Source of the DNA: Flagellimonas oceani
GTDB lineage: Bacteria; Bacteroidota; Bacteroidia; Flavobacteriales; Flavobacteriaceae
Length of the DNA: 64,000 bases
NCBI RefSeq assembly: GCF_011068285.1
Contig: NZ_CP049616.1
Location: 1,406,501-1,470,500, forward strand
Reading direction: 5' to 3'
Positions 1 through 64,000 of the stretch are shown here, one piece after another; position 1 is the first letter of the stretch; every line of letters starts with the position of its first letter. The position numbers were made by a program, and so were the translations under genes. The notes under the pieces were generated by a model that was not told the DNA's origin, did no database searches, and saw only the letters and a program-made list of their open reading frames with translations.

Positions 1-270
1 ATCAAACCAGCCACCATCTTTATGCGGAAATAGGGTTTTGTATGGGATGTTACGCTCTTTTTTAGATTTGATATTGTTTCTAAATCTTACATTTTGGAAA
101 TACTTCATCTCCAATAATGGTTTCTCAATTTTCACGGCAAAATATTGGTTACATTCATCACATACCACACCAGGTCGAAGAATCAATTCTTTATTGCCTA
201 ACGATTCTGGAATGATATGCTGAATACTTGAAGACCTGCCGGACGATTTCTTGCAGAAAATACAACGCAT
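1..270 (-). CDS. HNH endonuclease, 3' part outside window
   Basis: The reading frame is open from the ATG at 270 to the window edge, giving the first 90 residues. The start carries a zinc-ribbon HNH pattern: CIFC at residues 3-6, QHIIPESLGN around His18, and a second pair, CDECN, at 37-41. This is the layout of HNH_5-type nucleases, where paired cysteines hold zinc and the His/Asn residues belong to the active site. The gene follows the 273-aa gene by 11 bp and closes a three-gene minus-strand operon with the DUF488 fusion. The specific target is unknown, and the rest of the protein cannot be seen. The nuclease family is fairly certain; a restriction or repair role is inference. Confidence 0.75.
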   Translation of the reverse strand, partial: MRCIFCKKSSGRSSSIQHIIPESLGNKELILRPGVVCDECNQYFAVKIEKPLLEMKYFQNVRFRNNIKSKKERNIPYKTLFPHKDGGWFD

Positions 271-281
271 AATTCAAAAAA

Positions 282-1103
282 TTAAAATAAGCTAGTTTGT
301 ATTTCAATACCCGGTGTGAAAGTTCCAATTATCATAAATGGATTTTTAGAACGATAATGAAATGCCTTGGTTGTGCCCAAATACAAATGCAAATCTTTTT
401 TCAAAGCAAAATAGTCGAAGTATTTCTGCCTGACTTTCTCAACGGCAACCGCTTCATTTCCTTCTGCTGCCGCAAGTGTGTTTCTAAATAGTGCTCCAAT
501 TTCCCAATCTTCAATCATCATTGTACTTGACACCCCGTTTTCATCTTCAATTACATAAGAGAATTTATATGGAAGTTTTGCCACAACCTCGAAGGGTTCT
601 TCTTCCATTTCGAATAAATTCCCTTGTTCTTGTAGCGCTTTTTGTTCATCTAATTTTTTCTTATCCCATTCGGCCGAAACTTTCTCGACTTTGAAATCGG
701 TTACCTTAGCAGGTTTAAAGACGGCTAGGGATGTGCAGATGTCCTTATCGTGTGCTTCGGCTATAAGTGCCTTGATATCCGTATAAACTTTTCCAAGAAC
801 AATTTGTTTGCGTTTATACCAATTGCCTTTGGTATCAATTGTATTCAGAAGTGTAATCGGTGTGTCAATAGTGGCCGGTCGAAAACTTTCAGGTCTAAAG
901 TCCTTGTCGTTATTTACAATATCTAATTCAATCCATTGGTATTTTGTATACTTCTCGTCCTTTTTTAGCTTCCTAAATGGTATAGGATATAGTCTTATCC
1001 AAGAACCGTCTTCTAGAAAACCTGCCGTACACACAAGTTCTCCGTATTTCGCCGAAAGGGAAGGGTAGGTTTTTACAGTGATAAGTACTTTTGTAAGCGC
1101 CAT
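282..1103 (-). CDS. Conserved protein of unknown function, DUF488-linked
   Basis: A 273-aa soluble protein without signal peptide or membrane segment. I do not recognise a named domain. The first 100 residues look like the conserved core: a VLITVKTYP stretch at about 6-14, then ELVCTAG, GSWIRLYP and, near residue 70, FRPESFRP, all of which read like a globular beta-rich domain. The C-terminal third ends with KNPFMIIGTF. It sits 4 bp downstream of the DUF488 fusion and 11 bp upstream of an HNH nuclease gene, so the three are probably co-transcribed and work together. The context hints at nucleic-acid processing or defence, but nothing in this protein itself shows a catalytic site. Confidence 0.7.
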   Translation of the reverse strand: MALTKVLITVKTYPSLSAKYGELVCTAGFLEDGSWIRLYPIPFRKLKKDEKYTKYQWIELDIVNNDKDFRPESFRPATIDTPITLLNTIDTKGNWYKRKQIVLGKVYTDIKALIAEAHDKDICTSLAVFKPAKVTDFKVEKVSAEWDKKKLDEQKALQEQGNLFEMEEEPFEVVAKLPYKFSYVIEDENGVSSTMMIEDWEIGALFRNTLAAAEGNEAVAVEKVRQKYFDYFALKKDLHLYLGTTKAFHYRSKNPFMIIGTFTPGIEIQTSLF

Positions 1104-1107
1104 TTTT

Positions 1108-1992
1108 TTAAATATGCTTCAAATCGTATTTAAAATTAGGAGACTTCTTCAAATTTTCAGCTAGGTGGGTTCTATGGCATTGACAGGTATCGGCCTCAAA
1201 ACAAGTAAGGGCAATACGCCTGTGTTTTTCCAACAAACTGAGTATAAAATTTTGACTTTCAATGGCCTCTTTTAGTACGGTCGCCTTATATTCATCGAAA
1301 AGCAAATCATAGTCTTCTTGCGTATTTAATTCTCGCCTTTTACTAGAATCAATGCCTACATCCGGAATATGGATGTACTCAATTCCCAATCGACTACAAA
1401 AACTACTTAAAGACTTTTTGCTAAAACCGTATTTCTGGCTCAAGGGGTTTCTTCTGACGTCTACAAGAAGATGGACATTGTTTTTTAGTAACCTGTTTAA
1501 GTATTCCTCTAGCGAAATACCTTCATACCCAATAGTAAATAAAACTGTAGATTCATCATTATGACGTGCAGTTACAACTCTTTCAAAAAACTTTTCTGGA
1601 AGAATTCTCTCTGCTATAATGCTATTGGTGGCATAATACGGAAAATTGATATATGTATGTTTTGTAATGACATCCGTTTTCATGCTTCCGTAAAGCTCGA
1701 AAGTTTCGTTGACAAGTTGCTTATCTACTGGGGTAAGTTCTTTATAATATTTCTTCTTTACATTAAGACTATAGGTTTTCTCTGATTCAACTAACCAATC
1801 ATGTTTTACCATAGCCGCCAAATCCGCCTTCAGAGAATACGAATAGCACCCATATCGATAAGGAACGAAATCATAGTTGGGTTCTTTCTGCATTTGGGTC
1901 AACAAAAACATAAGTTTTTGAAGACGAGTGCTTTCCAATCCATCTTCAAACTTTTCCAGTAAAGCAAAAACCAACTTTCTTCGATAAAACAT
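1108..1992 (-). CDS. Panacea-like / DUF488 fusion protein
   Basis: A 294-aa two-part protein. Residues 1-120 (RLQKLMFLL, then YRYGCYSYSLKADL) resemble the SocA/Panacea (DUF4065) helical domain known from antitoxins and mobile-element proteins; this is a pattern match, not a proven homology. Residues 150-290 are a DUF488 domain: GYEG at 155-158, DVRRNP at 178-183 and the cysteine-rich CFEADTCQCHR at 264-274, a cluster that could bind metal. The start at 1992 is the first ATG, 36 codons before the LTQMQKE stretch. It is the first gene of a minus-strand trio with the 273-aa protein and the HNH nuclease. DUF488 proteins have no settled function; the nuclease neighbour suggests nucleic-acid work. 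Confidence 0.75.
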   Translation of the reverse strand: MFYRRKLVFALLEKFEDGLESTRLQKLMFLLTQMQKEPNYDFVPYRYGCYSYSLKADLAAMVKHDWLVESEKTYSLNVKKKYYKELTPVDKQLVNETFELYGSMKTDVITKHTYINFPYYATNSIIAERILPEKFFERVVTARHNDESTVLFTIGYEGISLEEYLNRLLKNNVHLLVDVRRNPLSQKYGFSKKSLSSFCSRLGIEYIHIPDVGIDSSKRRELNTQEDYDLLFDEYKATVLKEAIESQNFILSLLEKHRRIALTCFEADTCQCHRTHLAENLKKSPNFKYDLKHI

Positions 1993-2112
1993 GATGTAAA
2001 ATTACTTATTAATAAACAAACAGAAATATCAAGGTAATTCCTTAATGAAAAAGAACTACATGAATGCAAACGTAGAATAAGCGTTTTGATTGTTATTTCG
2101 GATGTAGAATCC

Positions 2113-2135
2113 AGCGCCCTATCGGGCGCTTTTTT
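2113..2135 (+). terminator. Rho-independent terminator
   Basis: A perfect 7-bp stem AGCGCCC/GGGCGCT around a TATC loop, followed by six T. It lies in the 315-bp gap between the divergent DUF488 operon and the PRTRC operon. It would shield the PRTRC genes from rightward read-through. Apart from this hairpin and the inverted repeat at 2231-2268, I see nothing else clear in 1993-2307. Confidence 0.7.
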
Positions 2136-2230
2136 GTGGACAGGGAGAAGGAAGAAAAGGGTGGATTTTAGCCTGTTTTTACGAGGATTCCCACGGGTAT
2201 GGGCGTATCTTGAAAGAGAGTTAAGGAAGG

Positions 2231-2268
2231 AGCGGGGCAAATTAATACGGTGCAAACCAAGCCCCGCT
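2231..2268 (+). repeat. Inverted repeat upstream of PRTRC operon
   Basis: AGCGGGGC (2231-2238) and GCCCCGCT (2261-2268) are perfect 8-bp complements separated by 22 bases and followed by TTT. It ends 40 bp before the first PRTRC gene. It could be a second, large-loop terminator, or a hairpin or operator in the leader of the operon. The sequence alone does not decide which. Confidence 0.5.
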
Positions 2269-2307
2269 TTTAACTAAATTTTTTTAAGAACTATAAATAC
2301 CGTTACT

Positions 2308-2796
2308 ATGACAGACTTCTTTTCAACATTACGGCAAACGGGTATAGAACAATATGGCATAAGTGTCTCTTTTGATGGGGATTCGGTCAGCGTGTCCGTT
2401 TTGCCCAAATCGAGTGCCAAGGACAAGGCCCTCCAATCCATAAAACCGCTTACCCTACGGGGAAACGTAACGGAAGTGGACGAGAAATTCTTTCAAGTTC
2501 TTCAAAAACCATTGGAGCAGACCAAGGCACTTTTCAGAAACACCGTTGCTTTTGAAAAAGCCTTGGCGGAAACCGAACAAAAGACCCAACAGGCCAAGAA
2601 GAAAAAAGAATCGACTACCAAAAAGGTCACCGAGTTAAAGCAACTTCTAAAAGAGAAGGACTTTAACCCCATGAGCGACCATAAGAAGGCAACGGACATT
2701 GCCAACGAAATCTTGAAGATAGACCCGAACCACAAGGAAGCGCAAAAGGTCATCAAGGATATGAAAGCATACGAATCCCCAAAACTTTTTCAATGA
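2308..2796 (+). CDS. PRTRC system protein E
   Basis: A 162-aa protein matching the PRTRC protein E pattern: a short N-terminal domain (FFSTLRQTGI, then VSVSVLPKS up to about residue 60) and a charged helical middle rich in Lys, Glu and Gln (about 85-120). The C-terminus (DHKKATDIANEILKIDPNH) resembles a TPR-like helix pair. PRTRC cassettes are conserved gene sets of plasmids and integrative elements, named for their ParB-related and ThiF-related members; their job is not known. This is the first gene of the operon and overlaps protein C by an ATGA. The family call rests on both sequence pattern and neighbours. Confidence 0.8.
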   Translation: MTDFFSTLRQTGIEQYGISVSFDGDSVSVSVLPKSSAKDKALQSIKPLTLRGNVTEVDEKFFQVLQKPLEQTKALFRNTVAFEKALAETEQKTQQAKKKKESTTKKVTELKQLLKEKDFNPMSDHKKATDIANEILKIDPNHKEAQKVIKDMKAYESPKLFQ

Positions 2797-3014
2797 TGGA
2801 AATCGCAACGATAGAACGCAAGTACATCTACCAAGACGGCAACAACAATGCCATTGAGTTGGATGATTTGGATAGCCAATTGACCCATCAGCAAGTGATG
2901 GAACACTATTCGCAGATCTATGCCGAACTGACCAACGCCAATATCATGGACAAGGGCATAGTCAATGGCCATCATGAAATCCATTTCAAGACCTTGGCAG
3001 GAACAAAGGGATAG
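2793..3014 (+). CDS. PRTRC system protein C
   Basis: A 73-aa protein with the PRTRC protein C layout: an N-terminal strand (ERKYIYQDG) followed by a Leu/Asp-rich stretch, then QVMEHYSQIYAELTNA, and ending in the family-like FKTLAGTKG. Its ATG at 2793 overlaps the stop of protein E (ATGA), which points to coupled translation; a second ATG follows directly at 2796. Function unknown. Order and overlap with E, the F-like protein, B and ThiF make the assignment secure at the cassette level. Confidence 0.8.
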   Translation: MMEIATIERKYIYQDGNNNAIELDDLDSQLTHQQVMEHYSQIYAELTNANIMDKGIVNGHHEIHFKTLAGTKG

Positions 3015-3018
3015 ACCG

Positions 3019-3198
3019 ATGAACGTAGACGAATTTCTAAATCACGAAAGATGCACCCACAAACCGACACCCCTTTTATCGAAAGAACTCAAAGAGTTCC
3101 ACGCCCGATTGTTCAAGGCGGTTCAACAATCCCATTACAGGTACGGAACGCAAAGACCGAAAGTCTTGCAACCAAAGGTTTTTCCCTTTCTGACCTGA
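3019..3198 (+). CDS. Small ORF overlapping PRTRC F start
   Basis: An ATG four bases after the stop of protein C opens a 59-aa frame starting MNVDEFLNHERC and ending in KVFPFLT. Its composition (Glu, Lys, Leu, His, Phe, Tyr) looks protein-like, and its position fits the tight spacing of this operon. It overlaps the first 148 bases of the next gene in another frame. It could be a real small gene, or the true N-terminus of the next gene interrupted by a frameshift near 3186-3198. I see no canonical slippery heptamer there. Kept as uncertain. Confidence 0.35.
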   Translation: MNVDEFLNHERCTHKPTPLLSKELKEFHARLFKAVQQSHYRYGTQRPKVLQPKVFPFLT

Positions 3199-4094
3199 GC
3201 GTTCTGCCTATTCTTTCCAAGCCGATAATCGAGGACGGATCATCGGTTGATATAAAGGCACTTGCCAGTTTAATGGTGGATGCCACCCGTAACTTTTCGG
3301 GAAATATTGACGACTGGCGGTTTTCGGCATCCGATAGCTTGGATGATTTGATATTGCGATGTGCCAATCGGCTGAAAGAAAGGGCAAGAATTGACCATAT
3401 CGAAGTTTTACGGGAAGATGCCGACCTGCGCTTGGTCTTGAAACGCCATATCGGGAATCGTAGCACGGTCTATTGCATTCCGTTGCGACCCGTTATGCCC
3501 CTTCGATGGAAAAACCCTATGCTTTTTGATATACTAATGTCCTTTATCAAAAGCCTACCCTATATCAATCTTTTCCATACGGGAGAGGATAGGGTGGACT
3601 GGCTTTGGGAATATCTATTTGAGGAAGAAGCCTACCATAGGAAAAACGGGAGTGTTTTTGGTAATTGTAACTCGGTCAGGTTCTTTGGTCGCTACCAAAA
3701 GCTGTTCGACGAATACGAACCACAGGATTGGAAATTCCTTTTACTAAAATACCGTCCTCGAAAACCCCTGCACAAGGGAATCAAGGAACTGTTATCAAAA
3801 GCCGATACCATTGATTTTCGGGTGCCGTTCCGTATCGGAACAAGGGATGCCTATGAAAGTATGTTCGAGCATTGGGAATCTTTCCTGATAGTTGACGATG
3901 CGGACAGTGAATTTACCCGTTCCTATATCGAAATGCTCAACGAATGTTCCAACGAATATGACATTATTTCTGCCTATGAACTAACTACGGTCGAAAAAGG
4001 TAACCTACAGCCCTTTGAGGAAGGGTCGACCTACAAACTTAATCGATTGGAAGAATTTCTTACCGATCTCAACGAACTTTTAAGACTGCTTTGA
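3051..4094 (+). CDS. PRTRC system protein F-like
   Basis: A 347-aa soluble protein occupying the place of PRTRC protein F between C and B. It shows no motif I can tie to a reaction. A Pro/Gly-rich head (RVPRPIVQGG) is followed by an alpha/beta body with many aromatic residues and a C-terminal EFLTDLNELLRLL helix. The ATG at 3051 is the first in frame after the in-frame stop at 3012; a 59-aa frame overlaps its head, so the N-terminal 45 residues are the least certain part. Its TGA at 4092 overlaps a possible TTG start of protein B at 4091. The name is given by position, length and family memory. Confidence 0.65.
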   Translation: MHPQTDTPFIERTQRVPRPIVQGGSTIPLQVRNAKTESLATKGFSLSDLSVLPILSKPIIEDGSSVDIKALASLMVDATRNFSGNIDDWRFSASDSLDDLILRCANRLKERARIDHIEVLREDADLRLVLKRHIGNRSTVYCIPLRPVMPLRWKNPMLFDILMSFIKSLPYINLFHTGEDRVDWLWEYLFEEEAYHRKNGSVFGNCNSVRFFGRYQKLFDEYEPQDWKFLLLKYRPRKPLHKGIKELLSKADTIDFRVPFRIGTRDAYESMFEHWESFLIVDDADSEFTRSYIEMLNECSNEYDIISAYELTTVEKGNLQPFEEGSTYKLNRLEEFLTDLNELLRLL

Positions 4095-4096
4095 AC

Positions 4097-4804
4097 ATGG
4101 AACAGATTGCCAATTTACGGCCCGATGAACACTTTCTTCCAAAATTTGCCATTATCGGTTATTCCCAAGAAGAAGATTATTACAACAGGGGGCACTACTT
4201 TTCATATCACAACATCGTAGGGGCAAAGCTTACGGCAGGGATGCCGCTGACCAAGGATACCGCCCGAAACCTCTTTAGGTGTTTGGAAGGGGATTTGATA
4301 AAGTTCAGGTTTAAGGGAATGTTGCCCAAGAACCTTATTCATTTTGATTTCAAAGGAAATCTCCAACTGGTATGGTACGTCCATCCAAAACAGCACACCC
4401 TGTATTTCGATACACGAACGGGTATCGCTTCGGGAAATTATCCCTTGCCAAAACTGATCTTCAAGCTTGAAGGGAACACCCTTAAAGTCTTTGCCCTCCA
4501 TCGAAAGGATACATTGACCGACACCGTTTCATTGTACCACGCACCGTTATTGAACGTAGGGAGGCAAGGAAATGTATGTATGGGCAATGCCTCGATGGAT
4601 TATGACGGCTTTGACTATTACGAGGACATCATGGGGTTTGTCGAGCAGCAATTCTTTCGTTCCGTTTTTACGGCTACCCATCACAACAACATTGCGAAAG
4701 GGAACATTGTGGATGTAATGAAACGGAATTTCAGGAAAACATTCTTTGATGACGCTCTACTGAAAAAAAACAAATTGACCTTAAAGGATTTATATGAAAA
4801 CTAG
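4097..4804 (+). CDS. PRTRC system protein B
   Basis: About 235 aa, matching the PRTRC protein B pattern: an N-terminal stretch ending in YFSYHNIV, and later the long aromatic core (WYVHPKQHTLYF, then LPKLIFKLEGNTLKVFAL). The VCMGNASMDY segment and nearby FVEQQFFRSVFTATHHNN are also typical. I chose ATG 4097; a TTG two codons upstream at 4091 would overlap the stop of the F-like gene and is equally possible. The 3' end overlaps the ThiF gene by 11 bases. The biochemical role is unknown. Confidence 0.8.
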   Translation: MEQIANLRPDEHFLPKFAIIGYSQEEDYYNRGHYFSYHNIVGAKLTAGMPLTKDTARNLFRCLEGDLIKFRFKGMLPKNLIHFDFKGNLQLVWYVHPKQHTLYFDTRTGIASGNYPLPKLIFKLEGNTLKVFALHRKDTLTDTVSLYHAPLLNVGRQGNVCMGNASMDYDGFDYYEDIMGFVEQQFFRSVFTATHHNNIAKGNIVDVMKRNFRKTFFDDALLKKNKLTLKDLYEN

Positions 4805-5573
4805 AATTCATTTCGCTCCCAACTACTTTTACAATCCAACACATCCCATAACCATTGCATTGATCGGGGTAGGGGGTACAGGTTCCCTGATGCTGGCACG
4901 GTTGGCACGGATGGATTTTGCCCTGCGCCAAATCGGACACCCAGGTTTGCACATAATCGCCTATGATTCGGATATGGTTGAAAACAACAATGTTGGCAGA
5001 CAACTCTATGCCCTTAGTGATGTAGGGGAGTATAAAGTGGTCAATGCCGTCAATAAGGTAAATATTGCCTTTGGTCTGCAATGGGAAGGAATTCCCATGG
5101 ATGCACTTCCCGATGGCGAGGATATTCGGGCGAACATCATCATCACTTGTGTCGATAATGCCCGATTTAGAACGCTGTTATCAAAATCGCTTGCATTTCC
5201 CTTCAAGGGGTCTGAATATCAAAGCATGTTCTATTGGCTGGACATTGGCAACTGTAGGGATAGTGGGCAATTCGTGTTAGGAACTTTGTTCGAGGAAGAA
5301 CGAAATATGGAACGGGAAGATTTTGAAATGGTGGACAAACTCAAAAACATCATCGATTTTTTTCCCGATTTGGATGCCCATGACATTCCCCGTCTTCAAG
5401 GTGCGGGATGTGCCTATTCCGATAAGCTGAACGAGCAATCACTTTTCATCAACGATGTACTGGTCGCCCATGCTTCCGATTGCCTATTTCGGTTATTGTA
5501 CCACAAGCAGATTCAAAAGCATGGGGCATTTGTGAATTTGGAGAGTGGGAAGGTCAATTCGATTTTGGTCTAA
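4794..5573 (+). CDS. PRTRC system ThiF-family protein
   Basis: A 259-aa E1-like adenylation fold. The nucleotide-binding loop GVGGTGS lies at 25-31, the acidic YDSDMVE at 57-63, and the E1-type N-x-x-R-Q (NNVGRQ) at 65-70. E1/ThiF proteins adenylate the C-terminus of small ubiquitin-like or sulphur-carrier proteins. Here I see no separate catalytic-cysteine domain and no typical Gly-Gly-ended partner among the neighbours, so the substrate is open. It is the last cassette gene, overlapping protein B by 11 bp. No ParB-like, PRTRC A or PRTRC D gene lies in the window, so this is either a reduced cassette or part of one. Confidence 0.85.
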   Translation: MKTRIHFAPNYFYNPTHPITIALIGVGGTGSLMLARLARMDFALRQIGHPGLHIIAYDSDMVENNNVGRQLYALSDVGEYKVVNAVNKVNIAFGLQWEGIPMDALPDGEDIRANIIITCVDNARFRTLLSKSLAFPFKGSEYQSMFYWLDIGNCRDSGQFVLGTLFEEERNMEREDFEMVDKLKNIIDFFPDLDAHDIPRLQGAGCAYSDKLNEQSLFINDVLVAHASDCLFRLLYHKQIQKHGAFVNLESGKVNSILV

Positions 5574-5610
5574 TTGAGAATTAAAATATTGACGCTAAAA
5601 AATATCAGAC

Positions 5611-6264
5611 ATGGAAACGTTGCATTATAAAGGATATGAAATCAAAATCGAGCGGGATGATTTTCCCCAAAATCCACTTAGGGATTGGGATGGGCATGTA
5701 CTTTTTTGTCTAAACCACAAACGATATGATTTGCATAATAACACCGATTTTGATACCAATGAATTTGAGAGTTGGGAAGCTATAAGAGAAGCTATTGAAG
5801 ATGAATATTGCCCCTTGGCCATATTGTCAGTTTTCATGTACGACCACGGTGGCATTACTATTAAGACTAGCCCTTTTATTTGCTGTTGGGATAGCAGCCA
5901 AATCGGTTTTGCCTTTATAGATATTCCTACGTTGAAGCAATGGGGTTTACGGGCAGGGGATAAAACTGCCAAGGAATTGGAAGAAATGATTAGGGACAAT
6001 GTTCGGTTGTACGATGATTATTTGACGGGTAATGTATTCGGTTACTCCATTGCCGATTCCAGTGGAAATACTTTGGACAGTTGTTATGGCTATTATGGGG
6101 ATTTGGGAAAGGAAGATATGATCGGGGAAGCAAAATCAAATGATGAGCATTACTTAAGGCAAAAGATCGTTAAACACGCTATTAAAGTGAAAAGATGGAT
6201 CAGGTCACAAGTTCCATTAATATATAGGCAATCAATTGGCCAAATTCATTTTTACTCTAAATAA
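5611..6264 (+). CDS. Hypothetical protein, mobile-element type
   Basis: A 217-aa soluble acidic protein, rich in Tyr, Asp and Trp. A middle segment, SVFMYDHGGITIKTSPFICCWDS, is split by an HGG turn, and the later YDDYLTGNVFGYSI and GYYGD segments look like a beta-rich plasmid or phage accessory protein. I do not recognise a function. It lies 37 bp after the ThiF gene in the same direction and probably shares the transcript. Its composition is that of the cassette rather than of the core genes to the right. Confidence 0.6.
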   Translation: METLHYKGYEIKIERDDFPQNPLRDWDGHVLFCLNHKRYDLHNNTDFDTNEFESWEAIREAIEDEYCPLAILSVFMYDHGGITIKTSPFICCWDSSQIGFAFIDIPTLKQWGLRAGDKTAKELEEMIRDNVRLYDDYLTGNVFGYSIADSSGNTLDSCYGYYGDLGKEDMIGEAKSNDEHYLRQKIVKHAIKVKRWIRSQVPLIYRQSIGQIHFYSK

Positions 6265-6269
6265 CAAAA

Positions 6270-6596
6270 ATGAAAACAAATAAAAAGAACAGATCTAACA
6301 TCAAAGAACAGCATTACGGGACAATTCACAATTTCGTCTACCACAACGAAAGGACAGGATTATATGGTAAAAAGTTGGAAGCCTTGTACCGATTGGTGCA
6401 ATGGAAGGGAAAACCTCTTGATTTTCCGACTGACCATAAATTCTATAATGTCAAGGTTATAGAATATGCCGATAGGGATTTCATAGGTTTTATCAGAACG
6501 GGGTTTTCAAAAAAAGCTTTCTTTCCGTGTAAATTGCAGACCGTTGCGCTTCGGCTTTTGGGTAATACTGGCAAATCAAAAGCACCATTGCAATGA
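6270..6596 (+). CDS. Hypothetical protein
   Basis: A 108-aa basic protein starting KTNKKNRSNIKEQHYG. It follows the previous gene by 5 bp and overlaps the next by an ATGA (6593-6596), so the three trailing genes look like one unit. The DFPTDHKFYNVKVIEYADRD stretch and the small beta-rich body resemble the next protein slightly; both may be small accessory proteins of the element. No catalytic motif is visible. Confidence 0.5.
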   Translation: MKTNKKNRSNIKEQHYGTIHNFVYHNERTGLYGKKLEALYRLVQWKGKPLDFPTDHKFYNVKVIEYADRDFIGFIRTGFSKKAFFPCKLQTVALRLLGNTGKSKAPLQ

Positions 6597-6844
6597 CCAT
6601 GTATGCACATTTAATCACGATTTTTAGAAAAATCGACCCAGAAAAACTGTATTGGGAGTTTACCTATTTTGAGGAAAGGTCTTTTCAATCCGCAGCATTT
6701 GGGGCAAGAAAAAAAGAATTATTCAAAATTGATGGCAAATTCTACCGTGTGGATATAGTCGAAAAAATTAGCCCTTTGAAACAGCTTCCGAATTTGGTGG
6801 TCAAGCACGGTAGGCACACTATTTTTAGAGACTATGTGGAATGA
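6593..6844 (+). CDS. Hypothetical protein at element end
   Basis: An 83-aa protein (MTMYAHLITIFRKID at the start, VVKHGRHTIFRDYVE at the end). A second ATG at 6599 is an alternative start, but the ATGA overlap with the preceding stop favours 6593. It is the last gene before the direct repeat, terminator and tRNA-Met that mark the border of the accessory block. Function unknown. Confidence 0.5.
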   Translation: MTMYAHLITIFRKIDPEKLYWEFTYFEERSFQSAAFGARKKELFKIDGKFYRVDIVEKISPLKQLPNLVVKHGRHTIFRDYVE

Positions 6845-6860
6845 TAAGGAAAAACCAAAA

Positions 6861-6882
6861 ATGTTGTACATATGTTGTACAG
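6861..6882 (+). repeat. 11-bp tandem direct repeat near tRNA-Met
   Basis: ATGTTGTACAT (6861-6871) is followed at once by ATGTTGTACAG (6872-6882): ten identical bases repeated with an 11-base period, about one helical turn. Each copy contains the palindrome TGTACA. It lies between the last cassette gene and the tRNA. It could be a binding site for a recombination or regulatory protein at the element end; this is inference. Confidence 0.5.
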
Positions 6883-6890
6883 AACAAAAA

Positions 6891-6918
6891 AACCCAAGAT
6901 TTTCGTCTTGGGTTTTTT
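6891..6918 (+). terminator. Terminator, probably bidirectional
   Basis: AACCCAAGA (6891-6899) pairs perfectly with TCTTGGGTT (6906-6914) around a six-base loop, and T runs follow. On the other strand a run of T also follows the same stem, so it can end both the rightward cassette transcript and the leftward tRNA-Met transcript. Confidence 0.8.
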
Positions 6919-6930
6919 ATCATCAAAAAG

Positions 6931-7004
6931 TAGCGAGAGGGGGACTTGAACCCCCGACCTCTGGGTTATGAATCCAACGCTCTAACCACCTGAGCTACCT
7001 CGCC
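6931..7004 (-). tRNA. tRNA-Met (CAT anticodon)
   Basis: A complete 74-nt cloverleaf reading from 7004 to 6931, with the 3' CCA not encoded. The acceptor stem GGCGAGG pairs with TCTCGCT (two G-U pairs). The D-arm has TAGCTCAG...GAGC, the anticodon loop is TTCATAA, and the T-arm is GGGGG-TTCAAGT-CCCCC. Its 3' end faces the PRTRC block. A diverged partial copy lies 25 bp upstream, so this gene may have come with the element. CAT-anticodon genes can also be tRNA-Ile2 or initiator; the U-A pair (27-43 region) and the lack of three G-C pairs argue against initiator. Confidence 0.9.
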
Positions 7005-7029
7005 ATTTACTACAATATTTCAATTTTGT

Positions 7030-7075
7030 CTCCGGGTTATGAATCCGACGCTCTAACCAGCTGAGCTACCTCGCC
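7030..7075 (-). pseudogene. Truncated tRNA-Met (5' half only)
   Basis: 46 nt from 7075 to 7030 match the 5' half of a tRNA-Met through the 3' side of the anticodon stem, then the similarity stops abruptly and no T-arm follows. Against the intact copy there are only four differences. Two of them are compensatory: T-A in the anticodon stem of the intact gene is C-G here. So the fragment comes from a second, once-functional tRNA-Met, not from decay of a fresh duplicate. It is best explained as the part of the original chromosomal gene left behind when DNA was inserted. Confidence 0.75.
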
Positions 7076-7213
7076 GTGAATTTTGCTAAGCGGGTGCAAA
7101 TATATGCTTAAATTTTCGCTGAATCAAAATTCATTATTAATTTATTATTTGATATTTATTTTTATATCTTCCCAAATTATACAAAAGTTGAAGAACGATT
7201 AAAGAACACGACA

Positions 7214-7597
7214 ATGAGTGATAAGGTTAAATTTGAACTGGAGTTTGTAATCCAAGCTTCACCTCAGTTGCTTTACCAATATATTTCCACTCCTTCGGGA
7301 CTGTCTGAATGGTATGCCGATAATGTTAATTCCCGTGGAGAAATATTCACCTTTATTTGGGATGGTGCAGAAGAACGTGCAAAACTGCTCAAACGAAAAA
7401 GTGAGGAATTCGTAAAGCTGGCATGGGAAGAAAATGAGGATGGTTCATTTTTTGAAATGCGGATAATAGTCGATGAAATAACAAAAGATGTTTCACTATT
7501 TATAACAGACTTTGCCGAGGATGACGAGGTGGACGAAGCAAAGATGCTTTGGGAAAACCAGGTTTCCGACCTTAAACAGGTTCTTGGCTCAACCTAG
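7214..7597 (+). CDS. START-like/SRPBCC domain protein
   Basis: A 127-aa single-domain protein with the START-like pattern common in Bacteroidota: ELEFVIQASPQLLYQYISTP at the start, then LSEWYADNV and a WDG turn, and a C-terminal amphipathic helix with QVSDLKQVLG. The fold makes a cavity for a hydrophobic ligand; the ligand here is unknown. The gene lies 138 bp right of the tRNA fragment and starts the core-genome side. It is followed by a terminator that abuts the next gene, so it is probably transcribed alone. Confidence 0.8.
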   Translation: MSDKVKFELEFVIQASPQLLYQYISTPSGLSEWYADNVNSRGEIFTFIWDGAEERAKLLKRKSEEFVKLAWEENEDGSFFEMRIIVDEITKDVSLFITDFAEDDEVDEAKMLWENQVSDLKQVLGST

Positions 7598-7625
7598 TCC
7601 TATTCTCAAGTAAACCGTATCTTTG

Positions 7626-7651
7626 GTCCCGATTTTAATCGGGACTTTTTT
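7626..7651 (+). terminator. Terminator abutting the next start codon
   Basis: GTCCCGAT (7626-7633) and ATCGGGAC (7638-7645) form a perfect 8-bp stem with loop TTTA, followed by six T (7646-7651). The next base begins the ATG of the aminotransferase gene. It should end the START-like transcript, and it also occupies the place where the aminotransferase would need its leader. Confidence 0.85.
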
Positions 7652-8497
7652 ATGGTCAATTACAATGGAGAACTTTTAGCAGGGGATAAGGCAATTTTCA
7701 CAGGCAACAATAGGGCTTTCAAATATGGGGATGCCCTTTTTGAGTCGGTCCGATATGTAAACGGAACCCTCTTTTTTTGGGAAGACCACTATTTTAGATT
7801 GATGGCGTCCATGCGCATTTTGCGTATGGAAATCCCCATGGAATTCACTATGGAATTTTTAGAGGAGGAAATTAAAAAGACCATCACCTCCAATCAATTG
7901 GATAGTGGCGCCGTTCGAGTACGTTTATCGGTATTTAGAAACGAAGGTGGATTGTATACCCCATCCACCAATGATGTATCCTACTTTATAGAGACCCGTA
8001 CCATGGAATCTCCTTTTTTCATTTTGAACGAAGGGAATTACGAAGTGGAATTGTTCAAAGATTACTACCTGAACAAGGATATGCTCTCCAATCTAAAATC
8101 CACCAACAAAATACTGAATGTGGTGGCAGGGGTTTATGCCAAAGAAAACAACTATGCCAATTGTTTGTTGGTGAACACGGATAAGAAGGTGGTGGAAGCC
8201 ATCAATGGCAACCTATTTTTGGTAAAGGGCAACGAAATAAAAACACCACCCTTGAGCGATGGTTGTTTGGACGGCATCATCCGTAAAAACTTGATGAAAA
8301 TCATCGCAGGTTCCGAAGAGTACGATTTGGTCGAGGATTCCATTTCTCCCTTTGAGCTTCAAAAAGTGGACGAACTGTTCATTACCAATTCCATCGTGGG
8401 TATTCAACCCATCAGTAAATACAGGAAAAAGGAATACCAGGCAAAAGTGGCAAAAAGTCTGGTGGGAAAATTAAACGCAAAGGCCCGGATAGGCTAA
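7652..8497 (+). CDS. Class IV PLP aminotransferase
   Basis: 281 aa, the usual length for PLP fold-type IV enzymes (branched-chain or D-amino-acid aminotransferase, or aminodeoxychorismate lyase). It opens with MVNYNGELLAGDKAI and the family start FKYGDALFESVRYVNG, where the Tyr-Gly-Asp segment is conserved. The LKSTNKILN stretch supplies the Lys expected to bind PLP, and NLFLVKGNEIKTPPL with DGCLDGIIR is also typical. The exact substrate cannot be told from sequence. The first ATG follows directly on a terminator. The 3' end overlaps the convergent AlgH gene by four bases. Confidence 0.85.
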   Translation: MVNYNGELLAGDKAIFTGNNRAFKYGDALFESVRYVNGTLFFWEDHYFRLMASMRILRMEIPMEFTMEFLEEEIKKTITSNQLDSGAVRVRLSVFRNEGGLYTPSTNDVSYFIETRTMESPFFILNEGNYEVELFKDYYLNKDMLSNLKSTNKILNVVAGVYAKENNYANCLLVNTDKKVVEAINGNLFLVKGNEIKTPPLSDGCLDGIIRKNLMKIIAGSEEYDLVEDSISPFELQKVDELFITNSIVGIQPISKYRKKEYQAKVAKSLVGKLNAKARIG

Positions 8498-9054
8498 TTG
8501 AGCGATGGATTTTCGGGCGCATTGGACCATAGAACATAGTCTCCGCCGAGCTCCATCATTTTTTCTTTCCAAAAGACATTGGCCGCTTTTTCCAAAATAC
8601 TGCTTTCGTATTCATTCGGCAGTACTACCCAAGATTTGGAGGAAAGTTCTTGGTCCAATTGGCTGGTTCCCCAACCGGAGTACCCCAAAAAGAAACGAAT
8701 GTCCTGTTCCGTAATGGTTCCGCTATTGATAAGGTCAACGGTCATCTCAAAATTACCGCCCCAAAAAATACCATCGGAAATTTCAATGCTGTTTTCAATG
8801 AGTTCTGGGACCTTGTGGATAAAATAAAGGTTGTCCTGTTCTACGGGACCGCCATTAAAAACCTGAAAAGGAATGGTAATATCGGAAACAAGGTCGCAAA
8901 TGGTATAGTCCAAAGGTTTGTTTAAAATAAAGCCGACCGAACCTTCATGGTTGTGTTCGGCAATAAGTACAACGGACCTGTTGAAAGAAACGTCACCGGT
9001 AAGTGAAGGTTCCGCAACAAGTAAATTCCCTTTTTTAGGCTTTTGACTTACCAT
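8494..9054 (-). CDS. YqgE/AlgH family protein
   Basis: 186 aa, the full length of the UPF0301 (AlgH/YqgE) family. Signatures are GNLLVAEPSLTGDVSFNRSVVLIAEHN near the start (split by PSLTGD), then GSVGFILNKPL, FNGGPVEQDNLYFIH and RFFLGYSGWGTSQLDQEL. The family has an alpha/beta fold of unsettled biochemical role, linked in some species to transcriptional control. It is convergent with the aminotransferase gene (four-base overlap). The start at 9054 is the first ATG; the leader 9055-9126 leads to the terminator of the HU gene. Confidence 0.9.
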   Translation of the reverse strand: MVSQKPKKGNLLVAEPSLTGDVSFNRSVVLIAEHNHEGSVGFILNKPLDYTICDLVSDITIPFQVFNGGPVEQDNLYFIHKVPELIENSIEISDGIFWGGNFEMTVDLINSGTITEQDIRFFLGYSGWGTSQLDQELSSKSWVVLPNEYESSILEKAANVFWKEKMMELGGDYVLWSNAPENPSLN

Positions 9055-9126
9055 TTATATGTTTTCTTGTACTTAAATTTAACATATTATTCTACATATG
9101 CAAAAAACACGATGCATATAAACTAA

Positions 9127-9152
9127 AAAAGCACCCCCTAAAGGAGTGCTTT
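9127..9152 (-). terminator. Terminator of the HU gene
   Basis: On the minus strand AAAGCACTCC and GGGGGTGCTTT pair around a short loop and are followed by T. It lies 22 bp after the HU stop codon at 9175. Confidence 0.75.
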
Positions 9153-9174
9153 CGTATATTAAATAAATAATTGA

Positions 9175-9447
9175 TTAGTTTACTGCACCGCTCAATTCAG
9201 CACCTGCTTTGAACTTTACAACGTTCTTAGCGGCAATCTTAATAGTAGCTCCTGTTTGTGGATTTCTACCTTCTCTAGCGCTTCTTTTGGAAACTGACCA
9301 AGAACCAAAACCTACCAAGGAAACTCTGTCTCCTTTTTTAAGCGTTCCTTCTACATTTCCCAAGAAAGATTCCAATGCTTTTTTTGCTGCTGCTTTAGTG
9401 ATGCCAGCATCAGCTGCCATAGCATCGATTAATTCTGTTTTGTTCAT
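9175..9447 (-). CDS. hup: HU family DNA-binding protein
   Basis: 90 aa, exactly the HU size. The N-terminal helices (MNKTELIDAMAADAGI and AAKKALESFL) are followed by the dimer core GDRVSLVGFGSWSV and the DNA-binding arm with RSAREGRNPQTG, in which the Pro intercalates between bases. HU bends and compacts DNA as a homo- or heterodimer. The gene stands alone with its own terminator and a 176-bp upstream region that holds two DnaA-box-like repeats. Other members of the family (IHF) differ in the arm; here the arm fits HU. Confidence 0.95.
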   Translation of the reverse strand: MNKTELIDAMAADAGITKAAAKKALESFLGNVEGTLKKGDRVSLVGFGSWSVSKRSAREGRNPQTGATIKIAAKNVVKFKAGAELSGAVN

Positions 9448-9545
9448 AATGGAATTAAATTAATTGTTGTTAATATAATTTTAATGCTGAACAAATTTAT
9501 ATGGATTTGCGTCTCACGCAAGTAAAACCAAGGGAAATAAGGGTT

Positions 9546-9576
9546 TTTGTTGATAACTTGAAACGTTTGTTGATAA
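9546..9576 (-). repeat. Two DnaA-box-like direct repeats, 20-bp period
   Basis: TTTGTTGATAA occurs at 9546-9556 and again at 9566-9576, exactly 20 bp apart, so both face the same side of the helix. Read on the minus strand each contains TTATCAACA, one base from the DnaA-box consensus TTATCCACA. They lie about 100-130 bp upstream of the HU start, in its leader region. Protein binding is inference. Confidence 0.45.
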
Positions 9577-9623
9577 AGTGGGAAAAAAACGACAAATTTT
9601 CGCAGCCCAATCATAGCAAGGCT

Positions 9624-10586
9624 TTAGCGAAGAAGCGCATCATTTTCCAAATTTAATCCGTTTAAAACCTCGTTGACCTGCATTCTACGTTTACCCGGAA
9701 GCTGTAATTCCAAGAGCGAAATATAACCACCATCTACCGCTACCTTGAAGGATTTTTTATCCACCAATATTTGCCCTGCGCTATGGTCGTGGTCCTCCTG
9801 AAGCTTTTCTGTTTTAAAGATTTTCATTTGGTCCTCTTTGCCATCGTTTACCAACATGGTCCATGCGCCAGGGTACGGACTCAACCCCCGAATATGGTTA
9901 TAAATGGCTTCCATGGAAGCGTTCCAGTCAATACGGCAAGTATCTTTATGGATTTTTGGAGCAGGTTTAAGAGTATTGCTTTCGTTCTGTGGTTGTCGGG
10001 TTACCGTACCAGCTTCAATCTGTTTGCAGGTTTCCACTACAAGGTCGGCCCCGATCTCCATCAATCGGTCGTGCAAGTCGCCTACACTATCGGTGGGCAA
10101 TATCTTTTCTGTTTTTTGAAGGACAATGTTTCCGGTGTCTATTTTTTCATCAATAAAAAAAGTGGTGACGCCCGTTTCGGTTTCTCCATTGATTATTGCC
10201 CAATTGATAGGTGCCGCACCGCGATATTGGGGCAAGAGGGAAGCATGAAGGTTAAACGTCCCATACTCCGGCATTTGCCAAACCGCTTTGGGCAGCATCC
10301 TAAAAGCGACCACCACCTGCAAGTTGGCATCAAGTGCTTTCAATTCTTCGAGAAAATCCTCGTCCTTTAAATTTGTGGGCTGCAATACCTTTAGGTTATG
10401 CTCTACCGCAAATTGCTTCACTGCCGATTCTTGGACCTTACGGCCACGGCCAGCGGGCCTGTCGGGTGCGGTTATTACACCGACTACGTTAAAATCGGCT
10501 TCCAATATATTTTTTAAGGTTCCCACGGCAAAGTCGGGAGTGCCCATAAATACAATGCGAAGGGGATTATTTTTTGATGTACTCAT
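9624..10586 (-). CDS. fmt: Methionyl-tRNA formyltransferase
   Basis: 320 aa, the usual length. It transfers a formyl group from 10-formyl-THF to Met on initiator tRNA. The N-terminal Rossmann domain has VFMGTPDFAVGTL at 11-24 and PDRPAGRGR; the catalytic region has NLHASLLPQYRGAAPINWA with the HASLLPxYRG motif; the C-terminal OB-like tRNA-binding domain begins near 210. The start overlaps the 3' end of recQ by 20 bp, so it is the last gene of the AAA-ATPase/recQ/fmt minus-strand run. Confidence 0.97.
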   Translation of the reverse strand: MSTSKNNPLRIVFMGTPDFAVGTLKNILEADFNVVGVITAPDRPAGRGRKVQESAVKQFAVEHNLKVLQPTNLKDEDFLEELKALDANLQVVVAFRMLPKAVWQMPEYGTFNLHASLLPQYRGAAPINWAIINGETETGVTTFFIDEKIDTGNIVLQKTEKILPTDSVGDLHDRLMEIGADLVVETCKQIEAGTVTRQPQNESNTLKPAPKIHKDTCRIDWNASMEAIYNHIRGLSPYPGAWTMLVNDGKEDQMKIFKTEKLQEDHDHSAGQILVDKKSFKVAVDGGYISLLELQLPGKRRMQVNEVLNGLNLENDALLR

Positions 10587-12459
10587 TCTTAAAGTTTAGG
10601 GAGACCCGCTCATCTTCCAGCAGTCGCTCCAATGTTCTTAAAAGTTCTTTTTCCTTTGCTCCAATGGCTTTTTCGAGCTGCCGGGACGTATGGGGCCGGA
10701 TTTCCAAGAGTTCCATCACCCTGTTTTCCAAATCATGTGGTGATGCAGTTCTCGCTTTCTTGGTACAAATATCGCACGTACCACACTTTTCACTGGTCTT
10801 TTCACCAAAATAATTAAGTAAGTATAGGCTACGGCATAGTTTTTTATTGGAAACGTATCCCAACATCGCGGCCATATTATTTTGCTTGACCTGATTAAAA
10901 TCCTTGATTTTTTTTGCAAATAGGTTAATCGTATGGTCGTCTTCCCGCGGAACCAAAAAAGTGATTTCCAAATCACTCGTATTGTTTTGATACTCCACAA
11001 TGCTATCATCCGCTAATCGCTGCAGTATTTCTTTTAAACGTGCTTCGCCTGTGCTGGTTTTTTGGGAAAGCATATACAGGTTGATTTTGGTCTCGTATTC
11101 CGTAATGCCCCCGTAGGTACGTAGAATGGTCTGGATGATGGGTGCCGTTTTCCTGTTTTTGTCCAGATAATTGAAAATCTCGGTTTTGGAAGCTGTAAAC
11201 TGGAGCGTGGTTTTTTCTTTAAAATTTTCCGCTAAGGATAAAACTGAGTTTTGATCCAATATCCAAATAGCATTAAAGGTCATGTTGGGATTAAAGTCGT
11301 AGCGTTTGCAAAACGCATTGAATTTAAAGGCCAATGGTTCGGAAACCAATTCGCCATACGATATTTGGAAGTAGTTGTTGAGCTTGGAATATACCTGCTT
11401 CACAAAGGCAACATCGGGCAATGAGGATAAAAACTGTTGTTTGGCCTTGTTCTCATCTTCTTTGGAAGTGATGATGATTGCGGTCGAAACGATTCCGTCA
11501 CGACCAGCTCTACCGGCTTCCTGAAAGTAACTTTCCAAACTATCGGGAATTTGATAGTGTATGACCAGGCGAACATCCGGTTTATCCACTCCCATGCCAA
11601 AAGCGTTGGTGGCCACCATCACCCGTACCTTACCGCTTAACCAAAGGTTGAGTTTTTCTTCTTTATCCGATTTAGGAATCCCTCCATGAAAAAAAGATGC
11701 GGAAATACCATTTTTGATCAAAAAGTTGGCCAGTGAAATGGACATTTTCCTGGAACGTACATACACAATGGCGCTCCCAGAAACTCTATCCATATATTTT
11801 TTGAGCTGATATAGCTTGTCCTCAGAGTGTTTTACTTTAAACGCGATATTGGAACGGGAAAAGGAATCCTTGAAAATTTCAACGTTTTCCAATTCCAGAT
11901 TCTCCACAATATCCTCTACCACGCGTGGTGTAGCTGTTGCGGTCAACGCCATCATCGGTATATCGGGGACCAGTTCTTTTAAGATGGAACATCCGAGATA
12001 GGCCGGCCTAAAATCGTTCCCCCACTGGGATATGCAGTGCGCCTCATCAATGGCAATGAGGTTGATGTTCATTTGTTGGATGCGTTCCTGTACAATAGTT
12101 TGTTGCAACCGCTCAGGGGACAGGTACAAAAACTTATAGTTGCCATAGACGCAGTTGTCCAAAAGGTCGTTTAATTCGCTTGGTGGGATGCCGCCGGTTA
12201 AAGCGATGGCCTTGATGTTCCTTTTTTTTAGTTGTGACACTTGGTCTTGGATCAAGGCCACCAAAGGTGAGACCACAATGCATATGCCCTCCTTGGCCAA
12301 TGCGGGCACCTGATAGCAAATGGATTTTCCTCCACCGGTGGGCATCAATGCGAGAACATCTTGCCCCGATAGAACGGTGTTGATGATTTGTTTTTGGGAT
12401 CCCCTAAAATCATCATAACCCCAAAATTGTTTTAAAATGCCTGTGGTATCCTTATGCAC
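10567..12459 (-). CDS. recQ: ATP-dependent DNA helicase RecQ
   Basis: 630 aa. The superfamily 2 helicase core has MPTGGGKS (Walker A), IDEAHCISQWGNDFR (DEAH and aromatic-rich loop) and the SxFQEAGRAGRDG motif VI region. The zinc-binding site follows (CRSLY, then CGTCDIC), with a winged-helix RQC region. The protein then ends in a short winged-helix-like tail (SRQLEKAIGAKEKELL); I see no HRDC domain, so this is a short RecQ, about 100 residues less than the E. coli type. It starts with GTG at 12459, whose G is the last base of the upstream stop codon TAG. RecQ unwinds DNA in recombination repair. Confidence 0.95.
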   Translation of the reverse strand: MHKDTTGILKQFWGYDDFRGSQKQIINTVLSGQDVLALMPTGGGKSICYQVPALAKEGICIVVSPLVALIQDQVSQLKKRNIKAIALTGGIPPSELNDLLDNCVYGNYKFLYLSPERLQQTIVQERIQQMNINLIAIDEAHCISQWGNDFRPAYLGCSILKELVPDIPMMALTATATPRVVEDIVENLELENVEIFKDSFSRSNIAFKVKHSEDKLYQLKKYMDRVSGSAIVYVRSRKMSISLANFLIKNGISASFFHGGIPKSDKEEKLNLWLSGKVRVMVATNAFGMGVDKPDVRLVIHYQIPDSLESYFQEAGRAGRDGIVSTAIIITSKEDENKAKQQFLSSLPDVAFVKQVYSKLNNYFQISYGELVSEPLAFKFNAFCKRYDFNPNMTFNAIWILDQNSVLSLAENFKEKTTLQFTASKTEIFNYLDKNRKTAPIIQTILRTYGGITEYETKINLYMLSQKTSTGEARLKEILQRLADDSIVEYQNNTSDLEITFLVPREDDHTINLFAKKIKDFNQVKQNNMAAMLGYVSNKKLCRSLYLLNYFGEKTSEKCGTCDICTKKARTASPHDLENRVMELLEIRPHTSRQLEKAIGAKEKELLRTLERLLEDERVSLNFKNEYIKK

Positions 12460-13022
12460 TATAATTTTTTAAGTGTTTCCAAAATAAAATCAATCCGATT
12501 TTGGACTTCATCTTTTGGCACTTCGATGGGGTTATAGCCAAATTGTGTATAGGTCTTCATCAAGGAATCATGAATGCTTTCAGCTTCCTCAAAGGTTTCC
12601 ATACGTTCGTTGTCGGAAACATAGATTTCCTTCCAAGGCGGAACAATAAAAATGGAATCGTATCTATGGTCCTTGCAAGCTGAAGTGAAAAAATCATCGT
12701 ACTCCTGTCCAAAAAAATCCATGTAGGCCAATACATCCGGTATGCCACGGTCAAAAAAACTGATGGGAGCATCTATTTTTAAGGACTGCCTGTAGTGGGA
12801 CGTTCTTCCTTCCAACAGATCTTTATTGAACTGCAATGCATCATCCACAAAAACCAAGGGATTTGAAATATAATGTTCCGTTTGCCCCTCATTTTTGGCT
12901 TTAGAGGTCATATCACGGATAATCTCATGAAAGCAATGGTAACCCATGCTTTCCAATCCATTAACTATGGAAGTCTTACCGGTGCCCGGCGCTCCCGTGA
13001 TAACTATTTTCTTCTTTCCCAA
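12459..13022 (-). CDS. P-loop AAA ATPase, NadR-like
   Basis: 187 aa with Walker A GAPGTGKTS at about 10-18 and a Walker B-like FFDRGIPDVLAY region. This is the AAA_28/NadR-like kinase pattern: a small P-loop protein that may phosphorylate a nucleoside or small molecule. The substrate is unknown. I use a TTG start at 13020-13022, since no ATG or GTG precedes it in frame nearby. Its stop codon overlaps the GTG of recQ by one base, so the two are translationally coupled. Confidence 0.8.
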   Translation of the reverse strand: MGKKKIVITGAPGTGKTSIVNGLESMGYHCFHEIIRDMTSKAKNEGQTEHYISNPLVFVDDALQFNKDLLEGRTSHYRQSLKIDAPISFFDRGIPDVLAYMDFFGQEYDDFFTSACKDHRYDSIFIVPPWKEIYVSDNERMETFEEAESIHDSLMKTYTQFGYNPIEVPKDEVQNRIDFILETLKKL

Positions 13023-13087
13023 AGCCCTTAATTTATGTTACAAAGTAATGAAATCGACTTAAGGAAAAAAAATTGATGGGTAAGCCA

Positions 13088-13095
13088 TATATTTG
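13088..13095 (+). promoter_or_regulatory. Promoter -7 box of DUF493 gene
   Basis: TATATTTG fits the Bacteroidota -7 consensus TAnnTTTG exactly and ends 14 bp before the ATG at 13110. No clear TTTG -33 box lies at the usual spacing. Confidence 0.5.
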
Positions 13096-13109
13096 TAAAA
13101 AATTGAGGT

Positions 13110-13397
13110 ATGGATAATAAGGATACGGAGGAGTTTTACGCAAAGCTAAAAGATCAGTTGTTGGAAAGCACTAGTTGGCCATCTACATACCTTTATAAAT
13201 TTATAGTTCCAACGGATGAACAACGGATTTCACAGATACAGGATATTTTTGACAATACCGGAGCTGTAATCGAATCCAAAAAGTCCAAAAAAGGGAATTA
13301 TACCAGCTTATCCATTACAGTGAACTTAAAAGATCCGGACGCTGTGATAGAAAAATATAAGGAAGTTTCGGTAGTTGAGGGTGTAATTTCTTTGTAG
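13110..13397 (+). CDS. DUF493 family protein (YbeD-like)
   Basis: A 95-aa ferredoxin-like small protein. It opens MDNKDTEEFYAKLKDQLLES; the strand YLYKFIVP and the following helix, then SKKGNYTSLSITVNL and EVSVVEGVISL, match the DUF493 pattern of two strand-helix-strand repeats. Family members resemble the regulatory (ACT-like) domains, and the binding partner is unknown. It is divergent from the AAA-ATPase operon and carries its own promoter box. Confidence 0.85.
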   Translation: MDNKDTEEFYAKLKDQLLESTSWPSTYLYKFIVPTDEQRISQIQDIFDNTGAVIESKKSKKGNYTSLSITVNLKDPDAVIEKYKEVSVVEGVISL

Positions 13398-13401
13398 CCC
13401 C

Positions 13402-13428
13402 TTTGTTTGCTATAATTTTATTACTTTG
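13402..13428 (+). promoter_or_regulatory. Possible promoter of DUF4290-murA
   Basis: TTTG (13402-13405) and TTACTTTG (13421-13428) are 15 bases apart. The second differs from TAnnTTTG at one position. They lie 50 bp upstream of the TTG start at 13479, in the only gap before the DUF4290 gene. Confidence 0.4.
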
Positions 13429-13478
13429 CGAACGTTATCGGATTACTTTCCAAGTTTCAAATCTCTAAATACATTACT

Positions 13479-14126
13479 TTGAACGAAATATTTAATTTAG
13501 AATACAATACAGAGCGTCCAAAACTCTTTATTCCAGAGTATGGCCGGCATTTCCAGAAAATGGTGGATCACGCCGTCGCTATTGAAGACCGCGACGAACG
13601 CAATAGAGTGGCCAAATCCATTATTAGCGTAATGGGAAACTTACAGCCCCATTTAAGGGATGTTCCAGACTTTCAGCATAAACTTTGGGACCAATTGTTT
13701 ATTATGGCGGATTTTAAGTTGGATGTAGATTCCCCTTTTCCGATTACATCACAAGAGGTTCTGCAACAACGCCCAGAGCCGTTGGATTACCCCCAGAACC
13801 ACCCCAAGTACCGTTTTTACGGAAACAATATCAAAAGAATGATAGATGTGGCCGTAAACTGGGAAAAAGGAGACATGCGTTCAGGTTTGGAATACGCGAT
13901 CGCCAACCACATGAAGAAGTGCTACTTGGTTTGGAACAAGGATACGGTGGAAGATAGTGTAATCTTCAATCACCTCAAGGAGCTAAGCGATGGACAAATA
14001 GATTTGGCAAAAAGCGATGAGAGCCTTACCGAAAGTGGACAGTTCCTTAAGAACAAACCAAGCAGGTCCAACAATAACAACAACAGAGGAAAGAAAGGGC
14101 AGAGAGGCCGTAAAAAAAGATATTAA
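13479..14126 (+). CDS. DUF4290 domain protein
   Basis: 215 aa with the Bacteroidota DUF4290 pattern: NLEYNTERPKLFIPEYGRH at the start, then ERNRVAKSIISVMGNL, KLWDQLFIMADF and YYGNNIKRMIDVA-like core (here FYGNNIKRMIDVAVNW). The last 25 residues are low-complexity and basic (a run of Asn then Gly/Lys/Arg), suggesting an RNA- or surface-binding tail. The start is TTG at 13479; there is no ATG before the conserved start. It is 15 bp from murA and probably its operon partner. Function unknown. Confidence 0.85.
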   Translation: MNEIFNLEYNTERPKLFIPEYGRHFQKMVDHAVAIEDRDERNRVAKSIISVMGNLQPHLRDVPDFQHKLWDQLFIMADFKLDVDSPFPITSQEVLQQRPEPLDYPQNHPKYRFYGNNIKRMIDVAVNWEKGDMRSGLEYAIANHMKKCYLVWNKDTVEDSVIFNHLKELSDGQIDLAKSDESLTESGQFLKNKPSRSNNNNNRGKKGQRGRKKRY

Positions 14127-14141
14127 ACTCCAAGGGAATAC

Positions 14142-15449
14142 ATGGGTACATTTCGAATAGAGGGTGGACACCAATTACATGGTGAAATTACACCTCAAGG
14201 GGCAAAGAACGAAGCACTACAGATTCTTTGTGCCGTTTTACTTTCAGAAGAAAAAATTACCATACACAACATACCCGACATCGTAGATGTCAACAAACTC
14301 ATCGCCCTATTGGAAGACTTGGGCGTTAAAATCCAGAAGAAAGGCAAGGGGTCGTACACTTTTAAGGCCGATGATGTAAACTTGGATTACCTTCAATCTG
14401 CCAAATTTAAGGAAGATGGCAGAGGGCTACGGGGATCTATTATGTTGGTTGGCCCACTTTTGGCAAGATTCGGAAAAGGATACATCCCAAAACCTGGAGG
14501 AGATAAGATTGGTAGAAGAAGGTTGGATACCCATTTTGAAGGTTTTATCAAACTTGGAGCGCAGTTCCGATACAATAAAGAGGACTATTTTTACGGAGTT
14601 GAAGCCGATAAGCTCAAGGGAACCTATATGCTTTTGGACGAAGCATCGGTAACCGGAACGGCCAATATTGTAATGGCCGCTGTTTTGGCAGAGGGCACCA
14701 CTACGATTTACAATGCGGCCTGTGAACCTTATCTTCAGCAATTATGTAAAATGTTGAACCGCATGGGGGCCAAAATCTCAGGAATCGGTTCCAATTTGTT
14801 GACCATTGAAGGAGTTGACTCGTTAGGTGGTACCGAGCACACCATGTTGCCCGATATGATAGAAATCGGTAGCTGGATCGGGTTGGCTGCCATGACCCAA
14901 AGCGAACTCACCATCAAAAATGTCAGTTGGGACGATTTGGGCGTAATTCCGAATGTGTTCCGTAAGCTGGGAATAACCGTGGAAAGAAAGGGAGATGATA
15001 TTTTTATCCCAAAACACGAAGATGGCTACGAAATTCAGAATTTTATAGATGGCTCCATTCTCACCATAGCCGATGCACCTTGGCCGGGACTTACCCCGGA
15101 TTTGTTGAGCATTATTTTGGTTGTGGCCACCCAAGCAAGGGGAGAAGTCCTTATCCATCAGAAAATGTTCGAAAGCCGATTGTTCTTTGTGGACAAACTT
15201 ATTGATATGGGCGCAAAAATCATTCTCTGCGACCCACACAGGGCCACCGTAATTGGACATGATTTCCAATCCACATTAAAGGCAACTACCATGGTATCCC
15301 CCGATATTAGGGCAGGAGTGTCCCTTTTGATTGCGGCACTGTCCGCCAAGGGAACTTCCACCATACATAATATCGAACAGATTGATCGTGGTTACGAAAA
15401 CATCGATGAGCGCTTGCGTGCCATCGGGGCCAATATTGTAAGGGTGTAA
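14142..15449 (+). CDS. murA: UDP-GlcNAc 1-carboxyvinyltransferase MurA
   Basis: 435 aa; the first committed enzyme of peptidoglycan synthesis, transferring enolpyruvate from PEP to UDP-GlcNAc. Lys22 and Asn23 in GAKNEALQ match the conserved active-site pair. The mobile loop, which in most bacteria reads PGGC with the fosfomycin-target Cys, is PGGD here: Asp121 replaces Cys115 of E. coli. The Cys-to-Asp form is known in mycobacteria and other groups and makes the enzyme active but insensitive to fosfomycin. Later segments (ITPDLLS-like TPDLLSIIL, and ENIDERL at the C-terminus) confirm the family. Confidence 0.97.
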   Translation: MGTFRIEGGHQLHGEITPQGAKNEALQILCAVLLSEEKITIHNIPDIVDVNKLIALLEDLGVKIQKKGKGSYTFKADDVNLDYLQSAKFKEDGRGLRGSIMLVGPLLARFGKGYIPKPGGDKIGRRRLDTHFEGFIKLGAQFRYNKEDYFYGVEADKLKGTYMLLDEASVTGTANIVMAAVLAEGTTTIYNAACEPYLQQLCKMLNRMGAKISGIGSNLLTIEGVDSLGGTEHTMLPDMIEIGSWIGLAAMTQSELTIKNVSWDDLGVIPNVFRKLGITVERKGDDIFIPKHEDGYEIQNFIDGSILTIADAPWPGLTPDLLSIILVVATQARGEVLIHQKMFESRLFFVDKLIDMGAKIILCDPHRATVIGHDFQSTLKATTMVSPDIRAGVSLLIAALSAKGTSTIHNIEQIDRGYENIDERLRAIGANIVRV

Positions 15450-15455
15450 TTCTGA

Positions 15456-16460
15456 TTATTTCTCGACCAATTTTCCATCAGGGTAAAGTGCAAAACGACC
15501 CCTGTCCTTATCGTGCACATTGTCCGGATGTGGCCATGGCCATCCACCAAACTGTGTAAGACGGTATTCTTCCATCACTTTTTGAATTTCTTCTTGGGTG
15601 TTCATCACAAAAGGTCCGTATTTGGCAACGGGTTCACCAATGGGTTTTCCTTGTAACACCATAATTTGAGCTGTTTCCGAACCTATTTTGATGTTTACAT
15701 CTTGTGTCGGGTCCAGAACAATTCCAAAATTTGGATTGATTTTTTTGTCCCCGATACGGATTTCGTCCCCTTCATAAAAATATAACACGCGATTTACTTC
15801 CGAAGAATTTGCTTTTGGCAACATGTACTCTGAATCTGCATCCACATGAATGTTCCAAACCGCTACCTCGTTCTCGGGATTTGCGGCCCATGAATCCGGT
15901 GCGGGGTTAATTGGATTCACATTTTTGTAGGTGCCTGCAACTACTTTTATTTTCGCGTTTCCCTCTTCAATAATCGGAATATCCTCGTTCCAGAGCATTT
16001 TAAAGTGTGGGTCCACAAACTTTCCAACTTTGGGAAGGTTCAACCAAATTTGAAACAGCTCCAGCGTATTCTCCTCATCATCTTTTAACAAGGGGAACAT
16101 TTCCGAATGCTGTACACCTCTTCCGGCCGTCATCCATTGCACATCGCCCTTGCCAAATCTACCAGCGGCACCTAGGGAATCGGAATGGTCGCAAAATCCC
16201 TTATTCACGATGGTGATGGTTTCAAAACCACAGTGAGGATGGAAAGGAAACCCCGGAATCGTCTGACCGTGGTACATGCGCCATTTGGCACTGGGATTAA
16301 AATCGCTTCCCAGACTTCTCCCTTTGAGCAAGGATTCATCTGGCCCCATCTCTCCATTTCCTTTGGGAAAATGGTCCAAATGGTATACACTGAACAAAAA
16401 TGGGTCCAAGGTTTGCCAAGGTGAACTTAACGGAAAGGTTTGTATAACAGGATTTTTCAT
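15456..16460 (-). CDS. Pirin family protein
   Basis: About 334 aa, a double cupin. The metal ligands of the first cupin are visible: HPH in FHPHCGFET, and HSE about 45 residues later (GRGVQHSEM). Pirins bind iron; some act as quercetin dioxygenases, others as redox-sensing regulators. I chose the ATG at 16460 (MKNPVIQTF). The longer frame to 16556 adds a Cys/Trp-rich head that runs through the hairpin at 16483-16507, which is the terminator of the next gene, so it is unlikely to be coding. It is convergent with murA (6-bp gap). Confidence 0.9.
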   Translation of the reverse strand: MKNPVIQTFPLSSPWQTLDPFLFSVYHLDHFPKGNGEMGPDESLLKGRSLGSDFNPSAKWRMYHGQTIPGFPFHPHCGFETITIVNKGFCDHSDSLGAAGRFGKGDVQWMTAGRGVQHSEMFPLLKDDEENTLELFQIWLNLPKVGKFVDPHFKMLWNEDIPIIEEGNAKIKVVAGTYKNVNPINPAPDSWAANPENEVAVWNIHVDADSEYMLPKANSSEVNRVLYFYEGDEIRIGDKKINPNFGIVLDPTQDVNIKIGSETAQIMVLQGKPIGEPVAKYGPFVMNTQEEIQKVMEEYRLTQFGGWPWPHPDNVHDKDRGRFALYPDGKLVEK

Positions 16461-16482
16461 AGCGTAATTTTTTTTTAAGATC

Positions 16483-16507
16483 AAAAGCCTGCAAGGTGCA
16501 GGCTTTT
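16483..16507 (-). terminator. Terminator between M20 amidohydrolase and pirin
   Basis: AAAAGCCTGCA (16483-16493) and TGCAGGCTTTT (16497-16507) form a perfect 11-bp stem with a three-base loop. On the minus strand it follows the stop of the amidohydrolase at 16528 by 20 bases and precedes the pirin ATG by 22 bases. Confidence 0.85.
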
Positions 16508-16527
16508 CAATCCAATTGTAATTTAAT

Positions 16528-17955
16528 TTATTTACCAGGAATTGGTGGTGGACCATCGATCATGGCCTCATATTTTACATCACCTTTTCTGGTCTTATAT
16601 TCTTCTTTTACTTTTTCTACCAATTTTGGGTCATCAAAAAGGTCAAGCATGGTCATCCCCATGGCTTTGGAAGCATAGATCATTCCTTTGTGCCCAATGC
16701 TCATGCCACCACAGGCTACCACGGCCCATGAATGCCAAGGCGTGCCTTTTGGGGCAACGGTAACACCAAGATTGATATTGGGTACATTCCAGCTGACATC
16801 GCCAACATCTGTGGAACCTCCGCCTGGTAGTTCTTCGGTTTCTTTTAATGGATGAATTTCTCCGTCCATACCCACTTGGGGCTTTCCGGTAGCTTCCTGG
16901 ATGGCTTTACCATAGGTAATTTCTTCATCCGTGTATGTGATCGGACCCAACAGTTCCAAGTTGTTCTGCATAATTTTACCGCCTTCACGGTTGACCAAAG
17001 TTTCGTAAATACCCGAAATCAATGAGTATTTGTATTCGACATTGGCCATAATGGCGGCACCTTCGGCCATGGCCTTGACACGCTCAAAAGTGGGAAGCAT
17101 AACTTCTCTTTTTGGGTCACGTACCCGTACCCATAAACGTGCATAATCGGGAACCACGTTGACTACTTGCCCACCATCTTGAATGTGGTAGTGGATTCGG
17201 GATGTTGGTTTGATATGCTCCCTGTAGTAATTGATGCCCGTTGTGTACAATTCCAAAGCATCGGAGGCACTGCGACCGTTCCATGGATCAGAAGAAGCAT
17301 GCGCTGCTTGACCATAAAACTCGATCATGAAGTCAATCAAAGAGAGCCCACTTTGCACATCGGCCTCTATTTGTGCGGAAGGGTGCCAACTGACATTTAC
17401 ATCGACATCATCCCATAATCCGGCCTCTACCATCCAGACTTTCCCAAAGTATTTTTCTTCGGCAGGAGTTCCCAAGAACTTTACCGTTCCTTTGATCGTA
17501 CCTGCTTCAATCTGTTCCTTAATCGCAATGGCGGCTCCCAAACTGGCAGCGCCGAACATGTTGTGCCCGCATCCATGGCCTGGTTCACCTTCAATTCGAG
17601 GGTCTTTGGTAGGAACGGTGTTCTGTGAAAGTCCAGGCAAGGCATCAAACTCGCCCAATACACTGATTACGGGAGAGCCCGAACCGTACGTGGCGGTGAA
17701 AGCGGTTGGAATATCGGCCACACCACGGGTAACCGTCATTCCGTTTTCTTCTGCATAATCCGCTAGAAGTTTAGAGGAAATGGATTCCTCAAAGGCGGTT
17801 TCGGCCAATGCCCAAATGGAATCACTGATTTTGATCAAGTTTTCTTTGTGCTTTTCTACCGAGGCAACAACAGCTTTTTTGTCCTTGGACATCTTTTGGG
17901 CAGAAAGGTTTAGCGATACCAAGCCCAAAAGGAGTAAGGTTGAAAGTTTTTTCAT
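16528..17955 (-). CDS. Secreted M20 amidohydrolase
   Basis: 475 aa with a signal peptide (MKKLSTLLLLGLVSLNLSAQ). The M20 metallopeptidase fold shows the metal ligands: GEFDALPG (Asp), GHGCGHNMFG (His pair), TPAEEKYFG (Glu-Glu). The dimerisation domain lies in the middle, around residues 210-330. Relatives are amidohydrolases of the AbgB/IAA-amino-acid hydrolase type that free an amino acid from an amide conjugate. The substrate here is not clear. The protein is predicted to act in the periplasm, which fits a nutrient-scavenging role. It is flanked by its own terminator. Confidence 0.9.
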   Translation of the reverse strand: MKKLSTLLLLGLVSLNLSAQKMSKDKKAVVASVEKHKENLIKISDSIWALAETAFEESISSKLLADYAEENGMTVTRGVADIPTAFTATYGSGSPVISVLGEFDALPGLSQNTVPTKDPRIEGEPGHGCGHNMFGAASLGAAIAIKEQIEAGTIKGTVKFLGTPAEEKYFGKVWMVEAGLWDDVDVNVSWHPSAQIEADVQSGLSLIDFMIEFYGQAAHASSDPWNGRSASDALELYTTGINYYREHIKPTSRIHYHIQDGGQVVNVVPDYARLWVRVRDPKREVMLPTFERVKAMAEGAAIMANVEYKYSLISGIYETLVNREGGKIMQNNLELLGPITYTDEEITYGKAIQEATGKPQVGMDGEIHPLKETEELPGGGSTDVGDVSWNVPNINLGVTVAPKGTPWHSWAVVACGGMSIGHKGMIYASKAMGMTMLDLFDDPKLVEKVKEEYKTRKGDVKYEAMIDGPPPIPGK

Positions 17956-18051
17956 TATAAAGGTTTTGAGTTAGTTATGTTCCATTGAATTGATTTGGCT
18001 TTTTCGATAAGTAAAATCATTCAACAGAGAACTAAAATTAACGAAAAAGCT

Positions 18052-19365
18052 TCAACTTACCGCTTCTTTATATGTTTTTAAACATCGTTCGCGGGCCATT
18101 TTATGGTCAACAATAGGGTCTGGATAACTCAATTCCTGAAGGTCAGGAACCCATTTATTGATGTATTTCCTGTCCTTGTCGAATTTCTTGATCTGTGTGG
18201 TCGGGTTGAATATCCGGAAATAGGGCGCGGCATCCACACCGCTGCCCGCTGCCCACTGCCAATTACCGACGTTGCTGGCCATTTCATAATCAAGGAGTTT
18301 TTCGGCAAAATAGGCTTCGCCCCACCGCCAGTCGATCAATAAGTGTTTGCAGAGAAAACTGGCCACGAGCATACGCACACGGTTGTGCATGTAACCGGTT
18401 TCATTCAGCTCGCGCATCCCTGCGTCTACCAAAGGATAGCCTGTTTTACCATTTTTCCATTTTTCGAACTCTTCTTCATTGTTCCGCCATTCGATCCTGT
18501 CGTATTTGGCTCTAAATGCCTCATTTACGGTATGCGGAAAATGCCAGAGAATCTGCATAAAGAACTCCCTCCAAATCAGTTCGTTCCAAAAGGTCTCGTT
18601 CTTCTCGTCAATGGCCTTCTTAATCATTTTTCGGATTGAAACGGTGCCAAATCGTAAGTGTGGACCCAATCGGGAAGTTCCCTTCTCCTTGGCGGGGTAG
18701 TCCCGAGTATCCTCGTAGTCCTGAATCAAATTTGAAGTCACTGTAAAATCGGGGACTTTTATGGAAGATTCCTTAAACCCCATATCCTCCAGTGAAAATT
18801 GCGGTAGTTTTTTGGATTGGTATAAATTTTTACCAAGGTCGCTCAAGGTATCGTATTCCACCAAATGGATGGAGGGATTAAAATTTTCCTTCCACTTTTT
18901 CATAAAAGGAGTGTACACCACGTAGGGATCACCATCGTCTTTCACCACTTCTTCCTTTTCAAAAATCACCTGATCTTTAAACGTATTGAACTGGACGCCG
19001 TTTTCTTTCAGCAGGGATTTTATTTCTTCATCCCGCTTTTTGGCATAAGGCTCGTAGTCGTGATTGGTATAAACAGCTTGAATGTTATGGTCTTCCAATA
19101 ATTGTTTGAATACTTTTTTGGGAGTATCATGAAACTGTGCAATTCCACCATCATGGTTGGTCGTGAGCTGGGTGTTTATTTTTTGCAACTGTTGATTAAT
19201 AAAGGTTACCCTAGCATCATCTTTGGGCAGGTTTTCCAGTATTTCGGTATCAAAAATGAAAATTGGCAACACTGGAAACTCATTTTGGAGCGCTTGATAG
19301 AGTCCAACATTATCATCCAGCCGCAAGTCACGTCTATACCAAAAAATATTGATTTTATCCTTCAT
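18052..19365 (-). CDS. phr: Class I photolyase/cryptochrome
   Basis: About 437 aa. The N-terminal antenna domain begins INIFWYRRDLRLDDN, the usual start; the C-terminal FAD-binding domain has GTSRLGPHLRFG, FWNELIWREFF, TGYPLVDAGMRELN and HNRVRMLVASFL, ending with WQWAAGSGVDAAPYFRIFNP. These are the conserved repair-type motifs, so CPD or 6-4 photolyase activity is likely. The start is the ATG at 19365, which overlaps the upstream SDR stop by four bases (ATGA). It is the last gene of a minus-strand trio (SRPBCC, SDR, photolyase), seen in other Flavobacteriaceae. Confidence 0.92.
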   Translation of the reverse strand: MKDKINIFWYRRDLRLDDNVGLYQALQNEFPVLPIFIFDTEILENLPKDDARVTFINQQLQKINTQLTTNHDGGIAQFHDTPKKVFKQLLEDHNIQAVYTNHDYEPYAKKRDEEIKSLLKENGVQFNTFKDQVIFEKEEVVKDDGDPYVVYTPFMKKWKENFNPSIHLVEYDTLSDLGKNLYQSKKLPQFSLEDMGFKESSIKVPDFTVTSNLIQDYEDTRDYPAKEKGTSRLGPHLRFGTVSIRKMIKKAIDEKNETFWNELIWREFFMQILWHFPHTVNEAFRAKYDRIEWRNNEEEFEKWKNGKTGYPLVDAGMRELNETGYMHNRVRMLVASFLCKHLLIDWRWGEAYFAEKLLDYEMASNVGNWQWAAGSGVDAAPYFRIFNPTTQIKKFDKDRKYINKWVPDLQELSYPDPIVDHKMARERCLKTYKEAVS

Positions 19366-20057
19366 GAGCTTATATTTAAGCTGGACATTCCGCCATCGAC
19401 CCCGATAACCTGTCCTGTAATCCATGAGTTATCGGGATTCAACAAAAACGTGGCCATGTTCGCAATATCGGCTGTGTTGCCGACTCTTTTCATGGGGTGT
19501 CTTTCGGACATCATTTCTTTTTTCTTATCGTTGTTCAACAGTCGTTCGGATAGGGGAGTGTCCACCAATGAGGGTGCAATTACGTTCACTCTGATCTTTG
19601 GTGCATATTCTGCGGCCAAGGCTCTTGCAAACCCTTCAATGGCTCCTTTTGCCGCAGAAACGCTGGTATGGAAAGGCATCCCTGTTCCGACCGCAACAGT
19701 ACTGAAAAACACCATGCTGGAACCTTCGTTCATTCTATTGATGATGGATTTGACCGTTTTGGCCAAAGCGATAAAATTGATTTCCATATCGTTTTGAATG
19801 GTATCGACCCCCATGGTTTTAAAGGGTTTTAGATTGATGCTGCCCGGACAGTAAACAAAACCGTCCAGCTTTTCCGGGATAGATTTTTCGGAAATGTCCT
19901 CGCTCAATACATCGAAGGGAATGTGGGTGACGTCTATATTTGAAAGCTCCTCGTTACTTCTACTGGCCACAAACACACGATTTTCTTTGGATAACTTCTT
20001 TGCCATCTCCAAGCCTATTCCATAAGAACCACCGATCAATAAAATATTCTTTTCCAT
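19362..20057 (-). CDS. SDR-family protein lacking catalytic Tyr
   Basis: 231 aa short-chain dehydrogenase/reductase fold. The NAD(P) loop GGSYGIG lies at 9-15, NFIALA-type dinucleotide contacts near 94, the Ser119 region FFSTVA, and Lys137 in SAAKGA. The Tyr expected four residues before that Lys is Val133 (TSVSAAK), so the usual Ser-Tyr-Lys set is incomplete. The C-terminal IRVNVIAPSLVDTPLS is typical. It may be a non-classical or binding-only SDR. It overlaps both its neighbours' reading frames: two bases from the SRPBCC stop and a four-base ATGA overlap with the photolyase. Confidence 0.85.
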   Translation of the reverse strand: MEKNILLIGGSYGIGLEMAKKLSKENRVFVASRSNEELSNIDVTHIPFDVLSEDISEKSIPEKLDGFVYCPGSINLKPFKTMGVDTIQNDMEINFIALAKTVKSIINRMNEGSSMVFFSTVAVGTGMPFHTSVSAAKGAIEGFARALAAEYAPKIRVNVIAPSLVDTPLSERLLNNDKKKEMMSERHPMKRVGNTADIANMATFLLNPDNSWITGQVIGVDGGMSSLNISS

Positions 20058-20058
20058 G

Positions 20059-20556
20059 TTATACTTTTCTAATGCTTAAAAAATTCTCTTTTCCGTTCAC
20101 CTGACCAAATAGCTCGGCAAGCTTTTTCTCCCTAAACCCAAAAATCTTTTGCAGCTGTTTCTTTACCAACATGGGGTGTGCAAGCTGTCCCAAAAAACCA
20201 AAAGGCAATTTATAATCGATAATATCTTCCATTTCCACACCTTCGGGGACTTCTTTTAAAAAGTGCTTGTGATGCCAAAGGGAATAGGGGCCAAAACGCT
20301 GCTCATCCACAAAGTATTCACCTTCTTTTACATGAGTGATTTCGGTTACCCATTTGGTCGATAGGAACGGAAACGGTTTCACGATGTATTGAATCACTTG
20401 CCCTTGAAACATGGGTCTATCCGCTCCTGCCAAGATATGGAATCCCATGTGCTCAGGGGTAATTACGGCCAGGTTTTTTGGGTCGGATAAAAAGTCCCAA
20501 GCTTCCTTTTTGCCAATGGGAAGTACTTGTTTCGATTTTAGTTGATAGAGTTGCAT
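20059..20556 (-). CDS. SRPBCC/cell-division-inhibitor-like protein
   Basis: About 165 aa. It begins MQLYQLKSKQVLPIGKKEAW, then DFLSDPKNLAVITPEHMGF, GQVIQYIVKPFP and DIIDYKLPFGFLGQLAHPML; these are the marks of the SRPBCC proteins often annotated as cell-division-inhibitor-like. The fold holds a hydrophobic ligand. The frame continues upstream to 20619, but those residues form a Leu-rich stretch with no family match, so ATG 20556 is preferred. First gene of the trio that ends in the photolyase; divergent from the DUF2911 gene. Confidence 0.85.
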   Translation of the reverse strand: MQLYQLKSKQVLPIGKKEAWDFLSDPKNLAVITPEHMGFHILAGADRPMFQGQVIQYIVKPFPFLSTKWVTEITHVKEGEYFVDEQRFGPYSLWHHKHFLKEVPEGVEMEDIIDYKLPFGFLGQLAHPMLVKKQLQKIFGFREKKLAELFGQVNGKENFLSIRKV

Positions 20557-20691
20557 GCAAATCAGTTTACACAAAGATAAAAGTAATATGTTTAATAAAA
20601 ATATTAAAAAGTTAAACAAAAATTAAATCAGACGATTTATTTTCTATTTTTGTTTTAAGGTTTAATTAACAAATAGAGCACTGCTTTGTCT

Positions 20692-20699
20692 TAATTTTG
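20692..20699 (+). promoter_or_regulatory. Promoter -7 box of DUF2911 gene
   Basis: TAATTTTG fits the TAnnTTTG consensus exactly and lies 31 bp before the ATG at 20731. Confidence 0.5.
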
Positions 20700-20730
20700 C
20701 TTTGCTAAACATTTAAAACATACAACAACT

Positions 20731-21585
20731 ATGAAAAAATTTACACTCTTATTATTCGCAATTTCGATGTGTTGTTCTTTACAGGCACAGATCCAAACTC
20801 CAGCGCCCAGCCCTGCTTCCACATTGGAACAAAAAGTGGGATTGACCGATGTTACCGTTAAGTATTCCCGCCCAGCAATGAAGGGAAGAAAAATATTTGG
20901 AGACCTAGTTCCTTTTGATGCCATTTGGAGAACTGGTGCCAATGAGAACACCACTATTTCATTTAGCGATGATGTAACTGTTGAAGGAAAAGAACTCAAG
21001 GCAGGTACTTATGCCATTTATACCAGACCTGGCGAGGCAGTTTGGGAAGTTTTCTTCTACACCGATACCAAGAACTGGGGTACCCCTCAAGAATGGGACG
21101 CCTCTAAAGTGGCCGCTACGGTAAAGGTCGAAACATTTGATATTCCAATGCCCATCGAAACTTTCACGATTACCATAGATGATCTCCACAACAATGGTGG
21201 AACCTTGGGGATTATGTGGGAGAACACATATGTAGGTGTTGATTTTATTGTTCCTACCGCAAAAAAGGCCATTAAGAGTATTGAAGAAACCATGGCAAAC
21301 AAAGAAGACCTAACTGCAAATGACTATTTTGCTGCTGGTTCTTACTACTTTGCAGAAGGCATGAATATGCAACAAGCAAGGGAATGGGTGGACAAAGCTG
21401 TTGAAATGGGCGATGGCAGTACGTATTGGATGATGCGTACACAATCGTTGATCTATGCTAAAATGGGGGATAAAGAAGCTGCCATTGAAGCTGCCAAGAA
21501 ATCTTTGGCCGCAGCACAGGCTGCAGGTAATCAGGATTATGTGAAAATGAACAAGGAATCCTTGCAAGAATGGGCGAAAATGTAG
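20731..21585 (+). CDS. Secreted DUF2911 domain protein
   Basis: 284 aa with a signal peptide (MKKFTLLLFAISMCCSLQAQ). Residues 30-170 are DUF2911: VTVKYSRPAMKGRKIFG, then PFDAIWRTGANENTTISFS and LKAGTYAIYTRPG. Residues 190-284 look like two TPR-type helical pairs (DYFAAGSYYFAEG, then EAAIEAAKKSLAAA). DUF2911 proteins are exported in Bacteroidota and have no known function. A terminator follows; the promoter box at 20692 precedes it, so it is monocistronic. Confidence 0.88.
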   Translation: MKKFTLLLFAISMCCSLQAQIQTPAPSPASTLEQKVGLTDVTVKYSRPAMKGRKIFGDLVPFDAIWRTGANENTTISFSDDVTVEGKELKAGTYAIYTRPGEAVWEVFFYTDTKNWGTPQEWDASKVAATVKVETFDIPMPIETFTITIDDLHNNGGTLGIMWENTYVGVDFIVPTAKKAIKSIEETMANKEDLTANDYFAAGSYYFAEGMNMQQAREWVDKAVEMGDGSTYWMMRTQSLIYAKMGDKEAAIEAAKKSLAAAQAAGNQDYVKMNKESLQEWAKM

Positions 21586-21616
21586 TGTTGCCTATTTCGA
21601 AAAATAATAAAGAAGC

Positions 21617-21639
21617 CCACTTTTTAGTGGGTTTTTTTA
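21617..21639 (+). terminator. Terminator after DUF2911 gene
   Basis: CCCACT and AGTGGG pair around TTTT, followed by seven T. It lies 31 bp after the stop at 21585 and overlaps the last codons of the convergent symporter gene. Confidence 0.75.
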
Positions 21640-23343
21640 TTCCTCGAAAGAGGAGCTGCCCAAAAAGTTATCGAATAGTTGTGTGATTATTGCCAATACG
21701 ATTACCAGTAAGCACCCAAAAGCATTCAGCCATAAATAGGACATCCAATCCAAATACCAGCCGATGATCACAATAATCTGGGTAACGATTGCAGCAACAA
21801 AAACTGCATTTCCTTTTACAAACTTAAAGAAGAAGGCCAGTAAAAAGATTCCCAGTACATTACCGTAAAAAATGGACCCTATAATATTGACCAATTGAAT
21901 CAAATTATCAAAAAGACTCGCTACGTTAGCGATTATAATGGCAATTATTCCCCAAAGTAGGGTAAAGGCCTTGGTTGCTTTTAGATAATGCGCCGGGTCC
22001 CGTTCCGTTTGAACATTCCTTTTGTACAGATCCAACGCAGTAATGGTACCAAGTGCATTTAGCTCGGAAGCGGTGGACGACATGGCGGCGGATAAAATCA
22101 CGGCCAGAAGCAACCCAATGAGCCCCATGGGCAAATTGTTGAGTATAAAATGGATGAACACGTAATCCTTATCGTTGGTCTCCACGGTAGCATCCGCTTT
22201 GGAAATCAAATTTTTAGCGGTTTCCCTATTTGCCGTTTCCTTTTCGTTTATTTTTATAATGTCCTGCTTCGCCTGCTCGATAGCGTTGTACTCTTTTAGC
22301 TCCAGTGCCGCAGAGAATGAATGTTGCGCCATGCGCTTTTCCTTTTCCAGTTCCTTATGATCATTCTCCAGGGCTTGATAGTCGTTGGCATATTCCGATT
22401 GCATTATCGCTTCGGTGGCGGCGGGATTAAAATTTAGGGGAGATGAGTTATATTGATAAAAAACAAAGACCATGGCGCCCACCAGCAGGATGAAGAACTG
22501 CATGGGAATCTTGAAAATCCCATTGAATATCAATGCCCATTGACTTTCTTTAACGGACCGTCCTGATAAATAACGTTGAACTTGGCTTTGGTCTGTTCCG
22601 AAATAGGCCAAGGCCAAGAAAAATCCACCGGTGATACCGCTCCAAAATGTATAACGGTTATCGGTGTCAAGAGAAAAATCAAGAATGTTGAGCTTGTTGT
22701 TCGCCCCGGCTATTTTTAATGCCTTATCAAAAGAAATATCGGTAGGTAGCGCTCCCATGATAAAGAAAAATGCAAAGAACATTCCCAACATAATGATGAA
22801 CATCTGTTGCTTTTGTGTCACACTTACCGCTTTGGTACCTCCGGAAACTGTATAGATAATTACCAGAATACCAATAATAACGTTCAAAGTGCGCAAATCC
22901 CATCCCAAAACGGCCGAGAGTATGATGGACGGTGCAAAAATGGTGATTCCGGCTGCCAATCCACGTTGTACCAAGAAGAGCAATGCCGTGAGGGTCCTGG
23001 TTTTTAGGTCGAAACGGCCTTCGAGCATTTCGTAGGCGGTAAAAACCTTGAGTTTTTTGTAAATGGGAATAAACACCAAACAGATGACGATCATGGCCAG
23101 TGGCAGTCCAAAATAAAACTGCACAAAGCCCAGACCATCGTGGAAGGCTTGGCCGGGAGTGGATAAAAAAGTAATGGCACTCGCTTGGGTGGCCATAACG
23201 GAGAGACCTATGGTCCACCATTTTACATCGTCCCCTCCGCGCACATAATCGTCCACATTATTGTTGCCTCGCGTTTTCCAAACGCCATATGCCACAATAA
23301 AGAGCAGGGTGCTACCAAGGATAATCCAATCGAGTATTGCCAT
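21637..23343 (-). CDS. Sodium:solute symporter (SSS family)
   Basis: 568 aa with about 14 membrane segments and the SSS pattern: ILDWIILGSTLLF at the start, RGGDDVKWWTIGLSVMATQASAITFLSTPG-type core (split here by VMATQ), then GGTKAV, and TDQSQVQRYLSG in the middle. The charged loop of about 90 residues (residues 325-400, many Glu, Lys and Asn) between membrane segments is longer than in most relatives. It moves a solute with sodium; neighbours suggest a sugar or amino-sugar derivative. It follows the 33-aa gene by eight bases. Confidence 0.92.
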   Translation of the reverse strand: MAILDWIILGSTLLFIVAYGVWKTRGNNNVDDYVRGGDDVKWWTIGLSVMATQASAITFLSTPGQAFHDGLGFVQFYFGLPLAMIVICLVFIPIYKKLKVFTAYEMLEGRFDLKTRTLTALLFLVQRGLAAGITIFAPSIILSAVLGWDLRTLNVIIGILVIIYTVSGGTKAVSVTQKQQMFIIMLGMFFAFFFIMGALPTDISFDKALKIAGANNKLNILDFSLDTDNRYTFWSGITGGFFLALAYFGTDQSQVQRYLSGRSVKESQWALIFNGIFKIPMQFFILLVGAMVFVFYQYNSSPLNFNPAATEAIMQSEYANDYQALENDHKELEKEKRMAQHSFSAALELKEYNAIEQAKQDIIKINEKETANRETAKNLISKADATVETNDKDYVFIHFILNNLPMGLIGLLLAVILSAAMSSTASELNALGTITALDLYKRNVQTERDPAHYLKATKAFTLLWGIIAIIIANVASLFDNLIQLVNIIGSIFYGNVLGIFLLAFFFKFVKGNAVFVAAIVTQIIVIIGWYLDWMSYLWLNAFGCLLVIVLAIITQLFDNFLGSSSFEE

Positions 23344-23351
23344 TCAGGATT

Positions 23352-23453
23352 CTAATTGTTTAGTATCATAATGAGGTAGAAAGCTAATATATAAATGGCA
23401 TTTAAAAGGATTACTATGGTGTATTCCTTTTTCCACTCAAATTTGATGTTCAT
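23352..23453 (-). CDS. 33-aa single-TM microprotein
   Basis: An ATG two bases after the TGA of the PIG-L gene opens a 33-aa frame that ends in TAG eight bases before the symporter. It has a charged head (NIKFEWKKEY) and one hydrophobic helix (about residues 12-30). It fits a small membrane subunit or stabiliser of the symporter, and the tight packing in the operon is the main argument that it is real. I know no named family. Confidence 0.6.
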   Translation of the reverse strand: MNIKFEWKKEYTIVILLNAIYILAFYLIMILNN

Positions 23454-23454
23454 A

Positions 23455-25986
23455 TCAACCTTTGACATCGTTCTGTTTTTTTACCTCACTTTTTCCCACA
23501 GAAAGCATGTTTGCGAACAATTTATATGCTCCCGAAACCCCAACAGGCAGTTCCCTGAAAAAGCTTAGACCTGTGTAAATATAGTGACCTTCTCCGTAAG
23601 GTGCCACAATTAAACTTCCCTGTTTATCGGTTTCCCCCTCATCCTTCATGGATAGGATGGGCGTAAACTCCGGGCTCCAAGCAGTGGGAAAGTACAGTCC
23701 GCGTTCCTGTACCCATCCATCAAAATCCTTTTTTGTGATGGGGTTGGGGAAGTTGACCAAGGGATGGTTTGGTGCCAGGATTTCAACTTCAGCGTTTTCG
23801 TCGGTCACCCTGTCCCGCGAAAGCGTGACATCGTAGGGTGCGATATTTTCGAATTGTTTTGCCCATCTTCCGGCGGTATTGTACTGTACGATCATGGTGC
23901 CGCCATTTTTAACGTAATCGAAAAGCACGGGCTGCTTAAATTTTAATGCATCTACCACATTGTAGGCCCTTATGCCCACTACCACAGCATCATACTTGTC
24001 CAAATCCCCACTTTGAATATCATTGGGCTCCAAAATATGTACTTGATAACCAATCTGCTCCAAACTTTCAGGAACATTGTCGCCAGCACCCATAATGTAT
24101 GCAATGTGCTCACCGGATTTTTTGATGTCCATTCGTACTACTTTCGCTTCGGATGGGAGCAGTACGGATTGTTTTGGTATATGATCGTAATTGATTTCTA
24201 TAAGTTCATTGCCATATATTTTGTTGCCGATACTGATTTTTGGCTCAATTTTACCCTCACTTTCGCTATCTGGAGGGGTAACTTTAAAGGCCACCGAAAT
24301 TTCCTCTCCTTTTTGGGCAATGGAAAATGGAATGCTGCCAGGGGATACTTTCCAACCCGATGGATGGTTCAAGGAAACACTACCTGATACATCATTTTTT
24401 CCAGCTCTGATTTTTACTTGCACTTCTTTAGTATCCGAATTGGCAAAAATCAATACTTTTTCATCGATTTTTGAAGTGACTTCTGGTAATATGGCAAACG
24501 GTTCATAAACTTCACCTTTATCTGGCTTGGAGTATCTGTACACCACGGATTTTTCGACCGGAATCGTTACACCATCTATTTCCAAGTTAAAAATTGCACT
24601 GAATGCACTTGGTGTTTCGGGTTTTCCTATCAAAGTTTGATTACTGACCGTGTACATGCCCAGAGTTCCCGGTTCGTTCAACCAATACGGGCTGGTGTAC
24701 GCAGTGTTTTCCGGCACTGTAAAATCCATGCTAAAAGTCTCTTTTTGATTGTCGCCCAGCACTTTGTTAGGGGTCAGTTTTGCAGTTGCACCTACTATTT
24801 CAATGCTTTTTAAGGTAACAATGGGAGATGTCCTGTTGATGGCCTCTATGTTGATGGTGGCTTTACTGCCCGGAGTGGCGGATGCACTTGCGGAACTGGC
24901 TTCCAGATATAGCCCGGCCGTGGCCAAAATAATGTTCTTCAACGCTTCGGATTTAAGACTTCTCCAATGCTCATCTTCCACTTTTTGAAGCAATTCATAG
25001 GCTTTTACGAGTTCGGGAACATGTTTTGATGGATTTTGAAAATCGAAATTTTCCTCGACTTTATTTAAAATATTGCCCACGGCCTCACCACCTTTAACAC
25101 GGGACCATGTGGTGTTGATACCATCAAAAACGTCGTCGTTCTTGGGCATGTCGCCCTTTAAGAGTTCAATGTACTCTATATCGGAGCCCCTGTCGGTCAG
25201 CCTCCCGAATCCTTGGCATAAATGCTGGCTACGCGACATTGCGGCAATTTCGTTGTTGGAAAGTCCGAGTTCGGCATAATAGGTGCCCACATCCAATTTT
25301 ACCATTCCGGATTTATCTACTTTTTCAAAGGCTTCTTGGCTACCATATTGCCACCACGATGTATTGTAGAATATTCGCTTAGGTTGCCAAGTCATAGTGG
25401 ATTTTAGTTGGTCCGTGTAAGCTTGGGGGTTATTGGCAAGGTCATAGGCTTCCATGCTCAAAACTGCCGATGCGGTATGGTGACCATGGGTCGTGCCCGG
25501 AGTTCTATGGTCAAATCGGTTGATGATCACATCGGGTTTAATGTTGCGAATGGCCCAAACCACATCGGCCAAAACTTTGTCCCTGTCCCAAATTTTAAAG
25601 GTCTCTTTCGGATGCTTGGAGAAACCAAAATCGTTGGCGCGGGAAAAACGCTGCTCCCCACCATCGATATGCCTGGCGGCCAAAAGTTCCTGTGTACGCA
25701 ATACGCCCAAAAGTTCCCGTAGTTCCGGACCTATCAAATTTTGACCTCCATCCCCACGGGTCAACGAGATATACACGGTTCTTGCCTTTTCATGGTTCGC
25801 CAAATAAGAGATAAGGCTTGTATTTTCATCGTCGGGGTGCGCCGCTACGTAAAGGGCCGTCCCCAAAAAGTTCAGTTTTTGGATTTCGTGGAATAGCTCC
25901 GCAGAGGTAAGCTTGTCCGGTTTTTGGGCAAAAGAGTTCGTGAATATTAGTATGGTTACGGAAAGGAGTACCCAAAAATGCTTCAT
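23455..25986 (-). CDS. Secreted PIG-L family deacetylase
   Basis: 843 aa with a signal peptide (MKHFWVLLSVTILIFTNSFA). The N-terminal PIG-L/LmbE domain has AAHPDDENTSLISYL (zinc-binding AHPDDE) near residue 45 and HGHHTAS at about 165-171, completing the metal site. The C-terminal half has beta-sandwich segments and a DUF4350/Rossmann-like region (YDAVVVGIRAYN). The family removes N-acetyl groups from sugars. With the 33-aa protein and the sodium symporter it forms an operon that suggests uptake of a product made in the periplasm. Confidence 0.9.
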   Translation of the reverse strand: MKHFWVLLSVTILIFTNSFAQKPDKLTSAELFHEIQKLNFLGTALYVAAHPDDENTSLISYLANHEKARTVYISLTRGDGGQNLIGPELRELLGVLRTQELLAARHIDGGEQRFSRANDFGFSKHPKETFKIWDRDKVLADVVWAIRNIKPDVIINRFDHRTPGTTHGHHTASAVLSMEAYDLANNPQAYTDQLKSTMTWQPKRIFYNTSWWQYGSQEAFEKVDKSGMVKLDVGTYYAELGLSNNEIAAMSRSQHLCQGFGRLTDRGSDIEYIELLKGDMPKNDDVFDGINTTWSRVKGGEAVGNILNKVEENFDFQNPSKHVPELVKAYELLQKVEDEHWRSLKSEALKNIILATAGLYLEASSASASATPGSKATINIEAINRTSPIVTLKSIEIVGATAKLTPNKVLGDNQKETFSMDFTVPENTAYTSPYWLNEPGTLGMYTVSNQTLIGKPETPSAFSAIFNLEIDGVTIPVEKSVVYRYSKPDKGEVYEPFAILPEVTSKIDEKVLIFANSDTKEVQVKIRAGKNDVSGSVSLNHPSGWKVSPGSIPFSIAQKGEEISVAFKVTPPDSESEGKIEPKISIGNKIYGNELIEINYDHIPKQSVLLPSEAKVVRMDIKKSGEHIAYIMGAGDNVPESLEQIGYQVHILEPNDIQSGDLDKYDAVVVGIRAYNVVDALKFKQPVLFDYVKNGGTMIVQYNTAGRWAKQFENIAPYDVTLSRDRVTDENAEVEILAPNHPLVNFPNPITKKDFDGWVQERGLYFPTAWSPEFTPILSMKDEGETDKQGSLIVAPYGEGHYIYTGLSFFRELPVGVSGAYKLFANMLSVGKSEVKKQNDVKG

Positions 25987-26085
25987 TGTTGGTCGTTTAG
26001 CGGTTAATTCAAATATAGTTAGTTTGTGTTCAGTTATTGGTTTGTTTAGAAGAGTTTTAACGCTATCGGTGGGTTATGGTAGGAC

Positions 26086-27030
26086 TCATAGCCCCAAACT
26101 ATCCCTTAAAACTAGATTTTTGTTTTCATTTTGTTTCCAATAGGCCGTTTTCAATGTTTTGATTTTGGTTGCGGACGTGGTCAATGTTTTGGCATTGGAA
26201 CCAAATCCACTTTTAAATTCTTCCTCCCAACTTTCTATGGAATATGGGAAGTTTGTCGTGAAATTTATCATCAAATTTCGTTCCAATTCCGGATAGGAAA
26301 TGGTATAAGTTGTAATGCCCTCTTTTGATGAAAGTTGGGCCATGGCCTTGTACGCTTTCACTTCTTGATGCTTCAAACGAAGAAACTCCAAAGATGGTAT
26401 CATAGCAACTTCACCTTGTGGAAGGTTGTCGGGATCGATTCGGATTTTGTTCCAGATTTCATTTTCCAGAATATTTTTCTCCATCGAGAACACCTCGTCG
26501 GCCTCTCCTTCAAAATAGGAATGGGAGGTAAATTCAAATTGTTCCCGATTGTTGAGCTGCGAGTACACGTGCCCGCACCATTCTTGAACGGACAAACTTG
26601 TTTTTATGGCATGTTGATTATCATGAACGGGATAGAACGTACTGTGCATTATGGAATAGGGATAGATACCCGTCAAAAACTTTTTAGTGGCATTCAATTT
26701 TAATACCGAAACATTTTCTGGATCGCTATTGTTGGCTTTAACCTGTGCCTCGGGCAAAAAGGGCTCGGTGACATAGATTAAAACGGCATTTCCATCCCTG
26801 GGTTCACCATATCTGGCTTGTTCCAATTTATAGGAAGTGATTTCAGCCTCACCGGCATACCAATACTCCTTGAACTCATCCGAAAGGGGTCGCTTTGGTT
26901 TAGAAGCCTCTTGTTTTGGTGGAGTTGCAGTTTCTGCGTTTTCGGTTGTTTTACCCTTATCCTTGCAGGATGCGAATATGGAGAGAACCAATATAACGAT
27001 GACCGCCCTGATTTTATGTAACGATTTCAT
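26086..27030 (-). CDS. Lipoprotein of unknown function
   Basis: 314 aa starting with a lipoprotein signal (hydrophobic run, then lipobox LSIFASC, Cys at about 22). A Pro/Lys-rich linker follows, then a globular domain with YWYAGEAEITSYKLEQARYG near 60-80, and CGHVYSQLNNREQFEFTSHSYFEGEADEV in the middle. I know this family only as Bacteroidota lipoproteins that lie next to maf, sometimes mislabelled as septum formation proteins because of that. It is 35 bp downstream of maf, likely in the same operon. Confidence 0.75.
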   Translation of the reverse strand: MKSLHKIRAVIVILVLSIFASCKDKGKTTENAETATPPKQEASKPKRPLSDEFKEYWYAGEAEITSYKLEQARYGEPRDGNAVLIYVTEPFLPEAQVKANNSDPENVSVLKLNATKKFLTGIYPYSIMHSTFYPVHDNQHAIKTSLSVQEWCGHVYSQLNNREQFEFTSHSYFEGEADEVFSMEKNILENEIWNKIRIDPDNLPQGEVAMIPSLEFLRLKHQEVKAYKAMAQLSSKEGITTYTISYPELERNLMINFTTNFPYSIESWEEEFKSGFGSNAKTLTTSATKIKTLKTAYWKQNENKNLVLRDSLGL

Positions 27031-27065
27031 GGGAATTGGATTTACGTAAAGTTACGCATCCAAAC

Positions 27066-27665
27066 TCAAGAAACCAGATCATTTAAAGTTTGATAGACCA
27101 AATCGGTAGGGAGTCCCACTACATTGTTGTACGAACCTTGAATTTCTGAGATACCGATCATTCCGATCCATTCTTGAATGCCATAGGCTCCTGCTTTATC
27201 AAATGGTCGGCAAGTTTCAATATAGTAGTGGATTTCTTCATCCGATAAATCCTTCATTTTTACTTTGGTGATACTGCTCACGGATTCTTGTGCATCTTTT
27301 GTGGTAAAACAGACCGATGTAATCACTTCGTGCCAATCGCCAGAGAGGGTGCGCAGCATTCTAAATGCCTCATCATGGTCGGCAGCTTTCGCCAAAGAAG
27401 CACCGTTGTGCCATACCACGGTATCCGAAGTGATCACGATTTGATTGGCCTCCAAATCCTTTAGAAAAGGTGTGGCTTTCAATTTGGCCAGATATTCGGA
27501 TATCTCTTGGCCCTGCAATGCATCAGGATAAACTTCTTCCACGGATTTGGGCCGCACTTCGAAGTCAAGTCCCAATTCCTCCAAAAACATTTTACGCCTT
27601 GGGGAACCGGAGCCCAGAATTATTTTTTTGTCCTTGAGTTTTTCTTTGAGTGGATTTTTAGTCAT
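27066..27665 (-). CDS. Maf-like nucleotide pyrophosphatase
   Basis: 199 aa with the Maf pattern: ILGSGSPRRKMFLEELGLDFEV at about 17-37 (GSGSPRR binds the triphosphate), ITSDTVVWHNG (the acidic residue that serves as catalytic base), and DKAGAYGIQEWIG near the C-terminus. The DTVV and Q-E-W arrangement resembles the YhdE type, which hydrolyses dTTP and UTP. It overlaps the KdsC-like gene by eight bases and continues the minus-strand run from the DUF2520 gene. Confidence 0.92.
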   Translation of the reverse strand: MTKNPLKEKLKDKKIILGSGSPRRKMFLEELGLDFEVRPKSVEEVYPDALQGQEISEYLAKLKATPFLKDLEANQIVITSDTVVWHNGASLAKAADHDEAFRMLRTLSGDWHEVITSVCFTTKDAQESVSSITKVKMKDLSDEEIHYYIETCRPFDKAGAYGIQEWIGMIGISEIQGSYNNVVGLPTDLVYQTLNDLVS

Positions 27666-28185
27666 TCTTGGCGCTAAAATTATCGTTCCAGTCCCCGCGA
27701 ACCTTTAATACCTGCTCAATAATATCGCGAACACAGCCATCGCCGCCATTTTTATGGGAAACATAATCAGAAATCGCCTTTACCTCCGGCACGGCATTTT
27801 GCGGGGAAGTGGCCAGGGCCACCATTTTCATCGGGGGGATGTCCGGGACATCATCTCCCATATATACCACGGTTTGTGGGTCTATACCATGAATTTCCAA
27901 ATACTCTTCCAAAGGTTCTTGTTTGTGATGGGCACCCATATAAAAATCCGTCACCCCAAGTCCTTTTAAGCGATCTTTTACACCTTGATTGGTCCCGCCG
28001 GTAATAATACAAACGTTATATCCTTTCTGAATGGCGGTTTTGAGGGCATACCCGTCTTTAACGCTCATTTTACGAAGCAGTTCCCCATCGGTGGTGATTA
28101 AAACCGTTCCATCGGTAAAAACACCGTCAACGTCAAATACAAAGGTGGTAATGTTGCTCAATAGCTCTTTATAATTCTTTTTCAT
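27658..28185 (-). CDS. HAD phosphatase, KdsC-type
   Basis: 175 aa with FVFDVDGVFTDGTV at the start (catalytic DxD), DGELLRKMSVKDGYALK, and ITGGTNQGVKDRLKGLGV; KAISDYVSHKNGGDGCVRDI completes the C-terminus. This is the small HAD-IIIA fold of KdsC, which removes phosphate from KDO 8-phosphate in LPS core synthesis. Relatives have other sugar phosphates, so the substrate is likely but not certain. It overlaps both the DUF2520 gene (17 bp) and maf (8 bp). Confidence 0.9.
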   Translation of the reverse strand: MKKNYKELLSNITTFVFDVDGVFTDGTVLITTDGELLRKMSVKDGYALKTAIQKGYNVCIITGGTNQGVKDRLKGLGVTDFYMGAHHKQEPLEEYLEIHGIDPQTVVYMGDDVPDIPPMKMVALATSPQNAVPEVKAISDYVSHKNGGDGCVRDIIEQVLKVRGDWNDNFSAKND

Positions 28186-28930
28186 GGGCTTGTTTTATGG
28201 CTTGGCTCAATAATTTATAGAGTGTAATGTGTTCTTTCTTGTTCAGGAGTTCTAGGTGGCCTTCCATACTCTTGATATCATTTCGGCGAGCTGGACCAGT
28301 CTGCGCCTCCTGGGGTGACATGGTCTGAATTTTATGGGCCGTTTCCATGATCAAAGGTTTCAATAAATCAAAAGAAAGGCCTTCTTCCAAACAAAGTTCT
28401 TCGCCAATGCTGTACAGGCAATTGGTGAAGTTGTTCACAAAAACGGCCGCAAGATGCAATTTTTTTCGCTGTTCTGAGTCAATCTGATGCACGTTTTTGG
28501 AAATGGACATCGCCAAACTCTTCAAGGTATTCAAGGATTTTTCATGATCAGCTTCGATACAGATCGGAATGTTTGAAAAATCCACTTCTTTATCCTTGGT
28601 AAAAGTCTGTAAGGGATAAAAAACCCCTTTTTTCACGGACTGTAAAGTATTCATATCGATGGCCCCCGAAGTGTGGGCCACGATTCCCTTTTTGTTTGAT
28701 AGATATTTAGAGACTTCGCCAATGGCATCGTCCTTTACCGCTATCACGTAGACATCGGCATCAGTTATAGCATCAAAATCATTGGAAATATTGGAATATT
28801 CCGAAAAGTGCTGTAATTCTTTCACATTACGGCCTATAACCTGCACCACATCGACATCATCGGCTTTTAAAAAAGCAGTGTAGAGGTGTTTGGCGAGGTT
28901 TCCGGTACCAAAAATCACAATCTTTAGCAT
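28169..28930 (-). CDS. Rossmann-fold / DUF2520 oxidoreductase-like protein
   Basis: About 253 aa. It starts MLKIVIFGTGNLAKHLY with a GTGN nucleotide-binding loop, then VIAVKDDAIGEVSKYL, HTSGAIDMNTL, and a C-terminal DUF2520 helical domain (KLHLAAVFVNNFTNCLY, then ETAHKIQTMSPQEAQTGPARRND). Relatives are NADP-dependent oxidoreductases of unknown substrate. I use the ATG at 28930; a TTG two codons upstream would add two residues. It is the first gene of the DUF2520/KdsC-like/Maf/lipoprotein operon. Confidence 0.85.
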   Translation of the reverse strand: MLKIVIFGTGNLAKHLYTAFLKADDVDVVQVIGRNVKELQHFSEYSNISNDFDAITDADVYVIAVKDDAIGEVSKYLSNKKGIVAHTSGAIDMNTLQSVKKGVFYPLQTFTKDKEVDFSNIPICIEADHEKSLNTLKSLAMSISKNVHQIDSEQRKKLHLAAVFVNNFTNCLYSIGEELCLEEGLSFDLLKPLIMETAHKIQTMSPQEAQTGPARRNDIKSMEGHLELLNKKEHITLYKLLSQAIKQAHEKEL

Positions 28931-29030
28931 GCCCAAAACTACAAATTTAGGGTTGATGGATTATACTGAGAATTAACAAATATGTACGATTTTTATCCTT
29001 CTGAGCAGTAAGGAAGTTCTAAAAAGGCCG

Positions 29031-29038
29031 TATTTTTG
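29031..29038 (+). promoter_or_regulatory. Promoter -7 box of resB-ccsA gene
   Basis: TATTTTTG fits TAnnTTTG exactly and lies 25 bp before the ATG at 29064. It stands in the 133-bp gap between divergent genes. Confidence 0.5.
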
Positions 29039-29063
29039 CAAGCCGAAAGTAGACCGAATTTCC

Positions 29064-32000
29064 ATGATTGATATTCTTAAAAAAACGCTTTTTTCCACAA
29101 GACTTATGGCTGTTCTATTTTTGGTTTTTGCTGCTGCATTGGCCATGGGAACTTTTGTGGAAACTTGGTACAGTACCGAAACCGCACGAATTTACATCTA
29201 CAATGCTACTTGGTTCGAGGCCATTATGGTATTTTTTGTAATCAATTTTTTCGGAAATATTTACAGATATCGGTTATTGCAGTGGAAAAAATGGCCAGTA
29301 CTTGTTCTTCACCTTTCGTGGATTCTGATCATTATTGGTGCTTTTGTGACCCGTTACATCAGTTACGAGGGTATGATGCCCATTAGGGAAGGTGCTACTG
29401 AAAAAGTTTTTTATTCGGACAAGACCTTTTTAACGGCGTTTGTTGATGGTGAGATCAATGGAGAAACCAAAAGAAGGGTGCTGGAGGACGATATCTTGGT
29501 AACGCCTGAAGGGAAACGTACCAGTCTACCATGGAAATCCGATTTTAATGGGCAACCATTTTCCATCTCCTATGTTGATTTTATTAAGGGAGCGGAAGAA
29601 GGGTTGGTGCCAGATGAAAATGGAGCTGAATATTTACAAATTGTGGAAGCGGGCGATGGACAAAGACATGAACATTATTTGGAAAATGGGAAAATAGCCA
29701 GTGTCCACAATATTCTTTTTGCCCTGAACAATGAAACCGACGGTGCCATCAACATTTTTTATGATGAGGAGAACGGTTATCGTATCAAATCACCTTTTGA
29801 AGGGGATTTTATGCGTATGGCCGACCAGTTTAAGGGAGCAGTTACCAGTGACAGCATTCAGCCGCTTCAACTACGTTCGCTCTACAACATGGGGGGGATG
29901 CAGTTTGTGGTGCCCGAGCCCTTGATCAAAGGTAGGTACGGGGTCGTCGAAGTTCCCGAGGAAGAAATTTCCCCTGCAACACAAGACGCATTGGTGGTAT
30001 CCATCTCTGCAAATGGGGATACCCAAGAGGTGAAATTATTGGGAGGCAAGGGGAGTGCCAACTTCTCCGATAAGATAAACGTTGGAGGCTTGGATTTTTC
30101 ATTGAGCTATGGATCAAAAGTATACGAACTTCCTTTCTCCATTGAATTGAACGATTTCATCGCGGAAAAATATCCCGGGACAGAAGCGGGCTATGCTTCT
30201 TTTATGAGCAAGGTTACGGTACACGATGATCGCCCTTTTGATTACGATATTTATATGAACCACGTTTTGGACCATAAGGGATACCGTTTTTTTCAGGCGA
30301 ATTTTGATCCAGATGAAAAAGGTACCGGTCTTTCCGTAAACCATGATTGGTGGGGTACCTGGATAACCTATATTGGATATTTTCTGCTTTACATCGGGTT
30401 AATGGGCATTATGTTTTTTGGTAAAACACGTTTTAGGGATTTACAGATCATGCTCAAAAAAATAAAGGAAAAGAAGGCTGCGTTGACTACGATAGCTCTT
30501 TTATTTGTTGCGATCAATGCAAATGCGCAGGATGCACATGAGCATTCGTCGGTACCTACCCAAAAACAAATTGACTCTGTGATCACTGCTACCACAGTGG
30601 CCGAAGAGCATGCCGAAAAATTTGGCGCATTGATCATACAGGATGAAAATGGACGAATGAAGCCCGTGAACACTTTCGCTTCCGAACTTTTGCGAAAATT
30701 AAGTGGGGACGACAAATATCAAGACCTTTCAGCCAATCAAGTTTTCCTTTCCATGATGCTGAACCCTGGCGTTTGGTACACTACCGACATTATTGCATTG
30801 GGAGATAAGGGAAATGACAGTATTCGTAAGGTTATCGGTGTTCCTGAAGAAACAAAATTTGTTAAGGCAACAGATTTCTTTGATGCCAAGGGAAGCTATA
30901 AACTCAGGCCTTTTTTGGAGAAGGCGACCTCCAAGGCAAACCCTAACAAATTCGAAAAGGATTTTAAGAAAGTAGGGGAGCGCTTAAGTCTATTGGATGT
31001 TGCCCTGAGCGGTCAAATGGTGAAGATATTCCCATTGCTGAACGATGAGAACAACAAATGGATATCTGCCGTGGAATATCGTGGTGGAGAATATCAGGTT
31101 CAGGATTCGCTCTATGCGAATTTCATCAAAAATGCAATGCCCTATTATCTGAATTCCTTACAACAGTCGATTGTTAGCGGCGACTATTCCCAGCCCGATA
31201 GATTGTTGGAGGCGTTCCGGCAAAATCAAAAGAACCATGGCGAGGAAATACTGCCATCGGAAAACAAAATAAAGACCGAGATCATCTACAATAAACTGGA
31301 CCTCTTCAACCGCTTGTACAGATACTATGCAATGGTCGGGTTGCTCTTGTTTTTTGTGCTGATAGCCAAGATTTTTAAGGAACGTAAAATCCTTGATGCG
31401 GTCGCTTATGTATTAAAGGGTACCATTATCATATTTTTTATATGGCACACCATCGGTTTGATTCTACGATGGTACATTTCCGGTCATGCCCCTTGGAGCG
31501 ATGCTTACGAAAGTATTCTCTACGTATCATGGGCAACCATGGGCATAGGTTTGGCATTGGGCCGAAAGAGTGAACTTACCATTGCCTCCAGTGCTTTTGT
31601 GACCTGTATGTTGTTGTGGGTGGCGCATCAAAGTTGGGTAGATCCCGCAATTGCAAATCTGGTTCCTGTATTGGACAGTTATTGGTTGATGATCCACGTA
31701 GCCGTAATTGTGGGCAGTTATGGCCCGTTGACCGTCGGGATGATATTGGGCGTGGTAGCCTTGTTGTTGATGATCCTTACCACCAAAAAGAATAAAAAGC
31801 GAATGGACATCAATATAAAAGAGCTTACCGTGATCAACGAACTGGCACTTACCACAGGTTTGATAATGTTGACCATAGGTAACTTTTTGGGCGGCCAGTG
31901 GGCCAATGAGAGTTGGGGCCGTTATTGGGGCTGGGATCCCAAGGAAACTTGGGCATTGGTCTCTATTATGATCTATGCATTTGTGCTGCACATGCGATTG

Positions 32001-32228
32001 GTTCCCGGTCTTCGGGGCAAATGGATCTATAATTTTGCCAGTATTGTGGCCTATGCCAGTATTATGATGACCTATTTTGGAGTTAATTTTTATCTGGTCG
32101 GATTGCACAGTTATGCCAGCGGGGACCAAGTAATAACCCCAAGTTTTGTATGGTATACCGTACTTGGGGTCTTTATTTTAGGTGGAATCAGTTTTTGGCG
32201 TTACAAGGTGCATTACGCAAAAAAATAG
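29064..32228 (+). CDS. ccsBA: Fused ResB-CcsA cytochrome c assembly protein
   Basis: 1054 aa. The N-terminal third is ResB: membrane segments near 10-30, 50-65 and 85-100, a large periplasmic domain, and another segment near 440. After about residue 470 there is a hydrophobic stretch ending in NANAQDAHEH that looks like an internal signal or signal anchor, then a soluble domain. The last 300 residues are CcsA, with the haem-binding WWD motif as WGRYWGWDPKETW at 951-963 and HAPWSDAYES upstream. CcsBA exports haem and attaches it to apocytochrome c (system II). The large linker is a feature of the Bacteroidota form. Confidence 0.95.
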   Translation: MIDILKKTLFSTRLMAVLFLVFAAALAMGTFVETWYSTETARIYIYNATWFEAIMVFFVINFFGNIYRYRLLQWKKWPVLVLHLSWILIIIGAFVTRYISYEGMMPIREGATEKVFYSDKTFLTAFVDGEINGETKRRVLEDDILVTPEGKRTSLPWKSDFNGQPFSISYVDFIKGAEEGLVPDENGAEYLQIVEAGDGQRHEHYLENGKIASVHNILFALNNETDGAINIFYDEENGYRIKSPFEGDFMRMADQFKGAVTSDSIQPLQLRSLYNMGGMQFVVPEPLIKGRYGVVEVPEEEISPATQDALVVSISANGDTQEVKLLGGKGSANFSDKINVGGLDFSLSYGSKVYELPFSIELNDFIAEKYPGTEAGYASFMSKVTVHDDRPFDYDIYMNHVLDHKGYRFFQANFDPDEKGTGLSVNHDWWGTWITYIGYFLLYIGLMGIMFFGKTRFRDLQIMLKKIKEKKAALTTIALLFVAINANAQDAHEHSSVPTQKQIDSVITATTVAEEHAEKFGALIIQDENGRMKPVNTFASELLRKLSGDDKYQDLSANQVFLSMMLNPGVWYTTDIIALGDKGNDSIRKVIGVPEETKFVKATDFFDAKGSYKLRPFLEKATSKANPNKFEKDFKKVGERLSLLDVALSGQMVKIFPLLNDENNKWISAVEYRGGEYQVQDSLYANFIKNAMPYYLNSLQQSIVSGDYSQPDRLLEAFRQNQKNHGEEILPSENKIKTEIIYNKLDLFNRLYRYYAMVGLLLFFVLIAKIFKERKILDAVAYVLKGTIIIFFIWHTIGLILRWYISGHAPWSDAYESILYVSWATMGIGLALGRKSELTIASSAFVTCMLLWVAHQSWVDPAIANLVPVLDSYWLMIHVAVIVGSYGPLTVGMILGVVALLLMILTTKKNKKRMDINIKELTVINELALTTGLIMLTIGNFLGGQWANESWGRYWGWDPKETWALVSIMIYAFVLHMRLVPGLRGKWIYNFASIVAYASIMMTYFGVNFYLVGLHSYASGDQVITPSFVWYTVLGVFILGGISFWRYKVHYAKK

Positions 32229-32229
32229 G

Positions 32230-33525
32230 TTATTGCTCCATTAAAAGCTTCATGATTTCTTCTGCGGCAACCTTGCCCTTTTCCTTTAGGAAAGGCCTGG
32301 AGGTGTTATCTCCAAGTTCAAAAACAATGGCCGGCATTCCGTGGTTTACGTATAAATACTTACTGGATACCATGGTTGGGTCCAATTCATCGGAGGCACT
32401 CACATTGGTTTTCTTTTGAGGTAACCTTTCGCTAATGTTCTCGATCCAATCAAATATGATTTTTCCTTTTTTCCCTGTCACCGTCGTATCAATAGGGTAG
32501 TAGATGTCGTCCCAAGTACTGTGGAAGTCTGCTCCGAACACAAAATCGTAGTCTTTATCTTTTTCTACCAGAAAATCCCGAACGTTTCTGGTTTCTGGCT
32601 GGTTAAAGTTTTGCCAGTCCCTATTTAAATCGATGCCGCCCATGTTGTGTCTCCAATGCCCGTTGTCGACTCCATCGGGATTCATCAATGGCACCGCAAA
32701 AACCGCATGCTCCTTTCTAAACTCCTTGGCCAGTTCCGAATCGCCGGAAATGGTTTCGATAAAGGATTTCATCGCCAAAAACCCTGTTACTTCGGGTGGA
32801 TGTTGTCTGGAAATGATCATCAGTCCTTTTTTCGCATCCTTGTTTTGGTTGATTTCCATCAAATACATCGTCCTTTTTTCCTTGGAAAGACCGATGGGAT
32901 AATTCTCAATAAATGGTTTTTGGCTCAAGGAATCCACCCATTCCTGAACCACTGTAGATGTGTAAAGCTCTTGTGCGCTTATCCATGTTGGTTCTTTGGT
33001 CACGCTTATGGTCAATTCCGCGGATTCTGGCGCTGCTTTTATCCCAAATTCGCCCTCACCCGGATTGATGGCCTTAAAATTTGTACTGTCAATGGGTTTA
33101 AAATTTTTTCCATCGACACTTATTTTTGGGTAATACCTACTTCTTGAATCTTGATAATTCAACTGCACCGTAATGTTTCGAGGCTTATTGGACCAAACCT
33201 GAAAAGCATACCAAGGGCTCACATTGATGGGGGTATTTTCTGCGGTCACCCAAATGGTATAATGGTCGTCGCCATCATAGGCAACACCGTTCAAACGGGC
33301 ACCATCAAATTTATTTGAAAAGAAAGTGGTACTGTCGTTAAAGGCCCAAACACCTCGCCATTGCTTTTGGATGGGTTTATCGACCGTGGGCACGACCGGA
33401 CTTTTACCTTGTCCTTGGTAACCGGTTTTTTCTTCGGTTGTAACGGTTTGTGCATTTTTTTTACATGAGGAGATAAGTACTGTGGAAACTACTATTCCTA
33501 CAGCTAACATACTTTTGATACGCAT
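32230..33525 (-). CDS. M14-family metallopeptidase lipoprotein
   Basis: 431 aa with a lipoprotein signal (lipobox LISSC, Cys at 21). The carboxypeptidase core has HxxE zinc ligands in SRQHPPEVTG, NR substrate contacts in GIDLNRDW, the third zinc His in FHSTWDD and the catalytic Glu in FELGDNT. A beta-rich domain of about 190 residues precedes the peptidase part. It probably trims peptides at the cell surface or in the periplasm. It is convergent with the CcsA-fusion gene (one-base gap) and divergent from the MATE gene. Confidence 0.9.
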   Translation of the reverse strand: MRIKSMLAVGIVVSTVLISSCKKNAQTVTTEEKTGYQGQGKSPVVPTVDKPIQKQWRGVWAFNDSTTFFSNKFDGARLNGVAYDGDDHYTIWVTAENTPINVSPWYAFQVWSNKPRNITVQLNYQDSRSRYYPKISVDGKNFKPIDSTNFKAINPGEGEFGIKAAPESAELTISVTKEPTWISAQELYTSTVVQEWVDSLSQKPFIENYPIGLSKEKRTMYLMEINQNKDAKKGLMIISRQHPPEVTGFLAMKSFIETISGDSELAKEFRKEHAVFAVPLMNPDGVDNGHWRHNMGGIDLNRDWQNFNQPETRNVRDFLVEKDKDYDFVFGADFHSTWDDIYYPIDTTVTGKKGKIIFDWIENISERLPQKKTNVSASDELDPTMVSSKYLYVNHGMPAIVFELGDNTSRPFLKEKGKVAAEEIMKLLMEQ

Positions 33526-33644
33526 GGTTTTTATTCTTTTGGGTTGGTTTGTTTACGAAGGTACCTACTATGAGCGGAGTGGTAAATAAAAAAAATGTAA
33601 TAATATGTTGGAATTTTTTGCATATTTGCATCATCATGAAGCTA

Positions 33645-33753
33645 TAAGAATTATGTACACGATAAATGTCACCGTTGGCCAAGGGCCAATCAAGTAACCG
33701 AATCTCCTTCGGCTAACCCGACATTGACTTACTTTTTTCACACATAATTCTTA
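33645..33753 (+). promoter_or_regulatory. Candidate structured leader RNA (riboswitch-like) of MATE gene
   Basis: The 5' leader of the MATE gene can fold into a compact form. P1 is a perfect 12-bp stem (33645-33656 with 33742-33753). Inside lie P2 AATGTC/GACATT (33665-33670 with 33720-33725), P3 TTGGCC/GGCCAA (33675-33680 with 33684-33689, loop AAG), and P4 CCGAA/TTCGG (33698-33702 with 33708-33712). In addition AAGTAA (33692-33697) is complementary to TTACTT (33729-33734), crossing P2 as a pseudoknot. The 3' strand of P1 ends four bases before ATG 33758, so P1 would hide the initiation region. A CATATTTG box at 33621-33628 may be the promoter. It fits no riboswitch class I can recall. That it is a ligand sensor is inference. 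Confidence 0.6.
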
Positions 33754-33757
33754 GATA

Positions 33758-35167
33758 ATGACACATCAACATACAAACTCATTTAAAAAATTTATCCACT
33801 ATTTCTGGATAGCTATCTCTGGAAAGGAAACGGAGTTTACCACGGGAAGTATCCGAAAGGCCATTTTTATGCTTTCCATTCCCATGATCTTGGAAATGCT
33901 CATGGAATCGATTTTTGCTCTGGTCGATATTGCCTATGTATCCAAAGTAAGCGTAAATGCCGTGGCCACGATCGGGCTCACGGAATCCGTAATCACATTG
34001 GTCTATGCTTTGGCCATTGGACTCAGTATGGCCGCCACCGCGGTTGTTGCCCGTAGGATTGGCGAAAAAGATGTGGATGGTGCGCGAATTGCGGCCGTGC
34101 AGGCCATAAGCTTAGGCGTAGTGATTTCCATAATAATAGGAATTGTTGGAATTATCTTCGCCAAGGACATTTTGGCCCTGATGGGAGCTGAGCCCGATTT
34201 GATTGCAGAGGGTTACGGATACACCCAATTCTTGATCGGCGGTAATATTACAGTGGTACTGTTGTTCTTGATCAATGCAATATTCCGTGGTGCGGGCAAT
34301 GCATCCATTGCCATGTGGGCCTTGGTACTTTCCAACGGCCTCAACATCATTTTGGACCCGATGTTCATTTTCGGGTTTGGGCCAATTCCAGAAATGGGCG
34401 TAAAAGGTGCGGCGGTCGCTACCAATATTGGTAGGGGAAGTGCCGTATTGTTTCAGTTGGGAATTTTGTTCTTTGGATGGGGCAAGATCAAGTTGATGGC
34501 CAAGGACCTGGTTTTGAACTTTAAAGTAATGCTCAATTTGATCAAGGTCTCATTGGGCGGGATTGCCCAGTTTTTGATAGGAACCTCAAGTTGGATTTTT
34601 CTAATGCGGATCATGTCCGAGTTCGGAAGCGAAGTTTTGGCAGGATACACCATTGCCATTCGTGTGATGATGTTCACCTTGATGCCGTCTTGGGGAATGA
34701 GCAATGCGGCGGCTACATTGGTAGGTCAAAACCTTGGCGCCAAACAACCGGACAGGGCAGAGCAATCCGTTTGGAAAACTGGAAAGTACAATGCCTACTT
34801 TATGGGCACGGTTTCTTTGGTCTATCTCATTTTTGCCAATACCATCATATCTTGGTTCAATACAACACCCGAAGTCGTAAAAAGTGGTGCGCTTTGTCTT
34901 CAGGTGATCGCACTTGGGTATATTTTCTACGCCTACGGCATGGTCATGACCCAAGCATTCAATGGAGCAGGCGATACCGGAACCCCGACCAAGATCAACC
35001 TGATTGCTTTTTGGGCCTTCCAATTGCCGTTGGCCTATATATCGGCATTGGTTCTGGGCTGGGGGGCAACAGGTGTTTTTGTGGCCATCACCTCGGCGGA
35101 AATACTCATAGCGGTTTTGGCCATGATATGGTTTAAAAAAGGAAAGTGGAAGAAAGTCCAAGTATGA
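33758..35167 (+). CDS. MATE family efflux transporter
   Basis: 469 aa with twelve membrane segments in two similar halves, the NorM/MepA-type multidrug and toxic-compound extrusion fold. The first half has MLSIPMILEMLMESIFALVD and FRGAGNASIAMWAL, and the second half repeats the pattern near GAQAFNGAGDTGTPT. It exports a small molecule using a cation gradient; the substrate is unknown. Its start is preceded by a folded leader RNA, which suggests that expression responds to a metabolite or toxin. The toxin-antitoxin pair follows 51 bp downstream. Confidence 0.92.
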   Translation: MTHQHTNSFKKFIHYFWIAISGKETEFTTGSIRKAIFMLSIPMILEMLMESIFALVDIAYVSKVSVNAVATIGLTESVITLVYALAIGLSMAATAVVARRIGEKDVDGARIAAVQAISLGVVISIIIGIVGIIFAKDILALMGAEPDLIAEGYGYTQFLIGGNITVVLLFLINAIFRGAGNASIAMWALVLSNGLNIILDPMFIFGFGPIPEMGVKGAAVATNIGRGSAVLFQLGILFFGWGKIKLMAKDLVLNFKVMLNLIKVSLGGIAQFLIGTSSWIFLMRIMSEFGSEVLAGYTIAIRVMMFTLMPSWGMSNAAATLVGQNLGAKQPDRAEQSVWKTGKYNAYFMGTVSLVYLIFANTIISWFNTTPEVVKSGALCLQVIALGYIFYAYGMVMTQAFNGAGDTGTPTKINLIAFWAFQLPLAYISALVLGWGATGVFVAITSAEILIAVLAMIWFKKGKWKKVQV

Positions 35168-35176
35168 CGGGTTTCG

Positions 35177-35201
35177 TATCTTTGAAATAATCCGTTTCAA
35201 A
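35177..35201 (+). promoter_or_regulatory. Promoter with overlapping operator of TA pair
   Basis: TATCTTTG (35177-35184) fits the -7 consensus exactly. It overlaps the inverted repeat TTTGAAA (35181-35187) / TTTCAAA (35195-35201), whose arms are seven bases apart. This is the expected layout for a toxin-antitoxin operon repressed by its own antitoxin. The antitoxin ATG is at 35219. Confidence 0.55.
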
Positions 35202-35218
35202 ATCGTAAATTGAAATCC

Positions 35219-35452
35219 ATGGACATAAACATTCAAAATAAAAAGATTGAATTGATTCAATGGCTTTCTACCTTGAACGATGAATCCATTATTGAGAAAA
35301 TAATGAAGCTTCGGGAAAATGAGAAAGTAGATTGGTGGGAAGAAATTTCCAAAGAGGAAAAAAAATCAATTGAAAATGGTTTGAAGGATGCTGCTTCCGG
35401 AAATATGGATTCGCATTCCAATGTGAGAAAACTATATGACAAGTGGTTATAA
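35219..35452 (+). CDS. Antitoxin, addiction-module type
   Basis: About 77 aa with a hydrophobic head (INIQNKKIELIQWLSTLND) and an acidic, Trp-containing tail (VDWWEEISKEEKKSIENGLKDA). The pattern matches small Bacteroidota antitoxins coded upstream of RelE/ParE toxins. I use the ATG at 35219; a TTG three codons upstream is possible. It overlaps the toxin gene by 17 bp, as in many TA pairs, and probably binds both the toxin and the operator in front of the gene. Confidence 0.8.
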   Translation: MDINIQNKKIELIQWLSTLNDESIIEKIMKLRENEKVDWWEEISKEEKKSIENGLKDAASGNMDSHSNVRKLYDKWL

Positions 35453-35738
35453 AATTCTGTGGACCCACAATGCAATTGTTGAATTGAAAGGAATCATCGA
35501 ATATTTGCAGGAAAATTGGACGGAAAAGGAATTGGGAAATTATGCTCAAGAACTTGACCATACCATTGAACTGATTTCCAAGAATCCTGAATTTTTTCAG
35601 TCATCAGAAAAGAAAGACAACATTCGAAGGGCTGTCATTGCCAAATACACTAATCTTTATTACAGGATCAATTCCAATTCGGTAGAGATACTTTCGCTAT
35701 TTTCCAATAGACAGAGCCCGGACAAACTCAAAGTTTAA
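35436..35738 (+). CDS. RelE/ParE family toxin
   Basis: 100 aa, the size of RelE/ParE toxins. It has the family start (YKILWTHNAIVELKGIIEYLQENW), a central ELISKNPEFFQ helix, and the basic strand RRAVIAKYTNLYYRIN, followed by the C-terminal VEILSLFSNRQSPDK. RelE cuts ribosome-bound mRNA and ParE poisons gyrase; which one applies cannot be told here. It lies 18 bp upstream of the Cys/Met PLP gene, which may therefore be read through from the TA promoter. Confidence 0.85.
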   Translation: MTSGYKILWTHNAIVELKGIIEYLQENWTEKELGNYAQELDHTIELISKNPEFFQSSEKKDNIRRAVIAKYTNLYYRINSNSVEILSLFSNRQSPDKLKV

Positions 35739-35756
35739 TAAAAAGAACTACTCAAA

Positions 35757-36926
35757 ATGAGCAACGATAAAAAAGGACTCAATACCATCTGTACCCACGT
35801 TGGGGAAGTGGAGGACAAGCAATTCAAAGGGGCCGTTTCCCCATTGTACATGAGCACATCCTACCAATTTGAGGATGTGGACATCAAAAGATATCCAAGG
35901 TATTACAACACGCCCAATCAAGAGGCATTGTGCAAAAAACTGGCGGCCTTGGAGCATACCGAGGCCGCTTTGATTTTTGGCAGTGGTATGGCCGCTATCA
36001 GTACGGCGTTGATGGCTTTCTTGCAGGCAGGCGACCATGTGGTGCTGCAGCAGACCACTTATGGTGGCACCTATCATTTTGCGGTAAGTCAATTCGAGCG
36101 ATTTGGCATTGAATACTCATTTACCACAGGTTGGGAGGTGGAAGACTTTGAGAAAGAAATCAAACCCAACACCAAAGTACTGTATTTGGAGACCCCATCA
36201 AACCCTTTATTGACCATTACTGATGTGAAAGGGGTAGCGGATTTGGCAAAAAAGAAAGGAATTTTGTCCATGATCGACAATACTTTTGCCAGTCCCATCA
36301 ACCAAAACCCGGTTGATTTTGGAATCGATGTTGTGGTGCACAGTGCCACAAAATATATGGGGGGACACTCCGATATTTGTGCAGGCGTTGTTGCTGCATC
36401 GCAGGAGCATATGGACAAGGTTTGGCAAACCGCAATTTGTTTTGGAGGCAGTTTGAGCGATTATACCGTATGGCTGTTGGAACGTAGTTTAAAAACCATG
36501 GCCATCCGTGTAAAGGCCCAAAATGAAAATGCCATGAAAATGGCCGAATACCTTTACCGGAACAATGATGTGGACAATGTGTATTACCCGGGCCTAAAAC
36601 ATCATCCTGGGCACGAATTGGCCAAATCACAAATGAAGGGTTATGGGGGAATGCTCTCTTTTGAACTGAACCCGGAAATAGATGCTTCGCAGTTTTTCAA
36701 GGAATTAAAGTTGATAAAACCTTCCATGAGTCTGGCGGGAATTGAAAGTACCATGCTTTCGCCCACACAAACCTCCCATGCATTGATGAGCTCGGAGGAT
36801 AGGGCCAAACAGGGGATAAAGGATTCATTGATTCGTTTTTCGCTTGGAATAGAGGAAACGGAAGATTTAATAGCGGATATAGAACAGGCGATCGCCAAGG
36901 TAAAATCCATGACCGTTACGGCTTAA
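35757..36926 (+). CDS. Cys/Met metabolism PLP-dependent enzyme
   Basis: 389 aa, fold-type I. It has the family motifs: CTHVGEVEDKQFKGAVSPLYMSTSYQFED start (split by KGAVSP), LEHTEAALIFGSGMAAISTAL (PLP phosphate site), TPSNPLL, and the PLP lysine in HSATKYMGGHSD. It is related to cystathionine gamma-synthase, cystathionine gamma-lyase and methionine gamma-lyase; which one is not clear. It is 18 bp after the toxin gene and 6 bp before bshB1, so it may work with thiol synthesis, since BshB1 makes the bacillithiol precursor and these enzymes supply cysteine. Confidence 0.92.
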   Translation: MSNDKKGLNTICTHVGEVEDKQFKGAVSPLYMSTSYQFEDVDIKRYPRYYNTPNQEALCKKLAALEHTEAALIFGSGMAAISTALMAFLQAGDHVVLQQTTYGGTYHFAVSQFERFGIEYSFTTGWEVEDFEKEIKPNTKVLYLETPSNPLLTITDVKGVADLAKKKGILSMIDNTFASPINQNPVDFGIDVVVHSATKYMGGHSDICAGVVAASQEHMDKVWQTAICFGGSLSDYTVWLLERSLKTMAIRVKAQNENAMKMAEYLYRNNDVDNVYYPGLKHHPGHELAKSQMKGYGGMLSFELNPEIDASQFFKELKLIKPSMSLAGIESTMLSPTQTSHALMSSEDRAKQGIKDSLIRFSLGIEETEDLIADIEQAIAKVKSMTVTA

Positions 36927-36932
36927 GAATTT

Positions 36933-37655
36933 ATGAAATTAGACATTTTAGTATTCGGAGCGCATCCTGATGATGCCGAATTGGGTGCAGGCGCCACCAT
37001 TGCAAAAGAAGTTTCCAAAGGAAAAAAGGTGGGCATAGTGGATTTGACCCGTGGTGAGCTAGGAACCCGAGGCTCTGCGGAAATCAGGGACAGGGAAGCG
37101 GCCAAGGCTGCCGAAATTTTGGGGGTGGCCGTTCGTGAAAACATGGAATTTGCCGACGGTTTTTTTGTGAACGACAAGGAACATCAGTTGGAACTCATCA
37201 AGGTAATTAGAAAATACAGACCTGAGATCGTGCTTTGCAATGCAGTCGAAGACCGTCATATAGATCATGCGAAAGGGAGCAAATTGGTGAGCGATGCATG
37301 CTTTTTGAGCGGTTTGATGAAAATCGATACCAAAATAGAAGATGATGATGCATGGCAAGAGGCCTGGAGACCAAAATTGGTCTATCATTTTATCCAATGG
37401 AAAAACTTGGAACCTGATTTTGTGGTGGATGTTTCGGGATTTATTGAGAAGAAAACCGAGGCCATTATGGCCTATGGTTCCCAGTTCTATGATCCCAATA
37501 GTGACGAACCCGAGACCCCTATCAGCAGTAAAAACTTTACCGATAGTGTAAATTATCGTGCTAGGGATTTGGGAAGGATCATAGGTGTGGAATATGCCGA
37601 AGGCTTTACCGTGGAACGCTTTGTGGGCGTGGATAGCCTTTACGACTTGATTTAG
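36933..37655 (+). CDS. bshB1: Bacillithiol biosynthesis deacetylase BshB1
   Basis: 240 aa, LmbE/PIG-L fold. The zinc site is GAHPDDAELGAG at about 9-20 with HIDHAKG at 110-116; DLTRGELGTRGS is the conserved signature. It deacetylates GlcNAc-malate in the second step of bacillithiol synthesis, the low-molecular-weight thiol of Bacteroidota and Firmicutes. Six bases after the Cys/Met PLP gene, so both probably share a transcript. The last four bases overlap the convergent kinase gene. Confidence 0.95.
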   Translation: MKLDILVFGAHPDDAELGAGATIAKEVSKGKKVGIVDLTRGELGTRGSAEIRDREAAKAAEILGVAVRENMEFADGFFVNDKEHQLELIKVIRKYRPEIVLCNAVEDRHIDHAKGSKLVSDACFLSGLMKIDTKIEDDDAWQEAWRPKLVYHFIQWKNLEPDFVVDVSGFIEKKTEAIMAYGSQFYDPNSDEPETPISSKNFTDSVNYRARDLGRIIGVEYAEGFTVERFVGVDSLYDLI

Positions 37656-39745
37656 GAAGCTTTTTGGTACCTGTTTTGGGCCTTGGGAACCGTAAAATAA
37701 AAAGTTGTTCCCTTGCGTGGAACGCTCTCCACCCAAATTTCACCATTGTTTTTTTGCACCATCTCCTTGCATAGGGATAGCCCCAGACCCGTACCTTTTT
37801 CGTTATTGGTTCCATAGGTGGTAATGTTGGAGGAATCCTTGAAAATAGATCGCTGCATTTCGGCCGTCATGCCAACACCGGTGTCCCTAATGGAAATTTG
37901 CCACATATCGCCTTTCTCCTCGGCTTCAATGGTGATCAGTCCATTTTCGGGCGTAAATTTTATGGCATTGCTCAGAATATTTCGGATAACAATGTCAATT
38001 TGGTTGTTATCGGCCCAAATACGTGGATTTTCGGGCAGTTGATTTATAATTTTGATGGATTTGCTCTGCGCAATTTCCGACAGCAATTTTGTGTTGTTGT
38101 TCACCAAGTAAGAAAGGGATACCCGCTTGGGTTTGGTAACTACACCATTGAGCTGGTTAAGTCCCCACGAAAGCAAATTGTTCAATGTAAAGGAAATATT
38201 GTCCACGTCCGTTTTAAGTTTTGGGATAAAGGAAACCAGTTCCTTCGTGGAGATATCGCCTTCGGTGAACATTTTTAAGATGCCCTGCAACCCACCGATG
38301 GGCCCGCGTAGATCGTGGCCAATGATGGAAAAGAGCTTGGTGTTTGTTTTATTGATTTCGTGCAATTGTGCTTCGCGCTGGATCACGGCCTGGGATTTGT
38401 CCTTGAGCTCCTTGTTCAGTTTTTTCTGGATATTTTCACTCCTACGGATCACAAAAGTGATGATGCTCAAAATCAAAAGGATAATTACGGAGAAATAAAT
38501 GTAGTTCCGCTGTTTGGCAAGGGCTTCCTCGTTGGCCTCGATCAATTCTTTTTTCTCTTGTTCGTATCCCAATTTGGTCTCCAATAAGGATAGGCTTTGC
38601 TTGTTCTTGTCCATGAACAGGGAATCGGACAAAGATTTAAAAGTCTCAAGATAGGCCAGTGCCTCGGGATTGTCGCCCTTTTTTTTGTGGACCTTGTACA
38701 AGGTTTCGGAACAATCGATTTGGCCTTGTAGGGATTTGATTTTTTTGGAGAGTGCAAGCCCTTTTTTTGCATAAACGAGCGAAAGACTGTCGTTTTCCAA
38801 GCCAAAATATACTTTGGCCATACCGTTCATCAATTGAATCTGGATACGGTCATCTTCAATTTGGTGTTTAAACAGCATATCGCTCTGGTCATACCAATAT
38901 AGGGCCCATTTGTACTTTTCCTGATCCAAATAAATATCTCCCTTTACCTGATAGGCGTAGGCCAGCCAATCGTAAATTTTGTGCTTTTCGAATATATTGA
39001 TGCTCCTATTGATATTGAACATTGCATTTTTGTAATCCTTTGCATCTTTATAAAGCGATGCCATGTTGCTCTGCGTTTCCGCATCCACTGTCTCGTTGCC
39101 CAGATTTCTATTGAATTTTTGTACCGTGTCGTAGAACATCAATGCATTCTTAAAATCCTTTTGGTCGGCATAAAGCCCAGCAATATTTTCATTGAGTACG
39201 GAAAGTGTTTTTTGATCATTGATTTCCCTGGCCAGATCAATCCCCCTAAGGTTTAGGTTCAATGCTTCGGCATAGTTGCCCTCAAAACTATAGTTTTGGG
39301 CCAAGGTGTTTAAAATGGCCAATTCGGAATCTACATCGTCCACCTCGGTGGCCAATTCCAACGCCTCCTTGAACATGGGCATGGCCTTTTCTCGATTTCC
39401 TTTGTTGTAATGATAGTTTCCCAATGCATTGAAACTCCGAACAACACCATGGTAATAATCAATTTTTTTACTGTACTGCAAAGCCCTGTTGGCTACTGAG
39501 TACAAGCTATCGCTATCCAAATACTGATAGGAAAAAGCCAGATCCACCAATAATTTGATGTGGGTGGTATCTTTGGGATTGAACTTGTTGGTTGATTTAA
39601 GCCGTTGCAGTTTGTGTGCCAAGCTATCCCTTTCGTTGGATGACTGGGCCGAAATTGAAGATGTGGAGAAGAGCAATAGGGCGCATACCACTATTGGGAA
39701 TAGTGAGGTTTTGTAGTTGATTACGAGGTTTTTTTCTGACAACAC
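37652..39745 (-). CDS. TPR sensor histidine kinase
   Basis: 697 aa. A signal peptide (SLFPIVVCALLLFSTSSISA) leads into about seven TPR repeats (40-390), then a coiled coil, a membrane helix (YFSVIILLILSIITFVI, near 435), the HisKA phosphoacceptor His477 in IGHDLRGPIGGL, and the HATPase domain with N-box (NILSNAIKF), DTGVGM and GTGLGL. The periplasmic TPR domain probably senses a protein or peptide. No response regulator is adjacent. The start is a TTG at 39743-39745; a GTG sits directly before it. It is convergent with bshB1. Confidence 0.9.
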   Translation of the reverse strand: MLSEKNLVINYKTSLFPIVVCALLLFSTSSISAQSSNERDSLAHKLQRLKSTNKFNPKDTTHIKLLVDLAFSYQYLDSDSLYSVANRALQYSKKIDYYHGVVRSFNALGNYHYNKGNREKAMPMFKEALELATEVDDVDSELAILNTLAQNYSFEGNYAEALNLNLRGIDLAREINDQKTLSVLNENIAGLYADQKDFKNALMFYDTVQKFNRNLGNETVDAETQSNMASLYKDAKDYKNAMFNINRSINIFEKHKIYDWLAYAYQVKGDIYLDQEKYKWALYWYDQSDMLFKHQIEDDRIQIQLMNGMAKVYFGLENDSLSLVYAKKGLALSKKIKSLQGQIDCSETLYKVHKKKGDNPEALAYLETFKSLSDSLFMDKNKQSLSLLETKLGYEQEKKELIEANEEALAKQRNYIYFSVIILLILSIITFVIRRSENIQKKLNKELKDKSQAVIQREAQLHEINKTNTKLFSIIGHDLRGPIGGLQGILKMFTEGDISTKELVSFIPKLKTDVDNISFTLNNLLSWGLNQLNGVVTKPKRVSLSYLVNNNTKLLSEIAQSKSIKIINQLPENPRIWADNNQIDIVIRNILSNAIKFTPENGLITIEAEEKGDMWQISIRDTGVGMTAEMQRSIFKDSSNITTYGTNNEKGTGLGLSLCKEMVQKNNGEIWVESVPRKGTTFYFTVPKAQNRYQKAS

Positions 39746-39961
39746 CCAGCTAAATATATTTCTTGCAAAACTAATTTTGTAACACGGTTTTGGAAACTAA
39801 TTGTTGTGAAACGTCCAAAAATGTGTGTTTTGTCTTAAAAACGTGCATTTTACCGATAAATTATACATTCCATATTAAATATTGATGCCCAGATAATCAA
39901 TATGTTAAAATTGGAGTACCAGAAGTGCGTCAAGAATAAATCAATAGATTTTAAAAAATAT

Positions 39962-39993
39962 TTTGGTCGAATCATTACAAAAAAGTATTTTTG
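39962..39993 (+). promoter_or_regulatory. Promoter of tRNA-His
   Basis: TTTG (39962-39965) and TATTTTTG (39986-39993) are 20 bases apart, matching both Bacteroidota promoter boxes at normal spacing. They lie 14 bp upstream of the tRNA. Confidence 0.75.
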
Positions 39994-40007
39994 CATCCGC
40001 TTTAAAT

Positions 40008-40082
40008 GGTGGTTGTAGCTCAGTTGGTTAGAGCGCTGGATTGTGGTTCCAGAGGTCGCCGGTTCGAACCCGGTCTTCCACC
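40008..40082 (+). tRNA. tRNA-His (GTG anticodon)
   Basis: A 75-nt cloverleaf including the extra G at position -1 opposite C73. The D-arm has TAGCTCAG...GAGC, the anticodon loop TTGTGGT, with stem CTGGA/TCCAG, and the T-arm CCGG-TTCGAAC-CCGG. CCA is not encoded. Two adjacent T-T oppositions seem to occur in the acceptor stem (positions 5-68 and 6-67 by my pairing). The gene has its own promoter and a strong terminator. A long antisense frame across it is an artefact. Confidence 0.93.
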
Positions 40083-40093
40083 CTTGAGTTTGT

Positions 40094-40127
40094 AAAAATC
40101 CCAAGCCGATCGGCTTGGGATTTTTTT
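40094..40127 (+). terminator. Terminator of tRNA-His
   Basis: A perfect inverted repeat, AATCCCAAGCC with GGCTTGGGATT, flanks the 4-base GATC centre and is followed by a run of T. It begins 12 bp after the tRNA. Confidence 0.85.
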
Positions 40128-40138
40128 GTTTTAAAAAC

Positions 40139-40160
40139 AAAAAAGCCCTCTTTCGAGGGC
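40139..40160 (-). terminator. Terminator of M28 peptidase gene
   Basis: Minus strand: GCCCTC and GAGGGC pair around a TTTC-complement loop and are followed by six T. It lies 26 bp after the stop codon of the peptidase at 40187. Confidence 0.8.
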
Positions 40161-40186
40161 CTTGTTCTTAGTGAGATTCTAGTTTT

Positions 40187-41737
40187 TTAATCCGTGGCCT
40201 TATCCACGACCAATCTTTCCGCTCTGTTGGCAATTTCCCAGGCCGTATAAAAAATTAAGCGGGTACGGTTTTCCAAAAGATCATAATTTATTTTATCAGG
40301 AGTGTCGCTTGGTCTGTGATAGTCTGCGTGTGTACCGTTAAAATAGAATATGATAGGAATATTGTTCTTTGCAAAATTGTAGTGATCGCTCCGATAGTAA
40401 AAACGGTTAGGGTCGTTCTCGTCATTATAGGTATAATCGAACTCAATATTGGTGTACTTTTTGTTTACCTCTTCGGAAAGATTGTGCAACTCCGTACTCA
40501 GTTTATCAGAACCGATAAGATATAAATAGTTTCGGGCACCGCTGTAATTCGGGTCAATGCGTCCAATCATATCAATATTAAGGTCGGCCACGGTGTTTTC
40601 CAAGGGAAAAACAGGGTCGACATCGGTATAATATCTCGAGCCCAAGAGTCCCTTTTCTTCTCCCGTAACGTGCAAAAATACCAAAGAGCGTTTGGGACCG
40701 TTCCCCTCGTCTGCGGCCTTTTTAAAGGCTTGGGCAATTTCCAAAAGTGCCACCGTTCCAGAACCATCATCATCGGCCCCATTGTTAATTTGCCCGTCCG
40801 CGGTAACACCAATATGGTCAAGGTGCGAAGAAATTACCACATACTCATCAGGTTTATCGGTGCCCTTTATAAAGGCGACGACATTTTCGGAATCAATTTT
40901 ATCGTTGCCGCTGGTAATTTTAAGTTCTATGGTCACTTGCAGATTTTTTGGAACATCGTCTTCCCCAAGATCATTTTTAATGGCAGTGGCTGCTTTTTCA
41001 TCCAAAATCACAAGAAGTTCATCTCCATTATCTCCAGCAAGTTGCATCCGCCCACTATTGTTGGCTTGCATAAATTGAAAGTACCCTCTATATCTCGGAA
41101 AATTCTGGGCATCAAAATATAAAATGCCCTTGGCCCCTTTTTCCATGGCAAGGGCAGCTTTTTTGCCCATGGCCTCGGACATGTTGCTCCAAACGGATTT
41201 TTCGGAAGTGCCTGTCAGCAGATAGTTCCCGTTGGCTTTTTTTGGTTCCCCTGCTTTAATGAGCACCAATTTGCCAGAAACATCAATACTGTTGTAATCG
41301 GAATAATCGCCTTCCTCAATACCATAACCGGCGTAAACAATTTGATCGTAAATTCCTTGGGCTGTGGAAAAGGTGACGATATCCGTTCCCAGTTCAAACG
41401 TTGTACCATTAATGGAAAGGTCCCCAGTGGGTACATTGGAGACTTCCAAGGGAACTTTTTGAAAATAGTTGCCATTGGCCTGTGCCGGGGGAACATTTAA
41501 AGATTGATAGTGGGCCTTAATATATTCCACTGCCTTTTTTTGTCCGGGGGTACCGGTCTCCCTTCCTTCGAATTCGTCGGAAGCATAGGTGAACAAATGT
41601 TCTTTTAAGTCTTCTTCTGTAATCGTTTCCGCATAGGGAACGGGATCAACAGCTGGTTTTGGAGTATCGGAAACTGTTTTTTGGGAGGAATTGCATGCAA
41701 GGGCCAGCCCCAGCATCAAAAAGGATATTTTTTTCAT
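40187..41737 (-). CDS. M28 family peptidase lipoprotein
   Basis: 516 aa with a lipoprotein signal (lipobox LALAC, Cys at about 15). A protease-associated (PA) domain lies between 130 and 270. The di-zinc M28 core shows SSHLDHIG, NNGADDDGSGT, TGEEKGLLGS, NIDMIGR and SDHYNF, with all expected ligands. Such peptidases remove N-terminal residues from peptides at the cell surface. Its gene stands alone with its own terminator. Confidence 0.93.
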   Translation of the reverse strand: MKKISFLMLGLALACNSSQKTVSDTPKPAVDPVPYAETITEEDLKEHLFTYASDEFEGRETGTPGQKKAVEYIKAHYQSLNVPPAQANGNYFQKVPLEVSNVPTGDLSINGTTFELGTDIVTFSTAQGIYDQIVYAGYGIEEGDYSDYNSIDVSGKLVLIKAGEPKKANGNYLLTGTSEKSVWSNMSEAMGKKAALAMEKGAKGILYFDAQNFPRYRGYFQFMQANNSGRMQLAGDNGDELLVILDEKAATAIKNDLGEDDVPKNLQVTIELKITSGNDKIDSENVVAFIKGTDKPDEYVVISSHLDHIGVTADGQINNGADDDGSGTVALLEIAQAFKKAADEGNGPKRSLVFLHVTGEEKGLLGSRYYTDVDPVFPLENTVADLNIDMIGRIDPNYSGARNYLYLIGSDKLSTELHNLSEEVNKKYTNIEFDYTYNDENDPNRFYYRSDHYNFAKNNIPIIFYFNGTHADYHRPSDTPDKINYDLLENRTRLIFYTAWEIANRAERLVVDKATD

Positions 41738-41867
41738 TCGTAGTTAGTTTTCAAAATCTTCCAAAAGTAGTCAAAAGTTTACGAAAGAAATTTTATTGTC
41801 GAATTTACAATCTCGGAGCCTTTATTTAACTTGCCCATCTATTTTAAAATACCTCAAAATTGTGGTT

Positions 41868-43124
41868 ATGGGCGAGAAGAAAAGCGTAGTTGTGGTCGGT
41901 GGTGGAATTGTGGGATTGTCCACGGCCTACTTTTTACAGAAAGAAGGGCACCGGGTCACCGTATTGGACAAGTCGGACATAACATCGGGAGCCTCATTTG
42001 TAAACGCAGGTTATCTTACCCCGAGCCATATTGTTTCCTTGGCCTCACCAGGTATGATCACACAGGGGTTAAAATATATGTTCAATTCCTCCAGTCCATT
42101 TTATATGAAACCCAGATTGGACCCCGATTTTATTCGATGGGCATGGTATTTTAAAAAATCATCGACGCAGTCCAAAGTGGACCGCTCCATGTCCATTATT
42201 GGTGATATCAACCTATTGAGTCGGGAACTATATGAAGCAATACAGGCTTCGGGCGACTTGGGAGATTTTCAGATAGGCCAACAAGGTTTAATGATGGTGT
42301 ACCGGACCGAAAAAGCCCGCGACCATGAGATGGAAGTTGTTGAAAAAGCCGCCAAAATGGGTTTGGTGGGCAAGCACCTATCAAAAGAGGAATTGAGAAA
42401 AATAGAGCCCAATGTAGATATTAATGCAGAAGGGGCCATACTTTGGGAGTGTGATCGGCATACCACACCACCGTTGATCATGAAAAGAATGGTGCAGCAT
42501 TTGGAAAAGACAGGGGTTGATATTCATAAAAATGAAGCGGTTGTAGATATATCCTTATCCAACGGAAAAATAACCGAGGTAAAAACAGCAAACGCATCTT
42601 ACAAATCGGACGAAGTGGTTTTTGCCGCAGGATCTTGGACCTCGGAACTATCCAAAAAAATCAATTTAAATTTGCCATTGCAGGCAGGTAAAGGGTATCG
42701 TATGGATGTTGCGGAGCCCACCCATATAACCATGCCTACGATATTAATGGAGAAAAAGATTGCCATTACCCCCATGGAGGGATTCACGCGCTTTGCCGGC
42801 ACCATGGAATTTTCCGGGATCAACCATACCATTCGCAAGGAAAGGGTAGAGGCGATAGCCAAGGGGGCCGAATCGTACTACAAAGGGCTTCGTATTCCCG
42901 AAGAAGCTAAGAAGAATGCCATGTGCGGTCTTCGTCCCGTATCTCCTGACGGGCTTCCCTACATAGGAAAGGTAAAAAACCATAAGAATTTAACCATCGC
43001 CACCGGACATGCCATGATGGGATGGAGCATGGGGCCGGCAACAGGGAAATTAGTGACCGAAATTATTACGGGAACCAAACCCTCCATGGATATTTCCCCA
43101 TTTGATCCACAACGTAAATTTTAA
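41868..43124 (+). CDS. FAD-dependent D-amino-acid dehydrogenase (DadA-like)
   Basis: About 418 aa. The FAD-binding GGGIVGLSTAYFL follows the N-terminus, and the DAO fold is complete: KSDITSGASFVNAGYLTPSH, DEVVFAAGSWTSELS, and the C-terminal GLRPVSPDGLPYIG. Relatives deaminate D-amino acids and pass electrons to the chain. The frame runs upstream to 41796, but the first 24 codons lack family similarity, so ATG 41868 (MGEKKSVVVVGGGIV) is preferred. Confidence 0.88.
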   Translation: MGEKKSVVVVGGGIVGLSTAYFLQKEGHRVTVLDKSDITSGASFVNAGYLTPSHIVSLASPGMITQGLKYMFNSSSPFYMKPRLDPDFIRWAWYFKKSSTQSKVDRSMSIIGDINLLSRELYEAIQASGDLGDFQIGQQGLMMVYRTEKARDHEMEVVEKAAKMGLVGKHLSKEELRKIEPNVDINAEGAILWECDRHTTPPLIMKRMVQHLEKTGVDIHKNEAVVDISLSNGKITEVKTANASYKSDEVVFAAGSWTSELSKKINLNLPLQAGKGYRMDVAEPTHITMPTILMEKKIAITPMEGFTRFAGTMEFSGINHTIRKERVEAIAKGAESYYKGLRIPEEAKKNAMCGLRPVSPDGLPYIGKVKNHKNLTIATGHAMMGWSMGPATGKLVTEIITGTKPSMDISPFDPQRKF

Positions 43125-43201
43125 GTGATTTCTTGTTGTTTGTGGCAGGATATGTGCGGTTGATATTTTTCAGTTGAGTTTTTTACGATTAATTTTACAG
43201 C

Positions 43202-44134
43202 ATGAAAAAACACTACACCTCCTTTTTATTTTTTTCATTTTTATTTGTTGCTGGACTTTGGTCCCAAGAGATACAGATTTTTAAGGTAGCGGATTTCGAC
43301 CTTAAGGGCCCTGTAAAATCATGCTTGGTGACCACGGATTACGGCAAGGAACTGTTCGAGTTCAACAAAGAGGGTGTTCTGAAAAAGACCATCACCCAGT
43401 ATAACGATACCGATCAGGACATTACCTATTATAAATATAATAATGGCGAATTGGTGGAGAAACGAATGGAAAGCTACAAGGGAAATGTTTTGGACGAATC
43501 TACTTCCATGGCCAATTTTTATGAAATAGATACCGTTCCCAATAGAAAGATTATCGAAAAAATCATCTCTTACGACAAACAGTTCTTGGAACAACAACAA
43601 TATCATTACGACGATGATGGGAAATTGGTCCGTATCATATCTTCCAACGGTGAAGGGGTGGACGAAACAACTTTTCAATATTCACAAGTAAAAAACGAAG
43701 AAACGGTAAGCACCTTTACCAATGGCGTTTTACAAAAAGCGGTAAGGACATCGACCAAAAAAGGACCGAATGGCACCCAAGAGGTTGTCCTCACCAAAGA
43801 GTACATTGACGGTGAGCCCAACACCGCCCTGGAAGAAGTTTTTAATGGCAACGGAAAATTGGTGACCAGCGAAGAGTTTTTATACGATGTCGCCGAGAAG
43901 GAGTTTGTGTCCCAGAAAAAACGCTTTTATCATTACAACGATGGCAAGTTGAGCAAAGTTGTAAAGAAAACCGTGAACACTGAATCCACGGACAAGTATA
44001 TTTTTCAGTTCGACAACCACACGCCCAGCAACTGGGTAAAGCAAATAGTTACCCCTGCGAACACATATACGACAAGGGCGATAGAATATTACAAGGAAGA
44101 GGAAAAGACAGAGAAGAATCCCAATAAAAAATAG
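43202..44134 (+). CDS. Secreted protein with YD-like repeats
   Basis: 310 aa with a signal peptide (MKKHYTSFLFFSFLFVAGLWS). The mature part has many short strands with YD, YK or YN turns (for example QYNDTDQDITYYKYNNGE and QYHYDDDGKLVRI, then RFYHYNDGKLSKV), like RHS/YD or MORN-type beta repeats. I do not know its function. No cysteine pairs or catalytic motifs are visible. It stands alone between the DadA-like gene and the convergent hydrolase. Confidence 0.7.
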   Translation: MKKHYTSFLFFSFLFVAGLWSQEIQIFKVADFDLKGPVKSCLVTTDYGKELFEFNKEGVLKKTITQYNDTDQDITYYKYNNGELVEKRMESYKGNVLDESTSMANFYEIDTVPNRKIIEKIISYDKQFLEQQQYHYDDDGKLVRIISSNGEGVDETTFQYSQVKNEETVSTFTNGVLQKAVRTSTKKGPNGTQEVVLTKEYIDGEPNTALEEVFNGNGKLVTSEEFLYDVAEKEFVSQKKRFYHYNDGKLSKVVKKTVNTESTDKYIFQFDNHTPSNWVKQIVTPANTYTTRAIEYYKEEEKTEKNPNKK

Positions 44135-44135
44135 T

Positions 44136-44780
44136 TTACAGCAGATTTTCTATGAGTTCGGTTTTTACCTCGTGACCGCCATCAAACATTTTAATCTCGG
44201 CATGTCCTTGAAACAGGTCGTCTATCTTTATTTTTTCTTTTTCGAGTTTTTCGGGTGTTATGAATTCATCTTTGTTGCCATAAACCACGGTTATTTTTGT
44301 TGAACCATATTCCAAAAAAGAAAAGTCTTTTTTTGTCAACTCCTTGGGAATACCGCCAGCATAAAGAACAATTTGTCGGCACGATATTTTTTGATGGGCC
44401 AACCATCTTGTGGCCACCGAAACACCCTGCGAAAACCCAAATAAAATAAGGTCCACATTTTTAGGGAGGTTTTCAGCTTCAAGTACGGCATCAACATAGT
44501 TGATTACATTTTTGATTTCGGTTGCCGTATTTTCCTTGGTCAGCCAACTGGCCCCAACATATTTGTATTCGTTCTTTAAGTAATATTTGGACGGGGCCTG
44601 GGGAACGATAATGTAGTTTTCTTCGGGATCGAGACCATCAAAATACTTCACAAAATAGCGGCTCAAATACCCGATTCCATGGAAGACCAACCAAACCTTC
44701 TTGGTTTTTGCCGTTAATTCGTTCTGCGTCAAGTATGTATTTTCAGTGGAATAGGTAACGGTCTTTTCTATGTTGGACAT
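44136..44780 (-). CDS. Alpha/beta hydrolase (carboxylesterase-like)
   Basis: About 214 aa. The nucleophile elbow is GFSQGVSV (Ser in G-x-S-x-G), with GGHEV giving the His near the C-terminus and NKDEF giving a likely Asp. VWLVFHGIGYLSRYF holds the oxyanion region. It belongs to the phospholipase/carboxylesterase group. Because it lies next to the hotdog thioesterase and the men genes, it might hydrolyse a thioester or act as a MenH-type enzyme, but this is only context. ATG 44780 is chosen; the longer frame to 44912 adds an unsupported head. Confidence 0.8.
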   Translation of the reverse strand: MSNIEKTVTYSTENTYLTQNELTAKTKKVWLVFHGIGYLSRYFVKYFDGLDPEENYIIVPQAPSKYYLKNEYKYVGASWLTKENTATEIKNVINYVDAVLEAENLPKNVDLILFGFSQGVSVATRWLAHQKISCRQIVLYAGGIPKELTKKDFSFLEYGSTKITVVYGNKDEFITPEKLEKEKIKIDDLFQGHAEIKMFDGGHEVKTELIENLL

Positions 44781-44842
44781 GTTTAAAAATGCTGATTTAG
44801 ATATTGGCAAAGCTTTCCGTAATTTTACAAAAAAGTAAAAGG

Positions 44843-45265
44843 ATGAACGAGCATAAAGAGAAGATTCTGTCCGTTTGCAATGAAATTTGTAAGGGCACAT
44901 TGATGGAGACATTGGACATAACCTATATTGATGTCGGCGAAAATTTTCTCTTGGCCAAAATGCCCGTTACGCCAAAAGTTCACCAGCCCGACGGCGTTCT
45001 GCATGGCGGGGCATCTGTTGCACTTGCCGAAAGTGTGGGGAGTGCGGCATCCTATATTTTCTTGGACAGACAGAATTTTTCTGTGCGTGGTATCGAAATT
45101 GCTGCCAACCATGTGCGTTCCATAAAAGAAGGTTTTGTGTATGCGAAAGCATCCATTTTGCACAAAGGCAGAACCACCCAATTATGGGAGATACGAATCA
45201 CCGATGAGGAGGATCGTTTGATCTCCAACTGTAAACTGACGACCATTGCGCTACCCAGAAACTAA
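44843..45265 (+). CDS. Hotdog-fold thioesterase (PaaI/MenI-like)
   Basis: About 140 aa. The hotdog motif has HQPDGVLHGGASVALAESVGSAA (split by the HGG), in which the Glu/Ser residues act, and the C-terminal strand GRTTQLWEIRI. It sits directly before menF and overlaps the TTG start of that gene by 20 bases. In other species the enzyme for releasing CoA from 1,4-dihydroxy-2-naphthoyl-CoA belongs to this fold, so a MenI role is likely. The ATG at 44843 follows an AAAGG-like box. Confidence 0.85.
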   Translation: MNEHKEKILSVCNEICKGTLMETLDITYIDVGENFLLAKMPVTPKVHQPDGVLHGGASVALAESVGSAASYIFLDRQNFSVRGIEIAANHVRSIKEGFVYAKASILHKGRTTQLWEIRITDEEDRLISNCKLTTIALPRN

Positions 45266-46307
45266 AAATCTACAGGAGATTTTGGATAGGGTGGAGGCCA
45301 GTTTCGAAGAAGCCCGGCCTTTTGCGTTGTACAGAAAACCTAACCAGAATGAAATTTTTGGGGTTTTCCAAGCAGATGCAAAGCTGCACTATTCCATGGA
45401 TTTCACAGAAAAAGGATTTGTTTTTGCTCCGTTCGATGCCAAAAGCGATGTCGTTCTCATTCACCCCGATGAGCTTTACAAAGGGGAGTTCAATGCCACG
45501 GCTCCCAGATCGGAACAAACTATTTCTTTGGATGAATCGGGCAAAAACGAGCATATCGATTTGATAAAAAAGGGTATCAAAGAAATCGAAAAGGGAAGAC
45601 TTCAAAAAGTGGTGCTCTCCAGAAAAATACAAGTGCCCAATGCAAAGTCGCCCATCAAAATATTCAAGACCCTTTTAAATACCTATCCAAATGCATTTGG
45701 GTATCTTTTTCATCATCCCAAAGTAGGGACATGGTGCGGCGCAACCCCTGAAACCTTGGTCAAAGTAACGAACAAGAAATTGGTGACCATGTCCTTGGCG
45801 GCAACTTTGCCTTATATCGAGAATGAAAAGCCAAACTGGGGCAACAAAGAAATCGAGGAGCAACAAATGGTATCCGAATATATTGGGGATAAATTGGCAC
45901 ACACCATGGAACGCTTGGAAATAGACGAAGCGGAATCCGTTCGGGCCGGAAACCTGTGGCACTTGCGCTCTGAGGTCCGTGGCGATATGCTTCCCGACCT
46001 AAAGATCGAGCAGGTTATCCGTGCGCTGCACCCGACTCCTGCCGTATGCGGTATCCCTACAACGGAGGCACATGAGTTTATTCAGGCCAATGAAAATTAT
46101 AGCAGAACTTTTTACACAGGTTTTTTGGGCGAGTTGAATTTACAGGCTCAAGGAGAGTTGTCGCTCTTCGTAAATCTACGCTGTATGGAACTTGACGATG
46201 GTACCGCCTCAATTTTTGTGGGAGGGGGAATTACCGAGGCATCCGACCCGGAAAGCGAATGGATTGAGACTCAAAACAAAAGTAGGACCATGTTGGGAAT
46301 CTTGTGA
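45246..46307 (+). CDS. menF: Isochorismate synthase MenF
   Basis: 353 aa, chorismate-binding family. The core segments are KVVLSRKIQ, TWCGATPETLVKV, LAATLPYIENE, HLRSEVRG, and the C-terminal HPTPAVCGIPTTEA, with FYTGFLGEL and FVNLRCMEL. These are the active-site and metal residues of isochorismate/salicylate/anthranilate synthases. Converts chorismate to isochorismate for menaquinone. The TTG start at 45246 overlaps the thioesterase gene; a TTG at 45282 would give a shorter protein starting after the overlap. Part of the men cluster. Confidence 0.92.
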   Translation: MRYPETKNLQEILDRVEASFEEARPFALYRKPNQNEIFGVFQADAKLHYSMDFTEKGFVFAPFDAKSDVVLIHPDELYKGEFNATAPRSEQTISLDESGKNEHIDLIKKGIKEIEKGRLQKVVLSRKIQVPNAKSPIKIFKTLLNTYPNAFGYLFHHPKVGTWCGATPETLVKVTNKKLVTMSLAATLPYIENEKPNWGNKEIEEQQMVSEYIGDKLAHTMERLEIDEAESVRAGNLWHLRSEVRGDMLPDLKIEQVIRALHPTPAVCGIPTTEAHEFIQANENYSRTFYTGFLGELNLQAQGELSLFVNLRCMELDDGTASIFVGGGITEASDPESEWIETQNKSRTMLGIL

Positions 46308-46348
46308 ATTGATGTTTCGCAAAGGCACGGTTTACCATCCAGATAATG

Positions 46349-46356
46349 TATTTTTG
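46349..46356 (+). promoter_or_regulatory. Promoter -7 box just before menD
   Basis: TATTTTTG fits the consensus exactly and ends only six bases before ATG 46363. A start of transcription at the usual distance would fall at or next to the ATG, giving a leaderless or nearly leaderless mRNA. Confidence 0.5.
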
Positions 46357-46362
46357 TAGTCC

Positions 46363-48099
46363 ATGATGTACTCAGATATACCCACTGCACAGACCTTGGT
46401 TTTGTACTTTAAATCTAGGGGTGTCAAAAATATAGTGATCTCTCCGGGGTCCAGAAATGCCCCATTGACCATAAGTTTTACAAAAAATCCGTTTTTCAAC
46501 TGTTTTAGTATTGTAGATGAGCGATGTGCCGCTTTTTTTGCCATGGGTATGGCGCAGCATTTACAGGAACCCGTTGCCGTACTTTGTTCTTCGGGCAGTG
46601 CCTTGCTCAATTTTTATCCCGCAGTGGCAGAGGCCTATTATAGCGATATTCCATTGATCGTGGTATCTGCGGACAGACCCGGTTACCGGATAGATATTGG
46701 GGACGGACAAACCATTAGACAGGAGAATGTACTGGAAAAACACATTGGTTATTCCGCCAATTTGAAGCAGGACGTTTCCCATGCCGCGCAGACCATTTCA
46801 AAATATGGAAAAACGTTGCTGGAGTCCAGTCAGAATGAAATTCAAGCCTATAATGAAAAGGAAATCGCCAAGGCACTTTCGGTAGCTTTTGATGAAAAAT
46901 ATCCGGTACATATCAATATTCCCTTTGAAGAACCTTTGTATGGAAGGGTAGAGGAGCCTACGGTTAAAATTCAAGATTTTGAAACACCAAATAGTAAGGC
47001 TGATCTTGAAGAAGATTGGGAAGGATTGGCAAAAATATGGAAGGAGAGTTCTCGAAAAATGGTTTTGGTCGGCGTCAATCAACCCAATGCCATCGAAGCA
47101 GATGTGTTGGATATGCTGGCCAACGATCCCAACACGGTTTTGTTTACCGAGACCACATCGAACCTGCATCACCCTAATTTTTTTGAGAGTATAGACAGTA
47201 TTATCGCTCCCATTGAAAAATCAGAAAATAAGGAAGAGCTTTTCCAAAAGTTGCGACCTGAACTTTTGATAACCTTTGGCGGTTTGATCGTTTCCAAAAA
47301 AATAAAGGCCTTTTTGCGGGAGTATAAGCCCAAACAACATTGGCACATTGATACCAAGAAAGCCAACGATACTTTTTATTGTTTGACAAAGCATATCAAG
47401 ACCAATCCCAATCAGTTTTTTAAAAGGATGGGCACAAATGGTTCGGGCGAGAGTGATTTTAAAGCGTTTTGGGAGCAGAAAAAAGATAACTACGAAAGAA
47501 AACGCATGGCCTATTTGGAGGGAATCCCTTTTTCGGATTTCACTGCTTTCGATCGTATCATAAAAACCATACCCAAAGGGTATCAGGTACATTTGGCCAA
47601 TAGTTCTACGGTTAGGTATGCCCAGCTTTTCGCCATGGATAAATCCTTGAAAGTATTTTGTAACAGGGGCACGAGCGGTATCGATGGATCTACTTCTACG
47701 GCTGTGGGCAGTTCCATTTACAGTAAGGGGCCCACAGTTTTATTAACAGGCGATTTGAGTTTTTTTTATGACAGCAATGCTTTGTGGAACAGATATATGC
47801 GTCCAGATTTCAGGATAGTGCTCATCAACAATTCCGGTGGCGGTATTTTTAGGATCTTGCCGGGAAAAGAGGATACCGAAGAATTTGAGACCTTTTTTGA
47901 GACCAGCCATGAATTAACTGCACGGCATTTGGCGGAGATGTATGGATTTGAACATGTCGTGGTAGAAAATGAAGCGGAAATGGAAGCATCATTGGAGAGT
48001 TTTTACTCGGAATCGGAAAAACCAAAAATCATGGAAGTCGCCACACCACGGGTTTTGAACAATAAAATTTTGCTTGGGTACTTCGATTTTATATCTTAG
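46363..48099 (+). CDS. menD: MenD (SEPHCHC synthase)
   Basis: 578 aa, thiamine-diphosphate enzyme. The N-terminal domain has VISPGSRNAPLTISF and the TPP-activating Glu in VDERCAAFFAMGMA; the middle has RPGYRIDIGDGQTIRQE; the C-terminal TPP/Mg site has GDLSFFYDSNALWN and NNSGGGIFRILPG. It joins 2-oxoglutarate and isochorismate. It starts 56 bp after menF, with ATGATG at the start and its own promoter box directly before it, so it may be transcribed both with menF and on its own. Confidence 0.97.
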   Translation: MMYSDIPTAQTLVLYFKSRGVKNIVISPGSRNAPLTISFTKNPFFNCFSIVDERCAAFFAMGMAQHLQEPVAVLCSSGSALLNFYPAVAEAYYSDIPLIVVSADRPGYRIDIGDGQTIRQENVLEKHIGYSANLKQDVSHAAQTISKYGKTLLESSQNEIQAYNEKEIAKALSVAFDEKYPVHINIPFEEPLYGRVEEPTVKIQDFETPNSKADLEEDWEGLAKIWKESSRKMVLVGVNQPNAIEADVLDMLANDPNTVLFTETTSNLHHPNFFESIDSIIAPIEKSENKEELFQKLRPELLITFGGLIVSKKIKAFLREYKPKQHWHIDTKKANDTFYCLTKHIKTNPNQFFKRMGTNGSGESDFKAFWEQKKDNYERKRMAYLEGIPFSDFTAFDRIIKTIPKGYQVHLANSSTVRYAQLFAMDKSLKVFCNRGTSGIDGSTSTAVGSSIYSKGPTVLLTGDLSFFYDSNALWNRYMRPDFRIVLINNSGGGIFRILPGKEDTEEFETFFETSHELTARHLAEMYGFEHVVVENEAEMEASLESFYSESEKPKIMEVATPRVLNNKILLGYFDFIS

Positions 48100-48137
48100 A
48101 ACCTTAACTATAAATCAAACGAGAACACTAACAGATT

Positions 48138-48479
48138 ATGAGCAAAAGAGACGAATTGATCGAAAAGTACGCAGCCGACATCAAAAGCAAATTTGGGCAA
48201 ACTCCGGATATGGATTTGTTGACTAAAGTAGCCATTGGTCTGGGGCCTGCCATTTATAACTTGGATGCTTCCAAGGTTTCCGGTTCCGACGAAAAGGAAT
48301 TGGAAACGGTAAAAAACAATTTTTTGATCAAAAAATTGGGCTTGGCCGAGACGCCTGCTTTGATGGAATCCATCAATAGCGTAATAGACGCCTACGGAAA
48401 ATCAGAAAAAAACAAACATCGTGCGGTCATTTATTATATGTTGACAAAGCACTTTGGAAAGGAATCGGTTTATAATTAA
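48138..48479 (+). CDS. DUF2853 family protein
   Basis: 113 aa, helical, Lys-rich. It has MSKRDELIEKYAADIKSKFG at the start and MLTKHFGKESVYN at the end, which fits the DUF2853 pattern. Function unknown. In Flavobacteriaceae the gene often lies directly after menD, and it does here too (39 bp). A terminator follows it, which separates menD and DUF2853 from the CvfB gene. Confidence 0.88.
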   Translation: MSKRDELIEKYAADIKSKFGQTPDMDLLTKVAIGLGPAIYNLDASKVSGSDEKELETVKNNFLIKKLGLAETPALMESINSVIDAYGKSEKNKHRAVIYYMLTKHFGKESVYN

Positions 48480-48498
48480 GATTACAACCCGTGTAAAG

Positions 48499-48527
48499 AA
48501 GCTGTCCAAATTAGGGCGGCTTTTTTT
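48499..48527 (+). terminator. Terminator after DUF2853 gene
   Basis: AAGCTGTCC (48499-48507) pairs with GGGCGGCTT (48514-48522), with two G-U pairs, around loop AAATTA, followed by a run of T to 48527. It lies 20 bp after the DUF2853 stop at 48479. Confidence 0.75.
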
Positions 48528-48557
48528 ATACCCATAATTTACAACTACCTTTACCGT

Positions 48558-49391
48558 ATGATTGAATTGGGAAACTACAACACCCTTAAGGTGCTCAGGA
48601 GCACCAGTATAGGACTTTTTTTGGGAGATGATGAGGGCACGGAAATACTTTTGCCGAACAAATATGTGCCCGAGGATTTTGAAATTGACCAAGAAATGGA
48701 AGTGTTCTGTTACTTGGACAATGCGGAACGTCCGATTTCGACCACTTTAAGGCCCAAGATTATCCGAAACGGATTTGCCAATTTAAAAGTAGTGGAAGTG
48801 GGCGCTTATGGGGCTTTTATGGACTGGGGACTGGAAAAACACCTGCTTGTACCCTTTAGGGAACAGTCCCAACGAATGGAGGAAGGCCACAGTTATATTG
48901 TTCATTGTTATATGGATGAGGAGAGTATGCGTCTTACGGGATCCAGTAGGGTGGATAAATTTTTGTCCAACGAGAACGTAGCATACGAACAGAATGATGA
49001 AGTCGACCTTTTGGTGCACCGTAAAACACCTTTGGGTTGGGAGGCTATTGTGGACGAACGACATAAAGGACTCATATTTGACAGCGATATTTTTAAGCCA
49101 TTGCGCACAGGGGATAGCCTCAAAGGATTTATAAAGAATGTAAGGGACGATAAAAAATTGGATATTTCACTGCAGCCCATTGGAGCCAAAGTGCTGGAGC
49201 CAACAGCCAAAATGATTTTGGATAAGCTTGTACAAAACGAAGGATTTTTACCATTGCACGATAAATCATCACCAGATGACATTATGAATACCCTGCACAT
49301 GAGCAAAAAAGCGTTCAAAAAAGGAGTGGGGATTTTGTACCGACAGCGTAAAATAAATATTCAGGATGATGGTATCCATTTATTACAATAA
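48558..49391 (+). CDS. CvfB-type S1 RNA-binding protein
   Basis: 277 aa. It begins with an S1-like strand pattern (LGNYNTLKVLRSTSIGLFL), then FANLKVVEVGAYGAFMDWG and KGFIKNVRDDKKLDISLQ, so three S1 domains are visible, and ends in a winged-helix-like segment (MSKKAFKKGVGILYRQRKI). CvfB binds RNA and affects virulence and colony traits in staphylococci; its role here is unknown. It follows DUF2853 and precedes a SPOR protein. In many relatives menB comes next, which is not the case here. Confidence 0.88.
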   Translation: MIELGNYNTLKVLRSTSIGLFLGDDEGTEILLPNKYVPEDFEIDQEMEVFCYLDNAERPISTTLRPKIIRNGFANLKVVEVGAYGAFMDWGLEKHLLVPFREQSQRMEEGHSYIVHCYMDEESMRLTGSSRVDKFLSNENVAYEQNDEVDLLVHRKTPLGWEAIVDERHKGLIFDSDIFKPLRTGDSLKGFIKNVRDDKKLDISLQPIGAKVLEPTAKMILDKLVQNEGFLPLHDKSSPDDIMNTLHMSKKAFKKGVGILYRQRKINIQDDGIHLLQ

Positions 49392-49459
49392 AAGATCTCG
49401 GGAGATTGGATTATTGCAAGCTTTGGAGCCATAAAGTTTTTTTCTTTGGACAAATATTT

Positions 49460-49467
49460 TATTTTTG
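49460..49467 (+). promoter_or_regulatory. Promoter -7 box of SPOR gene
   Basis: TATTTTTG fits the consensus exactly and lies 70 bp before the ATG at 49538. A TTTG at 49445-49448 is too close to serve as the usual -33 box. Confidence 0.45.
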
Positions 49468-49537
49468 TAACAATTCAGATTAACTTATTGGTTGTTATGC
49501 TTTTAGCATAGCGCATAATTATAACTCCCTATACAAT

Positions 49538-50137
49538 ATGCCTTTTATTGAAGAAAGCGATTTGTTGGACCTTCATAAGGATATAGACAAGGCCCAGATC
49601 ATCAACGAGAGACTGCTCGATCAGATAAAGTTTAAAAATAAGGATCTTCGTAAAATTAAGCTTCAACGAAACATTCTCCTTGGTTTTGTGGCCTTGTTCG
49701 TGATCGGCACACTCGCCATAACATCCTTTACTGCCGGGCTTAGCAGCAAACAATCTTTTGAGAACCAAAGCAATGTTCTGGTGTCATTGGATAGCTTGGA
49801 TGTAATCAAGGCACGGATAGACAATCTAAAATCACAGAACCAGGAACTCAGTTTGGTGAAGGAATTTTATTTGGCCAAAGAGTTTTTGAACAAGGAAAAA
49901 ATCTATTCCGTACAGGTAAAATCCTTTGTGGAAAACAATGTGACCTTGGCCTCTGAGGCGTTGACCAACACACTTTTTGTAAAGACCAATCCATTTTACG
50001 CCTATTCCCTCGGTAATTTTGAAACCTTGGAAGAAGCTCAAAAATTTAGACAGCAACTGGTACAAATGGGCTTTCAGGATGCATTTGTGGCATCCTACAA
50101 AGATGGTCAACGAATTAAGATAGAAGATCCGTATTAA
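49538..50137 (+). CDS. Single-TM SPOR-like protein
   Basis: 199 aa: a coiled-coil or helical head (10-45), a membrane helix (about 46-66, LLGFVALFVIGTLAITSF), a second helix of about 50 residues, and a C-terminal SPOR-like domain (about 121-199: IYSVQVKSF, YSLGNFETLEEAQKFRQQL and GFQDAFVASYKDG). SPOR domains bind bare glycan strands of peptidoglycan at the division site. The sequence fits this pattern, but the match is judged by eye. It ends three bases before menA and is likely co-transcribed with it. Confidence 0.8.
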   Translation: MPFIEESDLLDLHKDIDKAQIINERLLDQIKFKNKDLRKIKLQRNILLGFVALFVIGTLAITSFTAGLSSKQSFENQSNVLVSLDSLDVIKARIDNLKSQNQELSLVKEFYLAKEFLNKEKIYSVQVKSFVENNVTLASEALTNTLFVKTNPFYAYSLGNFETLEEAQKFRQQLVQMGFQDAFVASYKDGQRIKIEDPY

Positions 50138-50139
50138 TC

Positions 50140-51048
50140 TTGGGAAACACAAAGGCTTGGATACAAGCCGCTAGACTCCGCACACTGCCGTTATCATTAT
50201 CCGGAATTATTGTTGGTACCGGATTGGCCGTTATAGAAGGCGAATTTGATGTCAAAATATTTGTTTTGGCCTTGTTGACCACTGTAGGTTTTCAGGTCAC
50301 CTCCAACTTTGCCAACGATTATGGCGATGGGGTAAAGGGAACCGATAACGAAGATCGGATCGGTCCCGCTCGTGCCATTCAAAGTGGTTCCATTACCCGA
50401 AGTGCACTAAAAAAGGGAATTGTTGTATCCATTATTGTTAGCATGTTGATTGCCCTTGCATTGATTTACTCAGCCTTTGGAATGGACAACTTTCCCTTTG
50501 TCCTATTGTTTTTTATGCTGGGATTGTTGAGTATTTGGGCATCCATAAAGTATACTGTCGGTGCCAATGCCTACGGGTATAGGGGACTTGGAGATTTGTT
50601 CGTATTCCTCTTTTTTGGCCTCTTGGGGGTTCTTGGGAGTATGTTCCTATATACGAAATCGTTGGGATGGAGCTCGGTTTTGCCCGCCGTGGCCATTGGT
50701 TTTTTATGTGTTGCCGTACTTAACCTCAATAATCTGAGGGATGTGGTATCGGACAAGAAGCACGGTAAGATAACCATGGTGGTGAAGATGGGGTTCAATA
50801 AAGGGAAACGGTACCATACATTTTTGATATTGGCGTCGTTTTTTTGCTTTTTGGCATTTATATGGGTAGAGGATTTTGGCTGGAAACAATCATTTTTTCT
50901 TTTGGCATTCGTACCATTATTGATCCATTTACGAAAAGTGATCCAGACCCATAATCCCGGGAGTTTGGATGTGGAATTAAAAAAAGTTGCACTCAGCACT
51001 TTTCTATTGGCGATATTATTCTTAATTTCTGTTAATATTTTTTTGTAA
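50140..51048 (+). CDS. menA: DHNA polyprenyltransferase MenA
   Basis: 302 aa, UbiA-type prenyltransferase with about nine membrane helices. The first aspartate-rich motif is NDYGDGVKGTD at 59-69, and the second lies near LRDVVSDKKHGK. It attaches the isoprenoid side chain to 1,4-dihydroxy-2-naphthoate in the cell membrane. The TTG at 50140, three bases after the SPOR stop, is the only plausible start before the conserved AARLRTLPLS stretch. The next gene has its own promoter. Confidence 0.95.
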   Translation: MGNTKAWIQAARLRTLPLSLSGIIVGTGLAVIEGEFDVKIFVLALLTTVGFQVTSNFANDYGDGVKGTDNEDRIGPARAIQSGSITRSALKKGIVVSIIVSMLIALALIYSAFGMDNFPFVLLFFMLGLLSIWASIKYTVGANAYGYRGLGDLFVFLFFGLLGVLGSMFLYTKSLGWSSVLPAVAIGFLCVAVLNLNNLRDVVSDKKHGKITMVVKMGFNKGKRYHTFLILASFFCFLAFIWVEDFGWKQSFFLLAFVPLLIHLRKVIQTHNPGSLDVELKKVALSTFLLAILFLISVNIFL

Positions 51049-51053
51049 ATTTG
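51046..51053 (+). promoter_or_regulatory. Promoter -7 box of LytTR gene
   Basis: TAAATTTG fits the consensus exactly, begins in the last codon region of menA and lies 27 bp before the TTG at 51081. Confidence 0.5.
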
Positions 51054-51080
51054 ATTACAACCAAATAAACGTAAAGGAAC

Positions 51081-51836
51081 TTGGAACATCCGATAAAAAT
51101 TTTGATCGTAGAGGATAATGTCATCATTGCAGATGACATGCAATCCATGTTAGAGGAAATCGGCTATGAGATTGTTGACAATGTCATTGTTTATGAACAG
51201 GCCGTTGATGTGTTGAAGAACAACCATGTAGACCTCGTTTTGATAGATATTATTTTGGCCTCGGACAAAACTGGTATTGATCTAGGAAAGCATATACGCG
51301 ATACGTACAACATCCCGTTCATATTTGTAACATCCAACTCCGACCGTGCCACGGTAGAAAATGCCAAAACGGTAAAACCGGACGGATACTTGGTAAAGCC
51401 CTTCGAGCAACAGGACCTGTACACCTCTATAGAGATTGCCCTTTCCAATTTTAATTACGAAAAAAAAGGGATGCAAAAAGCGGCTGATGATGATGCAGCG
51501 GACGAAATTACCTCCAATTCCATACTGAAGGATTCTATTTTTGTAAAGAAACAGCATTTGTATTACAGAATACAATTTACTGATATACAATTTATTAAGG
51601 CTGATAATGTGTATTTGGAAGTAAATACGGCCGATAAAAAGTTTTTGGTGCGTTCACCGCTCAAGGATTATCTGGAAAAATTGCCCAAGAACAAGTTCTA
51701 CAGGGCGCACAAATCATATATCGTGAACGTGGACCATATAGATGCCATAAACTCCAAGGATATTATGATCAACAATAACCTTATTCCTATTTCCAAGGAT
51801 TTCAAAGAATTTATCCTTTCTTCGATGAACAGTTGA
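51081..51836 (+). CDS. LytTR-family response regulator
   Basis: 251 aa. The receiver domain has acidic residues at 11-12 (VEDN), the phosphoacceptor Asp56 in LVLIDIIL, and the Lys of VKPFEQ near 108. After a linker, the LytTR DNA-binding domain occupies about 150-251 (IQFIKADNVYLEVNT, then FYRAHKSYIVNVDHIDAI). It starts with TTG. A TPR histidine kinase follows after 554 bp in the same direction; the pair is the expected partner set, though the gap with its terminator separates the transcripts. Confidence 0.93.
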   Translation: MEHPIKILIVEDNVIIADDMQSMLEEIGYEIVDNVIVYEQAVDVLKNNHVDLVLIDIILASDKTGIDLGKHIRDTYNIPFIFVTSNSDRATVENAKTVKPDGYLVKPFEQQDLYTSIEIALSNFNYEKKGMQKAADDDAADEITSNSILKDSIFVKKQHLYYRIQFTDIQFIKADNVYLEVNTADKKFLVRSPLKDYLEKLPKNKFYRAHKSYIVNVDHIDAINSKDIMINNNLIPISKDFKEFILSSMNS

Positions 51837-51872
51837 TTTATACGATCGGATAAGAATCACAATATAAATTTG

Positions 51873-51897
51873 AGCGCTCCACAAGGGCGCTTTTTTT
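51873..51897 (+). terminator. Terminator of LytTR regulator gene
   Basis: AGCGCTC pairs with GGGCGCT (one G-U), loop CACAA, followed by seven T. It lies 36 bp after the stop at 51836. Confidence 0.8.
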
Positions 51898-52390
51898 ATG
51901 CCCACAACACTTTTGAAAGAGAAAGACCACAATTTTTTAGGTGTTCGCAACAATATTTTCGCAACTTGGAGGAACAGTCATACTTTAGCAGTGTTAATAA
52001 TTCAGAAAGTAATTTTTTCATTTTCATATAGTGTTCTCGTAAAAGGGTCTTGTTGTAAAAAGCAGGGCCTTTTTCAATTTTATAGACCTCATGTTTGTTA
52101 TCATATTCCATGAAAGGCAGAAAACATCGATAAAATACCACTTCACATACTCCCTGGTTAGTTTCACAACATAAAACCACACTTTCACAACAATAACGGT
52201 CAACTCTATAGCTTGGGATTTAATTTTGTTGCCAAACTAACGTTCTTTATATACCCCATACCTTTCTATTCGGCACAATGTTCTATGTTTTGGGTTGATT
52301 TGGGTTATCGGGTACAATAAAGGAAAAAAGGGCACGATAATAATATAGGACTTACGGTATATTCCAGAAGTCGCTGTATCAATTTAATTA
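51898..52390 (+). other. Intergenic region between regulator and kinase
   Basis: About 490 bp without a secure gene. It holds an imperfect hairpin with a T run (52041-52075; AAAAGG with CCTTTT), which could be a weak terminator. A TAATTTTG box at 52221-52228 fits the -7 consensus and may serve the kinase 163 bp away. On the minus strand an open frame of 94 codons (51896-52180) is Cys- and Lys-rich and ends beside the terminator; I have no evidence that it is real. I see no tRNA, no CRISPR and no clear known regulatory RNA. Confidence 0.4.
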
Positions 52391-54352
52391 ATGGGACGTT
52401 ACGTAAGATTTTTATTTACCGCGGTATATTTTGTTTTTCTTTTTACTTCATCAGCGCAGGGTATTGGCGATAATGAACAAAGTGTACTAAAAGAGTTCGA
52501 GGACAGTGATCAACCTTCGGGACGTTTCAATGTCTTTTTCAATTCATTGGACCGCTACAATGTAAACTCGGCATACGATTGGCTGGACACCATCAAAATT
52601 TATCTGGCAAATGCCCAAAAAACAAACGATACCACGGCAGCCCACCTATACAAGGTAATGCAGGCCCAAGTTTACAATGATCTTGGGGAATACGATAAAA
52701 GCACCGCTCTTGCCAAGGAGCTTTATGATATCAAGGATTCGCTGGATACCGAATCACAAAAAATAGTTCTGGATGTTTTGGATGATAACTACGCCAACCT
52801 CCAGTTATTCGATAAACAGATTGAAATACGAAAGCAAAAGCGAGAACTCGGATTCACCAACAACGTTTCTTTTTACGATATCTACAGCAATCTTGGTCTA
52901 TACAGAAAGGCCAGGAACCAGTACATAATGGAGGTGAAGCCCACCATCGCGGATAACGAGACCTTTAAGCTGGCCCAGTACCACAGCAAGGTCGGCAATT
53001 ATTTACGACTGGACGACTCGGCACCGACAGCCCTGAGCGAATTAAAAAAGGCCAACTCCTACCTAGGAGTCTACATGAACGATATTTCCACCCAAAAAAG
53101 TGAATCGGACATATTCGAGAGCGAGATATTAAAAGCGGAGATAGAAGGGAACATTGCCAAATGCCATGTAATGCTCGGAGAGTTTGAAGAGGCGATACCA
53201 CTATTGGAAAGCAGCATAGAAATCCTAAAAAAGTCACCGGACAACAACGACCAAAGTGAGGTTGTGGAAAATACAATGTTCTTGGCAGAGGCCAATTTGC
53301 AATTGGAGCGCTTTACCGAAGCCAAGAAGCATTTGGATACCGAATTCGACAATATTAACGTATTACAGATCATAAAAAGGAACAGTCTGTTGGCGGCTTT
53401 TTATGATAAGGTGGAAAATTACAAGAACGCTTCCATCTACTATAAACGTAACGAGAGGATCAAAGATTCTTTGGCCAAAAAACAGTCGGCATTGATCAAG
53501 CAACAGTTGGTTACCATTGTGGCCAACGAAGATCTGGAGAACTCCCAGCGCTTGATAGACGAGCAAAAGCGTATCAACGAGCTGGCCCGTAGCGAGATGA
53601 AAGCCAAGGATGAGCGTATCAACCTGGTGTTTATTTCCTTGATTTTCACTTTACTCGGGTTTGCAGGATTGGTCTATGCCTACCTTAAGAGTATAAAAAA
53701 CCAACGCTTGATCGCGGAACAAAAACATATCATCGAGACCTCGCTCGTTGAGAAGGATTCATTGTTGAAAGAAATTCATCATAGGGTAAAGAACAACCTG
53801 CAAATGGTAAGTAGCCTGTTGAGTCTGCAAACCAAAAACACCCGAAGCAAAGCCGCAATCGTTGCACTTGAAGAAGGGAAGAGCAGGGTAAAGGCGATGG
53901 CGTTGATTCATCAAAAATTGTATCAAAACGATGACCTCTCCGTGATAGAAATGCAAGGTTACATCGAAAGTTTGATCAATAGCGTACAATCCGTCTATAA
54001 AAAAGGCGGCCACAATATCAGTATAACCATTGATGCCGAGGGAACCGAGCTGGATATTGACCGTGCCATTCCGTTTGGATTGATCTTGAACGAACTCGTT
54101 TCCAACTCCTTTAAATATGCCTTCCCGGAAAATGATGACAACGGGAAGATCTATATTCATTTGCGCAAGAACGGCGATCAAGGTTATTTTGAGTACACCG
54201 ATAATGGGGTCGGGCTCCCAGAGGATACCGATGAACGCTCAAACTCCTCCATGGGTATTCGCTTGATCAATCGACTGGTCAACCAACTACAATCCAAATT
54301 AAATATCGATAAGCAGGTGGAAGGTGTCCGCTTTTGGTTCAACTTTAGTTGA
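52391..54352 (+). CDS. TPR histidine kinase, HisKA_2 type
   Basis: 653 aa. A signal peptide (FLFTAVYFVFLFTSSAQ) is followed by about six TPR-like repeats (50-385), a coiled coil, a membrane helix (INLVFISLIFTLLGFAGLVYAYL, near 415) and a second coiled coil. The HisKA_2 domain begins at about 461 with EIHHRVKNNLQM (the phosphoacceptor His is one of 463/464), and the ATPase domain has LNELVSNSFKYAF, DNGVGLP and the SMGIRLI lid. It probably phosphorylates the LytTR regulator coded upstream. It is unlike the kinase at 37652-39745 in its HisKA type. Confidence 0.9.
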   Translation: MGRYVRFLFTAVYFVFLFTSSAQGIGDNEQSVLKEFEDSDQPSGRFNVFFNSLDRYNVNSAYDWLDTIKIYLANAQKTNDTTAAHLYKVMQAQVYNDLGEYDKSTALAKELYDIKDSLDTESQKIVLDVLDDNYANLQLFDKQIEIRKQKRELGFTNNVSFYDIYSNLGLYRKARNQYIMEVKPTIADNETFKLAQYHSKVGNYLRLDDSAPTALSELKKANSYLGVYMNDISTQKSESDIFESEILKAEIEGNIAKCHVMLGEFEEAIPLLESSIEILKKSPDNNDQSEVVENTMFLAEANLQLERFTEAKKHLDTEFDNINVLQIIKRNSLLAAFYDKVENYKNASIYYKRNERIKDSLAKKQSALIKQQLVTIVANEDLENSQRLIDEQKRINELARSEMKAKDERINLVFISLIFTLLGFAGLVYAYLKSIKNQRLIAEQKHIIETSLVEKDSLLKEIHHRVKNNLQMVSSLLSLQTKNTRSKAAIVALEEGKSRVKAMALIHQKLYQNDDLSVIEMQGYIESLINSVQSVYKKGGHNISITIDAEGTELDIDRAIPFGLILNELVSNSFKYAFPENDDNGKIYIHLRKNGDQGYFEYTDNGVGLPEDTDERSNSSMGIRLINRLVNQLQSKLNIDKQVEGVRFWFNFS

Positions 54353-54408
54353 TTTGGCCTTATCAGGTCTTCTAGGATTCAAAAAAAACCTAAATTTGAA
54401 TCCACTCG

Positions 54409-55461
54409 ATGAAAGCAAGCTATAAAAAGTATATCCTCAATTTTAAAGTTCCCAGCGGTACTTCGCGGGGGGTAATGACCCAAAAAGAAACGTGGTACAT
54501 TATATTAAAGGATGAGAATTCTTTCGGTTTGGGCGAATGCGGTATTTTACGTGGTTTGAGCGTGGACGACCGACCCGATTACGAGCAAAAATTAGCTTGG
54601 ACATGCAGCAATATCCATTTGGGCAAAGAAGAGCTCCTGAGCGAACTAAACGAGTTTCCATCCATCCAATTTGGAGTTGAACAGGCGTTTTTGTCGTTCC
54701 ATTCCAAAGACACATTTGAGCTGTTCCCTTCGAACTTCACCCAAAAGGAATCACCCATTCCGATCAATGGCCTTATTTGGATGGGAGATACGGCCCATAT
54801 GCTCAAACAATTGGAGCAAAAATTAGAGGAGGGCTTCGGATGCATCAAAATGAAAATCGGGGCCATCGATTTTCAAAAGGAAGTATCCATTCTTAAATCC
54901 ATTCGCAATAACTTTTCACCGGAAGAAATCGAGCTTCGTGTGGATGCCAATGGGGCCTTTGAACCTCAAGAAGCCATGGGAAAGCTAGAGGAATTATCGG
55001 AATTTGAAATACATTCCATTGAACAGCCCATAAAAGCGGGGCAATGGGAAAAAATGGCAGGCCTTTGCGAAAGTACACCGCTTCCGATTGCGTTGGACGA
55101 GGAATTAATCGGCGTTTTTGATGTAACGGAAAAGCAGAAACTGCTACAAACCATACAACCACAATACATAATCTTAAAACCGAGTTTGGTGGGCGGAATC
55201 AAAGGCAGCAACGAATGGATTACTTTGGCTGAAAAACAACAAATAGGTTGGTGGATCACCAGTGCACTGGAAAGCAATATAGGCTTAAATGCCATAGCGC
55301 AGTACACCTATTCCCAGAACACGAACATGCCACAAGGCCTGGGAACCGGAAGTTTGTTCACCAATAATATAAATAGCCCTTTGGAAGTTATAGGGGGCCA
55401 ACTTTTTTACAGACATTCCAATGTCTGGGATACGGATTTAATACAAGAAATATGTACATAG
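54409..55461 (+). CDS. menC: o-Succinylbenzoate synthase MenC
   Basis: 350 aa, enolase superfamily. The active-site residues are visible: KMK at 147-149 (Lys149 as base, with Lys147), metal ligands Asp179 (RVDANGAF), Glu205 (IEQPIK) and Asp230 (LDEELIG), and Lys257 (ILKPSLVGG). It dehydrates SHCHC to o-succinylbenzoate. Its last 10 bases overlap the CPBP gene, so menC, CPBP and menE form an operon. Confidence 0.95.
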   Translation: MKASYKKYILNFKVPSGTSRGVMTQKETWYIILKDENSFGLGECGILRGLSVDDRPDYEQKLAWTCSNIHLGKEELLSELNEFPSIQFGVEQAFLSFHSKDTFELFPSNFTQKESPIPINGLIWMGDTAHMLKQLEQKLEEGFGCIKMKIGAIDFQKEVSILKSIRNNFSPEEIELRVDANGAFEPQEAMGKLEELSEFEIHSIEQPIKAGQWEKMAGLCESTPLPIALDEELIGVFDVTEKQKLLQTIQPQYIILKPSLVGGIKGSNEWITLAEKQQIGWWITSALESNIGLNAIAQYTYSQNTNMPQGLGTGSLFTNNINSPLEVIGGQLFYRHSNVWDTDLIQEICT

Positions 55462-56414
55462 AACAAGCGTATAAGGGTTTTACAGAGCGATGGAGGTATT
55501 TGGTCGGGTTTTTGATCGTATTTGTGGGATGGCAGATTGTTGGGGGGATTCCCCTGCTGGCCGCCATGCTGATGAAGTCGGATTTTTTGAGCTCTGGGGT
55601 CATGGATTATGGAGCCATAGCCAATACACTGGGGCTTAACCTATTCTTTTTTCTGGTGATGTTGACATTTTTAGCGGCTATGGTCAGTTTGTGGGTAGTG
55701 GTGAAATTCATTCACAGGTTATCGTTCAAGAATTTTACAACCTCCCGTAAAAAGGTGGATTGGAAAAGAATCATTTTCTCCTTTGTGCTCTGGGGGGCAA
55801 TATCCTCCGGATTTGTTTTTTTGGACATCTATCTGTCCCCTGAAAATTATGAGTTCACCTTTGATGCAGTGCCCTTTTTTATTCTTTTGTTGCTTTCCAT
55901 CATTTTTGTTCCCATTCAGACCAGCTTTGAAGAATATTTTACCCGAGGCTATTTAATGCAGTCCATCGGAATTGCGGCCAAGAATAGATGGCTGCCTTTT
56001 TTGGTAAGTTCTTCGCTCTTTGGACTGTTGCATATTTTCAATCCCGAGGTGGAAAAATTGGGATATGGAGTTTTGGTATTTTATATAGGTACAGGCTTTT
56101 TCCTGGGCATTTTGACCTTGATGGACGAAGGCTTGGAGCTGCCCTTGGGTTTTCACGCCGCCAACAACTTTTTCACGGCACTTTTGGTCACAGCGGATTG
56201 GATGGCATTCAACACCAATTCTATGTACAGGGATGTTTCCGAACCAGTTTTGGGATGGGATATCTTGGTTCCGGTTTTTATCATTTACCCCATTTTGCTG
56301 ATTATCTTCGCAAAAATATATGGTTGGAACAATTGGAAGGAAAAGCTTTTTGGTCGCGTATTGTCCAAAGAAGAATTTGTAGCATTGACCGATGGAGAAT
56401 CCGACTTGGCATAA
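55452..56414 (+). CDS. CPBP intramembrane glutamic endopeptidase
   Basis: 320 aa with about eight membrane segments. The CPBP (Abi/Rce1-like) motif is SFEEYFTRG with Glu160, Glu161 and Arg165, followed by FxxxH-type FGLLHIFNP and HAANNFF. These proteases are linked to protein maturation or export control. The gene overlaps both menC (10 bp) and menE (23 bp), which is striking because no link to menaquinone is known; the operon may carry it for reasons of membrane biology. Confidence 0.9.
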   Translation: MYIEQAYKGFTERWRYLVGFLIVFVGWQIVGGIPLLAAMLMKSDFLSSGVMDYGAIANTLGLNLFFFLVMLTFLAAMVSLWVVVKFIHRLSFKNFTTSRKKVDWKRIIFSFVLWGAISSGFVFLDIYLSPENYEFTFDAVPFFILLLLSIIFVPIQTSFEEYFTRGYLMQSIGIAAKNRWLPFLVSSSLFGLLHIFNPEVEKLGYGVLVFYIGTGFFLGILTLMDEGLELPLGFHAANNFFTALLVTADWMAFNTNSMYRDVSEPVLGWDILVPVFIIYPILLIIFAKIYGWNNWKEKLFGRVLSKEEFVALTDGESDLA

Positions 56415-57465
56415 CATCCACCCCGATTTTCAATTAAACCAAGCATCCTACACAATCGAAGAACTTGGTAAATTTGCCGAATCTTTGACTGAAAAAGAAG
56501 CACCATTTCAAAAGTCCATCGGTGATTTTTTATCGGATTGGATTTCCGACGCACCAACTCTAACAGTAAGGACATCCGGTTCTACGGGCAACCCTAAAAC
56601 TATAGTGCTCAAAAAACAACATATGGTCAATTCCGCATGGGCCACCGGAGCATATTTTGGATTGCACCCCAAGCAACAAGCCCTCCTATGCTTACCCTGT
56701 ACGGGAATCGCAGGCAAAATGATGCTCGTCCGAGCCATGGTCCTAGGGCTACATTTAGACTATGTGGAACCCTCTTCGACACCGCTGGCCAACAACAATA
56801 AAACCTACGACTTTGTGGCCATGGTGCCCTTGCAGGTTCAAAATTCGATACCTCAAATGGATAGGGTAAAACAGTTGATCATTGGTGGGGCACCTGTGGA
56901 TTCAAGTTTGCGAAGTGAACTTGTAAAACTACCCGTTTCTGCTTATGAAACTTATGGTATGACGGAGACCATTACCCATATTGCGGTAAAAAAAATAGAC
57001 AGGGGGCAAGCCAATCCCTTTGAGACTTTGCCTGACGTATCCATCTCACAAGATGATAGGGGGTGCCTTGTGATCGAAGCCCCTAAAATTTCGGATCAAA
57101 AAATAATCACCAACGACTTGGTGGAATTGATCGGTCAAAATCAGTTTAATTGGTTGGGCCGTTATGATTCCATAATCAATTCGGGAGGGATAAAACTTGT
57201 TCCGGAAAAGATTGAAGAAAAACTTTCATCTCTTATCCATCCCCGTTTTTTTGTGACCGGCCTACAAGACGATGTATTGGGAAAAAAATTAGTGCTGGTG
57301 GTAGAAGGTGAACCTATGAACGAAACCGCATTGCTCCAAACCATTAAAAGTTCGGAAGGAATATCAAAATATGAGGTTCCCAAGGCGATTTACTTTGTAA
57401 AAACTTTTGATGAGACCTCTACCAAAAAGGTAGATCGCAAAAAAACCTTGGAACAAATCGGCTAA
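56392..57465 (+). CDS. menE: o-Succinylbenzoate-CoA ligase MenE (short form)
   Basis: 357 aa, shorter than the 450-500 aa typical of MenE, as in many Bacteroidota. The AMP-binding signature is TSGSTGNPK at 61-69; later come GGAPVDSSL, ETYGMTET and NWLGRYDSIINSGGIK. The N-terminal domain is cut down by about 100 residues against other ligases, while the active-site elements remain. It adds CoA to o-succinylbenzoate, the step before MenB. Overlaps CPBP by 23 bases. Confidence 0.9.
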   Translation: MENPTWHNIHPDFQLNQASYTIEELGKFAESLTEKEAPFQKSIGDFLSDWISDAPTLTVRTSGSTGNPKTIVLKKQHMVNSAWATGAYFGLHPKQQALLCLPCTGIAGKMMLVRAMVLGLHLDYVEPSSTPLANNNKTYDFVAMVPLQVQNSIPQMDRVKQLIIGGAPVDSSLRSELVKLPVSAYETYGMTETITHIAVKKIDRGQANPFETLPDVSISQDDRGCLVIEAPKISDQKIITNDLVELIGQNQFNWLGRYDSIINSGGIKLVPEKIEEKLSSLIHPRFFVTGLQDDVLGKKLVLVVEGEPMNETALLQTIKSSEGISKYEVPKAIYFVKTFDETSTKKVDRKKTLEQIG

Positions 57466-57497
57466 GTTTTGTACATTCAGAATTTTAAAAATCAACC

Positions 57498-58844
57498 ATG
57501 CAAAAGACCATCAAATTAGTACTTTTACTTTTACCATTTATTGCAATATCCCAACAAATCCTTCCCGAGGTGGAACGCGCTAGGGTAGTGGATGAAATCC
57601 TTGAAGAGCGATTCAATAACCTTCTGCCAAAGTTAATGGACGAAACCGGCTTGGATATGTGGGTATTGATTTCCCGAGAGTACAACGAGGACCCGGTACT
57701 CAAGACCATGCTTCCCGCCACATGGTTGAACGCCAGGCGAAGGACCATCATTCTATTTTACAGGAACAAAGAAAAAAACACCATAGAAAAATTGGCCGTG
57801 GCCCGCTACGATATAGGAAAGAGCATTAAATCTGCCTGGGACAAGGATAAAGAGCCCGACCAGTGGAAGCGTTTAATGCAGCTGATTTCGGAGCGAAACC
57901 CGAAGAAAATCGGTCTCAACTTCTCCAAAGACCACAATATTGCCGACGGACTGGACAAAACGGATTACGACGAGTTTATGGCCAATTTACCAAAGAAGCA
58001 TCATTCCAAAGTGGTTTCGGCAGAACAATTGGCAGTACGTTGGATAGAGACCAGAACCCCACGGGAAATGACGATTTTTAATCAGTTGGTGGACATAACC
58101 CACGATATTATTGCAGAGGCTTTTTCCGAAAAAGTGATTACCCCAGGTGTTACCACGACCACCGAAGTAGAGTGGTGGATGCGCCAAAAAGTGACCGATT
58201 TGGGATTGGAAACTTGGTTTCATCCCACTGTTGATGTGCAAAGAACCAGTGAAGAGCTGGTAGGCCACTTGTATTCATTTTCCGGTAGACCGGACGATGA
58301 AGTGATCCAAAGGGGTGACTTGTTGCACTGCGATTTTGGAATCACCTATTTACGGTTGAACACCGATTGCCAAGAGTTGGCTTATGTGCTAAAGCCCGAG
58401 GAGACCGAAGCACCATCTTTTTTGGTAAATGCATTGTATGATGGCAACCGGGTACAGGATTTTTTGACCGACAATATGGTTAAAGGTAGGGTAGGAAACG
58501 ATATTTTGGCCAAGGCCCTGCAAGATGCAAAAGACGCTGGGCTCCGTCCTTCCATTTACACCCACCCTCTTGGGTCCTATGGGCACTCTGCGGGTACCAC
58601 TATTGGTATGTGGGACGCTCAGGGCGGGGTGATGAAGGATGATGGCGAGAATTATCCGCTGAATCCCAATACGGTTTATGCCATTGAATTGAACACCACC
58701 GTAAACATACCCGAATGGAACAGGGATATCCGGATTATGTTGGAAGAGGCAGGCTTTTTTGGTGAAGACGGGTTTCGATATGTGAACGGAAGACAAACCG
58801 AATTTTTGTTGATTCCGAGACCAAAACCGCAGTTGGGCAACTAG
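57498..58844 (+). CDS. Secreted M24 metallopeptidase (Xaa-Pro aminopeptidase type)
   Basis: 448 aa with a signal peptide (KTIKLVLLLLPFIAISQ). The pita-bread fold holds the metal ligands: HCDFGI (Asp), NTDCQE (Asp), the HPLGSYGH segment (His), AIELNTT (Glu) and QTEFLL (Glu). N-terminal creatinase-like domain at 30-190. It probably removes N-terminal residues, likely before Pro, in the periplasm. 32 bp after menE; may be read through, but its role is separate. Confidence 0.9.
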   Translation: MQKTIKLVLLLLPFIAISQQILPEVERARVVDEILEERFNNLLPKLMDETGLDMWVLISREYNEDPVLKTMLPATWLNARRRTIILFYRNKEKNTIEKLAVARYDIGKSIKSAWDKDKEPDQWKRLMQLISERNPKKIGLNFSKDHNIADGLDKTDYDEFMANLPKKHHSKVVSAEQLAVRWIETRTPREMTIFNQLVDITHDIIAEAFSEKVITPGVTTTTEVEWWMRQKVTDLGLETWFHPTVDVQRTSEELVGHLYSFSGRPDDEVIQRGDLLHCDFGITYLRLNTDCQELAYVLKPEETEAPSFLVNALYDGNRVQDFLTDNMVKGRVGNDILAKALQDAKDAGLRPSIYTHPLGSYGHSAGTTIGMWDAQGGVMKDDGENYPLNPNTVYAIELNTTVNIPEWNRDIRIMLEEAGFFGEDGFRYVNGRQTEFLLIPRPKPQLGN

Positions 58845-58848
58845 AGCT

Positions 58849-60477
58849 CTAAACCTGAAGTACCCCCATATTAAACTTTTTCTCAATAGGCGCATGGTTG
58901 GCGGCCTCAATGCCCATGGAAATCCATTTGCGGGTATCCAACGGATTGATTATGGCATCCGTCCACAGTCGAGCTGCTGCGTAGTACGGTGATATTTGGT
59001 CATCGTACCGCTGCTTTATTTCATCAAAGAGTTGCTTTTCCTTTTCGGCATCCACAGGTTTGCCACTTTTTTCCAAACTGGCCTTTTCAATCTGTAACAG
59101 CACCTTTGCGGCAGAGTTTCCGCTCATTACAGCGAGTTCGGCACTTGGCCACGCAACGATCAATCTGGGATCATAGGCTTTACCGCACATGGCGTAATTC
59201 CCGGCCCCGTAGCTATTGCCAATTACTATGGTAAATTTTGGCACCACGGAATTACTTACCGCATTTACCATTTTGGCGCCATCTTTAATTATGCCGCCGT
59301 GCTCACTTTTACTGCCCACCATAAACCCGGTAACATCCTGCAAAAACACCAACGGAATCTTCTTTTGGTTGCAATTGGCGATAAATCGGGTGGCCTTGTC
59401 CGCGGAATCGGAATAGATGACCCCGCCAAATTGCATTTCTCCCTTTTTGGTCTTTACCACTTTACGTTGATTGGCCACAATGCCCACGGCCCAACCATCG
59501 ATACGGGCGTATCCGGTTAATATGGTCTGTCCGTAGCCCTCTTTGTACTGTTCAAACTCGGAATCGTCCACCAAACGCTTGATGATTTCCAACATATCGT
59601 ACTGATCGCTTCGGGAAGCGGGCAAGATGCCAAAAATGTCATCTGGATTTTCAGTAGGTTCTTTCGATTCAACCCTATTGAAACCGGCCTTATCAAAATC
59701 TCCGATTTTATCTACGATGTTTTTTATTTTGTCCAACGCATCTTTGTCGTCCTTGGCCTTGTAATCGGTTACACCGCTAATCTCAGAATGGGTTGTAGCA
59801 CCACCCAAGGTTTCATTGTCAATGCTTTCGCCGATTGCCGCCTTCACCAAATAACTTCCCGCTAAAAATATGCTTCCTGTTTTGTCAACGATCAAAGCTT
59901 CGTCGCTCATAATGGGCAAATAGGCCCCTCCCGCAACACAGCTTCCCATCACCGCGGCAATTTGGGTAATGCCCATGCTGCTCATTACGGCATTGTTTCT
60001 AAAAATACGGCCAAAGTGTTCCTTGTCCGGAAATATTTCGTCCTGCATGGGCAAATAAACCCCTGCACTGTCCACCAAGTAGATGATGGGCAATTTGTTC
60101 TCTATGGATATTTCCTGGGCCCGTAGATTTTTCTTCCCGGTAATAGGAAACCAAGCACCGGCCTTTACCGTGGCATCGTTCGCCACCACCACACACTGTT
60201 TGCCTTGTACATAACCTACTTTCACGACCACTCCGCCCGACGGACATCCCCCGTGCTCCTCGTACATATCCTCTCCCGCAAAAGCACCGATCTCTATGGA
60301 TTCACTGTCGGCATCCAATAAATAATCAATGCGCTCCCTTGCAGTCATTTTACCTTTGGCATGGTGCTTCTCGATACGGTTTTTGCCGCCACCAAGCTTC
60401 ACTTTGGCCAATTTCCGTTTTAGGTCAGAGAGTTTTAACTTGTTATGGTCTTCGTTCTTGTTGAAGTTTATGTCCAT
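58849..60477 (-). CDS. Acyl-CoA carboxylase beta subunit (carboxyltransferase)
   Basis: 542 aa. The crotonase-like carboxyltransferase domain has CVAGGAYLPIMSDEALIVD (with GGA, the acyl-CoA oxyanion region) near residue 180, and SKSEHGGIIKDGAKM, with GNSYGAGNYAMCGKAYDPR near the C-terminus. This layout is like methylcrotonyl-CoA or propionyl-CoA carboxylase beta subunits; MCC is most likely by pattern. The biotin-carrier alpha subunit is not in the window. Convergent with the M24 gene. Confidence 0.9.
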   Translation of the reverse strand: MDINFNKNEDHNKLKLSDLKRKLAKVKLGGGKNRIEKHHAKGKMTARERIDYLLDADSESIEIGAFAGEDMYEEHGGCPSGGVVVKVGYVQGKQCVVVANDATVKAGAWFPITGKKNLRAQEISIENKLPIIYLVDSAGVYLPMQDEIFPDKEHFGRIFRNNAVMSSMGITQIAAVMGSCVAGGAYLPIMSDEALIVDKTGSIFLAGSYLVKAAIGESIDNETLGGATTHSEISGVTDYKAKDDKDALDKIKNIVDKIGDFDKAGFNRVESKEPTENPDDIFGILPASRSDQYDMLEIIKRLVDDSEFEQYKEGYGQTILTGYARIDGWAVGIVANQRKVVKTKKGEMQFGGVIYSDSADKATRFIANCNQKKIPLVFLQDVTGFMVGSKSEHGGIIKDGAKMVNAVSNSVVPKFTIVIGNSYGAGNYAMCGKAYDPRLIVAWPSAELAVMSGNSAAKVLLQIEKASLEKSGKPVDAEKEKQLFDEIKQRYDDQISPYYAAARLWTDAIINPLDTRKWISMGIEAANHAPIEKKFNMGVLQV

Positions 60478-60525
60478 TCTACTATAAATTCATTTAGCTG
60501 GTTAAAGATAAGGAGTTATAATCAT

Positions 60526-60533
60526 TACTTTTG
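60526..60533 (+). promoter_or_regulatory. Promoter -7 box just before oxidoreductase gene
   Basis: TACTTTTG fits TAnnTTTG exactly and ends six bases before the ATG at 60540, so the mRNA may be leaderless. The same arrangement is seen at menD. Confidence 0.5.
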
Positions 60534-60539
60534 AACTAT

Positions 60540-61523
60540 ATGGAAACCAAAATACGTTGGGGCATTGTTGGTCCCGGAAAAATAGCGAGAAAATTTGTTT
60601 CGGACCTTTTGCTGGTGGATGATGCTGAAGTCACTGCCGTAGCATCAAGGTCAATGGAAAGGGCAAAGGAATTTGCCGAAGAATACAATGTAGAGCATAC
60701 TTTTGGCAGTTATGATGAATTGTTCCAATCGGGAACCGTGGATATTGTTTATATCGCCACACCACATAATTTCCATAAAGAGCTGTCCATAAAGGCACTT
60801 GAAAACGGCATAGGGGTTTTGTGCGAAAAACCAATGGGCGTTAATAGGGCAGAAGTAGCGGAACAGGTCAATGCATCAAAAAAACATAACGCATTTTTAA
60901 TGGAGGCCATGTGGTCCCGTTTTAATCCGTCCATCAAAAAAGTAAAGGAATTGGTGGATGCTGGGGAGATAGGGGACCTAAAATATCTTTATGCGGATTT
61001 TGCATTTTATGCATTGGATAGGGATGAAGATTCTCGATTGCTAAATCCCAATCTAGCTTCGGGCACTATTTTGGATATTGGTATTTACCCCATTTTCCTT
61101 TCTTATTTGTTGTTGGGCATGCCAGAGCACATTATGGCAAGTTCCAAGTTTCATGACAACGGTACCGAGCTCCAGACCAGCATGATTTTTGACTACCCTG
61201 ATGCACAAGCTATGTTGTATAGTGGTTTTACCAGTCGCTCCCGAATGGATGCGGAAATTTCCGGGGAAAAGGGCGAACTGTTTTTAAAATCCAGATGGCA
61301 CGAAGCGGACGAATATACGATGGTGAAGGAAGACGAAACCAAAAAGTTCAGTCTACCCCTGAAAGGTATTGGTTACTACTACGAAATTCTGGAAGTGCAT
61401 GAATGTTTACGAAGCAATAAAACTGAAAGTGATCTATGGTCGCACCAAAACAGCTTGGATTTGTCAGAGTTATTGGACAGTGTCAGGAAAAAATGCGGGG
61501 TGAGCTTCCCTTTTGAAACATAA
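60540..61523 (+). CDS. Gfo/Idh/MocA family oxidoreductase
   Basis: 327 aa. The N-terminal Rossmann fold starts IRWGIVGPGKIARKFV, and the nucleotide-binding GxGxxA is GPGKIA. The catalytic Lys lies in CEKPMGVN, and the C-terminal domain has LDIGIYPIFLSY. It oxidises or reduces a sugar-like substrate with NAD(P); the substrate is unknown. The start is ATG 60540; a TTG three codons upstream lies inside the promoter box and is rejected. Confidence 0.9.
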   Translation: METKIRWGIVGPGKIARKFVSDLLLVDDAEVTAVASRSMERAKEFAEEYNVEHTFGSYDELFQSGTVDIVYIATPHNFHKELSIKALENGIGVLCEKPMGVNRAEVAEQVNASKKHNAFLMEAMWSRFNPSIKKVKELVDAGEIGDLKYLYADFAFYALDRDEDSRLLNPNLASGTILDIGIYPIFLSYLLLGMPEHIMASSKFHDNGTELQTSMIFDYPDAQAMLYSGFTSRSRMDAEISGEKGELFLKSRWHEADEYTMVKEDETKKFSLPLKGIGYYYEILEVHECLRSNKTESDLWSHQNSLDLSELLDSVRKKCGVSFPFET

Positions 61524-61589
61524 TCCTTGATAATAGCTTTACATTATACCTATTTTTACGATATTTGAAATTCTTCAGAAATTAATAGA

Positions 61590-61772
61590 ATGGGAATGAA
61601 TAAAAACACAGTGCTGGCCTGGGCCACATGGATTATGATTTTTGTGGGAATCGGTATGATCGCACTTGGAGCTTTTAAATATGATGAAGTGGCGGGCTGG
61701 GGCTTTGCTGCTGTTGGAATCGGTTTTTTTGCCGTAGCTTGGGTGTTCAATGCCCTAAAAGGTAGAGTGTAA
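61590..61772 (+). CDS. CAL67264-type small membrane protein
   Basis: 60 aa: two hydrophobic helices (about 8-28 and 35-54) separated by KYDEVAGWG. The sequence matches the conserved Bacteroidota family named after Gramella protein CAL67264. Function unknown. It lies between the oxidoreductase and ettA genes in the same direction. Confidence 0.8.
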   Translation: MGMNKNTVLAWATWIMIFVGIGMIALGAFKYDEVAGWGFAAVGIGFFAVAWVFNALKGRV

Positions 61773-61805
61773 GCTCTTTTTCTTAACAATTTAATTTATC
61801 ACTAA

Positions 61806-63497
61806 ATGTCAGACGATAAAAAAGTCATTTTTTCAATGTCTGGGGTTACCAAGACCTATAAAACGGCCAACACCCCGGTACTTAAAAATATATATTTAAG
61901 CTTTTTCTACGGAGCCAAAATCGGAATCTTGGGTCTAAACGGATCCGGTAAGTCCACCTTGCTTAAGATTATTGCAGGGGTTGATAAGAATTATCAAGGA
62001 GATGTGGTGTTTTCCCCGGGATATTCGGTTGGTTATTTGGAGCAAGAACCACAGCTGGACGAGAATAAGACCGTCCTTGAGGTGGTGAAGGAAGGTGTTG
62101 CCGAAACCGTTGCCATTTTGGACGAGTACAACAAGATCAACGACATGTTCGGTCTGCCCGAAGTGTACGAGGATGCCGATAAGATGCAGAAGCTGATGGA
62201 CAAACAAGCCGCGCTTCAAGATCAAATAGATGCTGCAAATGCTTGGGAGCTCGATACCAAATTAGAGATTGCGATGGATGCGCTACGTACTCCTGAATCC
62301 GATAAAAAAATAAGTGTGCTTTCCGGTGGTGAGCGCAGAAGGGTTGCCCTCTGCCGACTGCTTTTGAAGGAACCCGATGTGTTGTTATTGGATGAGCCCA
62401 CCAACCACTTGGATGCCGAATCGGTACACTGGTTGGAGCACCATTTGGCACAATATAAAGGAACCGTGATCGCCGTAACGCACGACCGTTATTTCTTGGA
62501 CAATGTAGCGGGTTGGATTTTGGAATTGGACCGCGGTGAGGGAATTCCATGGAAAGGGAATTATTCCAGCTGGTTGGACCAAAAGGCCAAAAGACTGGAA
62601 CAAGAGAGCAAACAGGCCTCCAAGCGTCAAAAAACGTTGGAACGAGAGCTGGATTGGGTGCGCCAAGGTGCCAAAGGAAGACAGGCCAAACAAAAGGCAC
62701 GTTTAAAGAATTACGATAAGCTCCTCAGCCAAGATCAAAAACAAATGGAGGAAAAGTTGGAGATCTACATTCCAAATGGACCTCGATTGGGCACCAATGT
62801 AATCGAGGCCAAAGGGGTAAGCAAAGCTTTTGGCGATAAATTATTGTACGAAAACTTGAACTTTAACCTGCCACAAGCAGGTATCGTTGGTATAATCGGT
62901 CCAAACGGTGCCGGTAAGACCACTATATTCAAGATGATCATGGGAGAGGAAACTCCCGATAAAGGAGAATTCATTGTTGGGGATACGGCAAAACTTGCCT
63001 ATGTGGACCAATCCCATTCAAACATCGACCCCGATAAATCCATTTGGGAAAACTTCAGCGATAGCCAAGAGTTGATCATGATGGGAGGAAAGCAGGTAAA
63101 TTCCCGTGCCTATTTGAGCCGTTTTAATTTTTCGGGAAGCGAGCAGAACAAAAAGGTGAACATGCTTTCCGGAGGTGAACGGAACCGACTGCATTTGGCC
63201 ATGACCTTAAAAGAGGAGGGCAACGTGCTGCTATTGGATGAGCCTACCAACGATTTGGATGTAAACACACTACGTGCGTTGGAAGAAGGTCTGGAAAACT
63301 TTGCCGGTTGTGCTGTGATAATCTCGCACGACAGATGGTTCTTGGACAGAATCTGTACACACATTTTGGCATTCGAGGGCGACTCTCAGGTATACTTTTT
63401 CGAAGGTTCGTTCTCAGATTATGAGGAGAACAAAAAGAAACGCTTGGGAACGGATATCATGCCCAAGCGTATCAAGTACAAAAAATTGATTCGTTGA
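61806..63497 (+). CDS. ettA: ABC-F translation factor EttA
   Basis: 563 aa, two ABC domains without membrane part. Domain 1 has GLNGSGKST and LSGGERRRVAL with LLLDEPTNHLD; a charged linker with the P-site tRNA-interacting arm follows, and domain 2 has GPNGAGKTT, LSGGERNRLHL and LLLDEPTNDLD. EttA binds the ribosomal E site and restrains translation when the energy state is low. It is the full length for the family. The next gene is convergent, 14 bp away. Confidence 0.95.
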   Translation: MSDDKKVIFSMSGVTKTYKTANTPVLKNIYLSFFYGAKIGILGLNGSGKSTLLKIIAGVDKNYQGDVVFSPGYSVGYLEQEPQLDENKTVLEVVKEGVAETVAILDEYNKINDMFGLPEVYEDADKMQKLMDKQAALQDQIDAANAWELDTKLEIAMDALRTPESDKKISVLSGGERRRVALCRLLLKEPDVLLLDEPTNHLDAESVHWLEHHLAQYKGTVIAVTHDRYFLDNVAGWILELDRGEGIPWKGNYSSWLDQKAKRLEQESKQASKRQKTLERELDWVRQGAKGRQAKQKARLKNYDKLLSQDQKQMEEKLEIYIPNGPRLGTNVIEAKGVSKAFGDKLLYENLNFNLPQAGIVGIIGPNGAGKTTIFKMIMGEETPDKGEFIVGDTAKLAYVDQSHSNIDPDKSIWENFSDSQELIMMGGKQVNSRAYLSRFNFSGSEQNKKVNMLSGGERNRLHLAMTLKEEGNVLLLDEPTNDLDVNTLRALEEGLENFAGCAVIISHDRWFLDRICTHILAFEGDSQVYFFEGSFSDYEENKKKRLGTDIMPKRIKYKKLIR

Positions 63498-63511
63498 TAA
63501 GAGGGGAGGAA

Positions 63512-63985
63512 TTATTCTTCTCCGCCGAGATTTTTGATTCCTTCCTCCAATAATTTTTTCGCTTTTTCCAAATATGCTTTTTGGTGGGCAGCCAAGCTGT
63601 TTGCATCTTGACTGTTTCCAGACGTGGAACCAATTGAGTTGGAAAGCTCCACCAATTGTTGAATGGCCTGTTCCGCGGATTGGAGTTTGTCACCGGCATG
63701 TTTTTCAAAAACCTTGATCATTTCCAGTTCCATGGATTGTACGGAAGCGGTTTCGGAACTTTCTTCCGCGGTTTCATCATCACTGTAAGTTTCTACCGAA
63801 GCTACCGTTGTTGAAGTTCCAAGAGTACATTCATCAATAATGGTAATGAGCTCGTTGATTTCACCGATGGCCTTTTTGGTAAAGAACCTTCCAGCTTCCC
63901 AATCGGCAGGCTCAATGGCCTTGTCCAAAGTTTCCATGGCATCCAAGGTCTTGTTCCTGGCCTTGTCACAACTACATTCTTCCAT
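63512..63985 (-). CDS. Acidic helical protein of unknown function
   Basis: 157 aa, strongly acidic, almost entirely helical, with a low-complexity Ser/Thr/Glu centre (TYSDDETAEESSETAS). A Cys pair near the start (EECSCDK) is the only notable feature. The N-terminus MEECSCDKARNKTLDAMETLD reads from an ATG at 63985, with 15 bases left before the window edge, so it is likely complete. I see no known domain. Convergent with ettA. Confidence 0.65.
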   Translation of the reverse strand: MEECSCDKARNKTLDAMETLDKAIEPADWEAGRFFTKKAIGEINELITIIDECTLGTSTTVASVETYSDDETAEESSETASVQSMELEMIKVFEKHAGDKLQSAEQAIQQLVELSNSIGSTSGNSQDANSLAAHQKAYLEKAKKLLEEGIKNLGGEE

Positions 63986-64000
63986 AAAACTTTGTCCGCT

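Follow-up and report, generated by a model that had tools for sequence, protein, structure and literature searches.

A conserved leader RNA with miniature reading frames, probably a ribosome-operated switch, upstream of a flavobacterial MATE exporter gene

The leader of a MATE family efflux transporter gene in Flagellimonas oceani is a conserved, structured RNA that probably acts in cis as a ribosome-operated translational switch, i.e., a ribosome-occupancy attenuator, of the exporter. Its helical structure, the covariation of its helices, two short open reading frames (ORFs) and the pairing of their region with the MATE start emerge from sequence comparison. The window, that is, the whole stretch of DNA that was analyzed, comprises 64,000 nucleotides of the 4.61 Mb host genome. 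The presumed controlled gene (33758..35167, + strand, start ATG at 33758) encodes a MATE family efflux transporter of 469 aa that matches Pfam PF01554 (E 1.9e-62) and, in profile comparison, scores above the cutoff of TIGR00797 matE; no equivalog (MepA, NorM, SolL or other) was found above its own cutoff. The genus is Allomuricauda/Flagellimonas (Muricauda), Flavobacteriaceae, as indicated by named relatives whose MATE proteins are 98% identical. Directly 3' of the MATE gene are two small overlapping ORFs on the + strand, 35210-35452 and 35436-35738; the latter matches the ParE toxin (PF05016, E 1.7e-5), and the former, without a Pfam match, may encode an antitoxin.

An initial annotation of this leader had described a pseudoknotted, ligand-sensing RNA able to hide the start of the MATE gene. 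Its core, a conserved structured leader over the MATE start, holds; the pseudoknot is not confirmed, and the ligand-sensing aptamer finds no support in the comparison of leaders. The promoter box and the two short ORFs had been overlooked.

A covarying leader over the MATE start

The four nested helices of the initial annotation are confirmed in the sequence of the + strand. P1 consists of a 5' arm (TAAGAATTATGT, 33645..33656), which overlaps the stop of the first ORF (mini-ORF) and the start codon of the second (uORF2), and a 3' arm (ACATAATTCTTA, 33742..33753), which is its perfect complement over 12 pairs and spans positions -16 to -5 relative to the MATE start codon. Inside P1 lie P2, formed by AATGTC (33665..33670) and GACATT (33720..33725), the hairpin P3 within uORF2 (TTGGCC-AAG-GGCCAA, 33675..33689, arms 33675-33680/33684-33689), and the hairpin P4 immediately 3' of the uORF2 stop (CCGAA-TCTCC-TTCGG, 33698..33712, arms 33698-33702/33708-33712). 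The perfect P1 stem of 12 bp is longer than any found in 500 dinucleotide shuffles of the leader (maximum 11), and the leader fold of -29.1 kcal/mol (z-score -3.7) was matched in stability by 0/200 shuffles. A pyrimidine-rich stretch just 5' of the P1 3' arm (33727-33741) recurs in genus leaders and is perhaps a standby site for ribosomes.

A search for MATE orthologues in 60 genomes of the genus yielded 58 leaders from 57 genomes, one genome contributing two; two of the 60 were without an orthologue (best E 7.7e-18 and 2.0e-20). All 58 leaders align, and one further leader, L324, agrees by eye. In a plain MAFFT alignment the full 12-pair P1 is present in 11/58, with the outermost pair formed in 12/58 and the inner pairs in nearly all; P2 is whole in 48/58, P3 in 18/58 and P4 in 24/58, the low whole-helix counts of P3 and P4 being due to a shift of register in both. 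Counted by alignment cells, 91.8% of P1 and 95.1% of P2 are paired in the genus. Against these values, only 56.7% of cells are paired in the crossing helix AAGTAA/TTACTT that had been annotated as an H-type pseudoknot. We rejected it as a conserved helix: its letters are present in the window, yet the window's own leader is the only one of the 58 in which it is whole. AAGTAA constitutes the last sense codon and the stop of uORF2.

RNAalifold applied to the plain MAFFT alignment recovered only P1, and no two-sided changes. Since the register shift makes this method blind to P3 and P4, a covariance model was built from 24 hand-chosen leaders and used for realignment. In the resulting 69 rows, an alignment fitted to the structure in which relatedness inflates the covariation counts, 90.8% of cells are paired and 25/31 modelled pairs have changed on both sides (P1 6/11, P2 6/7, P3 6/6, P4 7/7). 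Two-sided cells number 204 versus 54.7 in shuffles, and none of 500 shuffles, which ignore relatedness, reaches any of the measures. As a control, one arm was displaced by 1-3 columns; only 40-45% of cells then pair, and two-sided cells are far fewer than in the true register. As a realignment of this kind favours the modelled structure, P1 was additionally examined by correlating its states over a tree. The variants AG/CT and GA/TC agree on both sides in 28/29 tree rows with clean states, and the fewest changes on the MATE tree are five for each side; on this quick tree of 56 MATE proteins there are 5 independent pairs, 1 of them on well-supported branches, which is too few for a sign test. 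None of the outcomes that the initial annotation had listed as contrary to its reading (no conservation, no covariation, a match to an Rfam family) was observed, and the proposal of a structured leader able to hide the MATE start is supported by its conservation and covariation.

The covariance model (R1) finds a single site in the genome of the window, namely the leader of the 33758-35167 MATE gene. Among 397 genomes of the family it matches 46 at E up to 1, representing 31/237 genera, one of them via a chance match. With the exception of L109 (E 0.7), which is not 5' of any MATE gene, these matches lie upstream of a MATE orthologue (45/46), 44 of them directly; L108 is located about 150 bases farther from the MATE gene than usual. 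A scan of the order gave four matches in another family (L111-L113, L116) that precede MATE genes, 64-67% identical, and two (L115, L118) that do not. In L091, L092 and L112, the last from another family of the order, P2 appears by eye to have been replaced wholesale. Beyond the order, 28 class-level MATE loci of at most 60% identity (27 at the right place, L203 not) had no clear leader by eye, except for a hint in L180. In this locus from another family of the class, with a MATE protein 60% identical, CCTATGAAG with the ORF MKLIMPIF-stop is, by eye, a perfect complement of CTTCATAGG adjoining the MATE start, and might possibly be the same switch beyond the order.

Short reading frames at the predicted mRNA 5' end

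Upstream of P1 lies a probable sigma-A -7 box, CATATTTG (consensus TAnnTTTG; 33621..33628, + strand), the position of which is conserved: a box of this kind is found 6-8 nt 5' of the mini-ORF in 58/58 genus leaders and in 39/42 further leaders of the same type, referred to as class A. A flavobacterial transcriptome maps the box to -12..-5 (PMC9723704). Together with the 7-nt gap in the window, this would put the mini-ORF ATG at about +4, and transcription is predicted to start at ~33633. The mini-ORF itself, ATG AAG CTA TAA (MKL-stop; 33636..33647, + strand), has a conserved start and stop and, at this position, would be near-leaderless. In this phylum few mRNAs are leaderless: 5.5% in F. psychrophilum (PMC9723704), while about 3.7% of those of Bacteroides thetaiotaomicron have 5' UTRs shorter than 10 nt (PMC7366714).

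ATGAA[GT] occurs in 106 of 112 class-A-type leaders, a set that includes 8 class-A-like leaders without a covariance-model match, chosen by eye. A stop (TAA, TAG and TGA are all used) follows at codon 3 or 4 in 104 of the 106, the other two being seven-codon ORFs. Of the 8 leaders that already have their stop at codon 3, just 3 show another stop in the following triplet, which argues that the RNA by itself does not account for retention of the mini-ORF stop. In the genus, ATGAAG (33636-33641 in the window) is invariant in 58/58 leaders, wobble base included. As a counterpoint, coding leaves the G of this invariant hexamer unexplained, and the ATA triplet of uORF2 is also conserved in the genus. 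Exceptions are L105 and L116, in which the mini-ORF ATG is lost, and L120 and L122, which have uORF2 and no mini-ORF.

uORF2 (33653..33697, + strand) comprises 14 codons followed by TAA (MYTINVTVGQGPIK; genus pattern M[YS][AT]IDVT..). It begins five bases past the mini-ORF stop with its start codon inside P1, and it ends between P3 and P4. All 58 genus leaders have a uORF2 of 13 or 14 codons; that the lengths are multiples of three was given no weight, since the way in which the ORFs were delimited dictates it. In 40/51 leaders from outside the genus, 11-15 sense codons precede the first in-frame stop, versus 2/51 and 13/51 for the other frames. The usual uORF2 ATG is lost in L087 and L091, where a new in-frame ATG overlaps the mini-ORF stop, and L106 and L150 are without a uORF2 ATG. 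In L085 (L085:1501-1627) the stop has changed from TAA to GAA and the frame continues past the MATE start. Both the mini-ORF and uORF2 are presumably translated.

Additional MATE copies were observed in two genomes of the genus. In G004, a second, truncated copy (residues 1-134, open frame 142 aa) is found ~4 kb from the full gene; both copies (L055, L059) have their own class A leader, with MSAIDVIALSGNC and MLVIDVMAVPGII as uORF2. The second MATE gene of G007 (L061), 52% identical, is by eye without such a leader.

Leader classes across the family

MATE orthologues are present in 142/397 family genomes, of which G363 is without a gene start, leaving 141 regions. For 96 of the 97 orthologues without a covariance-model match the upstream region was examined, the remaining one being without a gene start. 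Many of these regions contain another kind of leader, class B, in which the mini-ORF ATG ATT NNN TAA/TAG (MI(V/A/D/I/N)-stop, i.e., MIV, MIA, MID and others) begins 4-8 bases 3' of the box, which corresponds to about +1 to +5. Base pairing joins the start region of this mini-ORF to the MATE start and in many cases involves the first MATE codons (ATGCAATCA). The RNAalifold consensus of 43 class B rows, one of which, L161, is misplaced, being a class-A-like leader that happens to fit the class B pattern, closes a helix between mini-ORF start and MATE start. In many class B leaders the perfect complement measures no more than 6 bp, and most single leaders fall short of significance (12/44 at p<0.05 versus shuffles). 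The mini-ORF stop is lost in L140 (ATG ATT GTA TAC). Other leader forms adhere by eye to the principle, for example with seven-codon ORFs (MKLTELY-stop, MKMNDIA-stop) and with 9-10 bp complements in L177, L303, L306 and L312.

As in an attenuator, a short ORF with conserved start, frame and stop lies upstream of the presumably regulated gene, and the leader-ORF region pairs with the initiation region of the target, in agreement with the P1 covariation. The pairing was scored in class A (98 leaders) and class B (43 leaders); L105 and L108 were left out because the searched stretch contains no ATGAAG. Six or more expected pairs between the 5' ORF region and the MATE start region were found in 98/98 class A leaders versus 61/294 shuffled, and at least 4 in 42/43 class B leaders, the exception being L161, versus 34/129 shuffled. 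A fixed rule applied to all 141 family regions identified a 2-3 codon ORF so placed in 95/141, versus 21/1300 shuffled regions, and an ORF of at most 8 codons in 103/141, versus 54/1300, counts that include some probable chance ORFs (MQI-stop, MKKK-stop, MHIGGIMK-stop). At least 5 expected pairs between ORF region and MATE start occur in 101 of the 103 rule-positive regions. The 38 negative regions comprise 8 without a located gene start and several misses of the rule, and many divergent orthologues lack a leader by eye; the existence of regions without such an ORF indicates that the switch is dispensable. Of 79 named records with sufficient flanking sequence, 72 carry the mini-ORF of class A and 3 that of class B. 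Class A hosts are Flagellimonas, Allomuricauda, Zobellia, Maribacter, Ulvibacterium, Croceivirga and others; class B hosts are Meridianimaribacter, Wocania and Hyunsoonleella.

The comparison between genus, family and leader classes bears on two explanations in which the short ORFs would play other roles. The first is a ligand-binding riboswitch, in which a small molecule would stabilize or open P1-P4 and thereby gate MATE translation, the short ORFs being accidental or secondary. A multi-helix leader conserved with covariation, a sequestered MATE start, an exporter as the downstream gene and a well-conserved genus-level stretch, ATAGATGTCACC, would all fit such an RNA. The aptamer envisaged in the initial annotation nevertheless has no core common to the leaders: junction and loops vary, P2 is replaced in the three leaders named above, and the core letters differ among divergent class A leaders and class B, so that different junction and P2 sequences precede the same orthologous gene. 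The pseudoknot is incomplete in 57/58 genus leaders, and the two ORFs keep frame and stop. Rfam searches returned only two tRNAs for the whole window, one chance match for the leader (16.1 bits with gathering at 80, E 6.7) and none for 11 related loci; membership of the leader in a known Rfam family was rejected, as no match in the leader or the related loci reached the gathering score. We consider a riboswitch unlikely. A very short ORF at the predicted mRNA 5' end, pairing with the MATE start in most leaders, points instead to a ribosome-operated switch rather than to a metabolite pocket, which, if true, cautions that covarying leaders before transporters are not necessarily riboswitches.

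The second explanation is a classical attenuator based on nascent-peptide arrest, in which uORF2 would encode a stalling peptide (MxxIDV) and the mini-ORF would be minor. Ala, Thr and Ser are residues that favour chloramphenicol and linezolid arrest, and in the genus codon 3 of uORF2 is Ala/Thr/Ser in 49/49 14-codon ORFs and 8/9 13-codon ORFs (the ninth has Val). This pattern fails outside the genus, and codon 3 was rejected as an arrest motif for these drugs. There, codons 2-4 vary widely, and IDV is gone where P2 changes (MKIIYNILVLLAIAG, MYSIATVALANQK); in class B leaders no uORF2 is seen by eye at that place. A conserved arrest peptide was thus not found in uORF2 across the leaders. As the peptide is unconserved in divergent leaders and IDV follows from P2, sensing via a specific nascent peptide is highly improbable.

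Ribosome position, the proposed switch and known systems

Flavobacterial ribosomes initiate without Shine-Dalgarno pairing (PMC6847099, PMC9976891); in Flavobacterium johnsoniae, initiation benefits from weak structure and from adenines at -3, -6, -12 and -13 (PMC6847099). We calculated MATE-start accessibility by partition-function folding of 98 class A leaders (96-97 for uORF2 positions), with the ribosome assumed to cover -14 to +16 relative to the P-site codon. Predicted accessibility, an outcome that is partly by construction because blocking one P1 arm must free the other, is 0.31 for unoccupied RNA, 0.69-0.72 when a ribosome occupies the mini-ORF or the uORF2 AUG, 0.64 at uORF2 codon 4, and 0.32 at codon 7 or the stop; in class B it rises from 0.47 to 0.65-0.66 with a ribosome. 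The modelled pattern suggests that the gate would open only for a ribosome located at the extreme 5' end.

In the switch that we propose, exposure of the MATE start is predicted to depend on where the ribosome stands. Transcription would begin a few bases 5' of the mini-ORF, and the mRNA would open with a near-leaderless AUG AAG (NNN) stop. As long as the 5' end is empty, P1, with P2-P4 inside, would pair the end of the mini-ORF and the start of uORF2 with the region upstream of the MATE AUG; since Bacteroidota ribosomes, which use no Shine-Dalgarno pairing, perform best when that region lacks structure, MATE would be off while P1 is closed. If a ribosome is held up on the mini-ORF or at the first uORF2 codons, it would cover the P1 5' arm, leaving the MATE start exposed and the gene on, whereas behind a ribosome at uORF2 codon 7 or the stop P2 and P1 would re-close and turn it off. 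From the function of the gene and from known attenuators (bmrCD, DUF1127) we infer that the leader regulates MATE and that its natural signal would be slowed initiation or early elongation, likeliest caused by translation-inhibiting compounds exported by the pump.

The same geometry would by itself account for conserved P1 and ORF starts if the leader were a constitutive damper, in which P1 merely lowers MATE translation, the short ORFs load ribosomes that partly open it, and nothing is sensed. Peptide sequences that are unconserved outside the genus agree with this explanation as well. Covariation of P2-P4 and a second short ORF would, however, exceed the needs of a weak start site, and we regard a mere damper as rather unlikely.

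A broader version of the ribosome-operated switch is conceivable, although we give it somewhat less than even credence: a regulator used throughout the family, in which a near-leaderless ORF of 2-3 codons senses the state of translation irrespective of the peptide and a ribosome held at the 5' end switches MATE on. As two or more leader classes that differ in sequence follow one principle, this would be a peptide-independent attenuator for bacteria without Shine-Dalgarno initiation and, if true, a leader-ORF switch whose ORFs come close to the minimum possible size. The element apparently represents a conserved, undescribed variant of ribosome-operated translational control. No description of it was found among the literature matches listed, subscription papers and preprints aside, a judgement of novelty that leaves out the 64 structured 5' regions of Flavobacterium psychrophilum in the supplement of PMC9723704. 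For the phylum, no report of such exporter control was found among the matches listed. The element raises the questions of whether ribosomes of Bacteroidota translate near-leaderless mini-ORFs, whether an ORF of 2-3 codons suffices to sense translation inhibitors when the peptide carries no signal, and which substrate this widespread MATE pump exports.

Several known systems share single traits with the element. The guanidine-IV (mepA) riboswitch is likewise a leader RNA preceding MATE genes; there, guanidine is reported to control transcription, and the leader described here has no match among Rfam families. Leader peptides of the erm type arrest through the combination of drug and nascent peptide. 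In erm-type translational attenuators (PMC5118997, PMC11264731), as here, a short ORF lies upstream, the start of the resistance gene is hidden by pairing, and a stalled ribosome frees that start, as we propose for MATE. The MATE leader departs from the erm type in its first ORF, which has only 2-3 codons and would be near-leaderless, in the direct pairing of the region of this ORF with the target start region, and in its unconserved peptide. The odc1 (uORF-25-1) motif (PMC8632094) resembles the leader in that its P1 sequesters the ribosome binding site and a short uORF is conserved; it differs in its occurrence in Alphaproteobacteria, in start codons that are few bases apart, in a conserved 11-residue peptide, and in a pseudoknot nearby. 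In Arabidopsis, the minimal ORF AUGUAA of the NIP5;1 transporter mRNA (PMC11915504) also serves as a sensor via ribosome stalling, but this eukaryotic system acts through boron-triggered mRNA decay together with transcriptional control, and its abstract mentions no start-site pairing. The bmrB-bmrCD system of Bacillus subtilis (PMC4191407) shares an antibiotic-responsive short ORF controlling a multidrug exporter, yet it operates by transcription attenuation via a terminator, concerns an ABC transporter and uses an ordinary leader ORF. The DUF1127 uORF attenuator of Sinorhizobium meliloti (PMC12218461) differs in acting by transcription attenuation, with another gene and another structure; like the MATE leader, it is a proposed monitor of ribosome availability that combines occupancy with base pairing at the uORF start.
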